A stretch of DNA of 64,000 nucleotides from Ferrimonas kyonanensis DSM 18153. GTDB lineage: Bacteria > Pseudomonadota > Gammaproteobacteria > Enterobacterales > Shewanellaceae. Below the pieces are notes generated by a model that did not search any database, was not told the DNA's origin, and worked only from the letters and a program-made list of their open reading frames with translations. The position numbers were made by a program, and so were the translations under genes. Location of the stretch: positions 372,001 to 436,000 of the forward strand of contig NZ_AUDJ01000002.1 of assembly GCF_000425405.1 (NCBI RefSeq), in the 5' to 3' direction. Of the stretch, positions 1 to 64,000 are shown piece by piece. The stretch's first letter is position 1. Each line of letters opens with the position of its first letter.

Positions 1-1
1 T

Positions 2-265
2 TCTGCGATCATAGAGAATGTCAAAGTGGGTGATGAGATCAGTATTACCACACTAGACGGTAACGAATTTAAGTGGGTAGTCGACAACATCGATGATCAC
101 AGCGTCGCCGCAGGGGATGAAGTGATTCAGTTTGATGAGATTAAAGAGATCAAAAAACGAGAAACGTCGGTATTTAAAACGACCGCCCTGGTGGCCGGCA
201 CCACGTTTGCCGCAATTATTACCTACTCTGCAATTGCCATGCTTGCAATGCTTGGCGCGTTTTAA
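2..265 (+). CDS. Small membrane-anchored protein, 5' end outside window
   Basis: The reading frame is open to the first base, so the true start probably lies upstream. An in-frame GTG at 26 exists, but the domain already reads through before it (SAIIENVKVGDEI). The visible 87 residues form a short beta-rich part with the pattern KVGDEISITTLDG, which recurs in small bacterial proteins that precede an EIKEIKKRE-type charged helix. A C-terminal hydrophobic helix (TTALVAGTTFAAIITYSAIAM) probably inserts in the inner membrane. I do not recognise a named family and assign no function. Confidence 0.6.
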   Translation, partial: SAIIENVKVGDEISITTLDGNEFKWVVDNIDDHSVAAGDEVIQFDEIKEIKKRETSVFKTTALVAGTTFAAIITYSAIAMLAMLGAF

Positions 266-547
266 AGTAGGAGATATCAGTTTCAAGCTGTAGCACTCCC
301 GAGCCGGTTCTTTTGGCACATTGTGTTGTTGTTAACTTCTCTCGAGGCAACGTAAGGACAGTATTGGTGACTGAGACTTACAAACTAGGATGCTATGGCA
401 TCAGGATAGGGTCTTTACGACCCTTTATCTTCGGCTGTGAATTTGAGGTTCCCAAGCGATAAGGTCGATTTCGCGACATCAGCGACTGAATAAGCAAAGG
501 GGGGCTGATTTTTTTCAAATGACCCAGGTTTCAGGCTCGACCTTCAA

Positions 548-1144
548 ATGTTTACTCTAGTTAAACAGCTCATCAAGCTAGCCTTTTACGTGGTGTTCAC
601 CCCCTTTGTGCTGTTAGGGACCTTGGTTACCGCGCCCATCTGGTATCCGAAAAACAAGCGCAAACGCCGTGACCGGCGTCTGCTACTGTTGTCACTGCTG
701 ACGCGGGGGCGGGCGGCGTTGTGCCACAGTACCGCTGAAGGCAACAGGGAGACGGGGGCATTAAAGCGGCTGGCAAACTTGTCCGAAGCACAGTTCGAGG
801 TCTTTCTGCTGCAGACTCTGGAATCCATGCAGGGCGAGGATGGCTGGTTTTACCTTCGAATCGACTGGGCGGCAACCGATGAAGTCGAGCCTCAAACCGA
901 TGCTCTGGCTAAGCAACTGGGCCTTGAAGGCCGGTTTGTGCCAAAGACGTTGTCCGACGATCCTGCCTCCATCGAAACTGCCTTGGCAGAGTTTGGAGGT
1001 TGGTTGGGTCAGAGAGGGTATCGATTGGTACTTTGGGAGCAAGGCGGCGATGAATACATCGGTTTTGCCTGCCAGCAGCAACAACTGGATGATCTGCTGT
1101 CTTGTGGGGATGCCCTTTGTTTGAGCTTTCAGAGTTGCCAATAG
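548..1144 (+). CDS. Membrane-anchored DUF6630-like protein
   Basis: A protein of 198 residues. An N-terminal hydrophobic segment (about 8-30) is followed by a very basic stretch (KNKRKRRDRR, about 36-45), which fits a single inner-membrane anchor with a cytoplasmic body. The C-terminal half has a WFYLRIDWAATDEVEPQ segment, a GWLGQRGYRLVLWEQGGDEY segment and a final strand, resembling what I recall of the DUF6630 domain. Family function is unknown. It stands alone: no gene lies within 280 bp upstream or 320 bp downstream on the same strand. The assignment is pattern memory, not a search. Confidence 0.6.
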   Translation: MFTLVKQLIKLAFYVVFTPFVLLGTLVTAPIWYPKNKRKRRDRRLLLLSLLTRGRAALCHSTAEGNRETGALKRLANLSEAQFEVFLLQTLESMQGEDGWFYLRIDWAATDEVEPQTDALAKQLGLEGRFVPKTLSDDPASIETALAEFGGWLGQRGYRLVLWEQGGDEYIGFACQQQQLDDLLSCGDALCLSFQSCQ

Positions 1145-1466
1145 GGCATTACTTGATTTGAGTTGTATTTCCCACAGCGCAGCGAAAGACAGTGCCAAAC
1201 CCCAGACGGTCTGCCTAACCAAGTTGTCTACCGTTAGAACCATGTGGCAGGTTTTTAAAGAGTTGCAGAGTTGTTTTGTTCAGTAACTGTGTCAGTTTGG
1301 TACGGCTCGACTTTACCTATCCTTACCTGGCCTTGACCCCGTTTTCCCCCTGAGACCATTACACTGCCGACACGGTATCGGTGTTCTGTCGCCGGTGTCG
1401 ACATTTTGTTGCACCTCTGTGTGCTAGCTTAATCCTATAACCGATTCACTTACCGGAACAAACTCC
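1145..1466. other. Intergenic region upstream of first RND operon
   Basis: No convincing gene lies here. An imperfect inverted repeat pairs CGACAC (1368-1373) with GTGTCG (1395-1400) and could be an operator for the downstream pump genes. A plausible but weak promoter, TTGTTG with a 17-bp spacer and TTAATC, lies at about 1406-1434. No regulator gene sits next to it. Confidence 0.3.
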
Positions 1467-2519
1467 ATGAACCGATTGATAAAGCCGGTCTTTGCTGCTG
1501 CCCTGTTAGGCTCGATAGTATTGGCCATGACCACATCGGCTGTCGCCAAGGGCGCGGGCGATAAGCCGCAACTGGTGGAACTGTTTGAGGTCGTCAACGA
1601 ACCCTGGGGCGATCGTTTGGAGGGGGTCGGGACCGTATATGCACGCAATCACATCGAAGTGATTAGCCAGACCGAAGGCGTGATCCGTTCCGTCGATGTG
1701 GGCGATGGCAGGGTGGTGAAAAAGGGCCAGTCGCTGATTCAGCTCGATCCCAGTTACCCACAGGCGATATTGGCGGAAGCACAGGCTCAGTTGCAGGATG
1801 ATGAGCGTCGATTGGCTGAACTTAGCCAGTTGAGTCGCAGTAATGCGGTGTCAGAGTCCAGTTTGCTGGAACAGCAGGCCAAAGTGGCGATGTCAAAAGC
1901 CCGGGTTGATGCCGCCCAGGTGTCTCTTTCTTACTACAGCATCAAGGCGCCGTTTGACGGCGTACTGGGTCTGAGTCAGTTGAGCCAGGGGCAGTACATT
2001 CAGCGTGGAGAGGCGCTGTTGAATCTGACCGACCTTAACAGCCTGTATGTGGATTTTGGCCTTCCCAGTCGCTACCTGTCTCTGGTGCAAGTCGGGCAAT
2101 TGGCCAATCTTCACTTTGACGCCTGGCCGGATCGGGAGTTTACCGCCACCATCAGCAGCATCGATCCGGTCATCGACACTCAGAGCCGCAACCTGAGGGT
2201 GCGCACCGAGTTGGATAATCCCCAGCAAATGTTGCGTCCCGGCCTGTTGGTGCAGATTCATGTCCAATTGGCGTCGTCGCCGTCGGTTGTGGTGCCTACC
2301 AGTGCCATTTTCTATCGCGGCACTGAGGCCTTTGTGTATCAGGTTAAGCCGGATAACCTGGCTCACTCGGTGGCCATTGAGGTTGGCTCCAGTCGTGGCA
2401 CCCTGACTCAGGTCCTGCAAGGGCTGGCGCCGGGAGCCCGAGTCGTGAGTGCTGGTGTGGGTAAATTGACTGATGGCAGTCCGGTGGCAGTGGCGGATGA
2501 CCAGGAGCAACAACCATGA
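1467..2519 (+). CDS. RND efflux pump periplasmic adaptor subunit
   Basis: This membrane fusion protein bridges an inner-membrane RND pump and an outer-membrane channel. It has 350 residues, normal for the family. The order is signal peptide (about 1-27), barrel-sandwich/lipoyl half (VISQTEGVIRSVDVGDGRVV), a helical hairpin (about 95-150), the second lipoyl half (YSIKAPFDGVLGLSQLSQGQ), and C-terminal beta-barrel and membrane-proximal domains. The mature start shows no lipobox cysteine, so it is probably a soluble periplasmic form. Its stop overlaps the start of the permease gene (ATGA), so the two are translationally coupled. No outer-membrane factor gene is nearby, so a TolC-like channel elsewhere is inferred. 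Confidence 0.92.
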   Translation: MNRLIKPVFAAALLGSIVLAMTTSAVAKGAGDKPQLVELFEVVNEPWGDRLEGVGTVYARNHIEVISQTEGVIRSVDVGDGRVVKKGQSLIQLDPSYPQAILAEAQAQLQDDERRLAELSQLSRSNAVSESSLLEQQAKVAMSKARVDAAQVSLSYYSIKAPFDGVLGLSQLSQGQYIQRGEALLNLTDLNSLYVDFGLPSRYLSLVQVGQLANLHFDAWPDREFTATISSIDPVIDTQSRNLRVRTELDNPQQMLRPGLLVQIHVQLASSPSVVVPTSAIFYRGTEAFVYQVKPDNLAHSVAIEVGSSRGTLTQVLQGLAPGARVVSAGVGKLTDGSPVAVADDQEQQP

Positions 2520-5500
2520 GTTTGTCGGATCTGGCCATTAAACGTCCGGTGGTGGCGTGTGTTATCAACCTGCTGTTGATCGTGTTTGGCGTGCTGGCGT
2601 TGAATCAGTTGCCGCTGCGGGAGTACCCGGATGTCGCGGCGCCGATAGTGTCGATTCGCGCCGACTATTCTGGTGCATCGGCCGACATCATGGAGTCTCG
2701 AGTACTAAAGGTCATCGAGGATCAGCTGTCCGGCATTGACGGTCTCAAAACCATTGACTCTTCGGCCTCGGCCGGGCGCGGTCGCATCAAGGTCGAGTTT
2801 GATGCCAGCCGTGACATAGAAGCGGCCGCCAACGACGTGCGCGATGCCGTCGCCAAGGCTCAGCGCAGCCTGCCGGTGAACATGAAGACCCCGACGGTGG
2901 AAAAAAGTGATGCCGACGGCGATGGGGTGATCAGTTACGCGGTGTCTTCGACCACCCTATCGGCGGTGGCGCTTAGCGACTACGTCAGTCGCCAGTTTGT
3001 GCAGCCGCTGAGTCTTCTCGATGGTGTCAGTTCCATCGAACTGCGGGGGGAGCAGCCCTATGCCTTGTTGGTGCAGCTGGATCCGGTGGCGATGGCCAGT
3101 CGCAACGTGACGGTGTCCGATGTGGAAACGGCGTTGAAGAACGAGAACCTGGAGGCTCCGGCCGGCAATTTGTCGGATCAGGCGCGCAGCTATGCGTTGA
3201 GGCTGGAACGCAGTTACCTGTCGGTGGAAGACTATCGTCGCCTGATCGTTCGCCGCAATGAGGATGGATCCAACCTGTACCTGAGTGACATCGCCACGGT
3301 GACGACCGGCTCCAAGGACGACCAGACGGTATTGCGGGTCGATGGCCAGGCGATGGTGATGATGGAATTTCTGAAGCAATCTCAAGCCAATACCCTGGAG
3401 GTGGTCAATGGCATCAAGGCGGAGGTGGAGCGGTTAACGCCATTTCTGCCTCAAGGGATGTCGATCAAGCCATTGTCCGACAGTTCGGTATTCATCGAGA
3501 GTGCCATAGGCGAGGTCTACAGTACCTTGGCCATTACCTCGGTGCTGGTGATTCTGGTGATCTACACCTTCCTTGGCAGTGCCCGCGCGACACTCATTCC
3601 AGCGGTCAGTGTGCCGGTGTCTCTGGTGGCAACCTTTGCGGTGTTAGCCCTGTTTGGTTTCTCCATCAACCTCATTACTTTGTTGGCACTGGTTCTGGCG
3701 GTGGGGCTGCTGGTGGACGACTCCATTGTGGTGCTGGAGAACATTGTCCGGCGCATTGATGCCGGAGAACCGCCGATGCTGGCGGCGTACCGGGGCACCC
3801 GAGAAGTGGGCACGGCGGTAATTGCCACCACCGCGGTACTGGTGGCGGTGTTCATACCCATTACCTTGCTTAGCGGCACCGTGGGACTGTTGTTCAGGGA
3901 GTACGCCATTACTCTGTCTGCGGCGGTGGTCATCTCCAGCATTGTGGCATTGACCATGGGACCGGTACTGGGCAACCGGTTATTAACCATGAACGTAAAG
4001 CCGACGGCGCTGCACCGATTGATGGATCGTCTGTTTCAGGTGCTGGAAGGCCATTATCGCGCCCTGGTGGTGCGGATAACCAACAGGAGTTGGCTGGCGG
4101 TGGTGCTGGTGGTGATGAGCCTGGGCTTCATTGGCTGGAGTTATCAGGTCGTGCCGCAGTCGTTCGTCTCCAAAGAGGATCAGGGGCGCCTGTTTGTGAC
4201 TCTGAAGGGCACCGAAGGCACCGGCTTTGCCGCAATTCAACCTGAATTGGATGAGATTGAACGCCGAATGGTGCCGATGATGGCACCGTCCGGGCCTATC
4301 GCCTCCATGGCCGTGCGTAATCCCGGGCGAAACGGTGAGCACGAAGTGATGCTGATCATCGATCTGGTTCACTGGGATCAACGTCAACAGTCGGTGTTTG
4401 AGGTGGGCAATGAGATTCGCAAACGGCTGGCACCGATGGCAGATTTCAAAGTGTCACCGATGGTAAAAAGCAGCTTTGGCAGTCGAGCCAGAGCGCCGGT
4501 GGAACTGGTGATCGGAGGCGGCAGTTATCAGCAGGTGAAAGGCTGGGTCGACAAAGTGCTGGCCAAGGCCGGTGACAACCCCAATCTGCTGGACCTGGAC
4601 AGCGACTATGAGGAAACCACGCCGCGGATTCGTACCACCATCAATCAGGCTTATGCCCACGAGCTGGGGATCTCGGTGGCCGAGATTGCCAATACGCTGG
4701 AAACGGTGCTCGCTGGGCGTGACATCACGACTTACATCGAGAACGGTGAAGAGTATGACGTCAACGTTCGCGCCCCCAGGGCGTTCTTTGACGGCATCAC
4801 CGATCTGGCCAATATTCACCTGCGATCCGACCATAGCGGTGATCTGGTTCGCCTCGACAGCCTGGTGACGGTGCTGATTGAAGGTCAACCCAATCAGCTT
4901 AAACACTTCAACCGGCGCAAGGCGATCACCATCTCGGCGGATCTGGCCGATGGCTATGCCTTGGGGCAGGCGCTGGAGTACCTGGAAACCATCGTTCGAG
5001 ACGAGTTGCCGGATCAGGCCACCATCGATTACAAGGGCGAGTCACTGGAATACCAGCGCTCCAGCAGTTCGATGGGACTGGTGTTTGCGTTAGCCTTGGT
5101 GGTGGTATATCTGGTGTTGGCGGCCCAGTTTGAGAGCTTTGTTCATCCTCTGGTGATCATTATGACCGTGCCATTGGCGCTGACCGGTGCCTTTGCCGGC
5201 ATGCTGGCGGTGGATTTGACCCTGGACATCTACGCCCAGATCTCGCTGATCATGCTGATTGGCCTGGCAACGAAAAATGGCATTTTGATTGTTGAATTTA
5301 TTAATCAGCTTCGGGATCGAGGGCTAGAGTTCTCTCAGGCCATCGTTCAGGGGTCGGTGCAGCGATTGCGACCGATCATGATGACGGCGATAACGACATT
5401 GGCAGGTACGGTGCCGCTGATTCTGGCCAGTGGTGCCGGTCATGAATCGCGGTTTGCCATTGGGGTGGTGATCTTCTCCGGGGTGTTGGTGGCGACCCTG

Positions 5501-5626
5501 ATGACCTTGATTGTGACACCGGGGCTGTATCGCTTGATGGCGGTAAACACCACGTCTCCGGGGACCGAGGCGGCCAAGCTGGCGGATTTAGACCGAGCAC
5601 ATCCGCCGGGACGCAGCGCCCACTGA
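2516..5626 (+). CDS. RND family multidrug efflux permease (HAE1 type)
   Basis: An inner-membrane proton-driven exporter of 1036 residues. TM1 (about 10-30) is followed by the first porter domain with the typical LREYPDVAAPIVSI opening. TM2-6 include the paired acidic residues of TM4 (GLLVDDSIVV, about residue 402) that carry protons in this family. The second porter loop and TM7-12 follow, with YLVLAAQFESFVHPLVI and a closing GVVIFSGVLVATLMTL segment. It is the distal gene of a two-gene operon with the adaptor. Substrate cannot be told from the sequence. The C-terminus has a short polar tail. Confidence 0.95.
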   Translation: MSLSDLAIKRPVVACVINLLLIVFGVLALNQLPLREYPDVAAPIVSIRADYSGASADIMESRVLKVIEDQLSGIDGLKTIDSSASAGRGRIKVEFDASRDIEAAANDVRDAVAKAQRSLPVNMKTPTVEKSDADGDGVISYAVSSTTLSAVALSDYVSRQFVQPLSLLDGVSSIELRGEQPYALLVQLDPVAMASRNVTVSDVETALKNENLEAPAGNLSDQARSYALRLERSYLSVEDYRRLIVRRNEDGSNLYLSDIATVTTGSKDDQTVLRVDGQAMVMMEFLKQSQANTLEVVNGIKAEVERLTPFLPQGMSIKPLSDSSVFIESAIGEVYSTLAITSVLVILVIYTFLGSARATLIPAVSVPVSLVATFAVLALFGFSINLITLLALVLAVGLLVDDSIVVLENIVRRIDAGEPPMLAAYRGTREVGTAVIATTAVLVAVFIPITLLSGTVGLLFREYAITLSAAVVISSIVALTMGPVLGNRLLTMNVKPTALHRLMDRLFQVLEGHYRALVVRITNRSWLAVVLVVMSLGFIGWSYQVVPQSFVSKEDQGRLFVTLKGTEGTGFAAIQPELDEIERRMVPMMAPSGPIASMAVRNPGRNGEHEVMLIIDLVHWDQRQQSVFEVGNEIRKRLAPMADFKVSPMVKSSFGSRARAPVELVIGGGSYQQVKGWVDKVLAKAGDNPNLLDLDSDYEETTPRIRTTINQAYAHELGISVAEIANTLETVLAGRDITTYIENGEEYDVNVRAPRAFFDGITDLANIHLRSDHSGDLVRLDSLVTVLIEGQPNQLKHFNRRKAITISADLADGYALGQALEYLETIVRDELPDQATIDYKGESLEYQRSSSSMGLVFALALVVVYLVLAAQFESFVHPLVIIMTVPLALTGAFAGMLAVDLTLDIYAQISLIMLIGLATKNGILIVEFINQLRDRGLEFSQAIVQGSVQRLRPIMMTAITTLAGTVPLILASGAGHESRFAIGVVIFSGVLVATLMTLIVTPGLYRLMAVNTTSPGTEAAKLADLDRAHPPGRSAH

Positions 5627-5778
5627 AGTGCACGGCCATCGGTTTTTTAGCCAAGCCTGCGTTTTCTTCAGGGCCCTGGGTTGTCAACGGTTAGGTTGAT
5701 ACTGAATGGAAAATAGAGAAGGTGGGGGGGCTTGAGTGACAGCGGTCACTGGCCAGGTTGGCGGTTTCAGATCAACAG

Positions 5779-5799
5779 CGGGCTGCACAGTGCAGCCCG
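5779..5799 (-). terminator. Hairpin after lemA
   Basis: A perfect 9-bp stem (CGGGCTGCA / TGCAGCCCG) with a 3-base loop lies 12 bp past the lemA stop. It lacks a clear T-run, so it may only stabilise the RNA end or act between the convergent RND and lemA operons. Confidence 0.45.
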
Positions 5800-5811
5800 T
5801 CAGGATTGGAA

Positions 5812-6381
5812 TTACAGGTTTGGCTTGTAGTCAAAACCGGCCTGAGCTTCGGGATCGGTAAAGCTATTGATGGCTTGTTTGCGCAGCAGCAGGTTGTTGA
5901 TCACCGAGCCGGGAAACATCTGAATGCCGTTATTGAAATCTTCCACATTGCGGTTGAAGATGCGAATGGCGGCACCAATTTGCTCTTGCTGTTCGGAGAT
6001 CTCCGCCATTATTTTCAGATAGGTGTCGGAGGCCTTTAGCTCTGGATAGGCTTCAACGGCGATGTTCAGGCCTTTCATCAGGCCGGCGGTGTGCTTTTCC
6101 GCCTCGGCCAACTGCCCGGCATCGACAGTGTCGCTGTTGAGGCCGTCAATGGCGCTGCGCAGCTTGGTGACATCGGACAGTACCGTGGCCTCGTGCAGCT
6201 TGTATTTTTCCACCATCTTTTCGACGTGAGGAATGATCTTGTTTTTCTGACGCTCCTGGGTCAAAACCGAAGCCCAGGCACGATCAACGGCGTTGAATTT
6301 TCCGATGATGCCGTTGTAGATCAGGATAATGGACAGTATTACAAAGGCGATGATGCCAAGTATCACGTAGCTGATTTCCAT
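5812..6381 (-). CDS. lemA: LemA family protein
   Basis: LemA proteins have one N-terminal transmembrane helix and a helical bundle; their biochemical role is poorly known. Here the helix is at residues 3-22 (ISYVILGIIAFVILSIILIY), followed by the family patterns NAVDRAWASV and AVEAYPELKAS, and the IRIFNRNVEDFNNGIQMFPG block near the C-terminus. The frame extends 19 residues further upstream, but I chose the ATG at 6381: it puts the helix at the N-terminus and has a purine-rich AGAGAG before it. It lies 53 bp after the DUF3137-like gene, and the pair is probably co-transcribed. This pairing is common for LemA. Confidence 0.92.
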   Translation of the reverse strand: MEISYVILGIIAFVILSIILIYNGIIGKFNAVDRAWASVLTQERQKNKIIPHVEKMVEKYKLHEATVLSDVTKLRSAIDGLNSDTVDAGQLAEAEKHTAGLMKGLNIAVEAYPELKASDTYLKIMAEISEQQEQIGAAIRIFNRNVEDFNNGIQMFPGSVINNLLLRKQAINSFTDPEAQAGFDYKPNL

Positions 6382-6434
6382 GGGTGTCTCTCTTATTTGT
6401 GTGTCTACGGCGCCCGGCTTAGAGCGCCGATGTG

Positions 6435-7712
6435 TCAAGCGAAATTGTTGTCGCTGAGGCGCATCAAGTGATGGACAAGCGTCTTGATGGCGGTCAATTT
6501 CTTCAGTTCGGCGTGGCCGGCGATCTCCTCGGCAAACGCATCGGGTTGATCGAGCCCGAACTGGCGTTTCAGCGTCAACAGATCCTTATCGTCGAAGGCG
6601 ATGCAAGTGTAGCCACTGGCGTTGACCTCGATGATGGGGCGTTTGTAATCGCGACCAAACTCACTCAGCAACTCTACCACCGCCGGCGTCAGCAAGCGTG
6701 CGGCGGTCATCTCCTGTTTGGCTCTGACCCGGAAATGGCGGTTAAACTCATTGGAGGCGGTGGTGTACTTTTCGCCTCGATAGCTTATCCGTCTATCGCC
6801 GTCGATGGCGATGGATTTAGCAAACGGAAATTGCAACAACAATCCGTGACGGTAGTAATGATCGTAGGTGGTTCGAGTCTTGGTTCTACCTTCGGAGTCG
6901 GTATAGGTTTCGGTGCGCTTGTCCACGTAATGGAACTTATACACCTGAAAATCGAAGCTGTGGACATCGCCTTGGTGATGTCCTTGATACATCTCCATGA
7001 TCTCTCTGCGATAATTCCCTCGGTCAAACTCCCTGAAGTAACCTTCAAGCTCCTTGGCCTTGCCCTCTTTGTCGATGGATATCGGGGTCAGTTCGTTGTT
7101 AAATAGCCGATCGCGCAGATGAATGCGATCGGAGACCGGATCGCGCCAGTGCTGACGTTTGCGTAACCACATCCACAAACCGATGGCGATAATCCCCAGA
7201 CCGATGGTGACTAACTCCGGTGGCTGAAGGCGTCCGCCGCCGCTGGCAAAGAAAATCAGGTTACCGACACAGAACCAGTAGCCCTGGTGCCAGAGATCGA
7301 AGGGCACGGTGATTATCGTGCATCCCAGGGCGATGATCCCGATCCTGAGCCAGGGGCGGGCCAGCAGCGGCGGCAGGGGGATAAGCTTGTTGCGCTTTTC
7401 ACACTGCTGGCCGATAACAATACCAATCAGGGCGGGAGCAAGGTAACTGCTGTTTCTTAGCACTTCGGCCACTATCGACCCGAAGCTGCTAATGAAAGAC
7501 CCGTAAAACACGTAGTTTTGAAACAGACCAATGGTACAGACGTACACCAAAGCCCACTTGAGGCCATGAAACAGGCGGTCATCGTAGTCCAGTGGCCCAG
7601 GGTGAACTTTGATCTCATTGATCAAGGTGACCAGATCTTGTTGGCCACTGGCTTTTTCGACCTGCTCTTTGATCTTGCGAATATTGGCGGTGACTTGTTT
7701 ATTGTGACTCAT
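6435..7712 (-). CDS. DUF3137-like multi-pass membrane protein
   Basis: A protein of 425 residues. After a charged N-terminus it has four or five hydrophobic segments between about 50 and 200, ending in WMWLRKR. A long soluble C-terminal part follows, with YREFDRGNYRREIMEMYQG and RVRAKQEMTAARLLTPAVVE-type segments. I place it in or near the DUF3137 family, whose members often sit beside lemA, as here. A QGHHQGDVHSFDF stretch and a repeated-tyrosine loop (TYDHYYRHG) are notable. Function is unknown; a membrane role together with LemA is an inference from gene order. Confidence 0.7.
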   Translation of the reverse strand: MSHNKQVTANIRKIKEQVEKASGQQDLVTLINEIKVHPGPLDYDDRLFHGLKWALVYVCTIGLFQNYVFYGSFISSFGSIVAEVLRNSSYLAPALIGIVIGQQCEKRNKLIPLPPLLARPWLRIGIIALGCTIITVPFDLWHQGYWFCVGNLIFFASGGGRLQPPELVTIGLGIIAIGLWMWLRKRQHWRDPVSDRIHLRDRLFNNELTPISIDKEGKAKELEGYFREFDRGNYRREIMEMYQGHHQGDVHSFDFQVYKFHYVDKRTETYTDSEGRTKTRTTYDHYYRHGLLLQFPFAKSIAIDGDRRISYRGEKYTTASNEFNRHFRVRAKQEMTAARLLTPAVVELLSEFGRDYKRPIIEVNASGYTCIAFDDKDLLTLKRQFGLDQPDAFAEEIAGHAELKKLTAIKTLVHHLMRLSDNNFA

Positions 7713-7891
7713 TCAGCGGGAAATCCTGTAATGCGGTGAATTCGGCAGTGGGCCGACGGCGCCGATTATCCCTGAGTCAAGCCAAAAACGAAAGTTATAA
7801 AATAAGAAATTAGTTAATAAAAACAGTCTATTGAATTTAAGTTTTGAGGCGCTGTGGTCGATGGCCACTCATTGAGCGGCCGTCCTGGTGG

Positions 7892-9364
7892 TCAGTGAAC
7901 GCCATCTATGCCCAGCTTCTGCCTGATGTGGCTGAGATCGCTGTAGAACAACAGGTTTTCGGCGACCAGCAGCACCTTGGCTGTACCGGATTCATGGATG
8001 GCCCGGTAGTAATACTCGGTGGCCGAGGCGGTATTACCAAAGGTCTCGGCGATTTTGGCCTGAATCAGCAGCCCTAAAATGGTGTCGTGGGTATGGGGGA
8101 TGCGCTCGGCGTATTGCAGTGCCTGAAGCTCATCATTGTGATACAGCGCATTGAGGGCCAGGGCTTCGTAGGCTTTGTAGGAACTGGGTTCAGGTAATAG
8201 CGCCGGAATCCGCTGCTCAAACTCGCGGTTCAGTGTGTCGATGGCTTCGATATCGCGGCTCTTAGGGTCAAGATAGAGCGTTGCCATCGAGAACAGATAG
8301 TTGGTCGCGATGAGAAACTGGTTATTCGGTTCCAGTGCCAGGGCGCGGCGATTATAGTCCACCGCATCCAGTTTATCGCTGTCGTTACGATCAAAGGTCA
8401 CGCCGATGGCACTGATGGCCAGAGCCAGCGCCTGCGGATTTTCGGGCAACTCTTGAAGGATGGCATCGACCCGTTGTTCCGGTATGTCGAGCTGCAGGGC
8501 GTGCAACAGATCGGTCAGCATCCGTTTCATCACCGGCAGCAGGTTGGCCGGATCGATGCGGTACTTTCGATCCAGGTGCAAGTATTCGGAGACGTTATTG
8601 AAGTACTCAATGTTGATGTAGTCGTCGCCGTCCTGCTGGCTGATGATAAAGGACAGCTGTTTGCCAGCGATACCCTGAGGGTCTCCGTTTCTGGCAAGAC
8701 TGAAGTTTTCATTGTACTTCAGGTATTCAAGAATCTTGAAGACGATGCCATTTTCGATGGGGGAGTCGGCAACGTTGTCGACGTAAGAGATGCTGATCAC
8801 CCGGGGCTCCAGCTTGCTGAATCTCGCCGTGGATGGCGCAGGGCTGGCGGGCGGAGCCAGTTGATGGATCGCCATCATAATCAGCATGCCAAACACCATG
8901 GCGACGGCCGCCAGGCCGATTGAGCGCGGGTTCAGAATCGGCGAGCCGGGGCCATCCCCGTTTGGGGTGGCGTCCTGTGGGGGCAAGGTTGACTGTGAAT
9001 GTATCGAGCCAGAGTCTGAGGCTCCCTTTTCTGCGCTGCTGGGGTGCAGGGTCACATCTGCGTCCAGCTTATAGCCGCGTTTTGGCACGGTAATGATGTA
9101 CCCCTGAGGGTGTCTTTGATTGGTTTTGAGGATTTTTCTCAGCTCAAAGATCGATTGGGTGATGACCTGATCGGTCAACACCGCACCATGCCAGACAGAC
9201 TCCATCAGTTGATCCCGGCTGAATACCGTGTGAGGGTGCTGGCACAGAAACAGCAACAGGTTCGACAGGCGGTTGTCGATCTCCATGCGTTCTCCGTCCA
9301 GTACGCAGGCATTTTCGTGCGGTATAAACAGCCAGTTATCGATTTGGTAGAGCTGCTTTTGCAT
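7892..9364 (-). CDS. CadC/ToxR-type transmembrane transcriptional regulator
   Basis: A one-component regulator of 490 residues. Residues 1-105 form an OmpR/ToxR-type winged helix (FSRDQLMESVWHGAVLTDQ, SIFELRKILK, ITVPKRGYKL). A low-complexity linker follows, then one membrane helix (about 148-169). The 320-residue periplasmic part is rich in alanine and leucine and has TPR-like helices (NRRALALEPNNQFLIATNYL, YAERIPHTHDTILGLLIQAK). DNA binding occurs from the membrane while the periplasmic domain senses a signal. Neighbours are the second RND pump (upstream) and the DUF3137-lemA pair (downstream, 180 bp). Either could be a target, but no operator was recognised. Confidence 0.87.
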   Translation of the reverse strand: MQKQLYQIDNWLFIPHENACVLDGERMEIDNRLSNLLLFLCQHPHTVFSRDQLMESVWHGAVLTDQVITQSIFELRKILKTNQRHPQGYIITVPKRGYKLDADVTLHPSSAEKGASDSGSIHSQSTLPPQDATPNGDGPGSPILNPRSIGLAAVAMVFGMLIMMAIHQLAPPASPAPSTARFSKLEPRVISISYVDNVADSPIENGIVFKILEYLKYNENFSLARNGDPQGIAGKQLSFIISQQDGDDYINIEYFNNVSEYLHLDRKYRIDPANLLPVMKRMLTDLLHALQLDIPEQRVDAILQELPENPQALALAISAIGVTFDRNDSDKLDAVDYNRRALALEPNNQFLIATNYLFSMATLYLDPKSRDIEAIDTLNREFEQRIPALLPEPSSYKAYEALALNALYHNDELQALQYAERIPHTHDTILGLLIQAKIAETFGNTASATEYYYRAIHESGTAKVLLVAENLLFYSDLSHIRQKLGIDGVH

Positions 9365-9473
9365 TCTGATTGTCGCCCTCTGTGATTACTCCTTAAAAGA
9401 CTAGAGTTTTCCTGTGGTATTACAATCCTTTTTGTCGGCTTTCAGCTGCGGTGGCAGGCGCGAACAGAACAGA

Positions 9474-9495
9474 GCCCGCCGCGGCTGCGGCGGGC
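9474..9495 (-). terminator. Terminator-like hairpin after second RND operon
   Basis: GCCCGCCGC pairs with GCGGCGGGC around a 4-base loop. In the minus direction it lies 14 bp after the permease stop and is followed by a moderately T-rich tract. Confidence 0.6.
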
Positions 9496-9509
9496 AACAG
9501 TGAGTGAAA

Positions 9510-12500
9510 TCAGGCGCTGGTGGCGTGAGCGGGGTCGGCCACAGTATGGTGATCCTGAGCCAGGAAGGTATAGACCGTCGGCACTACAAACAGGGTAAAC
9601 AGGGTGCCGATGGACATGCCAACGGTGATCACCAGGCCGATGGAGAAGCGGCTTTCCGCACCGGCACCGGATGCCAGCAACAGCGGCACTACGCCAATGA
9701 CCATGGCGGCGGTGGTCATCAACACCGGCCGCAGACGCACGGACGCGGATTTCAGGGCGGCAGCGTGCCTGGATAACCCCTGTTCCTGCTGCAATTGGTT
9801 GGCAAACTCCACAATCAGAATACCGTGTTTGCTGATCAGCCCAATCAGAGTCACCAAGCCGACCTCGGTGTAGATGTTCAGGGTATCCACGCCGAAATAC
9901 AGCGGCAGCATGGCACCGAAAATCGACAATGGCACACTGGTCAGTACAATCAATGGGTCGCGAAAGCTCTCGAATTGAGCGGCCAGAACCAGATAGATGA
10001 TGACCAGCGCCAGGAAGAAGGTGGCCACCAGCGATGCTCCCTCTTGCAGGAATTGTCGTAACTGGCCGGAGGCATCCAGGCCGTAAGACGGTGGCAGAAT
10101 CTCTTTGGCGGCCTGTTGCATCACCTCGTAGGCTTCGCCGATGCTGACGCCAGGCATCATCTTCGCTTCCAGCATGGCGCTGTTCAGTTGCTGGAATTGG
10201 TCCACCGCCGACGGTTGTACGCTCTGGCTGATGGTGACCAATGACGCCAGTGGCACCATCTGACCGTTACCGGATTTGACGTAATAGTGGTTGATGGCGT
10301 CGCGGGTATTGCGATCATCTTGCGCGACCTGGGTGATGACCTGATAGCTGCGCTCATTGATGGCGAAGTAGTTAATGAACCCCTCGCTGAGAAAACGCTG
10401 TAACACCACACCGATGTCGGCCGCATCGACGTTCATCAAGGCCGCTTTGTCCCGATCAATCTCGATCTCCAACTGGGGTTTGTTGTAACTCAAGTCATTT
10501 TGCACGTAGACGAATTTGCCGCTGTTAATGGCATAGCTTTTCATCTTTTCGGCGTACTGGTACAGATCCTGATAACTGCCGGTGGCGGTCTTGATCAGCA
10601 TCTGAAATGGCAGCCCCTGGGGCGTACCCGGCAGGTCCGGCGGCGAGAAGGTATAGATCTGTACGCCGGGCAGGGTGCGGCTGTCTTGTTGAAATTGCCC
10701 CATGACCTGCTTGGCATCCCGGTCCCGTTCGGCCCAGGGAGACAGCACCGCCAGGCCGAAGAAGGTGGCGTTGTTCTGATAGCCGTTGACCATCATGTTC
10801 ATCTCGGTTTCCGGGTAGTGCGACACGATGTCCGTTAATGGGCGGGTGAATTGATCCAGGTAGTGGGTATTGGCGTACGCCGGCCCTTTGCCCATCATGA
10901 TCATCACGCCCTGATCTTCCTGAGGCGCCAGCTCCGAGGCGGTATGAGTGAACATGAATACCAGTGACACCAGCAGGGCACCGGCCAGTGGCCACACCAG
11001 GATTCGGTTGTCGAGTACCAGGCTCAAGGCTCGCTGATATTGATGAGTGACCGAGGCGACCACGGCATCAATCTTCTTCACCAGTGGGGCGTCCAGCGTG
11101 GCTTTGGACAGGATCTTTGAACACATCATTGGCGTCAGGGTCAGGGCGATGAATCCGGAGATGATCACCGAACCTGCCAGAGTGAAGGCAAATTCGGTAA
11201 ACAGCTTGCCGGTCAATCCGCCCATGAAGCCGATGGGCGCATACACGGCGGCCAGGGTGATGGTCATGGCGATCACCGGCCCGGCGATCTCTTTGGCGCT
11301 GATGAGCGCCGCCTGCAGCGGCGCCACGCCTTCCTCAAGGTGACGGAAGGTGTTTTCCACCACCACAATGGCGTCATCCACCACCAGCGAGATGGCCAAT
11401 ACCATGGCCAGCAGCGTCAGCAGGTTGATGCTAAAACCCAGCATCATCATAAAAAACAGGACCCCCACCAGTGACAGTGGAATGGTGACCAGAGGGATCA
11501 GCATGGCGCGCAGAGAACCGAGAAATGCAAAGATCACCAGAATGACGATAATGGCCGCTTCGGTCAGAGTCTTGACCACCTCGTCGATGGAGGTCTGAAT
11601 GAACTGAGTGGAATCGTACACCACTTGGGATTCGATGCCTGATGGTAAGCTGCTCATCACTTCGGGAAGCAATGTGTACGCCTCTTTTACGACCGTCAGC
11701 GGGTTGGAGCTGGAGGTGTTGCTAATGGCAACCATGATGCTCTGCTTACCGTCGAACTTAACGATGGCGTCGTAGCTGTTGGCACCCAGCTCAATGCTGG
11801 CGATATCGTCCATATGCACCAGGCGGCCGTCGGCTGCGTGCAGGCTGATGCGCTTAAACTGCTCGACGGAACTGGCATCGGTGTGCGCATTGATGTCGAT
11901 CTCGATGAAGTCGTTTTTGACCTTACCGGCCGAACTGACGGTATTGCTGGAAGCGATGGCCGATTGCACGTCGGCAGCGGTGATGCCATAAGCGGCCATC
12001 TTGGCCGGGTTCAACCAGATGCGCATGGCAAAGTCCCGTTGTCCCAGCAGGTCAACTTTTGAGACGCCATTGACGGTGGAGAAGGTCGGCTTCACCACCC
12101 GGCTAACATAATCAGAGATCTGCTCGGTTGCCAGGGTGTCGCTGGCAAAAGAGAGGTACAAAATCGGTGATTCAGAGGTGGACTTAAGAATACTGGAATC
12201 CTGTACACCGGCGGGCAGGCGATATTTGACCTGTTGCACCAGGGACAGAATCTCCGTCAGCGCTTTGTCTGACGGATAATCCAGCTTCAGGTACACGGTG
12301 ATCAGCGACTTACCCAGGCTGCTTTCAGAGGTCATGTAGTCAATGCCCTCGGTTTGAGCGACCTGGGCCTGCAGAGGTTGAGTGACGTAACCTTGAACGC
12401 TGGACGCACTGGCGCCTGGGTAGTTGGTGCTGATGGTAATAACGCCGGTTTCCAGTTTGGGGTATTGGCGCACCTGCAACATATCGAACGCCTTTAAGCC

Positions 12501-12572
12501 CAAGACCAGCAAGGCCAGGCTGAGCACCACAGACAGCACCGGGCGCTTAATAAAAACATCGGTGAAATGCAT
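9510..12572 (-). CDS. RND family multidrug efflux permease (HAE1 type)
   Basis: A second RND exporter, of 1020 residues, clearly different in sequence from the first. It opens with TDVFIKRPVLSVVLSLALLV and RQYPKLETGVITI, the usual TM1 and porter entry. The TM4 acid pair is in LVVDDAIVVVENTF (about residue 400). The second half has YLVLAAQFESFRDPLIVL and ends with a cytoplasmic tail containing DHHTVADPAH. It follows its adaptor gene after 11 bp in one operon. No outer-membrane factor is encoded beside it. Confidence 0.95.
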   Translation of the reverse strand: MHFTDVFIKRPVLSVVLSLALLVLGLKAFDMLQVRQYPKLETGVITISTNYPGASASSVQGYVTQPLQAQVAQTEGIDYMTSESSLGKSLITVYLKLDYPSDKALTEILSLVQQVKYRLPAGVQDSSILKSTSESPILYLSFASDTLATEQISDYVSRVVKPTFSTVNGVSKVDLLGQRDFAMRIWLNPAKMAAYGITAADVQSAIASSNTVSSAGKVKNDFIEIDINAHTDASSVEQFKRISLHAADGRLVHMDDIASIELGANSYDAIVKFDGKQSIMVAISNTSSSNPLTVVKEAYTLLPEVMSSLPSGIESQVVYDSTQFIQTSIDEVVKTLTEAAIIVILVIFAFLGSLRAMLIPLVTIPLSLVGVLFFMMMLGFSINLLTLLAMVLAISLVVDDAIVVVENTFRHLEEGVAPLQAALISAKEIAGPVIAMTITLAAVYAPIGFMGGLTGKLFTEFAFTLAGSVIISGFIALTLTPMMCSKILSKATLDAPLVKKIDAVVASVTHQYQRALSLVLDNRILVWPLAGALLVSLVFMFTHTASELAPQEDQGVMIMMGKGPAYANTHYLDQFTRPLTDIVSHYPETEMNMMVNGYQNNATFFGLAVLSPWAERDRDAKQVMGQFQQDSRTLPGVQIYTFSPPDLPGTPQGLPFQMLIKTATGSYQDLYQYAEKMKSYAINSGKFVYVQNDLSYNKPQLEIEIDRDKAALMNVDAADIGVVLQRFLSEGFINYFAINERSYQVITQVAQDDRNTRDAINHYYVKSGNGQMVPLASLVTISQSVQPSAVDQFQQLNSAMLEAKMMPGVSIGEAYEVMQQAAKEILPPSYGLDASGQLRQFLQEGASLVATFFLALVIIYLVLAAQFESFRDPLIVLTSVPLSIFGAMLPLYFGVDTLNIYTEVGLVTLIGLISKHGILIVEFANQLQQEQGLSRHAAALKSASVRLRPVLMTTAAMVIGVVPLLLASGAGAESRFSIGLVITVGMSIGTLFTLFVVPTVYTFLAQDHHTVADPAHATSA

Positions 12573-12583
12573 TGTTTACGATC

Positions 12584-13747
12584 CTATTGTCCGGAAGTCT
12601 TGCTGCCTGCCTGAGCAGGGAAGGGGCGGCTGTTATTGACCACAACGACGGTGCCTTTCTTCAGCTGCTGCTGATTGGAGGTGATCACCTGGTCGCCGGG
12701 CTGCAGCCCCTCAAGAATGCCGACCCAGCCGTTGCGGCGACTGCCGACGGTGACGGTTCGTGCCTCTACCACAGTTTCCTGTGCTGCGGCATCAGCGGAT
12801 GAGCTGCTTGAAGGCCGTGAGTTTGTCGCGTCTGGGTGGCTGACAACAAACACGGTGTCGCCATAGAGGGAGTAGCTGACCGCGACCACAGGTACAGGAA
12901 TCACCGTCTGGCTGTTGTGGGTGACCACTTCGGCCTCGATGTACATGCCGGCGACAAATTGAGCGGTGCTGTCGTTAATGGTGGCGCGAACATCAATGTT
13001 ACGGGAGACATCGTCGACGGAGGAGCCGATGGCACTGACGGTAGCGTTGTAGCGATTGCTGCCATAGGCGTCGGTGTTGAAAGACACTGTCTGACCCACC
13101 TGAATTTGTGGAATGTAGCGCTCTGGCAGTGAGAAATCGATGTACTGTTTATCGCGGTTTTGCAGTTCAATCAGGCTTTCCCCTGGCTGAATAAAATCGC
13201 CAATATTGATGTGGCGTAAACCGACGGTACCGTGAAACGGCGCTTTAATTTTCATAAAATCAATTTGCGTCAGGATATACTGGACATCGGCTTGACTGGT
13301 TTGCAATTTAGCCAATGCGGAATCCACGGCGTCTTGTGAAACACTATGAGTTTTTAATAGCCGCTTTTGCCGGTCATACTCTAACTGTGCCAGAGACAAA
13401 TTGGCCTTGCTGGTTGCCAGGTTCGCTTGTAGCAGACGATCGTCCAATTGAACCAAAACATCGCCTTTTTGTACCTCGCTGCCGGATTCCACATTGATAG
13501 AAAGAATCTGTCCCGCCAGTTGTGGAGTAATGCTGACACTCTTGTCCGAAGTAATATGGCCTACGGAAGTCAGCGTCGATGTCCATTGTTCTGACTGTGC
13601 CTCTAGGGTGGTAACGGGCACGGCAGGAGGTGTAAACGCCTTGACCTTTTGTTGAATCTTATATTGCTTTAGAAAATAGAAGCCAAATACGGCTACCAGA
13701 ATAAGCAGTATCGCCAGCACAATGCTGATGGTGAATCTCTTTGACAT
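12584..13747 (-). CDS. RND efflux pump periplasmic adaptor subunit
   Basis: A membrane fusion protein of 387 residues. Unlike the adaptor at 1467, it keeps an N-terminal hydrophobic anchor (about 6-27) with no obvious cleavage site, so it is probably held in the inner membrane. The lipoyl halves (ITPQLAGQILSINVESGSEV and IKAPFHGTVGLRHINIGDF) flank a helical hairpin. The beta-barrel follows, then a serine-rich insertion (RPSSSSSADAAAQ, about 315-330) just before the last domain. It is first in the operon with the permease at 9510. Confidence 0.93.
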   Translation of the reverse strand: MSKRFTISIVLAILLILVAVFGFYFLKQYKIQQKVKAFTPPAVPVTTLEAQSEQWTSTLTSVGHITSDKSVSITPQLAGQILSINVESGSEVQKGDVLVQLDDRLLQANLATSKANLSLAQLEYDRQKRLLKTHSVSQDAVDSALAKLQTSQADVQYILTQIDFMKIKAPFHGTVGLRHINIGDFIQPGESLIELQNRDKQYIDFSLPERYIPQIQVGQTVSFNTDAYGSNRYNATVSAIGSSVDDVSRNIDVRATINDSTAQFVAGMYIEAEVVTHNSQTVIPVPVVAVSYSLYGDTVFVVSHPDATNSRPSSSSSADAAAQETVVEARTVTVGSRRNGWVGILEGLQPGDQVITSNQQQLKKGTVVVVNNSRPFPAQAGSKTSGQ

Positions 13748-13773
13748 TACCGACTCTCTGTCTCAAATGATTG

Positions 13774-13802
13774 GGGGAGTGGCGCTCGGTGCGTCACTCC
13801 CC
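13774..13802 (-). other. 5'-leader hairpin of RND operon
   Basis: GGGGAGTG (13774-13781) pairs with CACTCCCC (13795-13802) about 27 bp upstream of the adaptor start codon. No T-run follows in the transcript direction, so it does not look like an attenuator; mRNA stabilisation or translation control is possible. Confidence 0.35.
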
Positions 13803-13896
13803 TTTAAATGGAATAAAGGAATGGTATTCGCCTTGATTATAAAATGTATAATTCTCGGGTAATACTTTCATAATCAATGAGATTTAATTTCAATTT

Positions 13897-13913
13897 CAAT
13901 GAACGGTTCATTG
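13897..13913. promoter_or_regulatory. TetR-type operator palindrome
   Basis: CAATGAAC-G-GTTCATTG is a perfect 8-1-8 inverted repeat, about 150 bp upstream of the pump operon start. The TGAAC/GTTCA half-sites are typical of TetR-family repressors of RND pumps. No tetR gene is in the window, so the regulator would be encoded elsewhere. Confidence 0.55.
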
Positions 13914-14141
13914 TCTTGCAAAGTTCACGTTCGTCACTAAAGCTTCTGTAATTGCGGGGTTTTATCCCGAAATAAAATTGATAAAATGAAATTTTATTTA
14001 ACTTTATAAGCTCGTTAGGTTATTTATCGCAACCCAGGCTAATGTAGAGAGACGGTTGTCATGGTGATGACTGTTTGTGTCGCTACTGGCAATAATTAGC
14101 CACCATTAGTTGTCGTTAATACCAGAATGAGAGGGCAGAGT

Positions 14142-14588
14142 GTGGGAAAAATTAAATCCATATTGGTCTCGATTCTCTTTGTTGTTTCCGGTAGCGCTTC
14201 GGCGAGACTGATTAGTGAAGATGAACTTCCAATATTTAATAAACAAATACAGCAGGTGGAGGTGTCTGATAATTGCACAGACATCATAATCTCTAGCAAC
14301 TCTTCTGGGTATCAAAGAGTCTCAGACTCAACGAATTATCTGTCGCAGTTTACTGAGGTGCCCAGAGTGACAGCCACCAAGGCTAGTCAAATGAATTTGA
14401 CCATAGAAAGGTCTTTTTATGTTTACAGTGGAGTGGGTACCGTAATGTTGACCAAAAGTATTATTACTCAACTGGAAAGGGACCGGCCGGATTATTTTTC
14501 GATAGTCCTATACAAAGGTTACTCTGAAACGGCTTATGTTAAAGAGAGTGTGGCTTACGTGGTTGAGTATTCCGCTGCAGGCCTGTAG
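14142..14588 (+). CDS. Secreted hypothetical protein
   Basis: A protein of 148 residues, of unknown family, with an N-terminal signal peptide (KSILVSILFVVSGSASA). I chose the GTG at 14142 because GAGGG lies 6 bp upstream; an in-frame ATG at 14127 has no ribosome site and would add five residues ahead of the signal. The mature part contains a lone cysteine (VSDNCTDIII) and beta-type alternation. Base composition is richer in A+T than the flanking genes, which hints at recent gain. No operon partner. Confidence 0.6.
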   Translation: MGKIKSILVSILFVVSGSASARLISEDELPIFNKQIQQVEVSDNCTDIIISSNSSGYQRVSDSTNYLSQFTEVPRVTATKASQMNLTIERSFYVYSGVGTVMLTKSIITQLERDRPDYFSIVLYKGYSETAYVKESVAYVVEYSAAGL

Positions 14589-14670
14589 TTGTTTTCTATT
14601 TTATTTAATCGTCGTGATGTTTTATTTACGCATTGTGTTTTCCTTAACTTTTAATGAATGAGCGTTCCAG

Positions 14671-15378
14671 ATGTATAGAAATTTAACCTGGTTACTTCCC
14701 ATTGTGGCTGCTTTGGTATTGACAGCCTGTTCCAGCAAGGCGCCGACCGAAGAGGAGTTGGCCCTCGCCAATGTGCCGTCAAAGGCGACACTGAAGGAAG
14801 TGGATTACAGTCAGGATGAACGGGGCGTGCAGTGGATCGCTGCCGATATTGACCCAGAGTATTATACCGCGCTGCTGATTGCGCCGGTGCAGTTGGCTGC
14901 GGACGCAAAGCGAGAGAAACAAATTCCGGTGGCGGTACTGACTAAGCTGGGGCAGGTACTGACACAGCGGCTGCAGGCGTCGGTTAAGGCGCCAGTTACC
15001 CTGAAGACAAGCCCAGGCGAGCATACAGTACAACTGAATCTGAGGGTCAGTCGTGCCTCAGCGGTGCCCGAAGACATGAGATTGACCGAAGTGATCCCTG
15101 TCGGCGCCGTGATCGGTGCGCTGAAGATGGCGGCGGGCACCCGGGACGAGTCGGTTCGGATTGTCATCGAAGCTCAGTTGGTGGACAGCGTGACCAAGGC
15201 GCCTCTGGCCGAACGCATTGCGGTAATGTCCGCCGCAGGCGTGCTGGAAAATGATCATTCCACGCTTAAGTTTGAGCAGATTCAAGGCGCGGTGGATGAC
15301 TTTGTCAACGAGGTACGAACCTTTGTCTACAGCGCCGCGTATCAGGTTCGACAGCAGCAGACACAGGTCGGGTCCTGA
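14671..15378 (+). CDS. DUF3313 family lipoprotein
   Basis: A protein of 235 residues with a lipobox (ALVLTACS, cysteine about 20), so it is a lipid-anchored envelope protein. The body has the DUF3313 layout: an early segment around YYTALLIAPVQL, a middle LTQRLQASVKAPVTLKTS, and a final region where LVDSVTKAPLAERIAVMSA resembles the family's conserved strand. Function of the family is unknown. It stands alone, with a hairpin after the stop. Confidence 0.75.
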   Translation: MYRNLTWLLPIVAALVLTACSSKAPTEEELALANVPSKATLKEVDYSQDERGVQWIAADIDPEYYTALLIAPVQLAADAKREKQIPVAVLTKLGQVLTQRLQASVKAPVTLKTSPGEHTVQLNLRVSRASAVPEDMRLTEVIPVGAVIGALKMAAGTRDESVRIVIEAQLVDSVTKAPLAERIAVMSAAGVLENDHSTLKFEQIQGAVDDFVNEVRTFVYSAAYQVRQQQTQVGS

Positions 15379-15393
15379 GTCTTAGGGCCGAGA

Positions 15394-15422
15394 CCCCAAA
15401 GGGCCGCTTAAGTCCTTTGGGG
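15394..15422. terminator. Convergent hairpin
   Basis: CCCCAAAGG pairs with CCTTTGGGG around an 11-base loop, between the convergent DUF3313 and SEC-C genes. There is no long T-run on either side. Confidence 0.45.
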
Positions 15423-15430
15423 GAATGCCG

Positions 15431-15763
15431 TTAGCCGCAGCACTTTTTGTACTTCTTGCCACTGCCGCAGGAGCAGGGGTCATTGCGGCCCGGCGTCTTC
15501 TCGAACGTGGTGGTGGTAGGCTTGTTGAGCCAGCTTTCTAATTCCAGCAAGTTCTCATTTTCATCAGGGTTGACCGTAATGGTGGCAACCAGTTGGTGCT
15601 GTTCAATCTGTGCCTGAACCTCTTCCTGGCGCGCCTGAGTCTGAACACTCAGTGTCAGAGGGTGCTCTTTGGTGCCGAGGATGGCAGTGCGGTTGGTGTT
15701 GTAGCCGTAGCTTTCGTGCTTGGGCTTTTTCTCGATGCGGCCTTTGTAGAAGAATTTGGACAT
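15431..15763 (-). CDS. PBPRA1643-type SEC-C metal-binding protein
   Basis: A protein of 110 residues. The N-terminus ([20 protein letters not shown]) and C-terminus ([16 protein letters not shown]) match a small gammaproteobacterial family that ends in a SEC-C zinc-binding motif with the ligand pattern CxCxxxxxxxxCC. In SecA the same motif binds zinc and helps contact SecB. The biological role of this small family is not known. It is single and convergent with the DUF3313 gene. The identification is strong because both ends match. Confidence 0.85.
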
Positions 15764-15851
15764 GGGAAACCTAGTGCTGAAACCTGAGGCAGAGGGTTAT
15801 ACAGCAAATGGTGGCGGGAGAAAAGCACCAGGATGGACAGAGAGCCAGCAT

Positions 15852-15878
15852 CCCCCCGACAGGATAACTGTCGGGGGG
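15852..15878 (-). terminator. Hairpin ending the Fur-linked operon
   Basis: A perfect 11-bp stem (CCCCCCGACAG / CTGTCGGGGGG) with a 5-base loop, 9 bp past the stop of the last operon gene. A T-run is absent, but stem strength and position make it the likely 3' end. Confidence 0.6.
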
Positions 15879-15887
15879 AGCAGAGGC

Positions 15888-16451
15888 TTATTGATCGGCG
15901 ACCAGCAGCACGGCGTATTGACCCTGACTGAATGTCGGCCCCTGGTTTATCACTAGGCCATCGGCGGCATCAAACACAAACACGTCACTGCCGGTGCCGG
16001 CCGGGGTGCTGCTCCAGAAGCTGGCCTGAACATTGCCTAGGTAGCTGTCAAACGCACCGGCAAAGGCCTGATCGTTGATGGCCGGGTAATGGCAGGCGGC
16101 CTCTTTCAGCGACACCAGCTCTTTGATGTTGGGCAGGCGCCAGGATTGGATGCCGGCAAACTGGTGCAGGGCGTGGCCGCTGCTGCTGTTGATGGCCTGC
16201 ACTTCATTGAGCGCCGATGGCCACAGCATGCCGCTGCTGCTGCCCTGGCAGCGACCGCTGGCTTTATCCCAGGTTTTGCCAATGGGGCAACGCATCCAGG
16301 TGAGGCCGGTTTTCAGGTCTTTGACGATGCCGGAGTCGTATTTTGCGAACCGAGCATTGGGCGCGGTCATGTCCATATCCGATTGGCAGTTCTGTGCCAT
16401 GGCGGCGCTGCTCAACAGGGCGAGGATGGAGGTGATAATAATGCGTTTCAT
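15888..16451 (-). CDS. Secreted DUF1566 (Lcl C-terminal type) protein
   Basis: A protein of 187 residues with a signal peptide (IIITSILALLSSAAMAQ). The rest is one DUF1566 domain, recognised by the spaced patterns DLKTGLTWMRCPIGKTWD, WRLPNIKELVSLKEAACHYP and FWSSTPAG. Such domains occur in secreted or surface proteins; a defined biochemical role is lacking. It starts 3 bp after the stop of the DUF1566 lipoprotein gene and is the last gene of the five-gene operon. Two DUF1566 proteins in one iron-regulated unit suggest surface partners of the receptor or protease, which is inference. Confidence 0.82.
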   Translation of the reverse strand: MKRIIITSILALLSSAAMAQNCQSDMDMTAPNARFAKYDSGIVKDLKTGLTWMRCPIGKTWDKASGRCQGSSSGMLWPSALNEVQAINSSSGHALHQFAGIQSWRLPNIKELVSLKEAACHYPAINDQAFAGAFDSYLGNVQASFWSSTPAGTGSDVFVFDAADGLVINQGPTFSQGQYAVLLVADQ

Positions 16452-16454
16452 GAT

Positions 16455-17906
16455 TTAATCCTTGGTGGCGACCAGACGAGTTGGGAACAGGTAGGAGTAG
16501 CCCTGATCTGCTGCGGAATCTGAAGTGTAGAGTTCGATGGTTTCAATGTATCCGCGATAGCTTCCCATCGAACTGACGAGGTTGTATTGCACGCTGCCGT
16601 CTGTCTGATAAGCGGAGTAGGCGTTGTAGGACAGGCTGTTGGTCCAGACGCTGCCTTGTTCGACGTCCGGGCTGCCCAGACTCTGGTGGGGGAACAGGGC
16701 CGTGGACAGAGCCATGACATCGTCGTTGCTATTGGTTTCTGTTACCCCGAGGTTGAGCAAGTTGTAGAACTCGTTGCCTGTGGGCAGACGCCAGCGGTCG
16801 CTGCCACAGAGTTGGTCAGTACTGAGTTGCTTGGCATAGTCAGCGGTAGTGCAGATGCTATCGCCAGCCTGCTGGCAGCCAGCTTCTGCCAGGTCGTCGG
16901 CGTAGGGGCTGAAGTGGCCGTCGATCTGCAGCGCAAACAGCCGGTCTTTGTACTGAAGGTCACTGGAGACGTCGGATTTTACTTCCCACATCAGGCCACT
17001 GCGTTTATCCAGCACGCAGCGCCATTCCGAGGCGTCGGCGGCCAGTTCATTGCCGTCTTTATCCAGTTTGACCAGCTTAAAACCGGCTTTACTCTGTCCC
17101 TGAGGATCGCTGGCATCCAGGCCGTGTTCGGCATCCTGGCCTGGGTAGTCAGGCTGAGGTTCGATGACATCTTCGCTGGCGGAACTGTCGCTGAAATACC
17201 GATAAACCCCGGTGTCATTCAGTGCCACCGTTTCAGTTTCAAGCTGCTCAAGTTGAGCGATCAACGCGGTGATCTCGCCGTTATCACTGCTGGCTTGCGC
17301 CAGGCTGGGAGCAACGGCCAATGTCAGGCCCAGTGAGGCCAGCACCGTCTCCCGATTGTTGTCATTCAGTTGCTTCAGCAGGCCAACCAGATTGGCGTCC
17401 ACAGTCGCCAGACCGGCGTCATCGCTGTTGTCCAGCAAAGCCGCCGGGACGGGAACGCCGAGGCGCTGTATCTCATTGACCACCAGTTCGGTGGCTTGCT
17501 CCAGGGTGACGCCGGTGCTGATCAGGCCAGCGATTACCGTGGTGATGGCGTTGATGTCGTTGCCGGTTTCCAGCTTACGGGCCGGCGCCACCAAACTGGC
17601 TTTGGCGGCGGCCCCGGCTACGTCGTTGTCAAATGCGGCCACCAGTGGTGAGGTCAAAATGTTCTTGTCGGTGCTGGTGAGGGTAAAGCTGCCACTGCTG
17701 GCAGTGCTGGCCGGTTCGCCGCTGTCGCAACGGAAGTTCTGGTTCAAATCGGCGCACACCTGGGCTTGCTGAGCCACGTTGTTACTGGTGACCTCACCGC
17801 TCACGCTGTAGGTGGGCGCCTGATTGTCAGAGCCGCCGGAGCCACCGGATCCGCCGCAGCCGACCAGGGCGACGCTAATGGCCATGCAAAGTAGAGTCTG
17901 TTTCAT
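16455..17906 (-). CDS. DUF1566-domain lipoprotein
   Basis: A protein of 483 residues. The start at 17906 has AAGAG upstream and gives a clean lipoprotein signal (AISVALVGCGGSGGSGGS, cysteine 17); the frame continues upstream but overlaps the protease gene. After the glycine linker comes a segment VSGEVTSNNVAQQAQVCADL with CDSGEPASTASSGSF, like a carboxypeptidase-regulatory or prealbumin-like fold. A helical middle follows (about 90-240), then a C-terminal DUF1566 domain (SGLMWEVKSD, WRLPTGNEFYNLLN, VWTNSLSYN). It is probably exposed at the outer membrane. It is fourth in the operon, 16 bp after the protease. Confidence 0.8.
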   Translation of the reverse strand: MKQTLLCMAISVALVGCGGSGGSGGSDNQAPTYSVSGEVTSNNVAQQAQVCADLNQNFRCDSGEPASTASSGSFTLTSTDKNILTSPLVAAFDNDVAGAAAKASLVAPARKLETGNDINAITTVIAGLISTGVTLEQATELVVNEIQRLGVPVPAALLDNSDDAGLATVDANLVGLLKQLNDNNRETVLASLGLTLAVAPSLAQASSDNGEITALIAQLEQLETETVALNDTGVYRYFSDSSASEDVIEPQPDYPGQDAEHGLDASDPQGQSKAGFKLVKLDKDGNELAADASEWRCVLDKRSGLMWEVKSDVSSDLQYKDRLFALQIDGHFSPYADDLAEAGCQQAGDSICTTADYAKQLSTDQLCGSDRWRLPTGNEFYNLLNLGVTETNSNDDVMALSTALFPHQSLGSPDVEQGSVWTNSLSYNAYSAYQTDGSVQYNLVSSMGSYRGYIETIELYTSDSAADQGYSYLFPTRLVATKD

Positions 17907-17922
17907 GGGGTTCTCTTCTTGT

Positions 17923-20163
17923 TTATTGATGTGAAAAACGACGGAAGGCCAGGGGCAGCAGTGCCAGCAGTGCCAGCCACAGAGCGCCGCCACCGGACGA
18001 TCCGGATGGAGTCGGGGTTGGGGGAGTGCCGCAGTCATAATCGCTGATGCGACCCACGCCCCAGCGGGTCAGGGTGCCGGCATCCCCGGGTTGATAATCG
18101 TTAAACTCGAAACGCCAGGCGCCCTGAAGGGGCTCGCCTTTGAGCCTTGCCAGTCCTTGATGGTGCTTGAGTAACAGGGTGGTGGTTAATGTGCTGTCCA
18201 GGCTGGAGGAGGCCGAGCGCAGTGTCACGCGAGTGCCGGAGGGGGACACCAGGTTAATGGTCAGGTCTTCCATGTTGTCATGCTGCAGGCTCAACTGAAC
18301 GGCAAACTCGTCTTCCACGACCGCCTCAGTATCATTGATGATGAAATTCAGCGATTTGAATCCGGCGTTCTGACGGCCATCACTGCCGACAACGGCGTCG
18401 GGCAGGATCAGGTTGCCGGTTTGGGGAGCCTGATCCAGTTGCGGCAGGCCGTTGATCATCCACTGGCTGGCGCTGTGCTGCTCCGGTTTGAGATCGTCGC
18501 CGTATTGAACGTTCATTTCCGCGGTTAGGGTGAAGGGGGCGCCGCAGGCCAGGTCATTGGGCAGAGGCAGAGTGAGATCCAGGCGTTCAAAGTCCTGTTT
18601 ATCCAGATCCTGGCTGCCGCCGGCAGAGTTGGACAGTGTGCCAATAACCTGTCCTTGACGATGGGTGGCCAGCAGGGAGACCTTGGCAGGTTGACCCGGT
18701 TCAACAAAGGGGGCATCACTGGTCAGGATAAAGGGCGCGGACATCAGGCCGTGTTGGCTGAAGTGGTGCTGGAACAGGCTCTGATAGTCCTTGGTCGGAA
18801 ACATCTCTCCCGCCAGGGTCACGATGTTGGCGGCCATATCCGCCATCTTTACGCCGCGACCGACGCCATAGAAGGCTTGCAGGATGATGCTGTCGATGTC
18901 ATCGAAGGCATCGGAGCCTTCGGCGGCAACCGCGGCCTTCAATGTTTGAAACAGCGGTGTCGACCACAGTTCGTCGCTCAACTCGCCAGCGACACTTTCG
19001 TGGGCTCGGTATTCGGCGGTGGGGATGTACCTGGCGCGAGTGTTGTTGAGGCTGCGGGTGTGCTGTTTAAACCCGAACCAGCCATCCCAGTTGAACACGG
19101 TGTCCAGTTCAAAAGCGGTATCCTGACTGTGTTGCTGGCGATAGCTGTGCGCCCCGGCCCAGTAATCACCGAACCCTTCTCCCAGCGCCTCGGAATGGCC
19201 ATAGGCCCAGTCCGCAACGATGTGGTAGTTGATGGCATGGCCAAGTTCATGCAACACGATGTCGGCATCGAAGGCATCGGGAGAGCCGCCGATGCCAAAC
19301 ACCAGGGTATCCACATCGATGAGGTAGGTGGAGTTGTCTTTGTTGATGCCACGGCCATCGAATTTGAGAGGCTCACTGAATACCGAAAACCCCAGTGAGG
19401 TCAATCGTTGCAGGGCACGGTCCAGGTGGTGGAAGGCCATGGTGTGGGCAAAGCGGTCGTTGTTCATGTCGACGGCGGCCAGTTGCGCCAAGCTATCGAA
19501 TCGACTCAGCCCTTCCTGAGGCAAATAGTCGCTGTCGATGTCGGCGTCAGCCTCGCCCACAGCCGGAGTCAGAAGGTGTTGAATATCCACCTCCCGAACC
19601 CGGTCGTTGGCCAGATAGAAGCCGTCTTCAGCGGAATGAACGACGGCAGCAACCTGCTGGTATTGTGCAGCAAACGGGTAGTCGCTGAGCTGCTTATAAG
19701 GGCTTTCTGGCGCCTCGGAACGGTTCATGGTGCGCAAATCGGGATTGAACACCTGAAGGGTGGCATCAACGGCGACCAGAGGACCGGGAATTTCGGTAGC
19801 CACCAGAGTTCTGGGGTGCTCCAGTTCTGCGGCGGTGGTGGGTTTGCCGTCGCGAAGGACGGTGTCTTCTAAGCTGACGAAAACTTTAACCAGTTCATGG
19901 TCGTTGTTGGTCGTGGCCACCAAGGTCCGCTGCTGCTGGTATTGACCCTGTTTCCAGACATCGAAATGGTAGTGACGGCCTAGCGGGCTTTGCGATTGGT
20001 ACCTGAGTTTCAGGTCGCCAGCTTGTGGGTAACGTTGCTCGAGGAAGGCCTCGATGCTATCGGCGCTGCTGAGCACTTGTGGCTGCGCGAAATGGTCCCA
20101 CTGACCGGCAGTGGCCATGGAGCTGCACAGTGCCAGAGACAGCAGAGAAAAACGATAAGTCAT
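17923..20163 (-). CDS. Secreted M36-like metalloprotease with P domain and GlyGly-CTERM
   Basis: A protein of 746 residues. A signal peptide (about 1-19) is followed by a propeptide-like region (20-190). A gluzincin catalytic site follows: HELGH at 305-309 gives two zinc-binding histidines and the catalytic Glu, with a third ligand, probably E329, in GEGFGDYWA. This spacing fits the M36 fungalysin group. A P/Homo B domain lies at about 600-715 (LTINLVSPSGTRVTL, WRFEFNDYQPGDAG). The tail is a proline-rich linker, SSGGGALWLALLALLPLAF and an arginine, which matches GlyGly-CTERM signals. Known proteins of that type leave by type II secretion and are trimmed by a rhombosortase. An AAGGAG site precedes the ATG. 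Confidence 0.87.
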   Translation of the reverse strand: MTYRFSLLSLALCSSMATAGQWDHFAQPQVLSSADSIEAFLEQRYPQAGDLKLRYQSQSPLGRHYHFDVWKQGQYQQQRTLVATTNNDHELVKVFVSLEDTVLRDGKPTTAAELEHPRTLVATEIPGPLVAVDATLQVFNPDLRTMNRSEAPESPYKQLSDYPFAAQYQQVAAVVHSAEDGFYLANDRVREVDIQHLLTPAVGEADADIDSDYLPQEGLSRFDSLAQLAAVDMNNDRFAHTMAFHHLDRALQRLTSLGFSVFSEPLKFDGRGINKDNSTYLIDVDTLVFGIGGSPDAFDADIVLHELGHAINYHIVADWAYGHSEALGEGFGDYWAGAHSYRQQHSQDTAFELDTVFNWDGWFGFKQHTRSLNNTRARYIPTAEYRAHESVAGELSDELWSTPLFQTLKAAVAAEGSDAFDDIDSIILQAFYGVGRGVKMADMAANIVTLAGEMFPTKDYQSLFQHHFSQHGLMSAPFILTSDAPFVEPGQPAKVSLLATHRQGQVIGTLSNSAGGSQDLDKQDFERLDLTLPLPNDLACGAPFTLTAEMNVQYGDDLKPEQHSASQWMINGLPQLDQAPQTGNLILPDAVVGSDGRQNAGFKSLNFIINDTEAVVEDEFAVQLSLQHDNMEDLTINLVSPSGTRVTLRSASSSLDSTLTTTLLLKHHQGLARLKGEPLQGAWRFEFNDYQPGDAGTLTRWGVGRISDYDCGTPPTPTPSGSSGGGALWLALLALLPLAFRRFSHQ

Positions 20164-20172
20164 GTCAGCTCC

Positions 20173-22311
20173 TTAAAAAGCGTAGCGCGCGTTGAGGGTG
20201 AAGTAACGACCGGGCTGGGTGGAATACCAGCTTTGGTCCGCCGCTGTGCCGGCCACATCCTGATAACGGGTGTATTTGCGGTCGAACAGGTTGAACAGGG
20301 TGAGGCTGAGATCCAGTGAGTCCAGCAGTTGATAGCTGACGCCCATGTCCACGCTGGCCCAGCCGGAGGTAGACGCACAGGCCACTTCAATGCCGATATC
20401 GCTGCTGCAGCTGGGGGTTTTGTCCATGGCGGCGGCCCAGTTGATTCGGGCAAAACCCGATAGGGTGTCATCGGCGTAGTCCAGTGTTAGTGAACCTTCA
20501 ATGGGGGTCATGGTGCGGATGTAGTTGTCCTGGTCGTCCTTGCCCCAGACCACGCCGGCCTTACTGTTCAGTTGCCAGTGGTCAGTGAAGCGATAGCCCA
20601 GCGTCAGCTCGGCGCCATAGGTTTTAACGCCGTTAAGATTTTCGTATTGTCTGAGAGTCAGTTCCTGATGTTCTGGGTCTCGACCAATATCTTGAACATC
20701 AATAAAGTCATCAAAGGTTGAGTAGAAGGCGGCCACGTAGACCAGCCAACGGCCGTCATCGAATTTGCTGCCGATCTCCAGGTTGTCGCTGGTCTCCGCT
20801 TTCAGCTCCAGGTTTGGAATAAGAATGAAGGGAGTTATGGGCACAAAATCATGATTGTTGTACCCAAAAACTTTGTCGTAGGTCGGGGCCCGATAGCCGT
20901 GGTTGTAGCTGGCGTACAGGTTCCACGAAGGGTTCCACTGGTAGCCCAGAGACAGGCTTGGCGACAGCTCCTGGCTGGTGTTGTCGTCAACAGTAACGCC
21001 GCCGATGCTGTTTTGACCGTCAGGTTTGAGTTGATGCAGGTCGAATCTGAGCCCCGGGGTCAGGGTCCATGCACCTTTGGTGATTACGTCGCGCCAGTAC
21101 ACGCCCAGGGTGTTGGACTTTGCCGGTACGAACGGCACGTACTCCGTTGGCTGAAAGCCGTTCCAGTCGATGATGGTTTTGTGAATGGGGCGCTGATGCT
21201 CGGTAGACTCGGCCAGCACACCATAGGCCATCTGATGGTCGTAGCCCAGCCAAGAGACCTGCTTAAGCAAGTTGGCCGACAGGCCGGTGAGCTGGTCGTT
21301 GAACTTTCGGGTTTCTATTTGCCGCCGTTTTACGGTGATGTCGTTACGGTGTTGGTACATCAGCACGTTTTTATCGGCATCGTTCTGGCTGTCGCGCCAA
21401 TAGAGTTTGCTCTCCAGGCTGTCATAGAAACCGTCGACGCGATCGTGCTCGAGTCCCACATAGGCTTCGAGCGAATCGCTTAATGTCTGTTCCCAAAATG
21501 TTTCGGCATGCCAACCTCCATCGAGCTGCATCAATGCGGTGCCCTCATTGCGGGTCATCTGCTCCCGGTAGTAGCTGGCCTTGGCGCGCAGCAGCAGATC
21601 GTCGCTCCAGTAGTGGGACAGGGTAAAGGCGCCGCTGTAGCCGTCGATGTCGCGGTTGTAGTTGCTGCTGTCATGGTTGTTGGACTCCGAGCCATTCCAG
21701 TAGGCGGCGCGCAGCAGGCTGTCGGTATTACCAAACCGGGTGGCGAGGGTAGCGGTGCCACGGGCCTTATCGCTGATGCCGGTATAGGTGGCGTCGGCGC
21801 CGATGTAGAGATCCTTATCTTTCAGGTAGTCTTCCGCGGTTTTGGTGGTAACCATGACCACGCCGCCGATGGCGCCGGATCCAAATACCGATGAGCTGGC
21901 GCCTTTGACCACCTCAATCTGTTTTACTTCGCTCAGGTCAAAGCTGTTGCGGCCAACGTTGTCGTTCAGATCGTTGGCGCCGTAGCCGTCGGTCACTCGA
22001 ATGCCGTCCTTGACCACGGCAATGCGGTTGCCGGTCATGCCTCGAATGACGATGTTTTGTGGGCGGCCGGCGCCACCGGTTACGGCAACGCCAGGTTCCC
22101 GGTTTAGAACGTCATACAGCTCGGTTGCCCCTTCTCGTTCAATGGTGTCGGCATCGATCACGGCGACTGACCCGGCGGTTTTGGAGAGTGACTGCGAGAC
22201 TTTATTGGCGGTGACCACCACTTCGTTGAACTCGGTGGCGGCTTCTTCACCGCAGGCGGCGGTGGTGGCCATGGCGCTCATCAGCGCCAGGCTCAAGGGG
22301 GAAAGTTTCAT
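20173..22311 (-). CDS. TonB-dependent receptor, haem/haemoprotein type
   Basis: An outer-membrane gated channel of 712 residues. Signal peptide (about 1-20), TonB-box-like segment (NEVVVTANK), plug domain (30-155, with VIRGMTGNRIAVVKDGIRV and VVKGASSSVFGSGAIGGVV), then a 22-strand barrel ending in the aromatic FTLNARYAF. YRAP at 473-476 and PNLELKAE at 499-506, with a histidine between (NNHDF), resemble the FRAP/NPNL signature of haem and haemoglobin receptors. Its ATG overlaps the stop of the S9 peptidase gene, and the protease follows after 9 bp. Iron control through the upstream Fur box is expected. The substrate is inferred from motifs only. Confidence 0.9.
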   Translation of the reverse strand: MKLSPLSLALMSAMATTAACGEEAATEFNEVVVTANKVSQSLSKTAGSVAVIDADTIEREGATELYDVLNREPGVAVTGGAGRPQNIVIRGMTGNRIAVVKDGIRVTDGYGANDLNDNVGRNSFDLSEVKQIEVVKGASSSVFGSGAIGGVVMVTTKTAEDYLKDKDLYIGADATYTGISDKARGTATLATRFGNTDSLLRAAYWNGSESNNHDSSNYNRDIDGYSGAFTLSHYWSDDLLLRAKASYYREQMTRNEGTALMQLDGGWHAETFWEQTLSDSLEAYVGLEHDRVDGFYDSLESKLYWRDSQNDADKNVLMYQHRNDITVKRRQIETRKFNDQLTGLSANLLKQVSWLGYDHQMAYGVLAESTEHQRPIHKTIIDWNGFQPTEYVPFVPAKSNTLGVYWRDVITKGAWTLTPGLRFDLHQLKPDGQNSIGGVTVDDNTSQELSPSLSLGYQWNPSWNLYASYNHGYRAPTYDKVFGYNNHDFVPITPFILIPNLELKAETSDNLEIGSKFDDGRWLVYVAAFYSTFDDFIDVQDIGRDPEHQELTLRQYENLNGVKTYGAELTLGYRFTDHWQLNSKAGVVWGKDDQDNYIRTMTPIEGSLTLDYADDTLSGFARINWAAAMDKTPSCSSDIGIEVACASTSGWASVDMGVSYQLLDSLDLSLTLFNLFDRKYTRYQDVAGTAADQSWYSTQPGRYFTLNARYAF

Positions 22312-24323
22312 TGACTGCTCCGCTTATTGGATTGAGTGGCCATCAGCAAGAAGGCGTACTCACGGGCTTGCTGCTCCGAGGCGTTGCGATGGTCACTGCT
22401 GTGACCGCCGGTGAAATCGGTACTCAGCAGGTAGGGGCCTTGGCCGGTACTGATGGCTTCGAGGCGGCTGAGGTATTTGGCGCCTTCCCAATAGGGAACA
22501 CGGCGATCATTGAGGCCGACCCGCACCAGCATGGGCGGGTAGGGCAGTGGCCTCAGGTTGCTGATGGGGTCGTAGGCTTTTATGAACTCGAGTTGCTCGG
22601 GCACGGCGGGATTGCCCCACTCCTGGTGCTGTTGCGATGACAGCGGCAGGCTCGAATCACTCATGCTGGCGAGGACATCGACAAAGGGCACCTGCAGCAC
22701 CACGGCATCGAACAGACTGACATCCTGATTCAGTGCCGCGGCTACCAAGGTACCGCCAGCGCTGCCACCAATAGCGCCGATGGGGTGGTTGCCACCGTTG
22801 AAATGCCTCAGGGCTTTGGCACTGGCAAGATAATCGGAGATGGCATGCTGTTTGTTGGCGCCAATCCCATCCAGATGCCAGGGCTCGCCCAGATAGCCAC
22901 CGCCGCGAACGTGGGCCACCGCGTAGATGGCACCCCGATCCAGCAGGCTGATGATCTGTGGCATGAAATAGGGGCGCATGGTGACGCCATAGGCGCCGTA
23001 GCCGTACAGAATGACGGGTGAGGTAGCCGTCATGGCGTCTTTACGGTACGCCAGGGTGACGGTGACTTTCACATGGCCGGAGTCGACCTGTATTTGCTCG
23101 CTGTGGTACAGGTCGGCATTGAAATGTGGATAGTGATCCTGGGACAAGGTCTGCCAGGACAGGTCGGTGAGATTCAGTTCGCGCCATTTTGGTGGCGTAA
23201 TCATCGACATCGAGCGGATGCGCAAACGGTTGCTGGCGTAATCACCGTTGCGACTGACCCAGGCCACGCCATTGGCTTCGCCAATGGCCATCGACTTCAC
23301 CAGTGTGCCATCGGGACTCAGAATCTGCAGCCAGCGCTTGGGACCGAGTTTTGTCACGGCTACGGTGGCCGCCTGAAACAGGTAATAGTTGTCCAACTGT
23401 TGGCCTTTCTGCGGCCGGTACAGCAATGACAACTTTTCTGGCTGAGTCAGTGGCGCCTGGTACAGAGCAAACTCGCCTTGATGATTGCTGTTAAGGTAGA
23501 GAGCGTCTCCGGCCACATCGGCGTAGTAGTCAATACCCTGTTGGCGCGGCAACAAGGCCGGGCTCAGGGTGCCATCTTTGAGATTGAGCAGTCGTTGTTC
23601 GGTGGCCAATTCGCTGTTGCTCTGAATGACGACATAGTTCGGATTGGCACTGCGGTACATCGACATCAGCCAGCCTGAATCGGTTTCATGCCACAACCGT
23701 TTTGGCTGTGGGCTTGATAGTGCCAGCCGGTACAGGCCGTCGGGACGCAGGGTGTGGGTTTCCTGGCCAATCAGGTACAGCGCCTTGGAGTCCCCGGACC
23801 ATTGCAGATAGCTTTCCCATCGTTCTGGCAGCTGGGACTCCTGGCCAGTGGCCAAGGAGAGGACGCTGACCCGGTATTCGCCGCTGCCACTGATGTCTTC
23901 GGCCAATGCCAGCGACTGGCCGTCGGGGGACAGGCTCCAGGCGCCAAGTTGGTAATAGTCGAGGGCGTCGTCCCGTTGGTCCAGATTCAGCAGCGACCGT
24001 TGTTCACCGCCATTGCGGTTACGCTCGATCAGGGTGCGCTGGCCATCGACCACCACCACGCCGTACTCAAACTCACCACGGATTACCCAGGGTTTCGAGG
24101 CTTTGGTTGCGGCATTGTCGGACCATTGCTGCAGCAGTGCGCCGGTGAGGGCATGGTGCTCTGAAAAATAAGCATCACTGCGGCTGTTGTGTTGTTTCAG
24201 GTAGTCCAGTACTTGAGCCGAGCTGCGGCTGTCGTCTCTTAGCCAATTGAAATCAGTGTCTTGATTGGCCAGAGTGCCACTGCTGATCAGGGCGAGGCTA
24301 AGGCAGAGGGGAAACCAGTTCAT
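22308..24323 (-). CDS. Secreted S9 family prolyl oligopeptidase
   Basis: A serine peptidase of 671 residues that cleaves short peptides. Signal peptide MNWFPLCLSLALISSGTLAN, then a seven-bladed propeller (about 60-400) and an alpha/beta-hydrolase domain. The triad is visible: Ser in GGSAGG, Asp in VGLNDRRVPY and His in GGHSSDH. The frame runs 21 residues further upstream, but that extension lies across the Fur box and would bury the signal peptide, so I chose 24323 even though its ribosome site is weak. First gene of the operon; its stop overlaps the receptor start. Probably periplasmic, degrading imported or surface-released peptides. Confidence 0.9.
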   Translation of the reverse strand: MNWFPLCLSLALISSGTLANQDTDFNWLRDDSRSSAQVLDYLKQHNSRSDAYFSEHHALTGALLQQWSDNAATKASKPWVIRGEFEYGVVVVDGQRTLIERNRNGGEQRSLLNLDQRDDALDYYQLGAWSLSPDGQSLALAEDISGSGEYRVSVLSLATGQESQLPERWESYLQWSGDSKALYLIGQETHTLRPDGLYRLALSSPQPKRLWHETDSGWLMSMYRSANPNYVVIQSNSELATEQRLLNLKDGTLSPALLPRQQGIDYYADVAGDALYLNSNHQGEFALYQAPLTQPEKLSLLYRPQKGQQLDNYYLFQAATVAVTKLGPKRWLQILSPDGTLVKSMAIGEANGVAWVSRNGDYASNRLRIRSMSMITPPKWRELNLTDLSWQTLSQDHYPHFNADLYHSEQIQVDSGHVKVTVTLAYRKDAMTATSPVILYGYGAYGVTMRPYFMPQIISLLDRGAIYAVAHVRGGGYLGEPWHLDGIGANKQHAISDYLASAKALRHFNGGNHPIGAIGGSAGGTLVAAALNQDVSLFDAVVLQVPFVDVLASMSDSSLPLSSQQHQEWGNPAVPEQLEFIKAYDPISNLRPLPYPPMLVRVGLNDRRVPYWEGAKYLSRLEAISTGQGPYLLSTDFTGGHSSDHRNASEQQAREYAFLLMATQSNKRSSQ

Positions 24324-24369
24324 GATGAGTTTACGTTGCCGTCGAAAAGGTGGCGGCATAGTGCGATCA

Positions 24370-24400
24370 AATGATAATGAGATCAATTCTCATTATCATT
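24370..24400 (-). promoter_or_regulatory. Fur box
   Basis: A 13-5-13 inverted repeat: AATGATAATGAGA (24370-24382), spacer TCAAT, TCTCATTATCATT (24388-24400). Both arms carry the GATAAT/ATTATC hexamers of the Fur consensus. It lies 46 bp upstream of the S9 peptidase start, where iron-bound Fur would block the promoter of the five-gene operon. Confidence 0.88.
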
Positions 24401-24404
24401 AAAT

Positions 24405-24420
24405 TGTGATCGCAATCACT
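24405..24420 (-). promoter_or_regulatory. CRP-like binding site
   Basis: TGTGATCGCAATCACT fits TGTGA-N6-TCACA with one mismatch. It sits just upstream of the Fur box relative to the minus-strand operon, a usual place for activation by CRP-cAMP. Confidence 0.6.
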
Positions 24421-24614
24421 CGTTTGTTGGTTTGAGTGTCGATTATTTCGGCAGAAATCTAAGGCTGTTACCATTTAAGTGACGGTTTCAATGAAACTTT
24501 TCTGTCGATAGCTGAGTCAGTTGTGGCCTTGAGTCGATCAATAAAGGCGCTTGCATTTCCGCTGTTGGATTGTCAAAATTTGCATACAATATTCTATTTT
24601 TGTTAGGGGTAACG

Positions 24615-25844
24615 ATGACAGTGGGTGTGGGAGGCTCTACGGCAGAGCAGGAGTGGGCGCGACTGTCGAATCTCAGCGACAAGGCGCCTTCTATCAGTAA
24701 TGGCGAGTTCAAATTGCGAATGCAGCGGGCGGTGACCTTGATGCAGCGCCAGGGCCTGCGAGGCATCTATCTCAATGCGGGTACCAACCTGTACTATTTT
24801 ACCGGCCTCAAGTGGTCTGCGAGCGAACGAATGGTCGGCGCGCTGTTGCTGGACAGCGGTGAGCTGTTGTACATCGCGCCCCAGTTTGAACGGGACTCTT
24901 TGAGAGATTTCATGCAGATTGAAGCCCCGTTTCATGGCTGGCATGAACATGAAAACCCTGCCGAGCGGGTGGCGGCGTTATTGGCAGAGCGGGGCATCGA
25001 AACCGGCAAGTTGGCGATGGATGAATCGGCCGCTTTTTTCCTGTTTGATGGTTTGCGCCGGGCTTGCCCTCAGATTGAGTGGGTTAACGGCAGTTGCATC
25101 AGTGCCCGGTGCCGAATGATTAAGAGCGAGGCGGAGCTCGCCCTGATGCAGACCGCCAAAACCATGACTCTAGAGGTACAGAAATCCGCCGCCCGCATCT
25201 TGCGGGAAGGCATCACCACCACCGAAGTGACCGCCTTCATTCATGAGGCTCACAAACGGGTTGGGGCGCCGGGGGGCTCGTCGTTTTGCATCGTGCTGTT
25301 TGGGCTGGCGACCAGTTTCCCACATGGTGTCAAAGAGCCGCAGACCTTAAAACGCAATGACTGGGTGTTGATCGACACCGGTTGTCTGCTTCATGGTTAC
25401 AACTCCGACATTACCCGAACCTATTGCTTTGGTGAGCCCAGCGAGCGCCAGCGGCAGATGTGGCAGGTGGAGAAAGACGCCCAGGCGGCTGCCTTTGCGG
25501 CCGCGCAACTGGGACAGCCCTGTGAGGCCGCCGATGCCGCTGCTCGAGAGGTGTTGCAAGCCCATGGACTCGGTCCTGACTACCAGGTACCCGGGCTGCC
25601 ACACCGCACCGGCCATGGCTGTGGTTTGGACATCCATGAGTGGCCCTATCTGGTTAAGGGCGATCGGACGCCACTGGCCCCGGGCATGGTGTTCAGCAAT
25701 GAGCCGATGCTGGTCCTCCCGGGGGAGTTTGGCGTCCGTCTTGAGGACCACTTTTACATGACTGCGTCCGGTCCTCGTTGGTTTACCACCCCATCGCACT
25801 CTGTGGATGACCCATTTGGCTATCAGCTTGATGCAACTCATTGA
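24615..25844 (+). CDS. M24 family Xaa-Pro aminopeptidase/dipeptidase
   Basis: A metallopeptidase of 409 residues with the two-part creatinase/prolidase layout: an N-terminal domain (about 20-150) and a pita-bread catalytic domain. All five metal ligands are visible: two Asp in DTGCLLHGYNSDITRTY, His in TGHGCGLDIHE, Glu in SNEPM and Glu in RLEDH. The ATG at 24615 has AGGGG 5 bp upstream; an in-frame TTG at 24570 has none. No signal peptide, so cytoplasmic. It lies divergent from the Fur-linked operon and could finish digestion of proline-containing peptides, which is inference. Confidence 0.9.
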   Translation: MTVGVGGSTAEQEWARLSNLSDKAPSISNGEFKLRMQRAVTLMQRQGLRGIYLNAGTNLYYFTGLKWSASERMVGALLLDSGELLYIAPQFERDSLRDFMQIEAPFHGWHEHENPAERVAALLAERGIETGKLAMDESAAFFLFDGLRRACPQIEWVNGSCISARCRMIKSEAELALMQTAKTMTLEVQKSAARILREGITTTEVTAFIHEAHKRVGAPGGSSFCIVLFGLATSFPHGVKEPQTLKRNDWVLIDTGCLLHGYNSDITRTYCFGEPSERQRQMWQVEKDAQAAAFAAAQLGQPCEAADAAAREVLQAHGLGPDYQVPGLPHRTGHGCGLDIHEWPYLVKGDRTPLAPGMVFSNEPMLVLPGEFGVRLEDHFYMTASGPRWFTTPSHSVDDPFGYQLDATH

Positions 25845-25861
25845 TCCTGAATAACCCTTTT

Positions 25862-25881
25862 ACGCCCCGCCTTCGGGGCGT
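25862..25881 (+). terminator. Terminator after M24 peptidase
   Basis: ACGCCCCG pairs with CGGGGCGT around a CCTT loop, 17 bp past the stop. The following tract is only partly T-rich. Confidence 0.6.
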
Positions 25882-25922
25882 TATTGTCACTCCTTTGGAA
25901 TAGAGTTGTAACAAAGTCGGTT

Positions 25923-25951
25923 TTGACCTGTTGCTGTCCTGCCGCTAGTAT
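25923..25951 (+). promoter_or_regulatory. Sigma70-type promoter of M13 peptidase gene
   Basis: TTGACC (25923-25928), a 17-bp spacer and TAGTAT (25946-25951) lie about 50 bp upstream of the start codon. Confidence 0.6.
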
Positions 25952-25999
25952 CTGACTGTTTAAAACTAATTAGCTACAACAATTCATAAGGATATGCTG

Positions 26000-28063
26000 A
26001 TGAAACGCTTATTTATTGGTGGCTTGTGCGCCTCAGCTTTGGTACTGACCGGCTGTGCACAAAATGAACCGTCACAACCCACCGCCGTGGCCGAAGCAGT
26101 GCAGCAGCAATTGAGTTCCGGTATCGAGTTCGCCAACTTTGATACCAGTGTGCGTCCGCAAGACGACTTCTATTCCTACGTCAACGGCACCTGGCTGAAG
26201 ACCAGCGAGATCCCTGCCGATCGCACCAGCTCCGGTGCTTTCTACGATCTGCGTGAAAAAGCTCGCGATGACGTTAAGGTGATCATCGAAGACTTGGCTG
26301 CCAAGTCGAACCTGAAGGCGGGCAGCGATGAGCAAAAAGTGGGTGATCTGTATCGTTCCTTTATGGATACCGACAAGGTCAATGAACTGGGCCTGGCCCC
26401 GTTGAAACCGGAACTGGCCAACATCGCCGCCATCGACAGCAAAGCCGGGGTTGTGGCCTACTTTGCCCACAGCCAGACCATCGGAGCCGGCACACCGCTG
26501 GCGTTCTACATCAATGTGGACGCCAAAGATTCTGAGCGTTATGCCACTCACATCTGGCAAGCGGGCCTGAGCCTGCCGGATCGCGACTACTACTTCAACG
26601 ACGAAGCCCGCTTCGTGAAGTTGCGCGAAGGTTTCCTGGCGCACATGGAGAAGATGTTCACCATGGCTGGCGTCGCCAACCCGGCCGAGTCTGCCAAGAC
26701 CGTGATGGCCATCGAGACCAAACTGGCTAAGGGCCACTGGACCCGGGTTGAAAGCCGCGACAGTGAAAAACGCTACAACAAGTACCAGACCGCAGAGTTG
26801 TCCAAGTTGGCCAGCCACATCGATTGGGCGGTCTACCTGAAAACCATCGGCGGCGACAGCCAGTCTGACATCATCATCAACCAGCCAAGCTACATCGAAG
26901 CGCTGGACAAGGTGGTGGCCGAGACTTCGGTCGCGGATTGGAAAACCTACCTGACCTGGAATCTGCTCACTGCCTACTCTGGCATGTTGTCCCAGGAGTT
27001 TGACACCGAAAACTTTGAGTTCTTCGCCCGTAAACTGAACGGCCAGGAACAGCAGAAAGAGCGCTGGAAGCGTGGTGTTGCCCTGGTGAGTGACAACCTG
27101 GGTGAAGTGGTTGGCAAAGTGTATGTCGACAAGCATTTCCCGGCCGAAGCCAAGGCTCGCATGAAGGAGTTGGTTGAAAACCTGCGCAAAGCTTATGCGG
27201 TCAGCATCGATCAGCTGGAGTGGATGAGCCCGGAAACCAAGGTTAAGGCCAAAGAGAAACTGGCAGCCTTTACCCCGAAAATCGGTTACCCGGACCAGTG
27301 GGAAGATTACTCGGCCCTGAGCATCGACTCTGACGATCTGGTGGGTAACGTGATGCGCTCTGCCACCCTGGCTCACAACAAGGATCTGGAGAAGCTGGGC
27401 GGGCCAATTCGTCGCTACGAGTGGCACATGACCCCACAAACCGTCAATGCCTACTACAGCCCGGTAATGAATGAGATCGTGTTCCCCGCGGCCATTCTGC
27501 AACCGCCATTCTTTAACATGAACGCCGACGATGCCGTCAACTACGGTGGTATTGGAGCGGTTATCGGCCACGAAATGGGCCACGGTTTTGACGATCAGGG
27601 TGCGCGTTACGACAAAGACGGCAACCTGAAAAACTGGTGGACCGAATCGGATCTGAAGGCATTCCAGAAACGCGGCAGTGCCCTGGTGGCTCAGTACGAC
27701 GGCTATCAGGTGTTCGACGACCTGCACGTGAACGGCAAGCTGACCCTGGGTGAGAACATCGGCGACTTGTCCGGCGCCACCATCGCCTACAAAGCCTACA
27801 AGATGTCTCTGGAAGGCAAGCCGGCCCCGATCATCGATGATCTGACTGGCGACCAGCGCTTCTTTATCGGCTGGGGTCAGATCTGGCGTGGTAAATACAA
27901 GGAGCAGGCGCTGCGCAACCGGGTTGCGACCGATCCGCATTCCCCGTCTCAGTTCCGAGCCAATGGTCCTCTGTCCAACATGACCGAGTTCTACAGCAGC
28001 TTCGACGTCAAGCAGGGCGATGCCATGTATTTGCCTGCTGAGAAGCGCGTAAAGATTTGGTAA
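26000..28063 (+). CDS. M13 family metallopeptidase (PepO/neprilysin type), lipoprotein
   Basis: A zinc endopeptidase of 687 residues acting on oligopeptides. The ATG at 26000 is chosen because AAGGA lies 7 bp upstream; the ATG at 25994 is too close to it. The signal ends in a lipobox (SALVLTGCAQ), so it is anchored to the envelope. N-terminal half matches peptidase M13 N (FYSYVNGTWLKTSEIPADR), the substrate motif is VNAYYSP, zinc site VIGHEMGHGFDD, third ligand in GENIGDLSG. It is monocistronic with its own promoter and terminator. The coding strand shows strong codon bias, which leaves a long spurious antisense frame. Confidence 0.95.
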   Translation: MKRLFIGGLCASALVLTGCAQNEPSQPTAVAEAVQQQLSSGIEFANFDTSVRPQDDFYSYVNGTWLKTSEIPADRTSSGAFYDLREKARDDVKVIIEDLAAKSNLKAGSDEQKVGDLYRSFMDTDKVNELGLAPLKPELANIAAIDSKAGVVAYFAHSQTIGAGTPLAFYINVDAKDSERYATHIWQAGLSLPDRDYYFNDEARFVKLREGFLAHMEKMFTMAGVANPAESAKTVMAIETKLAKGHWTRVESRDSEKRYNKYQTAELSKLASHIDWAVYLKTIGGDSQSDIIINQPSYIEALDKVVAETSVADWKTYLTWNLLTAYSGMLSQEFDTENFEFFARKLNGQEQQKERWKRGVALVSDNLGEVVGKVYVDKHFPAEAKARMKELVENLRKAYAVSIDQLEWMSPETKVKAKEKLAAFTPKIGYPDQWEDYSALSIDSDDLVGNVMRSATLAHNKDLEKLGGPIRRYEWHMTPQTVNAYYSPVMNEIVFPAAILQPPFFNMNADDAVNYGGIGAVIGHEMGHGFDDQGARYDKDGNLKNWWTESDLKAFQKRGSALVAQYDGYQVFDDLHVNGKLTLGENIGDLSGATIAYKAYKMSLEGKPAPIIDDLTGDQRFFIGWGQIWRGKYKEQALRNRVATDPHSPSQFRANGPLSNMTEFYSSFDVKQGDAMYLPAEKRVKIW

Positions 28064-28085
28064 TCTAGCGTCACGCTGATGTAAC

Positions 28086-28110
28086 ACACCCCGCTTCGGC
28101 GGGGTGTTTT
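28086..28110 (+). terminator. Intrinsic terminator after M13 peptidase
   Basis: ACACCCCGC pairs with GCGGGGTGT around a TTCG tetraloop, followed by TTTT. Confidence 0.88.
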
Positions 28111-28314
28111 CGTTTCAGCGTCTTAACAAATATGAGGCCAACGACATGTTGAGCCTTTATTGGGGAGAGCATCGGGTCGCCTTATCGACACAGTAGGGGA
28201 CCGATGATTTGGGCTTGGGCGTGCCGGCTGCATTGCAGACGGGCAACCGAGCCGACCGTGGATTGCCTGCGTGCAATTGCATTAACACCATTATTATAAA
28301 ATTAGGATGAGATG

Positions 28315-29505
28315 ATGAAACTGTCCGTATTGAGTCTGGCGCTGGCCGCCGTTGCCGCGCCCGCCGTGGCTGTTGTGGGTATGGATGCGAAGAGCGGCGG
28401 CGCCGCCAACACCGGCATCGCCAGTGGTGACTTCACCCGGGCGCCGCTGAACCCGGCGCTATTGACCAAGTTTAAAGACAGCGATGATGTCTATCTGAGG
28501 CTGGGCGTTGGGGCGCTGGCTAAAGAGTATGAAGACGCACTCGATCAGGTGGATGCCACCCAGGACGCCATCGATGCGTTCGAAGCCAAGATTGAAGCGA
28601 TGGATCCGGCCAACCCACCGACTCAGGCGGATGCCGATGCCCTGATCAAGGAGTTGCAGGCGCTGGACGACACCACCCTGGTTGGGGAGGCCAATCTGGA
28701 CTTCGGCGTATTCGTGCCCAGTAAGTCGCTGGGGTTTGGCGTAACCATCGGTGGTTATGTGGTGGCCAACGGCGATTTTAACTACGACGCTGCCGATGGT
28801 CAGTTGGTCAACGACGCGCTCACCACCGGGGTGTTTGATCCGGATAACCTCAAATCTGAGGGCATCGCCCATGCGGTGGCAGTCAGTGAGTTGGCCCTGT
28901 CGTTTGCCCACCAGGCCAACCTGCCTCGGGTCGGCGATATCGCCTTTGGCCTCAGTGCCAAGTACCAGCGTTTCGACAGCTATCTGTATACCGCTAACAT
29001 CAACAACTACGATAACGACGACTACTTCGATGATCAGTACATGAACGACAAAGGCGCGTTCAATATGGATCTGGGGATCTACAAGCCTTATGGCAACTGG
29101 AGCTTTGCTCTGGTGGCCCGGAATCTGATCAAGCAATCGATCAAGAACATCGATGGAGACAAGATTTCACTGGATCCGACCGTCGTTGGGGCGGTGGCTT
29201 GGAGTCAGGGCATGTTCACCGGCACCATGGAGTTGGATCTGATCGAGGATGAGTCCTTTGTGGTGAAAGGCGATGCCCCGCAACTGCTGCTGGCCCGTCA
29301 GTACGCCCGGGCTGGTATGGAGGTGGATTTCTCCCACCTGCAACTGCGGGCCGGTTATCAGACCGATTTGTCCAGTAACTACGGCGATCTGCTGACTGTG
29401 GGGCTGGGGATCTCGCCCTGGGATACCATCAGCCTGGATCTGGCCGGCCAGTTTGGTGACGACGACGAGCGTGGCGCCATGCTGCAGTTGGGTGTGAAGC
29501 TGTAG
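28315..29505 (+). CDS. TraF-like outer-membrane beta-barrel protein
   Basis: A protein of 396 residues, annotated in relatives as conjugal transfer protein TraF, though no conjugation genes are near. Signal peptide (MKLSVLSLALAAVAAPAVAV), then GMDAKSGGAANTGIASGDF and APLNPALL, typical of this FadL/PorV-like barrel family. A helical insert (about 65-120, EDALDQVDATQDAIDAF) is followed by barrel strands to the end (GDDDERGAMLQLGVKL). I chose the second of two adjacent ATGs because AGGA is 7 bp from it. Monocistronic with a strong terminator. Function is not established. Confidence 0.82.
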   Translation: MKLSVLSLALAAVAAPAVAVVGMDAKSGGAANTGIASGDFTRAPLNPALLTKFKDSDDVYLRLGVGALAKEYEDALDQVDATQDAIDAFEAKIEAMDPANPPTQADADALIKELQALDDTTLVGEANLDFGVFVPSKSLGFGVTIGGYVVANGDFNYDAADGQLVNDALTTGVFDPDNLKSEGIAHAVAVSELALSFAHQANLPRVGDIAFGLSAKYQRFDSYLYTANINNYDNDDYFDDQYMNDKGAFNMDLGIYKPYGNWSFALVARNLIKQSIKNIDGDKISLDPTVVGAVAWSQGMFTGTMELDLIEDESFVVKGDAPQLLLARQYARAGMEVDFSHLQLRAGYQTDLSSNYGDLLTVGLGISPWDTISLDLAGQFGDDDERGAMLQLGVKL

Positions 29506-29522
29506 TTCGGCGACCAGCATGG

Positions 29523-29551
29523 AAAAAGCCAGCCGCTTCGGGCTGGCTTTT
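29523..29551. terminator. Bidirectional intrinsic terminator
   Basis: AAGCCAGCC pairs with GGCTGGCTT, with an A-run before and a T-run after. It serves both the traF-like gene and the convergent EamA gene. Confidence 0.88.
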
Positions 29552-29572
29552 TTATTGAGTCCAATTTAAGGA

Positions 29573-30493
29573 TTAGGCCGCCGGTGCGCGTTTGCGGCGC
29601 AGTCGCAGCGGGGTTTTGAGACGCTGGGCCATCAGCACCCCAATCAGGGTCAAACTGCCACCCAGATAGTGATGCAATGACAGGGTTTCTCCCAGCAGCC
29701 CCACTGCCAGCAGGGTGCCGATGACCGGGTTGAGGTTCATAAAGCTGGTGGCTTTGTTTGGTCCCAGGTGCTCCAGCCCTTTCAGCCAGGCAAAGGTGGC
29801 CAGCAATGAGGCGACGATGGCTGCAAACAACACCAGCGGCAGCGCCTGTGCGCTAACCGTGCTGTCCGCCTGAGTCAGGAACACCGGCAGCAGCCAGATG
29901 GCGCCCATGGCCATCTGCAAAAACAGTGACGGCCAGGTGGAAAACGGCAGTTGCCAGCGTTTAATCAGTACCCCATAGAGGCCGTAACAGGTGGCGCCGA
30001 GCAGCAGCAGCAGGTCACCCTGGTTCAATTGATGTTGAAACAGCGACAGGGGATGCCCTTCGGTGATCAGGTAAGACAGGCCCAAAAAGGACAGCAGGGA
30101 TCCGGCCACCATTCCCTGGGTGGGTTGTTCGCGCAGCACGACAATGCTCCACAACATCGCCATCATCGGCACCACAGAGCCAATCAAGGCGATGTGGGTG
30201 GCAGAGGTGGTTTGCGCCGCCACGTAGGTCAGGGTTTGCAGTGCAACCATACCCAGTCCACCAAGGATACTGAGTTTAAACAGGTGTTTTTGCACCAGCT
30301 TTCGCTGTCGCCACAGAGTGGGCAGTACAAAAGGCAGCAAAATACTGGCGGCAATCATCCAGCGATAAAAGGCGATGGCAGCGGGATCGATCAGTCCCAC
30401 AGACATCTTGCTGACGATGCCGTTTCCCGCCCACGCCACCACGGCGACCAGGGGAAACAGATACGCGGATTTGCTCACAGGCAACGACTCCAC
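29573..30493 (-). CDS. EamA/DMT family transporter
   Basis: An inner-membrane exporter of 306 residues with ten predicted helices in two EamA repeats: the first about 10-145, the second about 160-292. Typical elements are VAWAGNGIVSKMSVGLIDP at the start, AFYRWMIAASILLPFVLP in TM2, and HLGPNKATSFMNLNPVIGTL in the second repeat. Members export amino acids or metabolites; the substrate is unknown here. The start is GTG 30493, with another GTG five residues in. The divergent AraC regulator at 30611 is a natural candidate to control it. Confidence 0.9.
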   Translation of the reverse strand: MESLPVSKSAYLFPLVAVVAWAGNGIVSKMSVGLIDPAAIAFYRWMIAASILLPFVLPTLWRQRKLVQKHLFKLSILGGLGMVALQTLTYVAAQTTSATHIALIGSVVPMMAMLWSIVVLREQPTQGMVAGSLLSFLGLSYLITEGHPLSLFQHQLNQGDLLLLLGATCYGLYGVLIKRWQLPFSTWPSLFLQMAMGAIWLLPVFLTQADSTVSAQALPLVLFAAIVASLLATFAWLKGLEHLGPNKATSFMNLNPVIGTLLAVGLLGETLSLHHYLGGSLTLIGVLMAQRLKTPLRLRRKRAPAA

Positions 30494-30610
30494 AACAGAT
30501 CTCGAACGAATAATGCCGGCATTCTACCCTGTCTCCAAAAAACCATATAACGATTATCGGACATGATGTTATGCTGTCAGGACAGTTTTCTGAGATTCGG
30601 GTCAAATTAC

Positions 30611-31423
30611 ATGGAACCGGCGAATGGGGTATCACTCCTGGAGCGCTATCCACTGCCTTTCGAAGCAACCACCAGTGATATCTATCTGCATCAGGAAGAC
30701 ATTTCTGCCAACACCACGTTTCTGCCACACAGCCACGCCTGGGGCCAGCTCAATGTGGTGGTGGCCGGGGTGATGGAGATCAGCGTCGATGGTCGGCCGT
30801 TTCTGTCGCCGCCTCAGTACGCCATCTGGATTCCGCCGCTGGTGGAACACACCAGTTACAGCCGCCAGCGGGTAAGCTACCGAGCCCTGTACCTGTGTCC
30901 GGAATTATCGGCGCAATTGCCGAAGGAGGCCTGCATGATTCGTCTCAGCAGCGTGTTCTGGGCCATTATCGAGGATTTTGCCGATCGCCAGCAGGAGTAC
31001 GCCAACACCGAGGCGGATCGGCGCCTGGCTCAGGTGATGGTGGATCAGTTGGCCCAGGCCGAACCCATGGTGGCCTATCTGCCGCTGAGTGAGGATCCAC
31101 TGATCAAGCCCATTTTGACCACACTGCAGCTGGACCCGGCGGATAAACGTACCCTGAGCCAATGGGCCTCGCAGGTGTACTCGACTGAGCGGACCTTAAA
31201 CCGTCATTTTCAGCGCAAACTGGGGATGAGCTTTTCTGACTGGCGGCAGCGGCGCCGTTTCCTGGCGTCTCTGGGGATGTTGCGTTCCGGCATGAGGGTC
31301 AACCAGGTGGCTCTGGAGCTGGGTTACAGCAGTCCGTCGGCATTCATTACCATGTTCAGTCGCTTGTCCGGCACCACTCCGGAGCAATACCGAATTCAGC
31401 GCAGCCGCCAAAGCGGCGCTTAA
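30611..31423 (+). CDS. AraC family transcriptional regulator
   Basis: A DNA-binding regulator of 270 residues. An N-terminal cupin-like sensor (about 15-110; [34 protein letters not shown]) carries possible metal-binding histidines. The C-terminal AraC domain has two helix-turn-helix motifs ([20 protein letters not shown] and [16 protein letters not shown]) and the signature SGTTPEQYR. The start is set at ATG 30611 because the longer frame begins in the promoter region shared with the EamA gene. The layout (AraC divergent from EamA) is common for regulator-exporter pairs. Confidence 0.9.
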
Positions 31424-31508
31424 ACAACGACGGGGGAGCCGGTACACTGTACGACAGATTGGCGCCGGTCGCCTGAGAGTGAATTGTAGATATCAAGGAA
31501 AGGGAATT

Positions 31509-32147
31509 GTGGCTGATTTAAGTGATGTACGTCGGGAATACCTCAAGGGCGGTTTGCGACGCAAAGATCTGCCCGGGGATCCTCTGGTGCTGTTTGAACG
31601 TTGGATGCAACAAGCCGCCGAGTCTGGCTTGACCGACCCCACCGCCATGAGCCTGGCGACGGTGGACAGTGACGGCCAGCCCTATCAGCGCATCGTGTTA
31701 CTGAAACGGTTTGATCGCAATGGCTTGGTGTTTTTCACCAACCTTGGCAGTCGTAAGGCCAAGCACATGGCCAGCAACCCCAAAGTCAGCCTGTTGATGC
31801 CCTGGCACGAGATTGAACGCCAGGTGCACATTACCGGCAGCGCCGAGAAACTCTCCAAGGCCGAAGTGCTGGAGTATTTTGTCACTCGCCCCAAAGACAG
31901 CCAGATAGGCGCCTGGGTGTCCCAGCAAAGTAGCCGCATTTCGGCGCGCCAGGTGCTGGAGTCCAAGTTTTTAGAGTTAAAGCAAAAATTTTCCAAAGGG
32001 GAAGTGCCGGTACCGGACTTTTGGGGCGGCTACCGGGTCAGTCCCGACAGCCTGGAGTTCTGGCAAGGGGGCGATCGTCGTCTGCACGACCGGTTTCTCT
32101 ACAGCCGTGACGATGACCAGTGGCACATTGAGCGGTTGGCGCCATAG
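31509..32147 (+). CDS. pdxH: Pyridoxamine 5'-phosphate oxidase
   Basis: An FMN enzyme that oxidises pyridoxine or pyridoxamine 5'-phosphate to pyridoxal 5'-phosphate, the last step of vitamin B6 synthesis and salvage. From GTG 31509 it has 212 residues, the usual family length, and AAGGAAAGGG lies just upstream; the frame extends 10 residues further without need. Conserved blocks: [66 protein letters not shown] and the C-terminal [13 protein letters not shown]...RLAP. Its 3' end overlaps the convergent GNAT gene by 49 bp. Confidence 0.97.
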
Positions 32148-32590
32148 TTAACCGGCACTTTCCGGTGTTTCAGGATCAGACTGACGTCGCCGCTGGCGGT
32201 GCGGTGACTGACCTGCCAGCCCAGATGCTGGTAGAAGCCATGGGCACGGGTGTTGGCGTCGGTATACAGGCGTATCGCCTTGACGCCGTTGCCAAACAAC
32301 CAACGACAGGCACGATTCAGCAATTGTTTGCCAATGCCCCGGCTCTCAAATTCCGGTCGTACAAACAGGGCCCAAATGCTGCCGTCGCTGCCGTTGGCGA
32401 TCACAAAGGCCACCACTCGCTGCTCCTGAGTGCAGACCCAGCCGCGCCCCCGGCGGCTGAGGTAACCGAGTATTTCGGTGTCGGTGACAGAGCCGGAATG
32501 ACTGAGGCGGTTTTCCGATACCGAGCGGCGCACGCTTTGAATGGCGGCGATGTCGTAATGTTGAGCAAGGCGGAACTGAATTGGACTCAC
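32099..32590 (-). CDS. GNAT family N-acetyltransferase
   Basis: A protein of 163 residues. GNAT features are in order: N-terminal strand ([18 protein letters not shown]), the central strand [12 protein letters not shown], the acetyl-CoA loop [11 protein letters not shown], and the C-terminal [17 protein letters not shown] chose GTG 32590, which has AGG at a fair distance; the longer frame begins with TTG and no ribosome site. The last 16 codons overlap the end of pdxH on the other strand. Acceptor substrate unknown. Confidence 0.87.
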
Positions 32591-32744
32591 TAAGTGGCCT
32601 GTAAATGTGAGACAAGTTGGTTTAATGGTAGTTAACCGTTTGAAATGTGCCAAAAAAGCGAATGATTAGGGTTGCTGTTTCGACCACTTGAAGGCTATTT
32701 TGTCGGTATAATTTGCCGGCATTTATGAAAAATAGGAAAGATTC

Positions 32745-33389
32745 ATGTCCAACCTAGAACATCTGTTTCAGCGAAATCGCGAATGGGCGAACCGGATTCA
32801 GGAAGAAAACCCAGAGTTTTTCAGCCAACTGGCTCAGCAGCAGAATCCAGAGTACCTGTGGATCGGTTGCTCCGACAGCCGGGTGCCGGCGAATCAAATC
32901 ATCGATCTGGCCCCGGGCGAGATTTTTGTCCACCGCAACATTGCCAATGTGGTGGTGCACAGCGATTTGAACTGCTTGTCGGTGATTGAATTTGCCATTG
33001 ATGTTCTGAAGGTGAAGCACATTATCGTTTGTGGTCATTATGGCTGCAGTGGCGTTAAGGCGTCGATGGAGGCGGATTATCTTGGCTTGGCCAGCAATTG
33101 GCTGCGTCATGTCCGCGATACCTATGAGGATCATAAACTGGTTCTCGATGAGATGAGCGAAGAGGAGCGGGCCAACCGCTTGTGTGAGCTCAACGTCATC
33201 GATCAAGCTGCCAACGTCTGCCAGACCACCATCGTCAAGGCCGCCTGGGATCGGGGCCAGGAGTTGACGGTGCACAGCTGGATTTATGGCCTGAAGGATG
33301 GACACATCCATGATCTCGGCCTGAAAGTGAATGGTCGTGGTCAGGTCTTTGGCGCCAGGAAGGCCGCCATGGAAGCGATCAACAGTTAG
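32745..33389 (+). CDS. can: Beta-class carbonic anhydrase
   Basis: This zinc enzyme interconverts CO2 and bicarbonate and supplies bicarbonate for carboxylations. It has 214 residues, the standard length. Zinc ligands: Cys in GCSDSRVPANQI (with the Asp-Arg dyad) and His and Cys in CGHYGCSGVKA. Other family blocks are GEIFVHRNIAN and VHSWIYGLKDGHIHDL. AGGAAAG precedes the ATG, and a TATAAT lies at 32707-32712 about 33 bp upstream. It is monocistronic. Confidence 0.97.
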   Translation: MSNLEHLFQRNREWANRIQEENPEFFSQLAQQQNPEYLWIGCSDSRVPANQIIDLAPGEIFVHRNIANVVVHSDLNCLSVIEFAIDVLKVKHIIVCGHYGCSGVKASMEADYLGLASNWLRHVRDTYEDHKLVLDEMSEEERANRLCELNVIDQAANVCQTTIVKAAWDRGQELTVHSWIYGLKDGHIHDLGLKVNGRGQVFGARKAAMEAINS

Positions 33390-33434
33390 CTATCTCTTTC
33401 TAATTTCTTGCTATAGTCTCCTTAGTAGTTGAAT

Positions 33435-33461
33435 TTTCTGCCCGCATTCAGCGGGCAGAAA
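33435..33461. other. Perfect intergenic hairpin
   Basis: TTTCTGCCCGC pairs with GCGGGCAGAAA (11 bp) around a 5-base loop, between can and the next plus-strand gene. No T-run follows; it may stabilise the can transcript or terminate weakly. Confidence 0.45.
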
Positions 33462-33493
33462 GTGTGGTTCAACCGCCGTACTTTGGAGCCTTT

Positions 33494-33961
33494 ATGATCG
33501 TTCGTCCCAGACAGTCCCGTGCGTTTAGCGGTGACATACGCAGTAACCGGCCGGTGGAAGAGGTCTTTCCCCTGTTTTGCCCGGTGCGTGAGCGTGAGTG
33601 GGTGCCGGGCTGGGATCCGCTGTTGGTGTGGACCAACTCCGGGGTGATAGAGCCCGATTGCGTGTTCACCACTCAAGACCCTGTCGGCCACGCCGTTTGG
33701 TATGTGGTGCAGGCCAGTGCCGAACAGGGGGTGCTGGAGTTATTGAAAACCGTCGCCGATCATATGGCCACCCGCATTGTAATCCGTGTCTCTCCGGCCC
33801 CGGAAGGCAGCCTGATCCAACTGAATTACCGCTACACCTCACTCAGTCCCCGCGGCGTGTCTGCGCTGGAGAACTTGACCGACAGCTATTGGGCCCAGTT
33901 CATGCAGCGTTGGCAAAAGGCCATGGAGCGTCACTTTAATCAACAACGAAGGAGTGCCTGA
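33494..33961 (+). CDS. SRPBCC-like (START-fold) protein
   Basis: A protein of 155 residues with the layout of small ligand-binding SRPBCC proteins: SGDIRSNRPVEEVFPLFCPV near the start, WVPGWDPLLVWTNSG, and a C-terminal helix (SALENLTDSYWAQFMQRWQKA) after a beta-grip (about 80-115). The ATG at 33494 has GGAG 5 bp before it, so the longer frame from 33464 is not used. Its stop overlaps the start of the next gene (TGATG), so the two are one unit. Ligand unknown. Confidence 0.75.
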   Translation: MIVRPRQSRAFSGDIRSNRPVEEVFPLFCPVREREWVPGWDPLLVWTNSGVIEPDCVFTTQDPVGHAVWYVVQASAEQGVLELLKTVADHMATRIVIRVSPAPEGSLIQLNYRYTSLSPRGVSALENLTDSYWAQFMQRWQKAMERHFNQQRRSA

Positions 33962-34455
33962 TGCGCGTATGGATTGCCTGTGTGGTGATGGTGCTGGCGC
34001 TGCCGGCGTATTGCTGGGATTTGGATCCGCACCTGGAGCCGCTGCGACCGTTTTTGGGAAAAGTGTGGCGGGGGGAGTTTTCCGATTCGACTCCGGAGAA
34101 GCCGGTGGTTGATGTCTCTCAATGGCAACCGGCCTTGCAGGGCAAAGCGGTTCGCATCACCCATTCATTGAATCAGGGCCAGTATGAAGGGGAAACCCTG
34201 ATGGTGTGGGATGCCCAGGCCGAGAGCATCGTGTTCTACTACTTCACCACCGCCGGGTTCTACACTCAGGGTAAGGCCTACAGCGAAGATGGCGTGTTCT
34301 ATTTTCATGAAAAGGTCGCTGGCAGCGGCGATGGTATCGCCGAGGTCAAATCGGAGGTGCGCCTAGTGGACGGCCAGATGTTGCAGCAGGCGTATTACCT
34401 GAAACAGGGCGAGTGGGTCCAAGGCCACAGCGCCGTCTATCAGGCCGTCCATTAA
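33961..34455 (+). CDS. Secreted hypothetical protein, DUF1579-like
   Basis: A protein of 164 residues. A signal peptide (MRVWIACVVMVLALPAYC) is followed by LEPLRPFLGKVWRGEF, then alternating strands (AVRITHSLNQGQYEGETLMVWD, IVFYYFTTAGFYTQG) resembling a small lipocalin-like barrel. It is coupled to the SRPBCC-like gene, so both may handle the same small hydrophobic ligand on two sides of the membrane. That is inference. The family is not firmly recognised. Confidence 0.65.
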   Translation: MRVWIACVVMVLALPAYCWDLDPHLEPLRPFLGKVWRGEFSDSTPEKPVVDVSQWQPALQGKAVRITHSLNQGQYEGETLMVWDAQAESIVFYYFTTAGFYTQGKAYSEDGVFYFHEKVAGSGDGIAEVKSEVRLVDGQMLQQAYYLKQGEWVQGHSAVYQAVH

Positions 34456-34479
34456 TCGACGCGCGAAGCGTCGACCCCA

Positions 34480-35733
34480 TCAGTGCTTATCGCCCCGGGA
34501 TTGTTGCGCCGCCAGAGCCCGGGCCTTGTCTTTCTTACTCATCCGTTTGCCTTTTACCGGCGCCTTGCCTAAGGCGCTGTCGGTGGGGGTGGTGATCACT
34601 CGCTCAAATCCGGCGATCTGCTCCCGCTTAACCGTATAGCCTTTTTTCTTTTCAATTACCGAGAAGCCATGCTCATCATCAATGCCGATAAAGCTGATGG
34701 CCACCCCGGTGCTGCCTTGACGGCCGGTTCGTCCGATGCGGTGGGTGTAATCGGAGACCGAGCGGGGCAGGTCAAAATTGACCACGCAGGGCAGGTCGAT
34801 GATGTCAATGCCCCGAGCTGCCAGATCCGTCGCCACCAGGACCTGCAATTCGCCGCTGCGAAAATCGGCTAAGGCGCGATTGCGGGCCCCCTGAGTCATG
34901 TCTCCGTGCAGGGTATCGACATCGAAGCCGGCTTTATGCAGCTTGCTGGCCAGATTGTTGGCGGTGCGTTTACTGGCCACAAAGACCATCACCTGGTGCC
35001 ATTTATGCTGGTCAATAAGGGACTGCAACAGGGCATTGCGTCGGTTGCGGTCGACCTCGATGGCACGTACCTCCACCTCATGCTGCTCGATGGGCGTGTC
35101 ATAGACTTCAACGGTTTTGGCGTTGTTCAGCAGGGCATCGCACAGGGCATCGACTTCCGGTGGAAAAGTGGCCGACATCATCACGGTCTGTCGCTGACGC
35201 GGCAGCAGGGCGACGATGGCGTCCAGTTCCGCTTTGAAGTCGGCATTGACCATCTTATCCGCTTCATCCAGTACCAGAGTCTCCACTTTACCCAGCTTGA
35301 GGGCGTTGCAGGACACCAGATCCAGCAGCCGTCCGGGGGTGGCGATGACCACATCGGCGCCGCCCCGCAGTGCCATCATCTGCGGATTAATTTTGACGCC
35401 GCCATAGACGGCGGTGACCTTGAGTTCGCCGGGGAGGGCGCGGGCAAACTGCTTCATGGTGACGGACACCTGAGAGGCCAGTTCTCGAGTGGGGACCAGA
35501 ATCAGGGCGGTGGTGGTGCGGAATGAGGAGGTCGGCCGGCCGCTGAGACGCTGCAGAATCGGCAGGGCGTAGGCGGCGGTTTTTCCCGAACCGGTTTTCG
35601 ATTGAACTCGCAGGTCTTCGCTGTCGAAGATCAGCGGAATGACCGCCGCCTGAACCTTGGTTGGCCCCTTGTAGCCCAGGGTTTGCAGGGCATGAGAAAA
35701 CGGCTCGTTGATGCCCAAAAGGGGGAAGTTCAT
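34480..35733 (-). CDS. DEAD-box RNA helicase, RhlE type
   Basis: An ATP-dependent RNA helicase of 417 residues. Motifs in order: Q motif (GYKGPTKVQAAVIP), motif I SKTGSGKT, Ia PTRELASQV, Ib TPGRLLD, II DEAD (VLDEADKMV), III SAT, then IV-VI with RGIDIIDLPCVVNFDLP and HRIGRTGRQG. The C-terminal tail is basic (GKRMSKKDKARALAAQQ). Motif I begins with SK rather than the usual AQ or AE, a small departure. It is single. RhlE-like enzymes act in ribosome assembly and RNA decay. Confidence 0.92.
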   Translation of the reverse strand: MNFPLLGINEPFSHALQTLGYKGPTKVQAAVIPLIFDSEDLRVQSKTGSGKTAAYALPILQRLSGRPTSSFRTTTALILVPTRELASQVSVTMKQFARALPGELKVTAVYGGVKINPQMMALRGGADVVIATPGRLLDLVSCNALKLGKVETLVLDEADKMVNADFKAELDAIVALLPRQRQTVMMSATFPPEVDALCDALLNNAKTVEVYDTPIEQHEVEVRAIEVDRNRRNALLQSLIDQHKWHQVMVFVASKRTANNLASKLHKAGFDVDTLHGDMTQGARNRALADFRSGELQVLVATDLAARGIDIIDLPCVVNFDLPRSVSDYTHRIGRTGRQGSTGVAISFIGIDDEHGFSVIEKKKGYTVKREQIAGFERVITTPTDSALGKAPVKGKRMSKKDKARALAAQQSRGDKH

Positions 35734-35803
35734 AGTGTGGCACTCGGTCTGATGAATAAGCAGCGGGCGAGTATAGCAAACCCTGCCAGAATCGCAGACA
35801 CAA

Positions 35804-35829
35804 AAACGCCCCGCATGGGCGAGGCGTTT
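35804..35829 (-). terminator. Intrinsic terminator after small gene
   Basis: In the minus direction AAACGCC pairs with GGCGTTT and runs into TTTTT. It follows the 58-residue gene at 35847 and lies upstream of the helicase gene. Confidence 0.65.
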
Positions 35830-35846
35830 ACACCGAGGTACGGTTA

Positions 35847-36023
35847 TCAGGAAACTTTTTGATGCTCGTCATTATGACTCACAAACTGTGCCAGCTCATC
35901 GGCGAACACCAAATGCAACTCTTCTTCGATGTCGCGGAGGCGTTCTCGCAGTTCGGCGATGTTCTGGGCGTCCTTAAACCGACTGTGTAACAGGGTATTG
36001 AGATTAGACTTGCTTGAGTGCAT
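35847..36023 (-). CDS. Small charged helical protein (58 aa)
   Basis: A short gene with a textbook ribosome site: GGAGGTAACTG immediately before ATG 36023. The product begins MHSSKSNLNTLLHSRFKDAQ, continues with an acidic-basic helix (AELRERLRDIEEELHLVFAD) and ends HNDEHQKVS. It is predicted almost wholly helical and soluble. A hairpin terminator lies 18 bp past the stop, so it is a complete transcription unit. I know no family. A regulatory adaptor role would fit its size but is speculation. Confidence 0.72.
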   Translation of the reverse strand: MHSSKSNLNTLLHSRFKDAQNIAELRERLRDIEEELHLVFADELAQFVSHNDEHQKVS

Positions 36024-36332
36024 CAGTTACCTCCTTGACCCACTGAGCTATCAAGTATGGCCGCATTCGGCATAAATTCCAGAAATCTGGACGCTCAGTA
36101 ACTGGTATCGAAACCCGTAGTCAAATTTGTATCAAATTTGCTCGCTAAAGGCCAAGGAATCCATCGGAAAAAGCCTCGGTTTTTGTTGTTTTATTGACAG
36201 GTCGGAGCAGAGCTGCAAGGCCTAGTTGAATTGGGTTTTGGTATACAGTATTGAAATTCAAAGAGTTTAAATCTGAATTAGCCAAAAAAAACGGCTGATG
36301 CGACAGCCGTGGTTTATGAGGCGATAACCGTG
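36024..36332. other. Intergenic region with ygjV terminator
   Basis: No gene was found. It holds the upstream sequence of the small gene at 35847 and, at its right end, the ygjV terminator. Confidence 0.5.
36283..36310 (-). terminator. Intrinsic terminator after ygjV
   Basis: ACGGCTG pairs with CAGCCGT and runs into eight T residues in the minus direction, 23 bp past the ygjV stop. Confidence 0.88.
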
Positions 36333-36875
36333 TTACTCCCGGGGAGGAGCCAGCGTTGGTGACTGCCGCCTGAAAACCGAAAATTGGCTCGGCCGATGAA
36401 AGCGCCACAGGCCGATGAGATTACTGGTGATAAACAGGGTCTCCATGGCGATGGCCATCGGTGAACCGACGACGATGTTGTGCGCCAGCCAGAAGCTGAT
36501 GCCGGCGATCATGCCCAGGCGCAGGCGTTTGTCGTCGCGTTGGAAGGCTGACAGGGTCTGCAGGGCGCTGCCAGTGGCACTAAGCAGGCTGGGTAATCCG
36601 GCCCAGCTCAGCAGGGTCAGGGGTAGGGTCAACAGTAAAAATACCCAACACCAGAATGGGCGGGTGGTGATCAGCGAGACGGCAAAGCGCACGCACGCCA
36701 GCGCCATTAACAACGCGCCAGTCCAATGGCCCAGCAGGGCGAAGTGGATGGCGGTCAGCAACGTGGACAGACACAAACAGCGCAGCACCCAGTGGCGTTG
36801 CCGGAATTGGAATGAACACAGGTCCAGCACAATGGCCACTGCCACCAGGCATTGAGACAGTAGATAGGTCGACAT
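36333..36875 (-). CDS. YgjV family inner-membrane protein
   Basis: A protein of 180 residues with about six membrane helices. The family's pattern is visible: SQCLVAVAIVLDLCSFQFRQ at the start, LSTLLTAIHFALLGHWTGALLM, CVRFAVS and a late SFWLAHNIVVGSPMAIAMET. The proline-arginine-rich tail is polar. The function of YgjV is unknown. It lies 57 bp after the Crp/Fnr-like gene on the same strand, so the two may be co-transcribed. Confidence 0.85.
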   Translation of the reverse strand: MSTYLLSQCLVAVAIVLDLCSFQFRQRHWVLRCLCLSTLLTAIHFALLGHWTGALLMALACVRFAVSLITTRPFWCWVFLLLTLPLTLLSWAGLPSLLSATGSALQTLSAFQRDDKRLRLGMIAGISFWLAHNIVVGSPMAIAMETLFITSNLIGLWRFHRPSQFSVFRRQSPTLAPPRE

Positions 36876-36932
36876 GACAGGCTCAGTGATTCAACAATGG
36901 CCCCAGTGTGGCAATCCTTGCCGTCGTTGCCA

Positions 36933-37511
36933 TTAACCTAAGTTAATGCGTCGCTTGATTCTTGACAGGCTGATGGGGCTGATGCCGATGTAGCGCGCCA
37001 GTTGCGCCTGGCTGAGCACCTGATTCCAGTGGGGCCACAACCGGGTCAGGGCCAGATAACGCTCCTCGGGGCTGTGGAGCAGGAACAGGGCTTCTTTTTG
37101 TTCTTTGTACAGCAGCTGCTGGCGCAACAGCGGCAGTTGCAATACCTGCCAATCGGGTCGATCCAGCAGTGACAAGGGGACCTTTAATAACTTGGCCGCC
37201 GTCAGCGTTTCTATCTGGTACAGCGCCGGGCTGGCGTCGAGCCAGCTGGCGTACAGGAAACACAGCTCACCGGGGAAGTAAAACTCCTTGCAGCGTTCTT
37301 CGCCTTCGCTGGAGTAGTGGCAGGCTCTGAGTACCCCTTGCATCAAAAAGAAACCGAACTGCTGGGTTTCTCCTTGAGCCAGCAGGGTACTGCCGCTCTC
37401 CAGCTCCAGAGGCTGACAGCGGCTCAGCCCGTGTTGCAGCGCCGATGGGCTGAGCCCCAAGGCGGTGGCGAAGCCGCTGAAGTCGGTATGAGGTGATTGG
37501 GTAATGAGCAT
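36933..37511 (-). CDS. Crp/Fnr family transcriptional regulator
   Basis: A protein of 192 residues. The N-terminal part is a cyclic-nucleotide-binding-type jelly roll (LLAQGETQQFGFFLMQGVLR, FYFPGELCFLYASWL) without the arginine-serine set needed for cAMP, so the effector is unclear. It lacks Fnr-type cysteine clusters. The C-terminus has a helix-turn-helix (SQAQLARYIGISPISLSRIK). It may regulate the ygjV gene behind it. Confidence 0.85.
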   Translation of the reverse strand: MLITQSPHTDFSGFATALGLSPSALQHGLSRCQPLELESGSTLLAQGETQQFGFFLMQGVLRACHYSSEGEERCKEFYFPGELCFLYASWLDASPALYQIETLTAAKLLKVPLSLLDRPDWQVLQLPLLRQQLLYKEQKEALFLLHSPEERYLALTRLWPHWNQVLSQAQLARYIGISPISLSRIKRRINLG

Positions 37512-37550
37512 CGTCGATGGCCTGCCGGAGCACGCTCCGGCTGAAAGATC

Positions 37551-39311
37551 TTAGAGCCAGCCGTGAAGCAGGCTGTCGTCCACCACCGTCAACACGCAGC
37601 TGGTGGCCTGTGCCTCAGTCAGGATCAGCGTGCCGGTCATCAGCTCATCGCGTCGGAACCAATGGCAGCGCAACTGGGCGCCGACGCCATAGCGATTCAG
37701 GGTTTTGTCCAGCTTGGTGTCCACCTGCAGGTCATTGACGGCGATCAGTACGTCGCCGGCTGCCAGCCCGGCGCGGTGCGCGGGTCCGTCCTGAACCACA
37801 TTGACCAGTTTGACCCCCAGCGGGGCGCTGGTGTATTTCGCTCCCAGCTCGGTGGTCAGTGCGGGATTGTCGCTGCCGCCTTTATCGTCGTTGCCCGAGG
37901 CGGCACGCTGGCTCAGTTGCACCCCAAATTGCGCCAGTAGTGGTGCCAGCGGCAGGTCGTCGGTACTGCTTAACCAGGCAAACAGGTCACTGGCATCGCG
38001 GCCTATCAGTTCACTGACCAGGTTTTGGTGAGTGTCGTCTTCCGTCCCGATCCCCTGGCTGCCGTAGTCCTGCCACAGGCGCTGCATCAGGTGATCCAGG
38101 CAGTGGCGATGGTCGGTTTCCAGGCGAATGGACAGGTCCAGATACAGAGCAAACAGGGCGCCTTTGGTGTAGTAACTGACAATGGCGTTCTGTGCATTTT
38201 CGTCCTGCTTGTAGAACTTGGTCCAGGCATTAAACGAGCTTTGCTGCAGGGTCTGTTTAAAGCGTCCCTGGCCGCGGGTTACCCGGGTCATTAATTCGCC
38301 GAGCATCACCAGGTAGTCGTTTCGGTCGACACAACCGGCACGGTAGGTGAGCCAGTCATCGTAGTAGGAGGTGATGCCTTCGTAGGCCCACAGCTGAGTG
38401 GTGTAACTTTCCTGTTCCAGGTCGTAGGGAACGAATCGGGCAGGCTTGATCCGCTTGACGTTCCAGTTGTGAAAATACTCATGGGAGCACAGGGACAGGA
38501 AGGTGCGATACCCTTCGGTCATGCCGGTCTCGGTGATGGCGGGCAGATCTGAGCGGCCACACACCAAGGCGGTGGAGGCGCGGTGCTCCAGGCCCCCAAA
38601 GCCGGCGCCGACCACCATGGTCATAAACAGGTAATAGTCGTAGGGAGCGGTGCCGCCAAACAGGGCAATTTCTGCCTCGCAGATCTTTTTCAGGTCGGCA
38701 CAGATGCGATCGGTGTCGGCCCAGTGGCGCCCGGTCAGCACCAGGTCATGTTGTACACCGCAGGCGTCGAAACTTGCCAGGGTGAACTCGCCCATCTCCA
38801 CCGGATGGTCGATGAGTTCATCGTAGTTGTCTGCAACGTAGGCACCGAAGGCGTAACGCTGATTGTCGGGAGCGGGAGTCATGGCGGTGGCCACTCGCCA
38901 GTGGCGGTAGTGGTCGCCTGGAGGGGGCAGCAACTGCATCTTCACCGGTTCCGCTTCTCGCCCTTCCACTTTCAGGAAGACACTGGTGCCGTTAAAAAAG
39001 CCATGGGTTTGATCCAGGTGAGCACTGCGCACTGACATGTCCCAGGCGTACACCTGGTACCGCAGAATCAGCTTGTGGCAATCCTGCTGTACTTCCCAGC
39101 GTTGCTTATCCAGCTGTTTTAGCTCGATGCTCTGGTGGTCATCGTAGGCGCTGACAGCAATCAGGTTACGGCAAAAGTCGCGCACCATGTAGCTGCCTGG
39201 AATCCAGCTGGGCAGCGACAGCCGTTGCCCTTTGTGGGATTGGCCGATGAGAAGCTCTACTTCAAAAAGGTGGGCCAGGGGATCGATGGGGCAGATGCGG
39301 TACTGGATCAT
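37551..39311 (-). CDS. M61 family metallopeptidase with PDZ domain
   Basis: A cytoplasmic aminopeptidase of 586 residues, of the glycyl aminopeptidase family. An N-terminal beta domain (about 1-170) opens with YRICPIDPLAHLFEVELLI and contains LPSWIPGSYMVRDF. The catalytic site is HEYFHNWNVKRIKP (HEXXH at about 275), with the downstream Glu in WAYEGITSYYDDW. A PDZ domain lies at about 480-560 (GPAHRAGLAAGDVLIAVNDL). AAGGAAG precedes the ATG. Single gene. Confidence 0.95.
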   Translation of the reverse strand: MIQYRICPIDPLAHLFEVELLIGQSHKGQRLSLPSWIPGSYMVRDFCRNLIAVSAYDDHQSIELKQLDKQRWEVQQDCHKLILRYQVYAWDMSVRSAHLDQTHGFFNGTSVFLKVEGREAEPVKMQLLPPPGDHYRHWRVATAMTPAPDNQRYAFGAYVADNYDELIDHPVEMGEFTLASFDACGVQHDLVLTGRHWADTDRICADLKKICEAEIALFGGTAPYDYYLFMTMVVGAGFGGLEHRASTALVCGRSDLPAITETGMTEGYRTFLSLCSHEYFHNWNVKRIKPARFVPYDLEQESYTTQLWAYEGITSYYDDWLTYRAGCVDRNDYLVMLGELMTRVTRGQGRFKQTLQQSSFNAWTKFYKQDENAQNAIVSYYTKGALFALYLDLSIRLETDHRHCLDHLMQRLWQDYGSQGIGTEDDTHQNLVSELIGRDASDLFAWLSSTDDLPLAPLLAQFGVQLSQRAASGNDDKGGSDNPALTTELGAKYTSAPLGVKLVNVVQDGPAHRAGLAAGDVLIAVNDLQVDTKLDKTLNRYGVGAQLRCHWFRRDELMTGTLILTEAQATSCVLTVVDDSLLHGWL

Positions 39312-39450
39312 GGTGTACTGACTTCCTTACAGTGCATAAAAAACGAAAATGGGACGATTCCGCGATTTTTGATCATCATCGGAGTATTACTGACCCATTC
39401 TCAATAGTATCTGGGTAATTTCCCGAGTTTGACAAGGGCAGGATCCGGCT

Positions 39451-39606
39451 TTGTTTGATTTATTAGACGCTTTAGGTCCTCTGGCGGCGCCGTTTCTGGC
39501 CATTATCGCCATCTATTTGGTTGGGGTTATGATGGCCTTAGGCTATGAGCGGGCGTCCGGGGCCGTGCGTCGGCGACAGGCGCAATTGAAACGTCGGTTT
39601 CCCTAA
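39451..39606 (+). CDS. Small single-pass membrane protein (51 aa)
   Basis: A short frame starting with TTG at 39451, with AGGA 7 bp upstream. The product begins MFDLLDALGPLAAPFLAI, has one membrane helix (about 11-30, PFLAIIAIYLVGVMMALGY) and a strongly basic tail (RRRQAQLKRRF). The positive tail predicts a cytoplasmic C-terminus. Codon use is like the neighbours, which supports coding. It lies 60 bp upstream of hinT on the same strand. No family recognised. Confidence 0.6.
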   Translation: MFDLLDALGPLAAPFLAIIAIYLVGVMMALGYERASGAVRRRQAQLKRRFP

Positions 39607-39666
39607 CTCAGTATTGGCAAGTATACTGACACACTTAGACAAATCTGAACAACTTGGGGGCCGGTA

Positions 39667-40017
39667 ATGGCTGAGGAAACCATCTTTTCCAAAATTATCC
39701 GTCGCGAGATCCCTGCGGATATTCTGTATCAGGACGATCTGGTGACCGCGTTTCGAGACATTCATCCACGCACACCGACTCACGTCCTGATCATTCCCAA
39801 TACCCTGATTCCCACGCTCAACGATGTCAAGGCGGCCGATGAAGCGGCATTGGGCCGAATGATGACCGTTGCGGCGAAATTGGCGAAAGAGGCCGGCATC
39901 GATGAGGACGGTTATCGGGTGATCCTGAATTGCAACCAGCATGGCGGCCAGGAGGTGTTTCACATCCATATGCACCTGGTGGGCGGTCAACCCCTGGGGC
40001 CGATGTTGTCACTGTAA
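39667..40017 (+). CDS. hinT: HIT family purine nucleoside phosphoramidase
   Basis: A protein of 116 residues, the usual HinT length. It hydrolyses aminoacyl-adenylates and nucleoside phosphoramidates. The catalytic histidine triad reads [10 protein letters not shown], and the N-terminal [20 protein letters not shown] and [12 protein letters not shown] segments are typical. It has the C-terminal LGPMLSL of bacterial HinT. A strong terminator follows. Confidence 0.95.
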
Positions 40018-40045
40018 CCGGTGTTTTCCCAATCGATGTTGATTT

Positions 40046-40075
40046 AAGAAGGAGCCCAGGCTCCTTCTTTTTTTT
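40046..40075 (+). terminator. Intrinsic terminator after hinT
   Basis: AAGAAGGAGC pairs with GCTCCTTCTT around a 4-base loop, followed by a run of T residues. Confidence 0.9.
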
Positions 40076-40116
40076 GGGGGTAAAGGCGAGTGACTATGGC
40101 CGAGTGGCGACGGCCA

Positions 40117-40701
40117 TTAGCCGTCGTTTTCAACAAAGTCTTCGGTAAAATCCGTTTGCCAGTACTTAAAGCCTTGCACCGTGGCCTGAGCGGCGGCCCC
40201 CATCAAATTGACCTGGTAGGTGATGATGCCATCCACGTCGACCGATTGATTGGCCGAAGCCTGGCTGTTGGTGTCGTCCACATTGGCACTGGCCTCTGCT
40301 CGGGCCTGGCCGTCAAAGCCGCCCTCCTTGAATCGATTCAGGGCATCCTGGTTGAGGAAAATCTGCACGTAAGCCACTTTTTTCCAGCCAATGCCTGCAC
40401 CCGCGCCAGCGGATGCGAAACGCCAATAAGAGAGGCCCCCGCCTTCATTGAGCTCACAGATGCCACCACCGCTGGAGAGAGCAAACAGGTAGCTGTCGCT
40501 GCCGGTACAGACCAGATGAGCGATGCCGCGATTCAGGTCGTCGCGTGCTTCGGGGTGCTGAGTGAAGATCTCCGACAGGGCGGATTGGGTCTCTTTGTGG
40601 GCGTTGGCCTTTTTAGCCTGGGGCGTATCCCCGGTGGCACAGCCCCACAGCAGCGTTGAGCTAAGGGTCAAGGCCAGTAACCTGGGTGAACTAAAGTGCA
40701 T
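40117..40701 (-). CDS. SYLF (YSC84)-like lipoprotein
   Basis: A protein of 194 residues with a lipobox (STLLWGCATG, cysteine 21). The rest resembles the SYLF lipid-binding domain of envelope proteins: helical start (SALSEIFTQHPEARDDL), a central SYWRFASAGAGAGIGWKK glycine-rich strand and a C-terminal NLMGAAAQATVQGFKYW. In bacteria these proteins are envelope-associated; roles vary. Monocistronic. Confidence 0.7.
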   Translation of the reverse strand: MHFSSPRLLALTLSSTLLWGCATGDTPQAKKANAHKETQSALSEIFTQHPEARDDLNRGIAHLVCTGSDSYLFALSSGGGICELNEGGGLSYWRFASAGAGAGIGWKKVAYVQIFLNQDALNRFKEGGFDGQARAEASANVDDTNSQASANQSVDVDGIITYQVNLMGAAAQATVQGFKYWQTDFTEDFVENDG

Positions 40702-40918
40702 GTTTGCCTCCTGATGAGTGACGATTGCTCAAGGCGTGAACAAAATGGGTCAGCAAGGCTAGTGCACATTAGCTAAACAGACACTTAACCAAAATCCATC
40801 TTTCGAGGTGAATGCCAGCCCGTTGACGCATACCGGGCGTGACTTCGCTGACTGTGCAGGGAGGTCATTTCGCCCTAACAGGGTATAGCTGGCGTTGGCG
40901 GATTTGTCGAAAAATCAG

Positions 40919-41824
40919 TTAATCCAGTTCGTTAAGTTGGTAGCCGCGCTTGGGGAAGTGCACATGCAAGGTGCCGTATTTGCCGCTGTTTCGTTTGACG
41001 ATCCAGCGGTGGCGGCTGCTGCCTACCAGTATGCCGCGAACGGCATCTTTGGCGTAATCGCTGGGGGCCAGGCTGACGGCTTTGCCAATCAGCGGGTCGA
41101 CGGTGTGAGATTGGGGAATCAGTCGTGGCTGTGACGCCGATGCCATGGCTAAGGCGTCTTTGCCGCCAATGGTGGCGGCGTGTCCGTGACCAAACTTCTG
41201 CATGCGCTGATACCAGTTGCCCAGGCGTTGCAGCCGCGATGGCAGGGGCATTCCGCCCACTTCCACCACAAACCACAGGGCGTGATAGAGGGCGAAATCG
41301 GCATGTTGCACGGTGTTGCCAAAGAAAAATGGATACAGCAGTTGCTGGTCTAGCTCTCTCAGATGGCCGCGAAATTGACGGGCCGACGGTTTGTTGCCAT
41401 CGGCAGTGGTTTCCCGGGCGATGCCGAGCCTGTCCCAGAGAAATCGAATCGTCTGTAGGGGCGAGAGGTGGGTTAGCAGCACTTTCATCATTCGCTTGGG
41501 GGGCAGTGACCCAATGGCGGCAAAGAACACCTCTTTCTCCACATGGTCGATAAACCGCCATTGGCTATCGGTGATCTCCTTGGTGCTCAGTTCCGGCTTT
41601 CCTGCCAATTCGGCGATCTCTTCGGCGATCAACCGCGAATCACAGAAGATGTCGGCTCCGATCTGAGCCACAGGGATTCGTCGGTAGCCACCGGCCAGTG
41701 CATCAACCACCGGGCGTGGGGGCATGGGAGAAGTCAGCACCGATTGCCACTTGATGCCGGAATAGCCGAGCATCAGGCGGCATTTTTCCGCGAACGGGGA
41801 GAGAGAATAGTGGTGCAGAATCAT
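40919..41824 (-). CDS. Glutathione S-transferase family protein
   Basis: A protein of 301 residues. The N-terminal thioredoxin-like domain opens with HHYSLSPFAEKCRLMLGYSG and has the cis-Pro segment YRRIPVAQIGADIFCDSRLI. The helical C-terminal domain spans about 90-220. A further 80 residues extend past the usual end (SAVSLAPSDYAKDAVRG-type region), longer than typical GSTs. It is near the MAPEG gene, another glutathione-linked family, but 125 bp separates it from the P460-like gene, so co-transcription is uncertain. Confidence 0.85.
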   Translation of the reverse strand: MILHHYSLSPFAEKCRLMLGYSGIKWQSVLTSPMPPRPVVDALAGGYRRIPVAQIGADIFCDSRLIAEEIAELAGKPELSTKEITDSQWRFIDHVEKEVFFAAIGSLPPKRMMKVLLTHLSPLQTIRFLWDRLGIARETTADGNKPSARQFRGHLRELDQQLLYPFFFGNTVQHADFALYHALWFVVEVGGMPLPSRLQRLGNWYQRMQKFGHGHAATIGGKDALAMASASQPRLIPQSHTVDPLIGKAVSLAPSDYAKDAVRGILVGSSRHRWIVKRNSGKYGTLHVHFPKRGYQLNELD

Positions 41825-41949
41825 GAGCGTTGGCCTGGGTCTGTGTCACCGACGGGGCGACGGAGTTTAAATTTTACCCTGATAAAGCGACTGTATTGTT
41901 TCTAAAATGAAAAATAAAGCGCCTTTAATGTTAAAGGTGCTGTGGTCGA

Positions 41950-42522
41950 TTATTGAACCGGGGTCAGTATCTTTGACAGCTGTTGCAGCAGTGCCTGTTC
42001 GTCGGCGCTGGGCTGGTAGCGCCCGCCACATCGTGGATCGGTGTTTTGCAACAGCGTGGTCATCTGCGGGGTCAGAGGAATCGGATCACAACCGTGGCTC
42101 TGTTCACAGATCAGGTCGTATTCCGGTCGTGCTTTTTGGTGACACTCCAGGCAGTTACCACCAAACCGGTTCACCACCTCCTCGACGCCCCGGTTGCGGA
42201 TGACGGTGCCGTCGGCAGAGACGTCCAGCTCAAAAAACTCCCAGTCATTGGTGGCCGGGTTGCTGCCGACGGGTTGTTTCACCATCACCTCCAGCGGCAC
42301 CAGTTGCACCACCGAGCCGGGCGGGTAGCGGCCCGATTCCTGTTCGGCTATCGCCACGGTTTGTGCCAGCTGGTGCGGATCGAGGTTGTCCACATAGAAG
42401 CCCCGTACCGGGGTCATGTCCAGCATGCATTTGAAATCCTCGGCCTTGACCTCAAACTTGTCACCGGCCTGGGTGAAGGGGCTGCAGGCAACCAGTGCCA
42501 GCAGCATCAGCGCAGTTCGCAT
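41950..42522 (-). CDS. P460-like periplasmic c-type haem protein
   Basis: A protein of 190 residues with a signal peptide (about 1-19) and one haem c motif, CLECH, at about 127-131. The region before it (YPPGSVVQLVPLEVMVKQ, WEFFELDVSADGTVIRNRG) has the cytochrome P460 fold pattern. Further cysteines (ICEQSHGCDP, DPRCGG) follow. Such proteins are periplasmic electron carriers or oxidoreductases; the partner is unknown. AAGGAG precedes the ATG. It lies 9 bp after the MAPEG gene, so they share a transcript. Confidence 0.7.
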   Translation of the reverse strand: MRTALMLLALVACSPFTQAGDKFEVKAEDFKCMLDMTPVRGFYVDNLDPHQLAQTVAIAEQESGRYPPGSVVQLVPLEVMVKQPVGSNPATNDWEFFELDVSADGTVIRNRGVEEVVNRFGGNCLECHQKARPEYDLICEQSHGCDPIPLTPQMTTLLQNTDPRCGGRYQPSADEQALLQQLSKILTPVQ

Positions 42523-42531
42523 TTTAACTCC

Positions 42532-42951
42532 TTATTTCAGCAGTTGCAGGGCAACCATTACCAGCAGCACCAGGTTGGTGATAAAACCGATGATGAAAAA
42601 ATAGCTTCTTGGACTGGGGTTTTTCTCGGTGGCGATGGCGTAGTACAACACCATGTGCGCCAGTCGTGCCAGGGCATACACCCACACCACAATGGCCAGG
42701 GTTACCGCATTCAGTCCCATGAACATCGCCAGCAACACGGTGGCGGCCATCATCGGCACGTTTTCCAGCGAGTTTTGATAGGTGCGATGGCTGCGAAAAA
42801 CAAAGGACTCATGCCCGAGAGATTCATCCATTACGCCGGGAACGCACCGGCTCTGGCGCCGGTGAGCGACAATGGCGATGGTGGTTTGGGCGAACATGGT
42901 GGCTAACATCAACAGCAAACCGGCCTGGGTATAAAGGTAGTGATCAAACAT
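42532..42951 (-). CDS. MAPEG family membrane protein
   Basis: A protein of 139 residues with four membrane helices. MAPEG members include glutathione-dependent transferases. The conserved second-helix region reads ESFVFRSHRTYQNSLENVP, with the expected RxxxxNxxE pattern. The ATG at 42951 has GGAG 7 bp upstream; the longer frame overlaps the operator. It is first of a two-gene unit with the P460-like gene, divergent from marR-type regulator, which probably represses it. Confidence 0.9.
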   Translation of the reverse strand: MFDHYLYTQAGLLLMLATMFAQTTIAIVAHRRQSRCVPGVMDESLGHESFVFRSHRTYQNSLENVPMMAATVLLAMFMGLNAVTLAIVVWVYALARLAHMVLYYAIATEKNPSPRSYFFIIGFITNLVLLVMVALQLLK

Positions 42952-42985
42952 GACATGACTCCGCACTTTGGTTTTTCGTAATTTG

Positions 42986-43040
42986 ATTGTGCGCAATATT
43001 AATTGAGACTTGTCGTGATGACAAGTATATTGTGCACAAT
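42986..43040. promoter_or_regulatory. Divergent promoters with three palindromic operators
   Basis: Two overlapping promoters: plus strand TTGAGA (43003-43008), 17 bp, TATATT (43026-43031); minus strand TTGTCA (43024-43019), 17 bp, TAATAT (43001-42996). ACTTGTC-N5-GACAAGT (43008-43026) lies across both spacers. ATTGTGCGCAAT (42986-42997) and ATTGTGCACAAT (43029-43040) cover the two start regions. The layout suits a MarR dimer controlling both itself and the MAPEG operon. Confidence 0.78.
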
Positions 43041-43061
43041 GTTTTATGCTTCGGAGTGCTT

Positions 43062-43508
43062 ATGGCCACTGGTAACGATGATCTGCCACAGCTTAATTTT
43101 GACAATCAGGTTTGCTACCCGCTCTACAGCGCCGCCAATGCGGTGGTACGGGCCTATCGTCCGGCGTTGGCGGAGCTGGACATCACCTACCTGCAATACA
43201 TGGTGTTGATGCTGCTTTGGGAGCAACGATCGTTAAACGTGAAGTCCCTGGGACAACGGATGCACCTGGACTCTGGTACGCTGACGCCGCTGTTGAAGCG
43301 ATTGGAAGCAAAAGGGCTGGTGGTGCGACGTCGCAGCGAGCAGGACGAACGGGTTCGTATCATCTCCATAACCGAGGCCGGGATGGCGCTCAAGCAACGG
43401 GCGGCCGCCATTCCACAGCAGGTGGGCTGTAAGGTCGAGTTGTCACCGCAGCAGGCTCAGCAGCTCAAATCCTTGTGCCAGCAAGTGTTAAGCAATCTGG
43501 CGGAATAG
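43062..43508 (+). CDS. MarR family transcriptional regulator (OhrR-like)
   Basis: A winged-helix regulator of 148 residues. The opening NFDNQVCYPLYSAANAVVRAY is typical of the OhrR/SarZ branch, in which an N-terminal cysteine (here in QVCYPLY) senses oxidants. The DNA-binding part reads SLGQRMHLDSGTLTPLLKRL and the wing VRRRSEQDERVRIISIT. The ATG at 43062 has GGAG 5 bp upstream. It is divergent from the MAPEG-P460 operon. Sensing of peroxide or electrophile is inferred from the branch. Confidence 0.9.
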   Translation: MATGNDDLPQLNFDNQVCYPLYSAANAVVRAYRPALAELDITYLQYMVLMLLWEQRSLNVKSLGQRMHLDSGTLTPLLKRLEAKGLVVRRRSEQDERVRIISITEAGMALKQRAAAIPQQVGCKVELSPQQAQQLKSLCQQVLSNLAE

Positions 43509-43777
43509 CGCCAAAGCGTAGCGTTAGCTTGCCAGCCGGGGCCGAGCCGGCATCGGCTTTGTGCACTGGTGACGTGGCCTGACTCAGGCAGTAATGATAT
43601 TCTTTGACGTCCAATCCGGCCTCCTTGGTCGGGAGTAACACGCAACAGGTATTTTGCTTTGACGGTGCCACAGGCACCTGAAGTATCAGGCAAACGATAA
43701 GGAATTGTTGGCACTATGTATGCTGAATCTGCCCATCAGGATGGTCTCCACCTTGTACAACAACGAGGAGCCGCGTG

Positions 43778-44281
43778 ATGCAACCGGTGAACCCCGAATT
43801 TTTCCCCTTGACCGATTTAGCCGGTCGCTTTGTCGATGAGCTGGCCCAGTGTCGAAAGCTCAACATCGAGGCGCTGGAGGCCAGTGAACACCATGTGTTA
43901 CTGAAACTGCCTTACCACGAATCTCTGGTGGGGTACCCGGAAACCCAGGTGCTCCATGGCGGGGTGATTACCACCTTGATGGATACGGCCTCCGGGGCGG
44001 CGGTGATCTGCTCCATCTTTGCCAAGGAAAAGCAGCTTGAGCTGTGTCCGACCCTGGACTTGAGAGTGGACTACATGAAAGCGGCCAAGCCCGGTGAGCC
44101 GGTGTTTGCCATGGTGGAGTGTTTTAAGCTGACGTCGTCGGTAGCCTTTACTCGGGGCATGGCCTACCAGGACTCCATCGATGATCCCATTGCCCAGGTG
44201 GTGTGCTCCTTTATGCGCATCGGTCCGGAGCTGGTCACGGAGTCGTTTCGTACTGCACTGATGGGTGAGGGGCAAGGCTAA
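43778..44281 (+). CDS. PaaI-type hotdog-fold thioesterase
   Basis: A protein of 167 residues. The PaaI signature is visible: VLHGGVITTLMDTASGAAV, with the helix-start Asp, then LDLRVDYMKAAKPGEPVFAM. Such enzymes hydrolyse acyl-CoA esters. The ATG at 43778 is 7 bp past GAGGAG. Its stop overlaps the start of a second thioesterase gene (TAATG). Tandem hotdog genes are frequent in marine gammaproteobacteria and may form a heteromer. Substrate unknown. Confidence 0.9.
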   Translation: MQPVNPEFFPLTDLAGRFVDELAQCRKLNIEALEASEHHVLLKLPYHESLVGYPETQVLHGGVITTLMDTASGAAVICSIFAKEKQLELCPTLDLRVDYMKAAKPGEPVFAMVECFKLTSSVAFTRGMAYQDSIDDPIAQVVCSFMRIGPELVTESFRTALMGEGQG

Positions 44282-44715
44282 TGGTCGATATTAAACCGGT
44301 TATTGAACAGGCGATTGCCGATCGGGATTACACCGAGCTGCTGGCCATTATCCCCTATGCCAGACACCTGGGCATGAACTGCGACCAGTTGGGAGAGGAG
44401 CTGGTTTTCCGTCTGCCCAATTGCGGCGACAACATGGGCAACCCGATGTTGCCGGCGCTGCATGGCGGTGTGATTGCCGGCTTTATGGAGATGTCGGCCA
44501 TGGTGCAGTTAATGGTGGCGCTGCACACCTCCCGAGTGCCTAAGATTGTCGATTTCTCCATTGACTATCTGCGCGCCGGCTACGCCAGAGAGACCTACGC
44601 CGAGTGCAAGATCACCCGCCAGGGTCGCCGTGTCGCCAATGTTTCGGTAAGCTGTTGGCAGACCAATCGTAAGCAGCCCATTTCGACTGCCCGCGCTCAT
44701 TTTTTGATAGATTAG
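44281..44715 (+). CDS. PaaI-type hotdog-fold thioesterase
   Basis: A protein of 144 residues, translationally coupled to the previous one. It has the same fold marks: ALHGGVIAGFMEMSAMVQL and VDFSIDYLRAGYARETYAEC. The helix-start residue is Glu rather than Asp, so the two members are not equivalent at the active site. The third gene, YcfL-like, follows after 10 bp. Confidence 0.88.
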   Translation: MVDIKPVIEQAIADRDYTELLAIIPYARHLGMNCDQLGEELVFRLPNCGDNMGNPMLPALHGGVIAGFMEMSAMVQLMVALHTSRVPKIVDFSIDYLRAGYARETYAECKITRQGRRVANVSVSCWQTNRKQPISTARAHFLID

Positions 44716-44725
44716 GAGATCGTCG

Positions 44726-45118
44726 ATGCGCCCATGGACCCTGATAGTCGTTTCTGCACTGGTACTGGCCGGTTGCACTACTACCACTTCCGGCCTGATG
44801 GCTCGCTCCAATGACACCGAAGTGCAAGTGAACAACCGCACCCTGGGCCGGGATTTGTCCCTGTCTGGTCTGAATCGAGCCATGGTTGGCGGCCGGTTGC
44901 AGGCCAGGGCGGAACTGACCTCAAAAGCGTCCGGCGACCTGTATCTTCAATACCGTTTCGTGTTCTTCGATGCCACCGGTAAGGAGCTGGAGTCGGCCAC
45001 CGATGGCTGGCAGCAGCTCAACCTGGCCGGTGGAGAGCGTCGCCAGATCAGCGCCTTGGCGCTCAGCGGCGAGGCGGTGGAGTTTGAAGTGGCGGTGCGT
45101 CGCATCGTCGACGAATAA
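44726..45118 (+). CDS. YcfL family lipoprotein
   Basis: A protein of 130 residues with a lipobox (SALVLAGCTT). The body matches YcfL/DUF1425: EVQVNNRTLGRDLSLSG, then YLQYRFVFFDATGKEL and WQQLNLAGGERRQISA. In enteric bacteria ycfL lies beside lpoB and related envelope genes; here it is third in the thioesterase operon instead. AGGAGATCG precedes the ATG. Confidence 0.85.
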   Translation: MRPWTLIVVSALVLAGCTTTTSGLMARSNDTEVQVNNRTLGRDLSLSGLNRAMVGGRLQARAELTSKASGDLYLQYRFVFFDATGKELESATDGWQQLNLAGGERRQISALALSGEAVEFEVAVRRIVDE

Positions 45119-45141
45119 CGGCCATTGCCCGATTTGCCATT

Positions 45142-45165
45142 ACCGCCGCGCCTTGTCGCGGCGGT
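45142..45165. terminator. Hairpin between convergent units
   Basis: ACCGCCGCG pairs with CGCGGCGGT around a 6-base loop, followed on the plus strand by GTTGTTT. It separates the ycfL-like gene from the convergent symporter-fusion gene. Confidence 0.6.
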
Positions 45166-45170
45166 GTTGT

Positions 45171-47363
45171 TTAGGGCGCCGGCTCTACCCACCCCAGAAC
45201 GTCTTTGAGCACCGACCAGCGCGGCTGTTTCGGTTTGGCGTTCTGACCCAGAATCCAGTAGTTGTAGAGGGTATCGACGTAGCCGGACGCCTGCTGCATC
45301 TCCAGCCAGCTGTTAAGGAACAGCTGCAGCTCAATGTTGTTGCGGGCGACCACATAGGCCACCGGGAAGGATTTGACCTCTTCTCGATTGTATAGGGTGG
45401 TGTAGCTGGGGTAGAGCATGGTCCAGGTGGTCCCGGCTTCCAGGCTGATCATCAACGCATCGTAGTTCTGGCCGTCATCTTCAAAGAACAGCCGATCCGA
45501 TTCGATCCGTTCAAACACCAGGTTGGGAAACTTCTTTTCCAGCGCCGGGATGATGGCGTATTCACCGACCGAGGCGACTTTCAGCGCCCCGGCGCGGCGG
45601 ATCAGTTCATCGCGGTCGAACTCGTCGGCGCGATGGTCTTTGACGACAAAGGCGTAATGCAGGGTCAGCACCGGATTGGTGAAGCCCACGTGCTGAATGC
45701 GTTTGGTGGTCATCTGCAGTCCGGAGACCACGATGTCAAAGGTGCCACGATTGATGTTGTCCAATACCGTGCTGGACGCATAAGGGATAAAGGCGATGTC
45801 CAACTGCATCTCTGAGGCCAGCTTCTTCATCATTTCGATATCCAGCCCCACCAGCTCGTTGTTGGCGTTGTAGAAGGAAAACGGCACCTGCAACGGGTTA
45901 TAGCCGATTCTCAATACTCCACTGGCTTTAATCTGCTCCAGGGTTCGTGGTGCCGAGGTCGAATCCAGTTGCTCCGGCTGGTAGTTTTTCACCTCCTCCG
46001 GCAGGCTTTGAGCGGAGCGCATCTGTGCCACCACTTCATCCATGACGTAGTCGGTGTTTACCGCCTTATCCAAGGTGACGGCGGTGGCAATCAACACCGC
46101 CCCGACCACCACCGGGGTTAAGCCGGCGTATAGCATCAGCCGCACCGGGTTTAGGCGGGCGTGACCGGCCAGCATCGCCGTTCCGCCGACGGCCAGAATA
46201 AACAGGTTCATGGCCGCCAGCAGCGAGGTAAAGCGACTGGTGAACAGGCTGGACACCATGTACAGCTGAAACAGATCCGACGGCAATTCCAGCGAGTCCA
46301 GCAGCATCGGCACCGTCAGATAGACGCTGCCAAACAGGCTGATCAGGCCATTGATGGCCATGGGTAGGTAGGTCACGAAATCCAGGTCGCTGCCGGCGAA
46401 CCAGGCGGCGAACAGCACAAACACCAGGGTAAGCAGTTTGCCCAGGTTGGGAAAGCTGAACACCACCGGAATGATGACATTGGCGTAGTCGTCGGTCTCG
46501 TCGCTGCCGATGTTGTATTTATGGAACAGCTGTTTGGTTCGCTCAATCAGCAACGGCAGAATAATGAAGATGTTGCCAGCGGCAAAGGCGGTGATCATGG
46601 CGTCTTTGGCGATGCCGGCGATGTCGCGGTAGGAAAAAGGCGTCATCACCGCCACGATGGCGGGCAACACCCAGTAGGTCAGGATAAGCGTCATTACCAC
46701 ATGGGCGGCGAAATAGACCTGCAGGCGTTGAAATTCGTCAATCTCCATGGTCCCGGCCGTGGACGCCGTCATGGCAAAGATCCCCAGTGGCATCAGCTTG
46801 ACGATGTATTGAGTCACCTTATTGAAGGCTTCGCTCAGCAACTGCATCGGTTTCAGCAGCGCCTCTTTATCGTCGATGGCGATCAGGGCGATGCCGGTGG
46901 CAACGCAAAACAGCACAATGGCGGGAATGTAACTGTTCGACATAGAAAAGAACGGGTTGGCGGGAATGTAGAGGTCCATCAAGCTGACGGCCTGCGGGTC
47001 CTGCAATACCGATAAGCTGAAGAAGTCACCCGCCTGCCACTCTGGGAAGGTATAGCGAATCAGGTACATGGCCAGCAATCCCAGGGCCCAGATCACCACC
47101 ATCAATTTGCCGACATGCATCGCCAGGTTGCGAGCCTGTTGATAGGACAGGTTGCCGAGGCTGGAGATCAGCGACACCATGATGTACGGAATGATGGTCA
47201 TCTGCAGCAGCTTGACGAACGCATCGCCAATGTAGGACATCCAGGCCAGAGTTTCGCCGAAAAACAACCCGGCGCCGATGCCGGCGGCAAAGGACAGCAG
47301 CACCAGGGTCGACATGCTCATTCCGGGTTTGGCGGTGGGGGCCTGGGCGGTGGCGGTAGTCAT
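45171..47363 (-). CDS. Dicarboxylate-symporter-like protein fused to solute-binding domain
   Basis: A protein of 730 residues. Residues about 15-410 follow the SDF (DctA/GltP) layout in length and helix pattern, but the serine-rich loop is replaced by AMITAFAAGNIFIILPLL, and the NMDGT motif of TM7 is absent (VVFSFPNLGKLLTL instead). One further hydrophobic segment (about 410-435, TPVVVGAVLIATAVTL) could turn the rest outward. Residues about 465-690 form an SBP_bac_3 domain (SGVLRIGYNPLQVPFSFYN, LVGLDIEMMKKLA, FDIVVSGLQMTTKR). It follows the BshA gene after 3 bp. It could be a transporter or a substrate sensor. Confidence 0.85.
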   Translation of the reverse strand: MTTATAQAPTAKPGMSMSTLVLLSFAAGIGAGLFFGETLAWMSYIGDAFVKLLQMTIIPYIMVSLISSLGNLSYQQARNLAMHVGKLMVVIWALGLLAMYLIRYTFPEWQAGDFFSLSVLQDPQAVSLMDLYIPANPFFSMSNSYIPAIVLFCVATGIALIAIDDKEALLKPMQLLSEAFNKVTQYIVKLMPLGIFAMTASTAGTMEIDEFQRLQVYFAAHVVMTLILTYWVLPAIVAVMTPFSYRDIAGIAKDAMITAFAAGNIFIILPLLIERTKQLFHKYNIGSDETDDYANVIIPVVFSFPNLGKLLTLVFVLFAAWFAGSDLDFVTYLPMAINGLISLFGSVYLTVPMLLDSLELPSDLFQLYMVSSLFTSRFTSLLAAMNLFILAVGGTAMLAGHARLNPVRLMLYAGLTPVVVGAVLIATAVTLDKAVNTDYVMDEVVAQMRSAQSLPEEVKNYQPEQLDSTSAPRTLEQIKASGVLRIGYNPLQVPFSFYNANNELVGLDIEMMKKLASEMQLDIAFIPYASSTVLDNINRGTFDIVVSGLQMTTKRIQHVGFTNPVLTLHYAFVVKDHRADEFDRDELIRRAGALKVASVGEYAIIPALEKKFPNLVFERIESDRLFFEDDGQNYDALMISLEAGTTWTMLYPSYTTLYNREEVKSFPVAYVVARNNIELQLFLNSWLEMQQASGYVDTLYNYWILGQNAKPKQPRWSVLKDVLGWVEPAP

Positions 47364-47366
47364 AAC

Positions 47367-48512
47367 TTAGTGATTTCCTGTTGGCAGAAGGCAAGCGTTG
47401 ATGGCCTGGCGGTAACACGCCAGGTACTGCTCCGCCTTTTCGGCGGGATGGAAGCGTTCGGCGGCGCGGCGACGGCCGGCCTGGCCAAAGCGCCGTTGGC
47501 GCTGCGGATCGGTGAGTATCGCCAGCAGGTGACGGCTGTGGGCCTCGACGTCATCGGCGGGCGCCATGTAACCGCTGACGCCATGCTCGACGACCTCCGG
47601 AATGCCGTCTACGTCACTGCTGACCGTGGGAACGCCGCAGGCCATGGCTTCCAGCAGCGCCATGCAAAACGATTCCCGGTAGCTGGGCTGAATCACGCAA
47701 TCGGCCAGTGGCAGGTAGTGCTCGACGTTGCGCACTTCGCCGATAAAGTGGACCCGTTCGCTGATCCCCAGTTGATGGCACAGGGTTTGACAAGGCTCCA
47801 GGCTGGGGCCGCTGCCCAACAGCACCAGCCGGGCGGGCAGGGCGCTGCTGAGCCGGGCAAAGGCATTGATCACCGTCTGGGTATTTTTTACCGGCCGAAA
47901 GTTAGACAGGTGCATGACGATTTTCTCTTCGTCCTTCGCCAGGGTGTGCCGGGCCACTGCCGCCGGGTTATTCGGGCTGAATCGTTGCAGGTCGATAAAG
48001 TTGTGGATCACCTCGATGGGGGCATCGACCTGAAAATGGCGATGGATGTAGTGCTGCTGAAAATTCGACACCGTGGTTACCCGGGTGCTGCGGTTGATGC
48101 TGAACTGGTTCAGCGGGTACAGCGGCCGATCCTGCCCGACCACAGTGACATCGGTGCCGTGAATGGTGGTGACCACGGGAAACGGCTGGTCGGTGATCTC
48201 ACTGGCCAGGTAGGCGCACAAGGAGTGGGGAATGGAGTAGTGGGCGTGCACCACTTGTAACTGGTACTGGTTGACCACCTCGACGATTTTGGCCGTTAAC
48301 GCAAAGGTGTACAGCGGGTCCTGAAACAGCGGGTAGTGAATGGCCTCAACCAGGTGGAAATGCACATTGGGTTGGTTGCGGCTGAGTTTGAACGGTGGGG
48401 CGCTGGAGATGAAATGCACCTCGTGGCCAAGACGGGCCAATTCATGGCCGAGCTCGGTGGCCACTAGGCCCGAGCCACCAATACTGGGGTGGCAGACAAT
48501 CCCTATCTTCAT
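47367..48512 (-). CDS. bshA: BshA-type GT4 glycosyltransferase
   Basis: BshA joins N-acetylglucosamine from UDP-GlcNAc to L-malate, the first step of bacillithiol synthesis. The 381 residues carry the family's marks: MKIGIVCHPSIGGSGLVATE, RLGHEVHFISS, PHSLCAYLASEI, TTIHGTDVTVVGQD, FSINRSTRVTTVSNFQQ, VIHNFIDL, and the GT4 site ESFCMALLEAMACGVPTV. No bshB or bshC is in the window, so the product could also be another N-acetylhexosaminide. First of a two-gene operon with the symporter-like fusion. Confidence 0.83.
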   Translation of the reverse strand: MKIGIVCHPSIGGSGLVATELGHELARLGHEVHFISSAPPFKLSRNQPNVHFHLVEAIHYPLFQDPLYTFALTAKIVEVVNQYQLQVVHAHYSIPHSLCAYLASEITDQPFPVVTTIHGTDVTVVGQDRPLYPLNQFSINRSTRVTTVSNFQQHYIHRHFQVDAPIEVIHNFIDLQRFSPNNPAAVARHTLAKDEEKIVMHLSNFRPVKNTQTVINAFARLSSALPARLVLLGSGPSLEPCQTLCHQLGISERVHFIGEVRNVEHYLPLADCVIQPSYRESFCMALLEAMACGVPTVSSDVDGIPEVVEHGVSGYMAPADDVEAHSRHLLAILTDPQRQRRFGQAGRRRAAERFHPAEKAEQYLACYRQAINACLLPTGNH

Positions 48513-48782
48513 CAGCGAGCATCCTTTTTGGTGTCACGACAGGCCGAGCCTGTGCGTCTGCACTCTTCCGGCCGGGTTCAGACTCCTTTACCGAACCTCA
48601 GCGACCGTATTCGCACTTTGAGTTTCAAGCTATTCAATAATAGTGAAATTTACAACATTGAATTGGATCAGAATCGTCAGCGGCTATCGCTCTGAGGTGG
48701 CTTGTTGCGGAAATATTGGCCGGAAAGCCGGTTCAGGCTCGATTCAGAGTTCGTTGTTGTTACAACTCTGATATACTGGCGA

Positions 48783-48872
48783 CTGCCTCGGGGTGTATCA
48801 CGACAGATACTGAGATTCCAACTGGAGAACCCGCGAACCTGATCCGGATAATACCGGCGTAGGAAAGGTCTA
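48783..48872 (+). promoter_or_regulatory. TPP riboswitch (THI element)
   Basis: The conserved core is easy to read: TCGGGGTG, CTGAGA, ACCCGCGAACCTGATCCGG, ATAATACCGGCGTAGGAAA. This is the thiamine-pyrophosphate-binding aptamer. It precedes the TonB receptor gene by about 65 bp. Bound TPP is expected to switch the operon off. Confidence 0.96.
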
Positions 48873-48908
48873 ACCTTTGATATCCCTGCCCAAAATCCGG
48901 TCGTATCC

Positions 48909-48936
48909 CTTTTAGTTTTTAAGAGACGTCTAAAAG
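48909..48936 (+). promoter_or_regulatory. Candidate expression platform of TPP riboswitch
   Basis: CTTTTAG (48909-48915) pairs with CTAAAAG (48930-48936), ending 2 bp before the ATG at 48939. The AAGAGA ribosome site lies within the loop. This fits control at translation start. There is no T-run for a terminator. Confidence 0.45.
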
Positions 48937-48938
48937 TC

Positions 48939-51041
48939 ATGCGTACCAAAGTTTCCCTGATTGCCCTTGCGGTCTCCTTTGCGGTTCATGCCCAAGAGAT
49001 CGAAACCATCACCGTTAATGCCGATCTTCGCAACATCGAGCTGGAGCAGTTGCCTGGCTCAGCCACCGTGGTCGACAGCCAGGCCATCAAAGATGAAGGT
49101 GGTGAACACTTCGAACAGATACTGGACTCGATTCCGAACCTGAACTGGTCCGGTGCCACCTCTCGTCCCCGTTACTTCCAGATCCGTGGTGTCGGTGAGC
49201 AGGAGGACTACAAGGGGGCGCCCAACAGCTCGGTCGGCTTTATCGTCGATGACATCGATCTGTCCGGGCTGGGAATGGCTGCCAGTCTGTATGATCTGCA
49301 GCAGGTAGAGGTGCTTCGTGGCCCTCAGGGTACTCAGTACGGTGCCAACGCCCTGGCGGGGCTTATCTATGTGAAAAGCATGGATCCCAGCGACGAATTT
49401 GAGTCTGGCCTGACCGCCACCCTGGCCGAAGACAACCAACAGACCTACGGTGGCTATGTCTCCGGTGCGGCCACCGACACCCTCAACTACCGGGTAATGG
49501 TGCACTCTAACCAGCAGGATGGCTTTCGCGACAACCTCTATCTGGGCCGGGACGACACCAACGCCCGCGATGAACTGACCCTGAGAACCAAGTTACTGTG
49601 GCAACCTAGTGACCGACTGCAGGCCAAATTGACTTTCCTGCACGCGGATCTGGATAACGGCTACGACGCCTGGACCCTGGACAACAATGGTTTTGACACC
49701 ATCACCGACAACCCGGGAGAGGACTCTCAGCGCACCAATGGCGCATCGCTGAACCTGAACTACGACATCAATGAGGCGCTGGCGCTGCGGGCCATTACCA
49801 GCTGGAGCAACACTCACGCCACTCACGCCTACGACGGTGACTGGGCCAACGACGACTATTGGGCCGACCGCACCTGCTATGGCGAGCCCTGTGTCTATGT
49901 CTATAACTGGAGCAAGGCTCTGAAACGCGACACCCTAAGCCAGGAGTTGCGCCTCAGTTCCCGCGAAGCGGGACGCATCTTTGCCGGTACCACCGACTGG
50001 CTGGTGGGGGTGTATGCCAACGATTTGCAAGAATCGAACTACCTGGCCATTACCGAAGCCTACGACGCCAGCGGCAGCTACTTCTCGGATCAAAGCTCCG
50101 ACTACGACGCCGACAGCCAAGCGGTGTTTGGTCAACTGGACAGCAGCCTGGGTCGCTGGACCCTGTCCGCTGGCCTGCGCCTGGAACAGCGCGATGCCAG
50201 CTACCGCGACAGCAAAGGTGAGGCCTTCGACACCGACGAGTCGATGTGGGGCGGTCACTTGTCGGCCAGCTATCAGTTCAATGCCGACCATAACGGCTAT
50301 GTACGGGTGGCCCGAGGTTACAAGGCCGGTGGTTTTAACATGGGGCTGCCGGAGTTTCTGTCTGACAAGACCCAGTACGACACCGAGACCCTGTATAACT
50401 ATGAGATCGGGTTGAAAAGCCGTTGGCTGGACGGGGCGCTGACGTCGGCGCTGGCACTGTTCTACATGGACCGTCAGGACCAGCAGGTGGAAGCGTCGGT
50501 TCAGGAGCCGGGCAGTGGCGATTTTGTGCTGTACACCAGCAACGCCACCGACTCCAATAACTACGGCGCCGAACTGGAGCTGAATTACCAGGTGACGGAG
50601 TCATTGCAGCTGCACGGCAGTGTCGGCTGGCTGGAAACCGAGTACGGTGACTACGTGCTGCAGCTGGGAGAAGACAGTTTCCGGGATCTCAGTGGCCGCG
50701 AGCTGGCCCATGCGCCCAACTATCAGTTTGCCGTCGGCGCCACCTACCGTCACGACCAGGGCTGGTTTGCCAATGTGAACCTGTCCGGTAAAGACGAATT
50801 CTACTACTCCGACAGCAACGATTCGGTGTCCGACCCCTACCAGGTGCTGGACGCCAAAATTGGCTACGAAGCCAACAGCTGGTCGCTGTACCTGTGGGGG
50901 CGTAACCTCACCGATGAGAAATACGGCGTGCGTGGCTTCTACTTCGGTAACGAGCCGGATCAGGACTGGGCCGACAAACAGTACATCCGTTACGGCGATC
51001 CTCAGCAGTTCGGCGTGACCTTTAACTACGACTATTTCTAA
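48939..51041 (+). CDS. TonB-dependent receptor, thiamine-regulated
   Basis: An outer-membrane receptor of 700 residues. The signal peptide (about 1-18) is followed by IETITVNADLRN (TonB-box-like), the plug (30-150: LPGSATVVDSQAIKDEGG, VEVLRGPQGTQYGANALAG) and a barrel ending in the aromatic FGVTFNYDYF. Barrel loops are rich in aspartate and tyrosine (YDGDWANDDYWADRT). As first gene behind a TPP riboswitch, it is inferred to import thiamine or a derivative. Three more thiamine genes follow on the same strand. Confidence 0.93.
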   Translation: MRTKVSLIALAVSFAVHAQEIETITVNADLRNIELEQLPGSATVVDSQAIKDEGGEHFEQILDSIPNLNWSGATSRPRYFQIRGVGEQEDYKGAPNSSVGFIVDDIDLSGLGMAASLYDLQQVEVLRGPQGTQYGANALAGLIYVKSMDPSDEFESGLTATLAEDNQQTYGGYVSGAATDTLNYRVMVHSNQQDGFRDNLYLGRDDTNARDELTLRTKLLWQPSDRLQAKLTFLHADLDNGYDAWTLDNNGFDTITDNPGEDSQRTNGASLNLNYDINEALALRAITSWSNTHATHAYDGDWANDDYWADRTCYGEPCVYVYNWSKALKRDTLSQELRLSSREAGRIFAGTTDWLVGVYANDLQESNYLAITEAYDASGSYFSDQSSDYDADSQAVFGQLDSSLGRWTLSAGLRLEQRDASYRDSKGEAFDTDESMWGGHLSASYQFNADHNGYVRVARGYKAGGFNMGLPEFLSDKTQYDTETLYNYEIGLKSRWLDGALTSALALFYMDRQDQQVEASVQEPGSGDFVLYTSNATDSNNYGAELELNYQVTESLQLHGSVGWLETEYGDYVLQLGEDSFRDLSGRELAHAPNYQFAVGATYRHDQGWFANVNLSGKDEFYYSDSNDSVSDPYQVLDAKIGYEANSWSLYLWGRNLTDEKYGVRGFYFGNEPDQDWADKQYIRYGDPQQFGVTFNYDYF

Positions 51042-51051
51042 GGAGTTGGCA

Positions 51052-51312
51052 ATGCAATTGTCAGTAGAAATCAGCCTTTACCCGCTTCAGGATAACTATT
51101 TGGCACCGATTCAATGGTTCATCGGCCGCCTGGACTCCTATCCTGAGATTCAGCGTAAAACCAATGCCATGAGCACCCAGATTGGCGGCGATTACGATAC
51201 CGTGATGGCGCTGCTAGCCACCGAGATGAAGGCCGCCCATCAGCAGTGGGGCAAGGGGGTGTTTGTGTGTAAATTCATTCCTGGCGGTGTCGATCTTGAC
51301 CACAGTGAGTGA
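51052..51312 (+). CDS. YkoF-domain thiamine/HMP-binding protein
   Basis: A small cytoplasmic protein of 86 residues with a single YkoF fold: QLSVEISLYPLQDNYLAPIQ, then SYPEIQRKTNAMSTQIGGDYD, and the final strand GVFVCKFIPGGVDL. In Bacillus the YkoF protein has two such domains and binds thiamine or HMP. AGGAG lies 6 bp upstream of ATG 51052, so the in-frame TTG at 51046 is not used. It is 10 bp past the receptor stop and overlaps the PnuT start. Confidence 0.85.
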   Translation: MQLSVEISLYPLQDNYLAPIQWFIGRLDSYPEIQRKTNAMSTQIGGDYDTVMALLATEMKAAHQQWGKGVFVCKFIPGGVDLDHSE

Positions 51313-51922
51313 TGCCCTGACCGAGGCACTGGCTCAGGCCAGTGCCATGAACCTGTGGGAGGGGGTGGCCGTGGTGCTGGCCCTGGCCTATCTGTTGTTT
51401 GCTATGCGTGGCAGCCTGTGGTGCTGGCCAGCGGCGTTTTTCAGCACCCTGATCTATACCGTCCTGTTTTGGGAGGTGTCGCTGCTGATGGAGTCGGTGC
51501 TCAATGGCTACTACCTGTTGATGGCACTGTACGGCTTCTGGCAGTGGCGCTACGGCGGTCGCGGTGATGGTCTGAGTTACCAGACTTGGTCGGCCAGTAC
51601 CCACGTGCGTCTGATTGGCTTGACTGCGCTGACGGCGCTGGGACTGGGGTACGTGATGGACAACTACACCCACGCGGACCTGGCCTATCTGGATTCGGCC
51701 ACCACCTGTTTTGCGGTGGTGGGTACGGTGATGACCGCCCGCAAGGTGGTTGAGAACTGGCTCTATTGGGTGGTGATCGATTTGGTGTCCATCTATCTGT
51801 ACATGAGCAAGGGGCTGGTCCTGACCAGTGGCTTGTTCGTGATTTACGTCGGTCTGGCACTGGCAAGCTATTTCAGCTGGCGCAGTGCCTATCGCAGCCA
51901 GGATGATGCCGTTGCGGCCTGA
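51305..51922 (+). CDS. pnuT: PnuC/PnuT family vitamin transporter
   Basis: An inner-membrane transporter of 205 residues with seven helices. PnuC-type marks are MNLWEGVAVVLALAYLLFAM, WCWPAAFFSTLIYTVLFW, GFWQWRYGG and a late ENWLYWVVIDLVSIYLY. In this operon it must be the thiamine-specific PnuT branch rather than a nicotinamide riboside carrier; this follows from the riboswitch. The start is GTG 51305, overlapping the YkoF gene stop; the longer frame would overlap it by 50 bp. Confidence 0.87.
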   Translation: MSDALTEALAQASAMNLWEGVAVVLALAYLLFAMRGSLWCWPAAFFSTLIYTVLFWEVSLLMESVLNGYYLLMALYGFWQWRYGGRGDGLSYQTWSASTHVRLIGLTALTALGLGYVMDNYTHADLAYLDSATTCFAVVGTVMTARKVVENWLYWVVIDLVSIYLYMSKGLVLTSGLFVIYVGLALASYFSWRSAYRSQDDAVAA

Positions 51923-52694
51923 AGCATTGCTCCATCAACTGAAGGGCTATGAGGGCTTCAGTCTGCGGCCGTTTGCCCGCGGCAGTGCCAACAATCTGTT
52001 TGAGGTCGTTGGCCCGGCGCAGCCTACCTTGATGCGGGTCCACGATGCCTGGGCCACCATGGGGGTCGATCGCAAACGGGAATCGAGGCTGTGGCAGCTG
52101 GCCGGTCAACAGAGGCTGGCGCCAACGTTGATTCACTGGGATTCGGCTCACCGCTTTTGTCTGATGCAGCGCTGGGGCCAGGCGGCAGGCACCCTGGTCG
52201 CCGCCAACGCCACGGCGGTGCTGCTGGCGTTTCACCGCCTGCCCGCAGCGCCACAGCCCTGGGATTATGCCGCCGGGCTGTGTGCCCAGCGCTGGCCAAT
52301 GGCCCGCCAGTGGCAGGCTCAGCTGCTGGCCAGCGCGTTGCCCGCCGGTCTGTGCCATCACGACCCCGGTCGGGGCAACTGGTTGAGCCAGGACGGTGAA
52401 TATCGACTCATCGACTTCGAGTATGCCGACTGGGGCCACCCGCTGTGGGACCTGGCTTGCCTTGAGGTGGAGTGGGGACCGCAGATCGCGACTCCGCTGT
52501 GGCGAGAGTATTACGTCGCAGTGGGCCAGCCGCTGAATGACACCGAATTGAGGGCATTGGCCGGTGCTCGCCGTTTGTACCTGGCTACTGCTATCGACTG
52601 GTGCCGACACGCGTTGGCTCAGGGCGGAGACCAGGCTCAGTTGCAACCGTGGTTGAGTCGCTATCAGGGTCTGCTTGACCAAGATCGGTACTGA
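51903..52694 (+). CDS. Aminoglycoside-phosphotransferase-fold thiamine kinase
   Basis: A cytoplasmic kinase of about 263 residues, probably making thiamine monophosphate from thiamine and ATP, which traps the vitamin. It has the fold's catalytic loop HHDPGRGNWL (Brenner motif HxDxxxxN) and the metal site LIDFEYADWGHPLWDLA. The nucleotide loop is GSANNLFEV. Start is uncertain: ATG 51903 or 51906 (AGG nearby), or GTG 51885. It overlaps the PnuT gene, so is translationally coupled. Thiamine as substrate is inferred from operon context. Confidence 0.82.
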   Translation: MMPLRPEALLHQLKGYEGFSLRPFARGSANNLFEVVGPAQPTLMRVHDAWATMGVDRKRESRLWQLAGQQRLAPTLIHWDSAHRFCLMQRWGQAAGTLVAANATAVLLAFHRLPAAPQPWDYAAGLCAQRWPMARQWQAQLLASALPAGLCHHDPGRGNWLSQDGEYRLIDFEYADWGHPLWDLACLEVEWGPQIATPLWREYYVAVGQPLNDTELRALAGARRLYLATAIDWCRHALAQGGDQAQLQPWLSRYQGLLDQDRY

Positions 52695-52762
52695 GCTCCT
52701 GGCTTGATTCATCTCTGGAATCCGCTAGGGTAAAGGATTGCGGACCTTACAGGCAGGATGCC

Positions 52763-53560
52763 ATGGACACCACAGCAACCGCGGTACACACCGCCCGTCA
52801 TGGCTCAATCTGGGTTGTGACTCTCAATCGACCCGAATGCAGGAATGCCGTAGATGGCCCCACAGCCACGGCGCTGCAGGACGCCTTCATCGAATTTGAC
52901 TCCCGAGCCGAGCTTAAGGTGGCGGTGCTGACCGGTGCCGGCGGCCAATTCTGTGCCGGTGCGGATCTGCACGCGGTAGACGATCCTGGCCGCCGTAATC
53001 GCATCGAACCTGAGGGGAGTGGGCCTCTGGGGCCCACTCGAATGCAGCTCAGTAAGCCAGTGATTGCCGCTGTGGAGGGCTATGCCGTGGCCGGAGGGTT
53101 GGAGCTGGCGCTGTGGTGCGACTTGAGAGTGGCCGCCGACACGGCTCAATTTGGGGTGTTTTGCCGCCGCTGGGGGGTGCCACTTATCGATGGTGGCAGC
53201 GTGCGGTTGCCACGCTTGGTTGGTCAGGGCCGGGCCCTGGACATGATATTAACCGGCCGGTCGGTGGCCGCGGCCGAAGCCTTGGCCTGGGGCCTGGTCA
53301 GCCGGGTGGTGCCCGAGGGCCAGGCGCTGGAACAGGCGTTGCAGTTGGCGGCGTCGCTGACCGAGTTTCCTCAGCAATGCATGAAGGCCGATCGACTCAG
53401 TTGCCTGGCGCAGTGGTCGTTGCCGTTGGAGCGTGCCTTGGAGGCTGAGGGCCGCTGTGCGGCGACCGTACTGCAGCAGGAAGGGCTGGCAGGAGCGCGT
53501 CGCTTTCGCCAAGGCGCTGGCCGCCATGGAACTTTTGAGGAATCCGATGGTTCCAACTGA
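52763..53560 (+). CDS. Enoyl-CoA hydratase/isomerase (crotonase) family protein
   Basis: A protein of 265 residues. The crotonase fold is clear: VTLNRPECRNAVDGPTATAL, oxyanion loop GQFCAGADLHAV, KPVIAAVEGYAVAGGLELAL, CDLRVAADTAQFGVFCRRWG, and GLVSRVV near the end. The active-site acid of true hydratases is not evident, so it may be an isomerase-like or other CoA enzyme. It lies 68 bp after the kinase gene. AGGCAGGA precedes the ATG. Confidence 0.88.
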   Translation: MDTTATAVHTARHGSIWVVTLNRPECRNAVDGPTATALQDAFIEFDSRAELKVAVLTGAGGQFCAGADLHAVDDPGRRNRIEPEGSGPLGPTRMQLSKPVIAAVEGYAVAGGLELALWCDLRVAADTAQFGVFCRRWGVPLIDGGSVRLPRLVGQGRALDMILTGRSVAAAEALAWGLVSRVVPEGQALEQALQLAASLTEFPQQCMKADRLSCLAQWSLPLERALEAEGRCAATVLQQEGLAGARRFRQGAGRHGTFEESDGSN

Positions 53561-53611
53561 TAGATTACTGGCATCGAAGGAGTACGATGTGGCACCAATA
53601 GGGAGAAGTGA

Positions 53612-54451
53612 GTGAAGGCACGAGGGTTAGTGATTGTTGCTCTGGCGGTAGTGTTGAGCGGCTGCAGCACCAAGTTTGTCTATAACTGGCTGGATTGGAT
53701 CATCGAGTGGCAGGTCGAGGATTACGTCGATCTCGATCGTGATCAGGAACGCCAGTTGCAGCGGATGATCGACGATTTGCTGGAGTGGCACCGATACGAT
53801 GAGCTGCCTAAATACCATGCCCAATTGCACCAGCTCCGCACCCAGTTGGATCAGGGGTTCAGCGCCGAGGATGCCCAGGCGCACCTGACTCAGCTCGAAC
53901 AACACTGGTTTCGTATCTTTGATCATCTGATGCCCAAGTTGGTGCCGCTGCTGCAGTCGTTCAGCGACGCGCAGGTGCAACAGATGATGACGGTGATCAG
54001 GGAGGAGAATCAGAAGGACATCGACCGGTATCTGAAGCGGGATCTGGACGACAGGGTTGTCAGTTCCAACAAGCGCATGGCCAAGAGCCTGAAGCGCTGG
54101 GTGGGTAAGTTGACACCGATGCAGGCGCAGGCGGTGGATGACTTTAATCGTCAGCGCCACCAATCGATGGACTTGTGGGTGGCCTATCGGGAAGCGTGGC
54201 AGGAGCGCTTTCATCAGGCGATGCTCAATCGAACCAATGGGGCGGAACTGCGACGCGAACTGGCGGTGCTGCTGGTGAACCCGGACAGCGTGCGGCCGCA
54301 GGAATACAAAGACCAGCTGAGCGTCAATCAGCACCTGTTCGCCGAGTCGTTGGTGGAGATCAATAACAGCCTGACAGGAAAACAGCGCAAAAGACTGAAT
54401 CGTCAACTAGGATCCTTGATAGATGATCTCGCTGATTTATCGAAAAAATAG
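53612..54451 (+). CDS. DUF6279 family lipoprotein
   Basis: A protein of 279 residues with a lipobox (VVLSGCSTKF, cysteine 18). After that it is nearly all helix, rich in Gln, Arg and Glu: FVYNWLDWIIEWQVEDYVDLD, a block of heptad-like repeats, and a C-terminal LTGKQRKRLNRQLGSLIDDL. This matches the DUF6279 family of proteobacterial lipoproteins, function unknown. The start is GTG 53612, with a GGAGAAG just ahead. Confidence 0.85.
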   Translation: MKARGLVIVALAVVLSGCSTKFVYNWLDWIIEWQVEDYVDLDRDQERQLQRMIDDLLEWHRYDELPKYHAQLHQLRTQLDQGFSAEDAQAHLTQLEQHWFRIFDHLMPKLVPLLQSFSDAQVQQMMTVIREENQKDIDRYLKRDLDDRVVSSNKRMAKSLKRWVGKLTPMQAQAVDDFNRQRHQSMDLWVAYREAWQERFHQAMLNRTNGAELRRELAVLLVNPDSVRPQEYKDQLSVNQHLFAESLVEINNSLTGKQRKRLNRQLGSLIDDLADLSKK

Positions 54452-54521
54452 CTTTTTTTGAAAGCCGGAGAGCGCGGTACCGGTCTACCCTGTCAGTAGT
54501 CAAAGTTAAAGGAACACGGTT

Positions 54522-55112
54522 ATGCAGGCTCTAATCTCCCTGTGGCAAGGATTCTTTCGCGCAACCCAATCTCTGGAAGGGCTGGCGCCCTTGGCCCTTC
54601 GGCTGTATCTGGCCCCGATCTTTATTCAGGCCGGTTACAACAAGCTCAGTCATTTCGAAGACACCGCCGCCTGGTTCGGTAATCCGGAGTGGGGATTAGG
54701 GCTGCCGTTTCCGGAGTTGATGGCCGGTCTGGCGGCCGGTACCGAGTTCTTTGGCGGCATTCTGCTGATTGTGGGTTTGTTCACCCGGCTCATTAGCTTG
54801 CCGTTGATGGTGACCATGCTGGTGGCGGCGTTTGCCGTGCACTGGGAAAATGGCTGGTTGGCCATTGCCGATGCCTCCAGCTGGCTGGCCAATGAGCAGG
54901 TAATGGCGGCCCCGGAAAAACTCGATCGGGCCAAGGCGATTCTTGAGGAGTACGGCAACTACGACTGGCTGACGTCCTCTGGCAAGCTGGTGATTCTCAA
55001 TAACGGCATCGAGTTTTCCATTACCTATTTCGTGATGCTGTTGGCGCTTTATTTCCTGGGCGGTGGCAAGTACACCAGCCTGGATCATTTCTTTGGTCCT
55101 AAACAGCGTTAA
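54522..55112 (+). CDS. DoxX family membrane protein
   Basis: A protein of 196 residues with four membrane helices. The DoxX signature is LALRLYLAPIFIQAGYNKL, then LMAGLAAGTEFFGGILLIVGLFTRL and VTMLVAAFAVHWENGW. A loop of about 60 residues between helices 3 and 4 is longer than in short DoxX proteins. DoxX proteins act in redox chemistry at the membrane; no partner is visible here. AAAGGAACA precedes the ATG. Confidence 0.9.
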   Translation: MQALISLWQGFFRATQSLEGLAPLALRLYLAPIFIQAGYNKLSHFEDTAAWFGNPEWGLGLPFPELMAGLAAGTEFFGGILLIVGLFTRLISLPLMVTMLVAAFAVHWENGWLAIADASSWLANEQVMAAPEKLDRAKAILEEYGNYDWLTSSGKLVILNNGIEFSITYFVMLLALYFLGGGKYTSLDHFFGPKQR

Positions 55113-55386
55113 CCTCTCTTAGGCCGTGCCCGCGGCAAGCGGGCGCGGTGCACTCGAGTGCTGCCAGCATCGATTCGCCGATTCCCGAAAATCAATAATT
55201 GTCTATTTAATGGGCATTTATCTCTTCTCATGCCACCCAAATCCAGTTAGTTTTAGAACCATAGACAAGAGATTGTGAGCAGGTATGGGCGCCGGCAGTG
55301 GATTGCCATCGTTCCTTCATTCTGTCCCCTGAGATTGCTTGCGTCACACCCTCGATTAAAGGACTAACGGAGAGGGAGACGGTTCT

Positions 55387-58300
55387 ATGTCCCATACTGC
55401 GCCCAAAGGCGTGTCCATTCGGGTTACCGTGGTGTTTGTGTTTGTTATCGGCACCCTGATCACCGCCGCCTGTGCCATTGGGCTGCAGTATCTGTTCGCC
55501 TCCAAACTGGCTACCGAAGCGGTGACCACGCAAGCAACCATGCTGGCCAATACCACTCGGGATCGGGTGAATGACGTCAGCACCAAAGCCGCGCACAGTG
55601 TCGAACTGTTGGCCCACAATGCCGCGCTGATTGATAACGGTCAGGTTCAGGTGGGTGAGGTGGACCCGTTGTTTGCCAGTTTGCTGGAAAATAACGGGGA
55701 GTTTTACGCGGTCTATTTGGGGCTGGCCAATGGCGATTTCTATGAGCTGATTAACCTGGAAGCCAGCCCTCAAATCCGGCAGCGGCTGGGCGCATCCTTG
55801 GTGGACAGATTCGTCAAAGTGATCATTCAGGACCGTCAGGGCCAGCGCGTTAAGCAGACCCTGTTTCTGGACGACAGCCTCAGAGTCAGTCGCCGCACAG
55901 AAGTGGTGTCAGACTACGATGCCCGCACCCGGCCCTGGTATCAGATCGCCTCAACCTATCAGGCCAAGCGCACCGAACCCTACCTGTTTCAGCACCTTCA
56001 AGCCCCGGGGCAGACGTTCTCCATGAAGAATGCCGACAGCGGGGTAGTGGTGGCGGTCGACATTGCCTTGTCGACCATGTCGGCTTTCCTATCGTCACAA
56101 TTGAACAACGGCACGCCCATTCACGGAGGGGAAGCCTTCCTGTTTGCCGGCGACGGTCGTCTGTTTGCCTCTAATCAGGCGGTGGCGGTTGAGCAGCGGC
56201 GAACTCTGGCGCCGGTACCGCTAACGGACAGCGAGCGCGTCTACCTGAAATCCATCAACCCGGTGACCGTCTCCAACGAGCGTGACTGGGCGCCGCTGGA
56301 CTACGCCATCTCCGGTCAGCCTCGAGGCTACGTGGTGGAGCTGACCCAAATGCTGGCCGCCAGCCTGGGATTGAATGTGGAATACATCAATGGCGTGTCC
56401 TGGTCTGAGTTAACTGCGCACTTTGATGCCGGCCACATCGATGTACTGGCGCCGGTGTACCGCACCGATGAAAACCGAAGCTGGGGCGTGTTTTCCGACC
56501 CGTTGGTGGCGATGCCGATGGCGCTGGCAACCCGCAGCGACGCACCGGCCTATACCAGCCTTGCCGACTTGCGTGGCCGGATCATTGCTGTGCCGGCTGG
56601 GTGGTCCATCGTGCCGGAGATTCGCCGCCATCATCCACAGATCGGGATTTTGGAGGTGGCCTCGGTAGCCGAAGCTATGCGGGCGGTGATTGAGGGCGAC
56701 GCCGAGGCGGCACTGGAAACCGAAGTCACCCTGACTTACCACCAACGAGTGTTTTACCTGTCCGGGTTAACGATTCATACCGGCATCGATGTGGGCGACA
56801 TCGCGTTTGATTCCGACCTGAGGTTCGTATTTCAGCCTGAATTGGCGCCCTTGGCGCCACTGATGAATCGCGCCCTGGCTCGGGTGAGCGACCAGGATCG
56901 TGCTTACCTGGAAAATCGTTGGCTTAACCCCGATGACGCCACCGAAGCCAGCCTGTCCAACACCGTGCCGTATCAGGCGCTGACGGCTCTGGCCGCTGCT
57001 CCGGACAGCCAGGAGACGTTAGTGGAGATGTCCATCAATGGGCGAGATCGCTTTGTGCTGATCGCTCCTCTGGGCTATGGCCATGACAGCTACTTTGGCT
57101 TGGTGCTCGATGCCGATGATGTGCTGGCGGCCAGCCGTCAGGAGGTGTACCTGTCTATCGCGGTCAGCTCGTTGATCATCCTGCTAATGTTGCCGCTGTG
57201 CTACGTGCTGGCGAACCCCATCGTTAATCCGATACGGGATTTGGCCGCAGAAAACCGCAAAATTAAACGGCGTCAGTATCATCTGGTCAGCAAGCGCCAT
57301 TCGGTGATTAAGGAAATTGATGATCTGGCCGATTCCTTGGTGGACATGTCCACCGCCATAGCCACCCATGAGGCCCAGCAACAAAAGTTGATGGACTCCT
57401 TCATTGAGGTGATTGCTCAGGCCATCGATGACAAATCCCCTTACACCGGCGGACACTGTCGGCGGGTGCCGGAGCTCGGGCTGATGCTGGCTGAACAAGC
57501 CAGCCGCAGCGTCGCGCCACCGTTTGACGGCTTTTCTATCGACAACAAAGACAAATACCGAGAATTCAGGCTGGCAGCCTGGTTGCATGATTGCGGCAAG
57601 ATCAGCACGCCGGAACACGTGGTGGATAAGGGCAGTAAGCTGGAGACTAACTACAACCGCATCCATGAGATTCGGACCCGGTTCGAGGTGTTGTGGCGTG
57701 ATTGTGAGATTGCCTATTTGAATGCCTGCCTCGAGCGCCCCGATGACCACCAGGCCGCCTTGGCCCGCAAGCTCAGTGAACAGAACACGCTGCAGCAGGA
57801 GTTTGAGTTTGTGGCCAACTGCAACGTCGGCAGTGAGTTTATGGGTGAGGACAAAGTGCAGCGCCTGTACCGCATCGGTGACCGCACCTGGACTCGCCAT
57901 TTCGACGACCGGCTCGGGTTGTCGCCAGCGGAAGAGCGGCGTCTTCAGCCTCCGGCGTCGGCAAATAAGCGGTTGCCGGTGACTGAAAGGTTGTTGGCAG
58001 ACAAGCCGGAACACCGCATTTCCTGGCCACGTCGGCCGGAGTATGACCCGAAACTGGGGATTACCCTGGAGCCAACAGAACTGCAGAATCAACTGGGTGA
58101 GCTGTACAACCTAAGTGTCAGCAAGGGCACGCTCAATAGCGAAGAGCGTTTCCGTATCAACGAGCACATGGTGGGCACCATCAAGATCCTCGAGAGCCTG
58201 CCGTTTCCTCCGGAGCTGGCCAATGTGCCCCGGTTTGCTTCAACCCACCATGAAACCCTGAAGGGCACTGGTTACCCCAGACAGTTAAAGGCCGAAGATC

Positions 58301-58566
58301 TGTCTATTGGCGAACGCATCTTGGTGCTGGCGGATGTGTTTGAGGCGTTAACCGCCGACGACCGGCCCTATAAAAAGGCCAAGCCACTGAGTGTCGCTAT
58401 CGACATTCTGCATAAGATGGTGCTGGATGAGCACGTGGATCCCAAGGTATTTTCGCTGTTCCTGTCCAGTGGCGTGTACCTGACATACGCCCGTGAGTAT
58501 CTGTCTGAGGCGCAGATTGATGAGGTGGACGTAGAGGCCTATCTGAATCCGCGCCGTTCGGCCTGA
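55387..58566 (+). CDS. HD-GYP phosphodiesterase with Cache and SBP_bac_3 sensor domains
   Basis: A transmembrane signalling protein of 1059 residues, expected to hydrolyse cyclic di-GMP. TM1 is at about 15-37. A Cache-type sensor follows (40-280; DARTRPWYQIASTYQ). An SBP_bac_3 domain is at about 290-516 (DYAISGQPRGYVVELTQML, LRGRIIAVPAG). Then a second periplasmic part, TM2 at about 588-614, a HAMP-like linker, and the HD-GYP domain. HDCGKI is at about 734 and HHETLKGTGYP at about 953, so all key residues of the GYP type are kept. About 150 residues are inserted between the two motifs. Monocistronic. Confidence 0.9.
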   Translation: MSHTAPKGVSIRVTVVFVFVIGTLITAACAIGLQYLFASKLATEAVTTQATMLANTTRDRVNDVSTKAAHSVELLAHNAALIDNGQVQVGEVDPLFASLLENNGEFYAVYLGLANGDFYELINLEASPQIRQRLGASLVDRFVKVIIQDRQGQRVKQTLFLDDSLRVSRRTEVVSDYDARTRPWYQIASTYQAKRTEPYLFQHLQAPGQTFSMKNADSGVVVAVDIALSTMSAFLSSQLNNGTPIHGGEAFLFAGDGRLFASNQAVAVEQRRTLAPVPLTDSERVYLKSINPVTVSNERDWAPLDYAISGQPRGYVVELTQMLAASLGLNVEYINGVSWSELTAHFDAGHIDVLAPVYRTDENRSWGVFSDPLVAMPMALATRSDAPAYTSLADLRGRIIAVPAGWSIVPEIRRHHPQIGILEVASVAEAMRAVIEGDAEAALETEVTLTYHQRVFYLSGLTIHTGIDVGDIAFDSDLRFVFQPELAPLAPLMNRALARVSDQDRAYLENRWLNPDDATEASLSNTVPYQALTALAAAPDSQETLVEMSINGRDRFVLIAPLGYGHDSYFGLVLDADDVLAASRQEVYLSIAVSSLIILLMLPLCYVLANPIVNPIRDLAAENRKIKRRQYHLVSKRHSVIKEIDDLADSLVDMSTAIATHEAQQQKLMDSFIEVIAQAIDDKSPYTGGHCRRVPELGLMLAEQASRSVAPPFDGFSIDNKDKYREFRLAAWLHDCGKISTPEHVVDKGSKLETNYNRIHEIRTRFEVLWRDCEIAYLNACLERPDDHQAALARKLSEQNTLQQEFEFVANCNVGSEFMGEDKVQRLYRIGDRTWTRHFDDRLGLSPAEERRLQPPASANKRLPVTERLLADKPEHRISWPRRPEYDPKLGITLEPTELQNQLGELYNLSVSKGTLNSEERFRINEHMVGTIKILESLPFPPELANVPRFASTHHETLKGTGYPRQLKAEDLSIGERILVLADVFEALTADDRPYKKAKPLSVAIDILHKMVLDEHVDPKVFSLFLSSGVYLTYAREYLSEAQIDEVDVEAYLNPRRSA

Positions 58567-58573
58567 CCCTGAG

Positions 58574-58921
58574 TCAGGTCAGCATGCGCCGATTGCAGTA
58601 GCTGGCTTTTTCAAATTCAGACACGTTCATGGCGATGTTGGCAACCTCTGGATAGCGCTGGCTCAGCAGGCTAACTACGGCTCGCGACAGCGCCGCTTTC
58701 TGCTCGGTGCTGCGTCCACTCATAATAGAGGCGAATACGTGGATGAAGGTGGCGTCAGAACCACCCACCAAACCGCTGGAGAAGGGGCGAACCCGAACCT
58801 TAATGTCAGCCTCATTAAACAGACCGCTATCAACGGCAACCCGGTGTAAGTCGACGAGGACGCTGGCCTCATCATAGTGATGCAGGACCTCGGCGGAGCA
58901 GTCCATGACAAAGTGGGGCAT
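58574..58921 (-). CDS. 5-carboxymethyl-2-hydroxymuconate isomerase-like tautomerase
   Basis: A protein of 115 residues. It begins MPHFVMDCSAEVLHH: after Met removal, Pro1 is the catalytic base of this tautomerase family. Other family parts are VRVRPFSSGLVGG and FIHVFASIMSGRSTEQK. The start at 58921 is required by this Pro; the longer frame is not used. The rest of the homoprotocatechuate pathway is absent from the window, so a role outside that pathway is likely. Confidence 0.88.
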   Translation of the reverse strand: MPHFVMDCSAEVLHHYDEASVLVDLHRVAVDSGLFNEADIKVRVRPFSSGLVGGSDATFIHVFASIMSGRSTEQKAALSRAVVSLLSQRYPEVANIAMNVSEFEKASYCNRRMLT

Positions 58922-59055
58922 AAGGGGCCTCGGTGGCTGGAATAGAATCGGCATCATAGCATGGCCGGTTCTGAGTTCGAATGGGGCAGGGCACTGACAG
59001 TTAATGGATTATTGCAAGGGACAACTTCAATTTCAGCCAGGAGTACTTTTAACAA

Positions 59056-59412
59056 TTATGGTTCTATCCAGGTCACATTGGTTTTCTCGATACCAAGCCC
59101 CTGTTTAAATTTTTCTGGAAACGTTAAGTTGGGTTTTCCGACCCAACCACGTTCAACAAACAAATTATAACCATTGTTTGTTTTTTCATAGCGAACTGCA
59201 GACAGCCAGATGCTGTCCCATTGTCCTAAAAATTCAAGCTCATCTAAATTAGAAGGGTATGAACCATTTCTAACTTTATGGAGCTCAATGATTGAAACTG
59301 CAGAAACAAAATTCTGAGTACCAAAAATCTTGTTGGGAACAGGAATGGCCACATCTAAGTCACAGCCAGATAGTAGCATGACAAAGAACATTGATATAAA
59401 GAGTTTACGCAT
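59056..59412 (-). CDS. Small lipoprotein, orphan
   Basis: A protein of 118 residues with a lipobox (FVMLLSGCDLD, cysteine 17). The mature part has SAVSIIELHKVRNGSYPSNL, similar to the helix of pseudopilin-like proteins but without a prepilin signal. Base composition is much poorer in GC than the genes left of 58900. It is the leftmost of a minus-strand series of orphan genes. No attC-like site was found beside it. No family assigned. Confidence 0.6.
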   Translation of the reverse strand: MRKLFISMFFVMLLSGCDLDVAIPVPNKIFGTQNFVSAVSIIELHKVRNGSYPSNLDELEFLGQWDSIWLSAVRYEKTNNGYNLFVERGWVGKPNLTFPEKFKQGLGIEKTNVTWIEP

Positions 59413-59656
59413 TACTTAAAAATCCATATTAAAGAACAGATTAATCTTATTCATTAAGAGTCTGTAATCTATTTTTTCTCTCTGTTTATTACCTTGTAAA
59501 TGTTGTTTTAATTAAGTAAGGTCAAAGCCAGGACCGCTTAGGAGGCTAAATCTGCCTCTGAAGCCTAAGAGAGTTCTTAGCTTTAAAATCCGTTCTGTAG
59601 TTGTCGGGTCGGTTACAATTAACCCATTAAGTGAGAAATGCTACGCCTGTTTACTC

Positions 59657-60088
59657 CTAAAGATTTTCGGCCCATTTCGACCAAAAGCCAGGTTCATCGT
59701 GATGCTTGTTCTTATTAGCCATTTCCAGTGTGAAATATCCGAATAAAACATATTTTATTTTCATCGTTCCATCTGGGTTTTCCAGATATTCGGATAGTTT
59801 AATAAAATCGCTATTGTTTTCATCATAGGGTACATCTAGATACAAGGAACCACTGTATGACGAGTAACCATTTTCACTGGCTTCTCCGGCACAGGGTTGG
59901 TAAGGGATATTGTTTTCCTCTAACCATCGTATAACACTTGCTCTAGTTACATGATCTTCGTAATCAAATAGTAAATCACCTAAAATAGAGTCGTCTTCAC
60001 ACTTGTTTTCATTGGTGAAGACAAGGTAAAGAACATCTCTGTTCTTCATCCTTGCAATTTTATCTATATGTTCTATTAGTTGGGGCAT
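59657..60088 (-). CDS. Orphan acidic protein, cassette type
   Basis: A protein of 143 residues, with no signal peptide. It opens PQLIEHIDKIARMKNRDVLY and has VIRWLEENNIPYQPCAGEA and YVLFGYFTLEMANKNKH. AAGGAAG lies upstream of the ATG. Small AT-rich orphan genes of this look are usual in integron cassette arrays. It lies 27 bp after the gene at 60116, with no attC between, so the two may share a cassette. Function unknown. Confidence 0.6.
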   Translation of the reverse strand: MPQLIEHIDKIARMKNRDVLYLVFTNENKCEDDSILGDLLFDYEDHVTRASVIRWLEENNIPYQPCAGEASENGYSSYSGSLYLDVPYDENNSDFIKLSEYLENPDGTMKIKYVLFGYFTLEMANKNKHHDEPGFWSKWAENL

Positions 60089-60115
60089 ATTTACTTCCTT
60101 GAATTTTGGTGTCCA

Positions 60116-60535
60116 CTAAAACGGGTCGGCTTCACTGTCAGGTGTCAGTGATTGTTGAGTGTGAACTTTTTCGAGCACTAGATACTTCTCCTCGCACTCA
60201 GCAAAAAACGTATATGGGTTAATGCTATTGCCATAGTTTTGAATCAGCAAAATTCCATCTTCCATCAAAGCGCTTATCTCTTTATTACCGACAGACTCTG
60301 AAGAAACTAAACCAGAAAAAAACATATACTGTTCTTTTAGGATGGCATGGCCAGTAATAGAGCGTGCATCTGTTGTAACCTTATAAAGGTTGTCATTGCT
60401 ACCTTGTGACAACTCAATCGTTAGATTACATGAACTTGGTGCTGAGCTCTCATAATGCCCAAGAATAGACTTAGGTATTTCGGCATATGCAGGAACTGAT
60501 AGAAAAAACACTATCAGATAATTCAGTGGTTTCAA
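60116..60535 (-). CDS. Secreted orphan protein
   Basis: A protein of 139 residues. I set the start at TTG 60535, which has AGGAGG just upstream and begins a signal peptide (KPLNYLIVFFLSVPAYA). The in-frame GTG at 60562 would lie inside the attC-like site. The body has NLTIELSQGSNDNLYKV and a cysteine-glutamate strand (FAECEEKYLVLEKV). It is the gene directly after attC A, as expected for a cassette. No family recognised. Confidence 0.6.
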   Translation of the reverse strand: MKPLNYLIVFFLSVPAYAEIPKSILGHYESSAPSSCNLTIELSQGSNDNLYKVTTDARSITGHAILKEQYMFFSGLVSSESVGNKEISALMEDGILLIQNYGNSINPYTFFAECEEKYLVLEKVHTQQSLTPDSEADPF

Positions 60536-60548
60536 ATTACCTCCTGAC

Positions 60549-60649
60549 ACATAACGTTCCACTTAGCTGGAGCCGATTGTCCGGCTATATTCGGCGAGGC
60601 ACGAATGCAGCCGGGCTGGCTGAAAATCTCCTACGGTGGCTTGTTAACT
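60549..60649 (-). repeat. attC-like recombination site A
   Basis: On the minus strand it begins AGTTAAC (inverse core, one mismatch to RYYYAAC) and ends GTTATGT (core, one mismatch to GTTRRRY), 101 bp apart. Between are paired arms (GCCAC/GTGG and others). The stop of the gene at 60644 overlaps the inverse core, as in integron cassettes. It shares many positions with site B. Confidence 0.62.
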
Positions 60650-61057
60650 ACCACTTGTGCTGTAATTTATTGTTACTGAGCCAAACCAGCCCCACACTCG
60701 CTCTGACTTGTACTCAGATCCGTCTAGCACATGATGAATGATTAATGTATTTTCAGAAGCCCAGCTTACTGTAGGAGCAACGTCCTTTGGGTGACCATCT
60801 ATGATAAAGATATTTCCAGCGGAGTCGGTTAAGTCATCATTAAACTGTAAGATTGAAATTTGTGTATTGAAGCCAGTAGTGGCACCACAATCTCTTTGAA
60901 AAATAACCGCTCGATAACTTTCGTCTGGATTAGGAATAGAGGCATACTCAATATTATCGCATTCACCAACGAAGCTGCTTAATGCAATACGCAGCATCAT
61001 TAGAATTGACAACCCCAGAAGGCACGAACCTAGAGTCCAAATTATAATTTTTTTCAT
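60644..61057 (-). CDS. Membrane-anchored orphan protein, cassette gene
   Basis: A protein of 137 residues. An N-terminal membrane helix (about 3-27) is followed by CDNIEYASIPNPDESYRAVIF and QRDCGATTGFNTQISIL. I recall this SPD-like and DCGATTGF pattern from small proteins common in mobile and cassette regions. Two cysteines (CDN and DCG) could pair. The stop lies inside attC A. Function unknown. Confidence 0.68.
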   Translation of the reverse strand: MKKIIIWTLGSCLLGLSILMMLRIALSSFVGECDNIEYASIPNPDESYRAVIFQRDCGATTGFNTQISILQFNDDLTDSAGNIFIIDGHPKDVAPTVSWASENTLIIHHVLDGSEYKSERVWGWFGSVTINYSTSGS

Positions 61058-61185
61058 AATCTTAGTAGGTGCTTAATGCCGCCGTAAGCGGTGATTAGCA
61101 GTTGGATAAAGTATGGTGCAAAGCGGCATCGAGCCAACTTATTCGAAGAGTTCTGACCATAAGGAATATTTCAATCAGACATCCC

Positions 61186-61650
61186 TTATGAGGGAGCTCT
61201 AAAGCTACCGCATCTTACGCATTGCGGACTCTTAAAAAAATAAATACTCAACGAGCCTAGCCAACAGACTGTCGAAAACAAAGCAGCAAAAGAGGTTAGC
61301 CCATATATAGAGAAGAAATTCAGTAATCTAGGTTTTCCTGTTTCTTCACTAACGATGACATCAACGATGTCTCCTATAAAATATTTTTGAGGACTCGATG
61401 ATAAACTTGATACAAACTGCTCTGTTTCACCTTCCCCTCTTTGAAAACTAATTATCGGTGTATGCATGCCGCTAGCGCTTATTTTTGACTCGACTACCAA
61501 ACCCTTAGTTACAGTTGAAGCAGACAAATTTTTAATCGTATCAAAATATAGATAGAAAGAAAGAAGGCCTGTAAACAAAGCTATTGATACTGCAATAGCC
61601 AAATGAATTTTAGGTCGCGGGTTCCATTTATAGCTAAAACGAAGAGTCAT
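61186..61650 (-). CDS. DUF3592-like membrane protein
   Basis: A protein of 154 residues with two membrane helices (about 16-36 and 117-140) and an extracytoplasmic segment between them. That segment has TKGLVVESKISASGMHTPII and YFIGDIVDVIVSEETGKPRL, which fit DUF3592. The end is CVRCGSFRAPS, a possible knuckle. Family function is unknown. It lies within the minus-strand orphan series; short inverted repeats flank it. Confidence 0.65.
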   Translation of the reverse strand: MTLRFSYKWNPRPKIHLAIAVSIALFTGLLSFYLYFDTIKNLSASTVTKGLVVESKISASGMHTPIISFQRGEGETEQFVSSLSSSPQKYFIGDIVDVIVSEETGKPRLLNFFSIYGLTSFAALFSTVCWLGSLSIYFFKSPQCVRCGSFRAPS

Positions 61651-61813
61651 AACGATTTCTCAGTTGATGCATAATGCCCACTAAATGGGATTTTCTAGTG
61701 GGCTAAGGTCGATCTTAAAATGGGTGGTTATTTAATTTAATAAATACAGATTCTATCGATGAAATGAAAAGGATCATGCGTTTGGTATCTGTCTTAAATG
61801 CTTTGTCATAACT

Positions 61814-62239
61814 CTATTTATCGATAAAAATACAGCTTTCTGATTCACCTTTGCCATTAGTTCTAAATATATAATCAAAGTGCATATTTGCAGTGTTTCG
61901 ATAGTATTTAATATCAAAGCCTCTATTTCTATCTCCTCTAACGGAATAACCGCTTACAAAAGAATCGGTAATATTAGATTCTTCAACTTGACCATTCGGT
62001 GACGGTTTCGATAAACTAAGAACCGTGAGTTCATGATTAAATTTGTCAAATATTAGAGCCTGGTGTGCGATATGTTTGACATACTTTCCACCTTGAAGCT
62101 TGAAATCTTCGTAGGAACACTGGAAGTATCCTGAATCCTTTAACACTGACTCAAATTCAGCTTTTGCAATATCTTGTTTAGAAGCACATCCAGCCAAACC
62201 AAATAAAACCGCCAATGATACAAATAGCTTAATTTTCAT
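61814..62239 (-). CDS. Small lipoprotein, cassette gene
   Basis: A protein of 141 residues with a lipobox (AVLFGLAGCASK, cysteine 18). The body has SGYFQCSYEDFKLQGGKYVKH and FDYIFRTNGKGESESCIF; two cysteines may pair. It follows attC-like site B in the minus direction. No family recognised. Codon use is AT-rich. Confidence 0.65.
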   Translation of the reverse strand: MKIKLFVSLAVLFGLAGCASKQDIAKAEFESVLKDSGYFQCSYEDFKLQGGKYVKHIAHQALIFDKFNHELTVLSLSKPSPNGQVEESNITDSFVSGYSVRGDRNRGFDIKYYRNTANMHFDYIFRTNGKGESESCIFIDK

Positions 62240-62330
62240 TATTTCACCTAATTTAATTCATGAATGATTAACAGTGTATTAGCCTAGAATGGCTGCCAGT
62301 ATGTAAACGAATTTTGCGAATGACATCGAG

Positions 62331-62431
62331 TTATAACGCTCCTCTTAGCGGAAGCAGACCGCTCGGCGATACTCAGCGAGGAACGAGCGAAGCCGGTCTG
62401 GATGAAGTCCGTCTACAGAGCCTTGTTAAAT
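62331..62431 (-). repeat. attC-like recombination site B
   Basis: On the minus strand it starts ATTTAAC (perfect RYYYAAC), ends GTTATAA (close to GTTRRRY), and is 101 bp long. CAGACCG pairs with CGGTCTG, and the outer TAAC/GTTA and GCTC/GAGC arms pair. It lies downstream of the gene at 62461 and upstream of the one at 61814. Confidence 0.68.
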
Positions 62432-62460
62432 TGGAGACTCTAGCTCTTAGGCTTCTTTCT

Positions 62461-62673
62461 CTATAAGAACTCGCTAATAAGATTAACACCAATAGCAGCA
62501 ATAGCCGCTGGACCGATATAGGTCCAAATTGCTAAGTTTGATTTAACCTCTTTTAACTCTTTAGCTACTGCCTCCTCTTTTGCCTCGATGCTCATTACTG
62601 CCAATGTAGAACTATCTAAAACATCAAACAGTAATGCCGCCAGAAGAATAAAAGCCAAACCATAGATCCACAA
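62461..62673 (-). CDS. Small two-helix membrane protein
   Basis: A protein of 70 residues. Helix one (about 3-20) starts IYGLAFILLAALLFDVLDSS; a charged segment EAKEEAVAKELKEVKSN follows; helix two (about 49-68) reads WTYIGPAAIAAIGVNLIS. No family recognised. It sits just right of attC B, 30 bp from its edge, as a cassette gene would. Confidence 0.55.
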   Translation of the reverse strand: MWIYGLAFILLAALLFDVLDSSTLAVMSIEAKEEAVAKELKEVKSNLAIWTYIGPAAIAAIGVNLISEFL

Positions 62674-63391
62674 ACTATGATGTTTATGGCCATAGTTTCC
62701 ATACTATGCCTCTCAATTTAACATCTACTATGCGGCGCTTGTGCGCCTATCATCCTTCGAAATCTTGCCGTCTATCATTCCCGGTGGATCTGCGGCGTTC
62801 AGGGGCAACGGCTTGTTCTTAAATGCCTTACACGGAATTTGGCTGTTGTCGCCACAGCACCAAAGGCGGATTGTGCTTGATAAAAAGCGGCGGTTTACTG
62901 GAACGGTGTGGGTGCACAGTCAAAACCCTTCGTTAGCGGCCGCAAACCTGTAAGTTAATGAAATATAGGGGTAATGGCATTCGCAAACGGGTTTTTTGAC
63001 CGAGCTCCGCCGTAGGGCGACGGTGATTTCACCCCATAGTGACTGTATTCTCAGCTATCTAACTGATTTTTATGGGCGTTAACGCTACACCCTTAGGTGA
63101 ATGGTTTAAAGCACATCCGGGGCAAAGTGTGGCATCGATGGCTACATTTGTTTAATCGCATCAGCCGGTGAGGTTTTCCTTCCATTTTTCTTTAAGGAAA
63201 CTGGCTTGAACCCGAGCCTTGTGGTCGTCTGACCGATTGATGGTGTTGGCGCAGTGCCAGTGCCTCTGTTGATTGCCGAAAAGGGGATGGGCGAACCGTC
63301 CAGGCCATTGCCAAAGTACCTCATCGATTTAGGAAACGCCGCCGGATTTTGCTAGAGTACTCCGGTAACTGATTCTCAATAAGGAAAGGCA
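62674..63391. other. Long stretch without a confirmed gene
   Basis: About 720 bp. Two short frames occur: 62741-62953 on the plus strand (PGGSAAFRGNGLFLNALHG, RRIVLDKKRRFTGTVWVHSQ) and 63142-63324 on the minus strand (TAPTPSIGQTTTRLGFKPVS, KKNGRKTSPADAI). Both look like frames I recall from dispersed intergenic sequence in Shewanella and Vibrio. Neither has a good ribosome site. Best read as non-coding repeat remains. Confidence 0.35.
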
Positions 63392-63940
63392 ATGGATGCC
63401 CTGACACTCCTGACCACTCGACACTCCACCCCCCGCCTGACGTTTCCTGCGCCGACGCCCCAGCAGTTGGATGTGATTTTCGATGCCGGCGCCCGAGTGC
63501 CGGATCATGCCGGCCTTACGCCCTGGGAATTCATTCTGGCCCAGGAGGAAGGCTTAAACCGCCTGGGTGAGATTTTCTTCGATGCCGCCCAGGCCAGGGG
63601 AGAGCAGGGCGAAGCACTGGCCCGGGCCCGGTTGTTGCCGACCCGGGCGCCGATGGTGGTCATTGTGGTGTCGAGATTATCGAAGCACCCGAAAGTACCG
63701 GCCATGGAGCAGCACCTTAGCGCCGGTTGTGCGGTGATGGCGATGCAGATGGCGGCTCAGGCTCAGGGGCTGGGCGGGATCTGGCGTACCGGCAGTTACG
63801 CTACCGATCCTGTGGTGCGCCGGGCGCTGAATGTGGACGGTGAGGACCAGGTTGTTGGCTTTTTGTATCTGGGTACCCCGGTCAGCAAGGTGACTCCAAA
63901 GCGGGCTCTGGATGGGGCTCGGTTCGTAAAACTGCTGTAA
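63392..63940 (+). CDS. YdjA-type NAD(P)H nitroreductase
   Basis: An FMN-dependent reductase of 182 residues, normal for the YdjA branch. It opens LTTRHSTPRLTFPAPTPQQL, has the FMN-binding RVPDHAGLTPWEFILA, and ends GFLYLGTPVSKVTPKR. YdjA in Escherichia coli is a small nitroreductase with loosely defined substrates. AAGGAAAG precedes the ATG. It marks return to GC-rich core DNA after the cassette-like stretch. Confidence 0.92.
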   Translation: MDALTLLTTRHSTPRLTFPAPTPQQLDVIFDAGARVPDHAGLTPWEFILAQEEGLNRLGEIFFDAAQARGEQGEALARARLLPTRAPMVVIVVSRLSKHPKVPAMEQHLSAGCAVMAMQMAAQAQGLGGIWRTGSYATDPVVRRALNVDGEDQVVGFLYLGTPVSKVTPKRALDGARFVKLL

Positions 63941-64000
63941 CAGGTTAATCGGGCTCATGGAGGTCATGAGTCCGAAATATTGACCCGTCGCACCCTGTAT

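Follow-up and report, generated by a model that had tools for sequence, protein, structure and literature searches.

The closest described relatives of the operon reported here are in Vibrio. Mey and Payne, in 2001, reportedly described in V. cholerae an iron-regulated locus, ptrB-hutR, in which a protease II gene is followed by a haem receptor gene. In V. vulnificus, hvtA is the second of five ORFs, ptrB, hvtA and VV2_1550-1552, for which RT-PCR evidence of co-transcription is reported (PMC6813434). The same report describes a putative Fur box upstream of ptrB and qRT-PCR measurements in which hvtA goes up at low iron and is unresponsive in a fur mutant; VV2_1550, VV2_1551 and VV2_1552 are left there as 'hypothetical'. 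According to a review, HvtA is a minor haem receptor repressed by Fur (PMC8706444), and deletion of hvtA is reported to have lowered virulence only marginally (PMC6813434).

The hutR gene is VCA0064 (PMC6855506), and the next locus tag, VCA0065, has been studied separately, as one of six V. cholerae GlyGly-CTERM proteins. It is described as a putative Zn-metalloprotease whose abundance in the medium drops 5.4-fold when rhombosortase is mutated, and is called RpoH-regulated (PMC6219818). Elsewhere its level in rhombosortase-mutant medium is given as 2.5-fold lower, not significantly, and the protein is placed in the culture supernatant, being absent from membrane fractions (PMC13393428). The word 'heme' occurs nowhere in the main texts of PMC6219818 and PMC13393428. 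VCA0065 is also named in PMC11389362, while PMC3120857 contains it only via an unrelated locus range. A search for the downstream genes by locus tag gave no discussion beyond the hvtA and VCA0065 papers cited, and no paper joining a haem receptor with a GlyGly-CTERM protease was found, which is weak evidence of absence as subscription papers were mostly outside its scope.

The window analysed here is a stretch of 64,000 nucleotides (64 kb), whose minus strand holds five genes, all head to tail, between 24359 and 15888 (Table 1). In the order S9-TonB-protease-LclA-LclB, the intergenic gaps are -4, 9, 16 and 3 nt. The stop of the S9 gene and the start of the receptor gene overlap by 4 nt, and the PtrB-like S9 gene thus adjoins the receptor gene. 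When the coordinates were re-read, the five minus-strand genes, their order and their tight spacing came out as the initial annotation had given them; of its gap range of -3 to 16 bp, the upper bound is right, and the smallest gap is -4. The G+C content is 58% in the operon versus 55% in the window. The hairpin at 15851..15879 has no T run behind it and is absent from the terminator scan list. Signal peptides, the lipobox and the GlyGly-CTERM were assigned by eye rather than with a predictor.

Table 1 Features of the operon and of related loci (window coordinates unless locus names are given)
Feature	Position	Strand	Basis
S9 (PtrB-like) serine oligopeptidase	22308..24359	-	PF00326 and PF02897 above cut-off
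TonB-dependent haem receptor, HutR/HvtA type	20173..22311	-	TIGR01785 and TIGR01786 above cut-off
Secreted zinc metalloprotease, M36-like, with P-domain and GlyGly-CTERM tail	17923..20163	-	P_proprotein above cut-off
LclA, Lcl_C (DUF1566) lipoprotein	16455..17906	-	PF07603 above cut-off
LclB, Lcl_C (DUF1566) secreted protein	15888..16451	-	PF07603 above cut-off
Hairpin 3' of the final stop codon	15851..15879	-	12-nt perfect arms, 5-nt loop
Fur-type operator	24370..24400		perfect 13-nt inverted repeat, 5-nt spacer
CRP-like site AGTGATTGCGATCACA	24405..24420	-	9/10 consensus bases
Block missing from sister G302	15809..24579		blastn vs L097
Stand-alone pairs, Lcl_C lipoprotein-like and small Lcl_C	L068, L069, L070, L072, L073, L074, L075

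As the hvtA operon is described, the window operon has a ptrB-like gene first, a TonB haem receptor second, three more ORFs and a Fur-type site upstream. The receptors are nearly equal in length, 711 aa in HvtA and 712 in the window. The V. cholerae ptrB-hutR locus, in which a PtrB-type gene is likewise said to precede a haem receptor gene, is a counterpart. Because the hvtA operon, described as co-transcribed and under Fur, and V. cholerae ptrB-hutR appear to be of the same kind, the unit is not unnamed, as had been supposed at first: the hvtA operon begins with the same two genes and counts five ORFs (PMC6813434). It is a member of the HutR/HvtA operon type, which reaches beyond Vibrio. Whereas the last three ORFs are described as 'hypothetical' in the hvtA operon, those of the window, their probable counterparts, encode a metalloprotease with GlyGly-CTERM and the two Lcl_C proteins, and they lie in the same order in the named Vibrio records L080 and L081. 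Like VCA0065, the window protease is a secreted putative metalloprotease with GlyGly-CTERM; the locus tag and the synteny seen in Vibrio, rather than aligned sequences, suggest that the two are equivalent. What seems new here is that the HutR/HvtA papers are tied to the GlyGly-CTERM papers and that the three 'hypothetical' genes are given probable identities.

Conservation was examined in a sample of 295 genomes of the order, searched with the protease, LclA and the receptor (receptor at E<=1e-80); each search scored no more than the best three to five candidates of a genome, so misses are possible. Protease and LclA lie side by side in 21 of the 295 genomes, the window's genome included. The 25 loci considered below are the window, 20 other sample loci and four named records (two Vibrio, Aeromonas caviae and Pseudoalteromonas piscicida) found via the receptor in a plasmid collection. 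The order S9-TonB-protease-LclA-LclB is found in 10 loci (window, L044-L050, Vibrio L080 and L081), TonB-S9-protease-LclA-LclB in 12 (L052-L059, L064-L066 and L082, the last from A. caviae), and TonB-protease-LclA-LclB in three (L051, L067 and L083, the last from P. piscicida). In L051 and L067 the contig end falls within the receptor gene, and no S9 match was found within the 20-kb locus L083. The check proposed in the initial annotation, a search for the gene order in other genomes, thus succeeded: a conserved order was found in 25 loci, the window counted, and the window's own five-gene order in 10 of them.

Each of the 19 sample genomes whose receptor match is close (E<=1e-130) has protease and LclA next to it, and the two further operon genomes of the 21 are those with receptors cut by the contig end. 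The next-best receptors (E ~1e-94, 30-33% identity) are at other places in the genomes. In L060-L063, four protease relatives of greater distance stand with no other operon gene nearby, and the protease query gave a single weak match, to a MAG, among the named genomes. The unit can decay, since genome G001 (L049, 4573-14344) has an S9 frame with an internal stop and an interrupted LclA; gaps ahead of LclB and of the longer piece of LclA are long in this copy, which looks decayed. LclA of L049 and the receptors of L051 and L067 were left out of the alignments.

Regulation by iron is suggested by the Fur-type operator upstream of the S9 gene, a perfect inverted repeat that bears out the Fur box said to be shared by the five genes. 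A 29-nt pattern made from this site has a single match in the window at <=3 mismatches, and none in 100 shuffles. By plain identity the site agrees with the 19-base Fur consensus at 14/19, equalled by one of 191 other window blocks. When the best match was taken from 300 nt upstream to 30 nt inside the first gene, all 23 loci in which the upstream region is complete gave 13-16/19. The match is unrivalled by other blocks of its own locus in 18 of the 23; in the remaining five, blocks as good as the match amount to 1/191 (window), 3/57, 10/57, 2/57 and 4/53. The core of the V. vulnificus Fur site, as printed, recurs in several S9-first loci.

The CRP link that had been claimed also has its site, a CRP-like sequence with 9/10 consensus bases just beyond, and upstream of, the Fur operator; none of 211 other 300-nt minus-strand blocks of the window scores as high. 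Among the nine other S9-first loci, six have a CRP-like match of 8-10/10 slightly upstream of the Fur site, two of them at 8/10, a score reached also by 4/63 and 5/58 other blocks, and three are at background. Control by CRP is not common to the loci as a whole, because the TonB-first ones reach only 6-8/10 (a range given without a background count). These sites point to an operon that would be controlled by Fur and probably tuned by CRP besides.

The receptor scores 404.3 bits against TIGR01785 (cut-off 316.85) and is also above the cut-off of TIGR01786, both haem/haemoglobin receptor families, so that its earlier designation as haem-type holds. The YRAP and PNL motifs named before are both present, arranged as YRAP...His487...PNL, the His between the two motifs being invariant. 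Two Cys as well as His359 and His487 are kept in 23/23 sequences, and the top PDB sequence match is PhuR (8the). ChuX/HutX and FecCD-type permease genes lie ~4 kb apart on contig 3 of the same genome, and would suit an inner haem route without proving it. Other TonB receptor genes were seen as well. Downstream of an RND efflux pair on contig 1 of the window's genome (L079, 8227-14091), a class-V aminotransferase gene lies between two receptors ~30% identical to that of the operon. At 48939-51041 of the window lies another TonB-dependent receptor gene with weak similarity to the haem receptor.

The third gene had been called an M36-like protease with GlyGly-CTERM. Against Peptidase_M36 (PF02128) it scores 22.6 bits, just missing the gathering cut-off of 23.3, and is therefore filed as M36-like only; three of nine orthologues match Peptidase_M36 at E<=0.01. 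A proprotein-convertase P-domain (P_proprotein over cut-off) had been overlooked. The HExxH residues His305, Glu306 and His309 and the downstream Glu329 are identical in 25/25 sequences. By eye, with no model run, the C-terminus reads as the GlyGly-CTERM claimed, that is, a Gly/Ser-rich motif, a hydrophobic stretch and a basic tail, and a GG pair lies within the last 60 residues in 24/25 proteases, L083 being the one without. Rhombosortase is encoded in the same genome (TIGR03902, 152.1 bits, cut-off 84), and at E<=1e-20 it is found in 21/21 operon genomes versus 182/295 overall, counts that ignore genome kinship.

In the genus, the operon is present in one of 14 genomes, the window's own, which alone has the protease at E<=1e-20, and in the sister genome G302 the flanking genes are 150 bp apart with the operon absent. 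On the left, a small ORF (15431-15763), presumably SEC-C-like from its Cys motif, is 91% identical in G302; on the right, an M24 peptidase gene (24570-25844) is 90% identical. When window positions 10001-32000 were compared by blastn with the 8-kb sister locus L097, only 15395-15808 and 24580-29108 aligned. Thus, 8.8 kb with the five genes and the promoter region is present here and missing in G302. Because one genus member in 14 has the protease and the flanks are 150 bp apart in the sister, the operon was probably gained as a single cassette; the alternative, that the 13 relatives lost it, is less economical. A mobile-element origin of the cassette was considered and set aside, as direct repeats in 15700-24600 were short and mostly diverged, and no long repeat lay at the cassette ends, among the 20 of 54 repeat families listed.

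Divergently from the operon, an M24 (creatinase/prolidase type) and then an M13 peptidase gene occupy 24570-28063 of the window. Membership of the two genes in the operon was rejected: tblastn at E<=1e-3 gave no match to them, neither in a first set of 21 loci nor in a second of 20. The M24 gene is found in nine of the 14 genus members, just one of which has the protease. Both genes are therefore taken as host flank, being without a match in operon loci while M24 is common in the genus without the protease.

From the anatomy, the conservation, the kept active sites and the block-like presence of the operon, a working in five steps can be proposed. First, low iron would free the Fur operator for one transcript, as five-ORF co-transcription and control by Fur and iron are described in V. 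vulnificus. Second, the metalloprotease may be exported by Sec and T2SS, be cut by rhombosortase at its GlyGly-CTERM, and open haem-bearing proteins on or near the surface; VCA0065, its presumed counterpart in V. cholerae, is reported to depend on rhombosortase for its abundance in the medium. Third, the TonB receptor would import the freed haem, in the way that HvtA serves V. vulnificus as a receptor for haem, and protease and receptor would then work on the same substrate. Fourth, the exported S9 oligopeptidase may degrade peptides that enter with haem. Fifth, and weakest, the lipoprotein LclA and the smaller LclB may hold or present the substrate at the surface.

With modest confidence, we favour reading the locus as a complete HutR/HvtA-type haem-acquisition operon that is Fur-controlled and probably CRP-tuned, was gained as one cassette, and works in these five steps. 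In calling it one haem-acquisition unit under a Fur operator, the initial annotation is upheld by the conserved order and the receptor family score, and corrected in that the system has a name. Against it, VCA0065 is reported in supernatant and not in membranes, and is called RpoH-regulated, so that tethering at the surface and control by iron are both uncertain. The description of HvtA as a minor receptor and the marginal virulence effect reported also count against this reading.

The role of the Lcl_C pair is the least certain. LclA and LclB score 44.1 and 86.2 bits against PF07603 (gathering cut-off 34.9), so the DUF1566 lipoprotein and DUF1566 secreted protein named before are both borne out, under the present Pfam name Lcl_C. 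LclA has a lipobox-like VGC (by eye), with Cys at the lipobox column in 24/24 sequences, and four Cys of LclB are invariant in 25/25. No His is common to all LclA or all LclB sequences, the best columns reaching 13/24 and 22/25, and a haemophore role for either is possible but not favoured. Structure prediction from the single LclB sequence gave a mean pLDDT of 35.8, and PDB searches with LclB alone and with LclB and LclA profiles returned no credible match. Legionella Lcl, the one Lcl_C protein for which a study was found, shares the Lcl_C domain and is described as a glycosaminoglycan-binding adhesin that has collagen-like repeats and whose C-terminal domain is free of disulfide bonds (PMC11162425); unlike it, LclB has the four invariant Cys, and neither LclA nor LclB shows collagen-like repeats by eye. 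In seven of eight other Lcl loci, eight similar pairs were found with no receptor or protease match nearby, some of them near the locus end and hence with one short flank. The Lcl pair is thus not haem-specific, and together with the glycosaminoglycan binding reported for Lcl, the stand-alone pairs favour, as a first guess by analogy, a substrate-holding or adhesive role.

In L068, L069 and L072, the pair lies beside a similar gene run that includes a response-regulator-like gene (named from its N-terminal sequence). On contig 9 of the window's genome (L078, 8770-10416), a 548-aa protein has two Lcl_C matches in a different setting. The literature searches listed nothing that gives DUF1566 or GlyGly-CTERM proteins of these bacteria a role in relation to haem: DUF1566 with TonB-dependent and heme returned Leptospira papers only, and GlyGly-CTERM with heme returned only papers on other topics, as judged by title. 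A Shewanella paper gave nothing beyond expression tables (PMC3409153), and an Aeromonas DUF1566 protein is named as a vaccine candidate (PMC10383140).

The five genes could be co-regulated and yet uncoupled: the receptor would be limited to free haem, and protease and Lcl_C pair would be general factors of surface nutrition or adhesion, switched on when iron is low. Besides the stand-alone pairs and the Legionella adhesin, this would accommodate the RpoH regulation reported for VCA0065 (PMC6219818) and the description of HvtA as a haem receptor in accounts where the other operon genes do not figure in the tests (PMC6813434, PMC8706444). However, 25 loci keep the set together despite its changed internal order, it is present or absent as a single block at the window site, and protease and LclA accompany the close receptor in 19/19 genomes of the sample. 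We consider such uncoupling rather unlikely.

The S9 enzyme invites a different question, that of the cargo. Its N-terminus is signal-peptide-like (by eye), with a possible alternative start at 24323. Its best NCBIfam match, oligopeptidase B (NF007511, 358.8 bits), misses the equivalog cut-off of 1313 while the Pfam Peptidase_S9 cut-off is reached, and for this reason it is filed as S9, PtrB-like. The triad Ser533/Asp618/His653 is kept in 22/22 aligned frames, including that of L049 with the internal stop, and the gene adjoins the receptor gene in 22 of the 25 loci, by overlap or within 17 nt. PtrB/oligopeptidase-type enzymes act on short peptides, not folded proteins. Therefore, the enzyme is more likely to finish off peptides in the periplasm than to cut haem proteins outside the cell. 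The same peptide preference, the adjoining genes and the kept triad would also suit a haem-peptide or other peptide-bound iron ligand as cargo, trimmed by the protease, imported by the receptor and relieved of its haem by the S9 enzyme in the periplasm, but this is improbable, as the HvtA receptor is described as serving haem itself (PMC8706444) and in P. piscicida the receptor, the protease and both Lcl_C proteins are encoded in a locus with no S9 gene.

Returning to the haem-acquisition operon, a bolder form of it can be offered tentatively, and with some doubt: a mobile, self-contained module for haem piracy, in which a rhombosortase-processed protease and a two-part Lcl_C surface complex would be a machine dedicated to capturing and opening haem proteins right over a HutR-type receptor, while a periplasmic oligopeptidase clears the peptides. 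Porphyromonas takes haem by its gingipain/HmuY-HmuR strategy. If real, the module would be the gammaproteobacterial counterpart of that strategy, assembled from components of other descent, and would account both for VCA0065 and for the ORFs called 'hypothetical' next to hvtA.

The literatures on haem receptors (HutR/HvtA) and on GlyGly-CTERM proteins (VCA0065) treat apparently neighbouring genes, which the conserved operon unites with two Lcl_C proteins. It makes testable whether the protease helps the receptor to use protein-bound haem, and would give the DUF1566 pair a first physiological setting. This concerns aquatic Vibrio, Aeromonas and Pseudoalteromonas, which encounter haem proteins of fish and invertebrates.
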